Of a DNA stretch of 6,363 nucleotides, positions 1 through 6,363 are shown piece by piece. The position numbers were made by a program, and so were the translations under genes. The notes below the pieces were generated by a model. It did not search any database and was not told where the DNA came from. It saw only the letters and a program-made list of their open reading frames with translations. Position 1 is the stretch's first letter; every line of letters starts with the position of its first letter. This DNA is from Candidatus Latescibacterota bacterium (lineage in GTDB: Bacteria; JAAXHH01; JABIQT01), in contig JABIQT010000424.1 of NCBI GenBank assembly GCA_018667995.1, forward strand, positions 1 to 6,363, in the 5' to 3' direction.

Positions 1-1104
1 GTTATAATAATCGGCGGCGGAGTGATTGGTTTGAGTATTGCTTACGCGCTGGCGGCTGAATGCAAGAGCATAAAGGTGTTGGAGGCGAGTGAGCCAGGTC
101 GGGGAGCTTCGTGGGCGTCGGCTGGCGTGCTTGCACCGCAGGGAGCTCAACCTCGGGCCGGACCATATCTCGATCTCTCACTGCAAAGCCTTGGCCTTTT
201 TGACGAATTTGCAGCCGGGCTTCTTGAAAGCAGTGGGATGGATATAGAATACAGGAATGAGGGAGGGCTCCATGTTGCATTTGATGACGAGGACGCCCAG
301 GCGCTCTTGGAACGTTACGATCACCAATGTGGCCTGGGCCTACCAGTCCAGAAGTTGGATCGAAATGAAGTACTGGAACTGGAACCGATTCTGGGGCCTG
401 AGCTCCGGTCGGGTCTTCTCTTCGAGGGAATGCATCAGGTGGACAATAGAAAAATGGTGGAGGCGTTACGGGTAGCTGTCGGTTTGCGCGGCACTGAGAT
501 CGTATCCGGAGCGCCGGCTACTGGTTTGATGGTCGGCAAGAATCGGATTGGCGGCGTGGAGACACCGCGGGGAGCATTCCGCGCGGGTATTGTAATCAAC
601 GCAGCCGGAGCCTGGTCGCGGACTATAGGTGGTGACCAGGTGCCTTCTCCGCCCGTTAAGCCGGTAAAGGGACAGATGCTCTCCCTTGATGTAGGCGACA
701 CCACGCCAATAGGGAGAGTGATACATGGAATCAGCCAATACCTTGTACCGCGCCGTGATGGCCGCCTACTCGTGGGCGCCACCGTAGAGAAGGTCGGCTT
801 CGACGGCCGTGTGACAGCTGGAGGAATCTCGGTACTCCTTAAGACGGCACTGCGAATGGCGCCGGGCCTGGAACGTGCGTCGATTACGGAGACGTGGTCA
901 GGTATGCGGCCGATGTCCAAGGATGGGAAGCCGATAATTGGACCCACCAACGTGCAAGGTTATCTGATGGCGACCGGGCATTTCCGAAATGGTATTCTGC
1001 TTGCGCCTGTCACCGCACAGCTCATCCAGCAGTACATAGTGAGTGGCAAAGTACCATCGGAGATGGCTCCTTTTCTTCTGGAGCGATTCAGCGGTCATTC
1101 GTGA
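1..1104 (+). CDS. thiO: FAD-dependent glycine oxidase / D-amino-acid oxidase family protein, ThiO-like (5' end outside window)
   Basis: Flavoenzyme of the DAO fold. ThiO oxidises glycine to iminoacetate with FAD and O2 for thiazole synthesis in thiamine biosynthesis; relatives deaminate other small or D-amino acids in the cytoplasm. The frame is open from base 1 and gives 367 residues. It begins inside the Rossmann FAD-binding strand (VIIIGGGVIG), so only a few N-terminal residues should be missing, against a usual length of about 365-375. The codon at 22 is internal to the dinucleotide-binding motif and is not a start. Other family marks are GRGASWASAGVLAP after the first helix, a central NAAGAWS segment, and the C-terminal WSGMRPMSKDGKPIIGP and GHFRNGILLAP motifs, which are typical of ThiO. 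No thiamine genes (thiS, thiG) are visible nearby, so the in vivo substrate is inferred. The gene is convergent with the epimerase, with 18 bases between the stops. Family assignment is firm; glycine as substrate is likely. Confidence 0.82.
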   Translation, partial: VIIIGGGVIGLSIAYALAAECKSIKVLEASEPGRGASWASAGVLAPQGAQPRAGPYLDLSLQSLGLFDEFAAGLLESSGMDIEYRNEGGLHVAFDDEDAQALLERYDHQCGLGLPVQKLDRNEVLELEPILGPELRSGLLFEGMHQVDNRKMVEALRVAVGLRGTEIVSGAPATGLMVGKNRIGGVETPRGAFRAGIVINAAGAWSRTIGGDQVPSPPVKPVKGQMLSLDVGDTTPIGRVIHGISQYLVPRRDGRLLVGATVEKVGFDGRVTAGGISVLLKTALRMAPGLERASITETWSGMRPMSKDGKPIIGPTNVQGYLMATGHFRNGILLAPVTAQLIQQYIVSGKVPSEMAPFLLERFSGHS

Positions 1105-1122
1105 ACATGAGGCTGATTTGAG

Positions 1123-1914
1123 TTACATATTACGGATCTTGGCAATCCTCTCGGCCGTCTCACGGGCCATTGCGGCGTCCCCTCCGACCTCACTGACCAG
1201 TGCACCATCAAATCCTATGTTCCGTAGTTCACGCATGACTGCTGGCCAGTCTACATCTCCATCCATGAGCTGAACCCACGCATGATCCCGGCGCCTGAAA
1301 TCCTTCACATGCACCTTGGTAATCCTGCTGCCCAGGTCGTGAATCCACATTTCTGGATATCCATAGAGTATCATATTAGCCACATCGATGTAAATACCCA
1401 CCGCGGATGATCCCACCTCATCCACAAATCGACAGGCCTCGAGCGGTGACAGGATGAATTTGTTCCACACGTTTTCGACGCCTATAGAGCATCCTCTGCT
1501 CTCGGCCTCAGGGGCCAGTGTCTTCAAGGCATCTCGAAAGTTATTCCAGGTCTTGATATAGGAAACACCCGGTTCGAGAGATCCGGGGTGAAGTAGAAGG
1601 CCATCTACCCCCAGCGATTCAGCGATTTCCAGTCCCCGGCTCAAGATGTTTACTAGTTTGTCCCGCTCGGCAGCATCGGGCGACAGTAGTGATCCACCGT
1701 CCTGTCTCAATGGCCGAATTGATACGATCTCCAGGCCCCGGCTATCGCATGCGGATTTCACCTGGGCAAGCTCGTCTGCGGAGGCATCAATCGACGGCTC
1801 CCCCTCATCGGAAAAGACAAGCTCAATAGCCTCGTATCCGGTATCCCTTGCGAAATCGAGGTCAGCATACAAATTTCGTCGAGGCAGACAGATCTGTGTG
1901 ATTCCCGGTTTCAT
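1123..1914 (-). CDS. Sugar phosphate isomerase/epimerase family TIM-barrel protein (AP endonuclease 2 / xylose isomerase-like fold)
   Basis: Predicted cytoplasmic 263-residue TIM barrel that interconverts keto-sugars or their phosphates through a divalent metal. The fold shows as repeated strand-helix units, for example GYEAIELVF, GVDGLLLHPGS, IGVENVW, GIYIDVAN, KVHVKDF and ALVSEVGG. The expected metal ligands are present in order: E147 (GVENVW), D177 (YIDVAN), H202 (KVHVKD) and E242 (SEVGG). H109 in LLHPGS is a further likely active-site residue. Their spacing resembles that of L-ribulose-5-phosphate 3-epimerases (UlaE/SgbU type) and ketose 3-epimerases, so these are the best guesses; the exact substrate cannot be read from sequence. 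The length is normal (260-290). The start is supported by an AAGGAG Shine-Dalgarno at 1924-1929, nine bases upstream of the ATG. The gene is divergent from the selenoprotein gene and appears monocistronic. Confidence 0.85.
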   Translation of the reverse strand: MKPGITQICLPRRNLYADLDFARDTGYEAIELVFSDEGEPSIDASADELAQVKSACDSRGLEIVSIRPLRQDGGSLLSPDAAERDKLVNILSRGLEIAESLGVDGLLLHPGSLEPGVSYIKTWNNFRDALKTLAPEAESRGCSIGVENVWNKFILSPLEACRFVDEVGSSAVGIYIDVANMILYGYPEMWIHDLGSRITKVHVKDFRRRDHAWVQLMDGDVDWPAVMRELRNIGFDGALVSEVGGDAAMARETAERIAKIRNM

Positions 1915-1995
1915 TTCTCTGTACTCCTTATTCGTGTGTTAGAACCGTTTTGCGTCGTGGCTGATTCTTAGTGAAGCAATCTGTTCGTAGTCGGT

Positions 1996-2022
1996 AGTAT
2001 ATATAATAGCAACCACTATCAA
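1996..2022 (-). promoter_or_regulatory. Candidate promoter for the sugar epimerase gene
   Basis: Read on the minus strand this is TTGATA, a 15-base spacer, then TATACT. Each hexamer matches the sigma-70 consensus at five of six positions, but the spacer is shorter than the usual 16-18. It would give a leader of about 75 bases to the epimerase ATG at 1914. It overlaps the AT-rich -10 candidate of the opposite gene, so the two promoters might compete. Supported by sequence match only. Confidence 0.4.
2002..2007 (+). promoter_or_regulatory. Candidate -10 box of the selenoprotein gene
   Basis: A perfect TATAAT lies 45 bases before the ATG at 2053, inside the AT-rich run TATATATAAT of an otherwise balanced-composition intergenic region. 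No good TTGACA-like -35 box is visible at 16-18 bases upstream (around 1978-1985), so an activator or a different sigma factor may help. Predicted leader of about 40 bases. Confidence 0.4.
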
Positions 2023-2052
2023 TAGCGCGTACCAAATTCTGAGGGGTGTTGC

Positions 2053-2634
2053 ATGAAATCAAGAATGCCAATTCTGTGGGCGGTTCTGGTGTCGTTGACC
2101 GTCATTTTCTGTGCGACAGACTCCCGTGCACAACGGAAGTCCGTGCCGTTGGTTGGGCAACCAGCACCGGAGTTCTCACTTACAGATATCAACGGTAAGA
2201 CGGTTAGTCTTAGTGATTTTAAGGGCAAGAAGAATGTCCTGGCCGTTGTCCAACGCGGCTGGGTGGGATACTGGTGACCACACTGCCTAACGCAACTGGG
2301 GCAGTTGCAAAGTGAATATGAAAGCATAGCCAGTCACAACACCGAAGTCGTGTACGTCAACCCTATGGATATCGATCGGACCCAAGAATACCTTTCAAAA
2401 TCCAAGGTAAAGTCCGAAGAAATCAAGTTTTCGGTGGTCATCGATCCGGACCGAAAGTTTGTGGCTCAGTACTCCCTGGAAAAACCGGGGCAGAAATTCC
2501 CCGAGGCATATCCCAGTTCGGTGTTAATCGACAAGAACGGCATCCTGCGTTTCAAATATATCGGTATGGTGCCATCGGATCGGCCACCGTTGGCGCACCT
2601 GCTTGAAATCATACAACTGATCAACAGCCAATAG
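2053..2634 (+). CDS. Exported peroxiredoxin/thioredoxin-fold (AhpC/TSA, redoxin) selenoprotein with in-frame UGA read as Sec75
   Basis: Predicted thiol/selenol oxidoreductase of the AhpC-TSA/redoxin superfamily, 193 residues including selenocysteine. Residues 1-26 form a Sec signal peptide: basic start MKSR, hydrophobic core ILWAVLVSLTVIF, and likely cleavage after SRA (26/27). The mature enzyme should therefore act outside the cytoplasm. The domain follows with VGQPAPEFSLTDINGKTVSLSDF (two stretches, about 34-56), then the active-site region RGWVGYW, TGA at codon 75, PHC (C78), giving a U-P-H-C redox motif where relatives have C-P-x-C. After the TGA the same frame stays open for 118 codons. 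It carries an acidic IDPDRKF segment, the cis-proline strand YPSSVLIDKNGILRFKYIG and a C-terminal helix, so both sides belong to one domain. GAGGGG at 2041-2046 is the Shine-Dalgarno. A SECIS-like hairpin follows the TGA. The likely activity is hydroperoxide reduction or disulfide chemistry. The alternative is a nonsense mutation or read error; the position, UxxC motif and hairpin argue against that. Confidence 0.85.
2281..2314 (+). promoter_or_regulatory. Bacterial SECIS-like hairpin directing selenocysteine insertion at UGA 2275-2277
   Basis: The upper stem is a perfect 7-bp inverted repeat, GCAACTG (2292-2298) with CAGTTGC (2302-2308), closed by a GGG triloop at 2299-2301. A lower stem pairs CACT (2281-2284) with AGTG (2311-2314), separated by an internal loop of 7 and 2 bases. 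The loop begins 21 bases after the UGA. Known bacterial SECIS elements lie in the coding sequence just after the UGA, with the apical loop about 16-37 bases away and a G among the first loop bases, which SelB recognises. All of these conditions are met. It also encodes residues of the protein, as expected for bacteria. Structure was judged by eye, not by folding software. Confidence 0.8.
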
Positions 2635-2663
2635 TGTCTGCATGATCGGAAACACCAGTTCGT

Positions 2664-3722
2664 CTATTCTGCTTCGACGATGTCCTTTACCATGGATTCC
2701 ACATCCACGGACTGGTTCGACCCAGAAGCTTCGATGGCGCCGAATACCATGGCCACGCTCTTGATGTTCTCATCAAGTACCGTGTCCGGGGTTCGGCCGC
2801 CGTCCAACCACGTCAAGAATTCGTCTATCAACCATTGATGCCCGTCAAATTCTGGTTGGACACTCGGCACATCTTCGATGATCATTCCCGTACCGGCCGT
2901 GTGCCTGTATATGCGCGTAACGCCGTCGCGCCCTATGGCAACCGCTCCGTCCTCGCATTCAGCCCGATAGTACTCCTGATGCCAGCTGTTCTGACTGGCC
3001 GCGCCCATGCCCGACCCCTCGTAGGAACCCTTTACTCCGTTCGACATATCCATGACGTAGAGGTTATTGCATTCGCCTTTAAAACTACTCCAGGGGGAAT
3101 TCCATTCCCATCCTGCAATAGTCTTACAGTCACCTGCCGAGAGATTCCGGATCATGTCAAGGTGGTGAACGGCACCCTCTACCAGAAGGCTGTGGGGGAT
3201 CTCATGTCGAAACGCGCCCCACGCTCCATACTCCCGGTAGTCAGCGCCGAAGCGCCCCACAATATAGTTGGTGCGGCCAAGGATGCCGTCACGTAAGACT
3301 TTCCGCATAGTGAGCATTCTCGAACTGTACCGGTAATTCTGTATGACGAGCATCTTCAGATTTGCCTCTTTGACCGCCCGGTAGATGTCAACGCTGGCTT
3401 CCCATGTGTCGGCGATAGGTTTCTCGCTTAGAATATCAAGCTTATGTTCTACCGCAAGCATTACGGCATCTTTATGGTAGGCGGGAGGAATAACGATCGT
3501 GCAGTAGTCGGCTTCGATCTCCTCGAAGGCTTTAGACATGTCCGTGAATTGGCGATCTGAGGGCAGGCCCAAGTAATCACCGGCTTGCCGAAGCACATCA
3601 GCATCGATGTCCACCAATCCTACGATTTCGTGTCGTTCGTTGAATCGGGGATAGAATCTTCGAATCCATCCGCCGGCCATCCCCCCAGCTCCGATCATCA
3701 GACATCGCTTTTTCTTAGACAT
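2664..3722 (-). CDS. Gfo/Idh/MocA family NAD(P)-dependent oxidoreductase
   Basis: Predicted cytoplasmic dehydrogenase of sugars, inositols or related polyols, 352 residues, a usual length for this family. The N-terminal Rossmann domain shows the motif GAGGMAGGW (11-19), an acidic end of the second strand (LVDID, 36-40) that favours NAD over NADP, and the family hallmark SEKP at 99-102, whose lysine contacts cofactor and substrate. The C-terminal alpha/beta domain (from about 125) has GAVHHLDMIRNL, with H186/H187 and D189 in the place of the usual catalytic His/Asp. The substrate cannot be told from sequence. The ATG at 3722 is preferred over the GTG at 3728 because the GAGGAG ribosome-binding site overlaps that GTG. 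The gene is convergent with the selenoprotein gene, with 29 bases between the stops and no obvious hairpin terminator. A 436-base gap lies upstream, so it is probably its own transcription unit. Confidence 0.9.
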   Translation of the reverse strand: MSKKKRCLMIGAGGMAGGWIRRFYPRFNERHEIVGLVDIDADVLRQAGDYLGLPSDRQFTDMSKAFEEIEADYCTIVIPPAYHKDAVMLAVEHKLDILSEKPIADTWEASVDIYRAVKEANLKMLVIQNYRYSSRMLTMRKVLRDGILGRTNYIVGRFGADYREYGAWGAFRHEIPHSLLVEGAVHHLDMIRNLSAGDCKTIAGWEWNSPWSSFKGECNNLYVMDMSNGVKGSYEGSGMGAASQNSWHQEYYRAECEDGAVAIGRDGVTRIYRHTAGTGMIIEDVPSVQPEFDGHQWLIDEFLTWLDGGRTPDTVLDENIKSVAMVFGAIEASGSNQSVDVESMVKDIVEAE

Positions 3723-3727
3723 GGTCA

Positions 3728-3733
3728 CTCCTC
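3728..3733 (-). promoter_or_regulatory. Ribosome-binding site that sets the Gfo/Idh start at 3722
   Basis: On the minus strand GAGGAG is followed by TGACC and then ATG, a five-base spacing. The alternative GTG at 3728-3726 uses the last G of this site as its first base, so it cannot be served by it. The ATG is therefore the start. Confidence 0.75.
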
Positions 3734-3899
3734 AGGAAGTTAAATTTACATCATGGTAAGCACAGTTGTTTCGTCAGAATCTCATGCACATGGTACAATC
3801 CAGCGAATTAGCGCCCATTTTATTCGAAACCGACCGGCCTTGAAAAGTGGGTCTCTACGCCTATCATAAGGGGGTAGGGATCGGTCTCGCTCTTATGTA

Positions 3900-3950
3900 T
3901 CGGATGACGCTCTGGGTGTTCATCCGAGTATGGTCCAATCCGTCACCCAG
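3900..3950. other. Interleaved inverted repeats, possible H-type pseudoknot
   Basis: TCGGATGA (3900-3907) is complementary to TCATCCGA (3920-3927), an 8-bp stem with a 12-base loop. Inside that loop CTGGGTG (3912-3918) is complementary to CACCCAG (3944-3950) downstream. The two stems interleave with linkers of 4, 1 and 16 bases, which is workable H-type pseudoknot geometry on either strand. Chance occurrence of each repeat is not negligible. An operator or a piece of a structured RNA are both open. Confidence 0.3.
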
Positions 3951-3960
3951 GCACTGCGAA

Positions 3961-4078
3961 CTGATCTTGACCGATGATGACACTTGGCGGTTCTACTCTT
4001 GAGCAGCCTCGGTATACCCGATTTGGAGAGCCGGGCCCCGCTCGGGCGACACAGAAAGACGGTAGGTCCCAAGATCAG
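3961..4078. repeat. 9-bp inverted repeat with arms 100 bases apart
   Basis: CTGATCTTG at 3961-3969 and its exact reverse complement CAAGATCAG at 4070-4078 enclose a segment with smaller self-complementary pieces, such as GCCC/GGGC at 4035-4047 and the palindrome GGTATACC at 4011-4018. It could close a structured RNA domain or be chance. No target-site duplication or transposase accompanies it. Confidence 0.3.
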
Positions 4079-4158
4079 ATGCTCAAACGTCATTAAACTA
4101 CAGCACGATGTCACTGACGGTGCTTTGTCTGCTATTGGAACTCACAGAAGTCCGTACT

Positions 4159-5628
4159 TTATCCCCAGAGAGCCAGGTATCGACCGTAAGCATCGTTCCA
4201 GCGCTCAGTATCGCTGGGCTCGAGGGTTCCGAGCTCGAATGAATTGGCTACTACGGTCCGGAGCTGTGCAAGATCTGCGATCTCTCCGTGCGCCATGGCT
4301 TGAACGAGGATATTTCCGATTGCCGTGGCCTCAACTGGGCCTGTCCGTACGGGAATCCCTGTCGCATTCGAAGTAAATTGACAGAGAAGTTTGTTTCTGG
4401 CGCCGCCACCTACAATGTGAAGCATCTCAAGCGGACGACCACGCAGTTCGTGTAACTGATCGATAACCAAGCGGTGTTTTAGTGCCAGGCTCTCAAAAAT
4501 ACAGCGCGCCATTGCCCCAATACCGGACGGTAGCGATTGGCCCGATGTGGCACAGGATTGAGCGATAGCTTCCGGCATGTTCTCTGGCGCTGTGAAGGCT
4601 GGATCATCGGGATTAATGAATGCCTTGAACGGCATTGATTGATCTGCCTGCCTCGTGATCTCACCAAAATCCAGTTCCTCACCCTCCCGTGCCCAGATTC
4701 GTTGGCACTCCTGAATCAACCATAGCCCTGTGATGTTCTTAAGTACTCGATAGGTCCCGCCGACGCCCCCCTCGTTGGTGAAGTTCAGTGCCATGGCTTT
4801 GGGGGAGATGATGGGGTCTGAGGTCTCGATGCCCATAAGCGACCATGTGCCGGAGCTAAGGTAAGCCCAGTCCTTTCCATGGGCAGGTACAGCAGCCACG
4901 GCTGATGCCGTATCATGGGATGCCGGGGCTACTACCGATACCTGACCCAAACCGGTGTCGTGTGCGATGTGTGGCAGAAGAGTACCCAGCACAGTACCCG
5001 GCTGAATCACGTCTGGCATGATTTGTGTGGGTATATTGAATCGTTCCAGTAGGGGCCAGGCCCAATCGGATGTTACGGGATTGAAGCACTGTGTGGTTGT
5101 CACGTCTGTAAATTCTGCGGCGGCTACACCTGTTAGAAACAGATTCAGTACATCCGGTATCATCAACAGCTTCTCAGCTGACTCCAGCAGAGGCGAGCCA
5201 GCGCGCGCCAGTGCGATCAAATGGTACAGCGTATTGATGGGCATGAACTGGATACCGGTCTGGTCGAAGATCTCCTGACGGCCGGCCAGTTCGAAGGCGG
5301 ATTCCATGATGCCGATGGTATGGGGATCACGATACGCATACGGCATGCCCAGGAGCGTCATATTGCGCCCCAAAAGCGCGAAGTCAACTCCCCATGTGTC
5401 CACTCCGATACTATGGATCGCACGACCGGACCGCGCGCAGAGAGTAAGGCCTTCCTGCATCTGTTCAAAGAGCCCAAGTAGGTCCCAGTGCAGGTGGTCG
5501 AGGACGCGAATGATTCGATTTGGAAACCGGTGGCACTCTTCGAGGGCTAGCGTGGCTCCGTCAAACGTACCGATGACTGCGCGACCGCTTGACGCGCCGA
5601 GGTCAAAAGCTAGGTAATGTTGAGGCAT
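4159..5628 (-). CDS. rhaB: Rhamnulokinase (FGGY carbohydrate kinase family)
   Basis: Cytoplasmic kinase that converts L-rhamnulose and ATP to L-rhamnulose 1-phosphate, the second step of L-rhamnose breakdown after RhaA and before the aldolase RhaD. At 489 residues it equals the length of E. coli RhaB. Domain I opens with the phosphate-binding motif DLGASSGRAVIG (9-20) and has GVDTWGVDFALLG (75-87). The catalytic Asp is D239 in ASHDTASAVAAVP. The ATP-binding domain shows LSSGTWSLMGIE (257-268) and the conserved GGGARNKLLCQFTSNATGIPV (in two pieces, 407-427), followed by GPVEATAIGN. These fit rhamnulokinase better than xylulo- or glycerol kinases. The ATG at 5628 is preceded by AGGG eight bases upstream, a modest ribosome-binding site. 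It sits alone: no rhaA, rhaD or rhaM, and no regulator is in the window. It has its own promoter in the 92-base gap after the MATE gene. Confidence 0.93.
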   Translation of the reverse strand: MPQHYLAFDLGASSGRAVIGTFDGATLALEECHRFPNRIIRVLDHLHWDLLGLFEQMQEGLTLCARSGRAIHSIGVDTWGVDFALLGRNMTLLGMPYAYRDPHTIGIMESAFELAGRQEIFDQTGIQFMPINTLYHLIALARAGSPLLESAEKLLMIPDVLNLFLTGVAAAEFTDVTTTQCFNPVTSDWAWPLLERFNIPTQIMPDVIQPGTVLGTLLPHIAHDTGLGQVSVVAPASHDTASAVAAVPAHGKDWAYLSSGTWSLMGIETSDPIISPKAMALNFTNEGGVGGTYRVLKNITGLWLIQECQRIWAREGEELDFGEITRQADQSMPFKAFINPDDPAFTAPENMPEAIAQSCATSGQSLPSGIGAMARCIFESLALKHRLVIDQLHELRGRPLEMLHIVGGGARNKLLCQFTSNATGIPVRTGPVEATAIGNILVQAMAHGEIADLAQLRTVVANSFELGTLEPSDTERWNDAYGRYLALWG

Positions 5629-5677
5629 TCGGTAACCCTGTTTTGTACTTCATTCACATGATTGTGTGCGAAATCTG

Positions 5678-5706
5678 AGCATACATTTCGGGCCAGGTAG
5701 CGTCAA
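5678..5706 (-). promoter_or_regulatory. Sigma-70-like promoter of rhaB
   Basis: On the minus strand TTGACG (5706-5701), a 17-base spacer, then TATGCT (5683-5678). The -35 matches five of six consensus positions, the -10 four of six, and the spacing is ideal. Transcription would start near 5671, leaving a leader of about 40 bases before the rhaB ATG at 5628. It lies 14 bases past the stop of the MATE gene, which suggests rhaB can be transcribed independently of it. A small palindrome CACA-TGAT-TGTG at 5655-5666 follows in the leader and could be an operator half-site pair. Confidence 0.6.
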
Positions 5707-5720
5707 GTCGAAACAGGCCT

Positions 5721-6363
5721 TCAGATGGTCATTGTCTTCCAGACACCTTTGCGAAAGCGGTAATAGCAGGCCAATCCGAGGCCACAGATATAGACTGTAG
5801 CAGCCATCCAGGCCCCAAAGAAGTCCATCTTCAACGTGATAGCGAGGTAATATGATAATGGCAGAAATATGACCCACGCGCCGACAAGGGCAGCCATCAT
5901 GGTCCAACGGGTGTCGCCGGCCCCGCGTAGCGATCCGATCAATACTACTGCGAGGGCATCAAAGGCCTGAAAAATAGCCGCAAACATAAGGCCCTGGCGG
6001 CCGTATTTGATCACGTCCGGTTCATCGTTAAAGATTGAAACGAGTTCGACCGGAAAAGCGATGAAGGTCAGGCCGATAAGGAACATATAAATGATGGCCA
6101 GCTTGAGCGCACTGTATGTGCTTCGCTCTGCCATATCCAGGTTCTTTGCTCCGATATACTGACCCACCAGAACCGTCGATGCCATGCCAATGCTGAGTCC
6201 GACCATGTAGGAGATGGACATCATTTGGATGGCAATCTGGTTGGCTGCCAGCTGACCATCGCCAAGACGTCCGATCAAGGCACTGAAGATGACGAAACTA
6301 CCAATGTCCAGAAAACGCTGGACGCCTATGGGCGCCCCTACCCGGATTACACGCAGGATTTCA
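5721..6363 (-). CDS. MATE family multidrug/Na+ (or H+) antiporter, C-terminal half (5' end outside window)
   Basis: Inner-membrane exporter of the multidrug and toxic compound extrusion family, which pumps cationic drugs or metabolites in exchange for Na+ or H+. The frame is open from the window edge and gives 213 residues, about half of the usual 440-470, corresponding to the second six-helix lobe. The visible N-terminal part (RVGAPIGVQRFLDIGSFVIF, then LIGRLGDGQLAANQIAIQ) is the typical start of that lobe, and the TTG at 6278 inside it is not a start. Further marks are a GQYIGA turn after a helix and the conserved loop SLRGAGDTRW. Hydrophobic segments include MVGLSIGMASTVLVG, LAIIYMFLIGLTFIAF, MFAAIFQAFDALAVVLIG, ALVGAWVIFLPLSYYL and AATVYICGLGLACYY. 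The protein ends with a short basic tail (RFRKGVWK). It is upstream of rhaB on the same strand. The substrate is unknown. Confidence 0.88.
   Translation of the reverse strand, partial: EILRVIRVGAPIGVQRFLDIGSFVIFSALIGRLGDGQLAANQIAIQMMSISYMVGLSIGMASTVLVGQYIGAKNLDMAERSTYSALKLAIIYMFLIGLTFIAFPVELVSIFNDEPDVIKYGRQGLMFAAIFQAFDALAVVLIGSLRGAGDTRWTMMAALVGAWVIFLPLSYYLAITLKMDFFGAWMAATVYICGLGLACYYRFRKGVWKTMTI

Follow-up and report, generated by a model that had tools for sequence, protein, structure and literature searches.

A predicted exported Prx-like selenoprotein with a conserved in-frame UGA in Candidatus Latescibacterota

A gene interrupted by one in-frame TGA, found in a 6,363-nucleotide stretch of DNA from a Candidatus Latescibacterota bacterium (hereafter the window), very probably encodes an exported selenoprotein in which selenocysteine (Sec) is placed at residue 75 through SelB and an mRNA hairpin, and which would serve a redox role on disulfides or peroxides. 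Judged from sequence comparison, the mid-gene UGA is almost certainly read as Sec, and almost all sequenced members of the phylum Latescibacterota carry the recoded gene. An earlier note on this DNA had inferred Sec decoding from the reading frame and its active-site motif. That inference now draws support from three sides: the conservation of the TGA, a covarying hairpin downstream of it, and the presence of selA and a Sec-type selD in the same genome.

Results

The interrupted frame and its surroundings

The window carries six protein genes (Table 1). The frame at 2053-2634 on the forward strand is open except for a single in-frame TGA at 2275-2277 and closes with TAG, which confirms on the sequence that one TGA splits an otherwise continuous frame. 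With this codon translated as Sec, the product has 193 residues, running from MKSRMP through RGWVGYW-U75-PHC78 to LINSQ. Gene calling under translation table 11 yields two ORFs from the frame, 74 and 109 aa long, just the outcome foreseen when the enzyme was described as easily missed by automatic annotation. GAGGAGG or a similar sequence precedes the ATG in most orthologs.

The neighboring gene for a xylose-isomerase-like TIM barrel has 69-71% identical copies in 8 of 10 related loci, each upstream in the same divergent orientation, and gene position thereby adds to the case for orthology. Conservation of the TIM-barrel gene, which keeps this divergent arrangement in relatives, exceeds that of the adjoining selenoprotein, and a functional link between the two is possible. 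An Rfam scan of the window returned only a sub-threshold match to the fluoride riboswitch (E 0.44), which was taken as chance.

Table 1. Features of the window, with the SelA loci of its own genome and of relatives
Feature	Position	Strand	Basis
ThiO/DAO-like oxidoreductase, start cut off	1-1104	+	
Xylose-isomerase-like TIM barrel, divergent conserved neighbor	1123-1914	-	PF01261; copies in related loci
Likely ribosome-binding site AGGGG, 6 nt 5' of ATG	2042-2046	+	Direct sequence reading
Predicted selenoprotein gene; AhpC/TSA-fold, thiol:disulfide oxidoreductase-like, exported, 193 residues, Sec75, TAG stop	2053-2634	+	Frame, Pfam, orthologs, model
Probable signal peptide, residues 1-26, cleavage S-R-A/Q	2053-2130	+	Hydrophobic N-terminus, A-Q, orthologs; by eye
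UGA codon 75, predicted to be read as selenocysteine	2275-2277	+	TGA at the same codon in 14/15 other phylum genomes
Cys78 codon TGC, predicted resolving Cys of U-P-H-C	2284-2286	+	Invariant in ortholog alignment
Bacterial SECIS-like hairpin GCAACTG-GGG-CAGTTGC	2292-2308	+	Folding, covariation, criteria of PMC13188914
Pro154 codon, thioredoxin cis-Pro position (Arg in true peroxiredoxins)	2512-2514	+	Alignments
Gfo/Idh/MocA oxidoreductase	2664-3728	-	
FGGY sugar kinase	4159-5628	-	
MatE transporter, cut	5721-6362	-	
SelA of the window's own genome	L082:1512-2705		
SelA of relatives	L186-L189		

Fold, active site and export

Two Pfam families match the protein across the TGA, namely PF00578 (AhpC-TSA; E 5.6e-25, 88.1 bits against a cut-off of 26, residues 34-167) and PF08534 (Redoxin; E 9.7e-22). 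An AlphaFold2 model (mean pLDDT 80, pTM 0.76) retrieved peroxiredoxins, BCP and ResA in Foldseek at probability 1.00. Profile alignment with ResA sets U75 on the first Cys of CxxC and C78 on the second, in keeping with the earlier placement of RGWVGYW-TGA-PHC at the CxxC-type active site of AhpC/TSA redoxins. The sequence past the TGA completes the fold, as had also been claimed: the Pfam matches span the codon, Pro154 occupies the cis-Pro position, in a column common to thioredoxin-type relatives, and IDKNG follows downstream. In the alignment with peroxiredoxin 2ywn, the TxxC motif has its Thr opposite U75 and its Cys opposite C78, and an Arg stands opposite Pro154. The description “peroxiredoxin-like” therefore holds for the fold but not for the active site, which consists of UxxC plus cis-Pro rather than TxxC and Arg; by these alignments a thiol:disulfide oxidoreductase-like site is set in a peroxiredoxin-like frame.

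These same alignments bear on the possibility that Sec is indeed inserted while the enzyme is a true peroxidase (a peroxiredoxin) instead of a thiol:disulfide oxidoreductase. Peroxiredoxins and BCP are the top fold matches and the Pfam family is AhpC-TSA, both as a peroxidase would have it, but Sec75 stands at the Thr column of TxxC and Pro154 at the column of the catalytic Arg, as in ResA and thioredoxin, and we consider a true peroxidase unlikely, if still a reading to be taken seriously. A Sec enzyme may reduce peroxides even with an oxidoreductase-type site.

The N-termini of orthologs finish much as that of the window protein does (ADA/Q, ARA/Q), and confidence in the model is low at residues 18-27. 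Such a cleavable-looking N-terminus, conserved among orthologs, suggests an extracytoplasmic site of action for the mature protein.

TGA at codon 75 across nearly the whole phylum

A six-frame search of 59 genomes, together with an examination of all 16 genomes of the phylum, showed that all but one of the 15 other phylum genomes (14) encode an ortholog at 45-54% identity, each with one internal TGA and each aligning through it over about 180 residues, a similarity well above what chance would give. Every one of these TGAs corresponds to codon 75 of the window protein, within the motif RGW[IV]GYW-U-P-[LH]-C, and P76, Cys78 and Pro154 are invariant among the orthologs. Genome G013 gave no ortholog at the search cut-off; another TGA redoxin (L033) is present there. 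No Cys ortholog was found, although the genome scan used two patterns, one of them the Cys form GWIGYWC, and no relative was detected in the viral contigs searched. Homologs were expected to show Cys or Sec at position 75, and they do: the column is TGA in all orthologs and TGA, TGC or TGT in remoter redoxins, while PxCT-type peroxiredoxins have Thr at or beside it.

This distribution makes it very improbable that the gene is a pseudogene or the product of a sequencing error, the TGA being either a genuine early stop or a sense codon read wrongly. A young pseudogene would likewise show one stop in an otherwise open frame, but the same codon is TGA in 14 other assembled genomes and the protein is strongly conserved downstream. 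Equally hard to credit is a pair of functional pieces, comprising a short exported peptide that ends at the UGA and a second protein initiated internally. Annotation would indeed give two such ORFs, the second from TTG 2305, yet the split runs through the active site of the thioredoxin fold and P-H-C falls in neither ORF, though P76 and C78 are invariant, and it offers no reason for TGA over TAA or TAG in every ortholog.

A covarying hairpin downstream of the UGA

Published rules for the bacterial SECIS (bSECIS) specify a loop of 3-9 nt with a G in its first two positions, a stem of 4-16 bp, a distance of 16-37 nt from the UGA and a folding energy no higher than -7.5 kcal/mol (PMC13188914). 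The hairpin at 2292-2308, on which the earlier note is silent, satisfies all of them, with a 7-bp stem, a 3-nt GGG loop beginning 21 nt after the UGA and a hairpin energy near -9 kcal/mol (-10.2 when the 42 nt that follow the UGA are folded). It recurs at the same place in nearly all of 30 TGA homologs, some of them from a second phylum, and across these 30 the stem cells are paired in 95.2% of cases, against 16-50% in slid versions. The covariation score is 0.215 against 0.086 in shuffles, with 0 of 500 shuffles as high; 14 cells are changed on both sides of the stem against 3.3 in shuffles, a control that kinship among the sequences inflates. Several of the double changes are silent, among them GCAACUC/GAGUUGC to GCAGCUC/GAGCUGC and GCAACUG/CAGUUGC to GCAGUUG/CAACUGC, with codon changes such as CAA/TTG to CAG/CTG and CTG/CAG to TTG/CAA. 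Because they are silent in both codons, protein selection leaves them unexplained.

The covariation was obtained from a local 42-nt alignment that includes distant homologs. A 150-nt alignment of orthologs gave a different fold in RNAalifold with almost no covariation, the orthologs being too alike, and that fold was rejected. Folded as a single sequence, the window hairpin is no stabler than shuffles (z -0.2), and the protein sequence QLGQL itself favors the stem, with synonymous-coding p of about 0.03 for the window and 0.01 for L006. In five Cys-containing frames whose downstream motif is similar, one of them probably a chance frame, 2-6 of the 7 stem pairs are kept; they form a weak control, as one frame reaches 6. 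Plasmid matches offered only remote Cys controls.

Selenocysteine machinery in the genome and its relatives

The window's own genome is a draft of 6.06 Mb in 1165 contigs, 85% complete. It encodes selA (486 bits, cut-off 268) and selD (367 bits, cut-off 125), and its SelD, on the minus strand of contig C1058, has a TGA within TCG-U-AAKISP at the known UxxK catalytic Sec position. This SelD is thus a predicted selenoprotein too (L083, minus strand, upstream of and including 1478-2440). In the same 85% complete assembly, neither selB above cut-off nor tRNA-Sec was found: four matches to the tRNA-Sec model are really tRNA-Ser and tRNA-Leu, and the selB matches lie below cut-off, that on C1023 resembling, by eye, the GTPase subunit of sulfate adenylyltransferase.

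Relatives fill in the picture. Across the order, selB exceeds the cut-off in 14 of 16 genomes; strong tRNA-Sec matches occur in 13 relatives, and the two genes stand side by side in most. For instance, ARAGORN reports tRNA-SeC with anticodon TCA directly after selB in G002. G011 has no tRNA-Sec match, and its selB match stops 18 bases short of a contig edge, which shows how fragmentation can hide selC. Incompleteness best explains why selB and selC are missing from the window's own assembly. The search for selA, selB, selC and selD that the earlier note had called for was accordingly answered in part, with selA and a Sec-type selD present and selB and tRNA-Sec wanting in a fragmented draft; a genome without selB and selC, which the note had counted against Sec decoding, is formally what this assembly presents, although most relatives have both.

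The window genome's SelA shares its short form with the SelA of three relatives that possess selB and selC. About the first 60-70 model positions are absent from SelA in G000 (the window's own genome), G002, G007 and G013, and the SelA of G001 is full-length. The same draft also encodes a second TGA redoxin with the motif WUGFC. In this protein (L084:989-2023, contig C600), SASW-U-GFCKSQL is followed by more than 100 further C-terminal residues, including a CDATGCLLP stretch that is, by eye, reminiscent of the DsbD type.

Elsewhere TGA behaves as an ordinary stop. It terminates the window's ThiO-like and MatE genes, and also this same gene in four relatives (L007, L008, L009 and L018), and the other window genes have no in-frame TGA; UGA would thus be recoded locally by context, not reassigned. 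Reassignment to a normal amino acid such as Trp or Gly could account for an in-frame TGA kept within the phylum, but it is incompatible with the terminators just described, gains nothing from the other window genes, which are free of in-frame TGA, and ignores both the alignment of the TGA with a redox Cys and the Sec machinery of the phylum, so that we give it practically no credence.

Discussion

A model for recoding and catalysis

We propose that SelB and Sec-tRNA would bind the hairpin just 3' of the UGA, and that Sec would be inserted at residue 75 in place of termination, where it would be the N-terminal residue of the CxxC-type site within an AhpC/TSA (thioredoxin) fold. By analogy with the chemistry of the family, the enzyme, once across the cytoplasmic membrane, would most likely reduce disulfides or peroxides: Sec75 would attack, Cys78 would resolve the intermediate as a selenenylsulfide, and a thioredoxin-like partner would return the site to its reduced state.

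Selenocysteine in Latescibacterota and beyond

Our literature search returned no report joining Latescibacterota with selenocysteine, and the pairing of Latescibacteria with selenoprotein gave two papers, both incidental; selA and selB have been described as co-occurring in sponge-symbiont bins of several phyla (PMC5649159). The gene supplies a clear example of predicted selenocysteine use across the phylum Candidatus Latescibacterota. More tentatively, and with somewhat less than even confidence, we suggest that these proteins constitute a phylum-specific exported selenoprotein subfamily, RGW[IV]GYW-U-P-x-C, with no Cys ortholog found and no literature report of Sec in the phylum, in which Sec may be obligatory for function.

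The phylum of G054 (84 genomes) holds more than 100 matches of the redoxin superfamily with one in-frame TGA. These proteins, L166-L185 among them, often occur several to a genome, some of them adjacent or in frames of 370-480 aa; tRNA-Sec was detected in 5 of 5 genomes tested, and in the tree some of the phylum's members fall with L106 of Candidatus Poribacteria. Prx-like selenoproteins seem to have expanded greatly there. Taken together with the TGA group of the other phylum, the Latescibacterota gene suggests that many Prx-like selenoproteins are missed by family models and standard gene calling, and the alignment and hairpin model could be used to annotate such genes correctly.

Comparison with known selenoproteins and redoxins

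The nearest published kind is the “Prx-like thiol:disulfide oxidoreductase,” assigned to PF00578 with UxxC or UxxU in Table 1 of a 2026 review, where the UxxC family is classed as predicted with high confidence, not experimentally verified (PMC13188914); a GOS survey counted 225 “Prx-like 1” UxxC sequences (PMC2398784). By definition the window protein fits this kind, of which WP_010940744.1 is the published example, sharing its Pfam family and a UxxC motif with Sec first. To that plan the Latescibacterota clade adds a likely signal peptide and, unlike the other Sec homologs examined, it has RGW[IV]GYW before the Sec and a 3-residue insertion. A single Latescibacterota clade (support 90/84), separate from the second-phylum homologs, emerges in the tree; L095, a UxxC homolog from Smithellaceae, is a neighbor whose placement is weak.

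Among Cys enzymes, oxidoreductases of the ResA/TlpA type resemble the window protein in being exported, in having the first Cys of CxxC where U75 lies, and in the cis-Pro column held by Pro154. The window protein differs from ResA in carrying Sec for Cys, and it scores 60.9 bits on the NCBIfam ResA model NF002854, against a cut-off of 170. With peroxiredoxin, BCP and AhpC structures (3hjp, 3drn, 5ovq) it has the fold in common, but it is without TxxC and the catalytic Arg and bears Sec at the Thr position. It also resembles the SelL-related redox proteins (NF040769) as a redoxin related to a selenoprotein family, scoring 57.9 bits, below the 120-bit cut-off; the active motif of SelL is UxxU, whereas that of the window protein is UxxC. 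No NCBIfam model reaches its cut-off for the window protein, and automatic annotation is therefore likely to miss the recoding. As far as sequence can tell, the enzyme appears to be a further example of an established kind of selenoprotein, with a function that we infer from its relatives.
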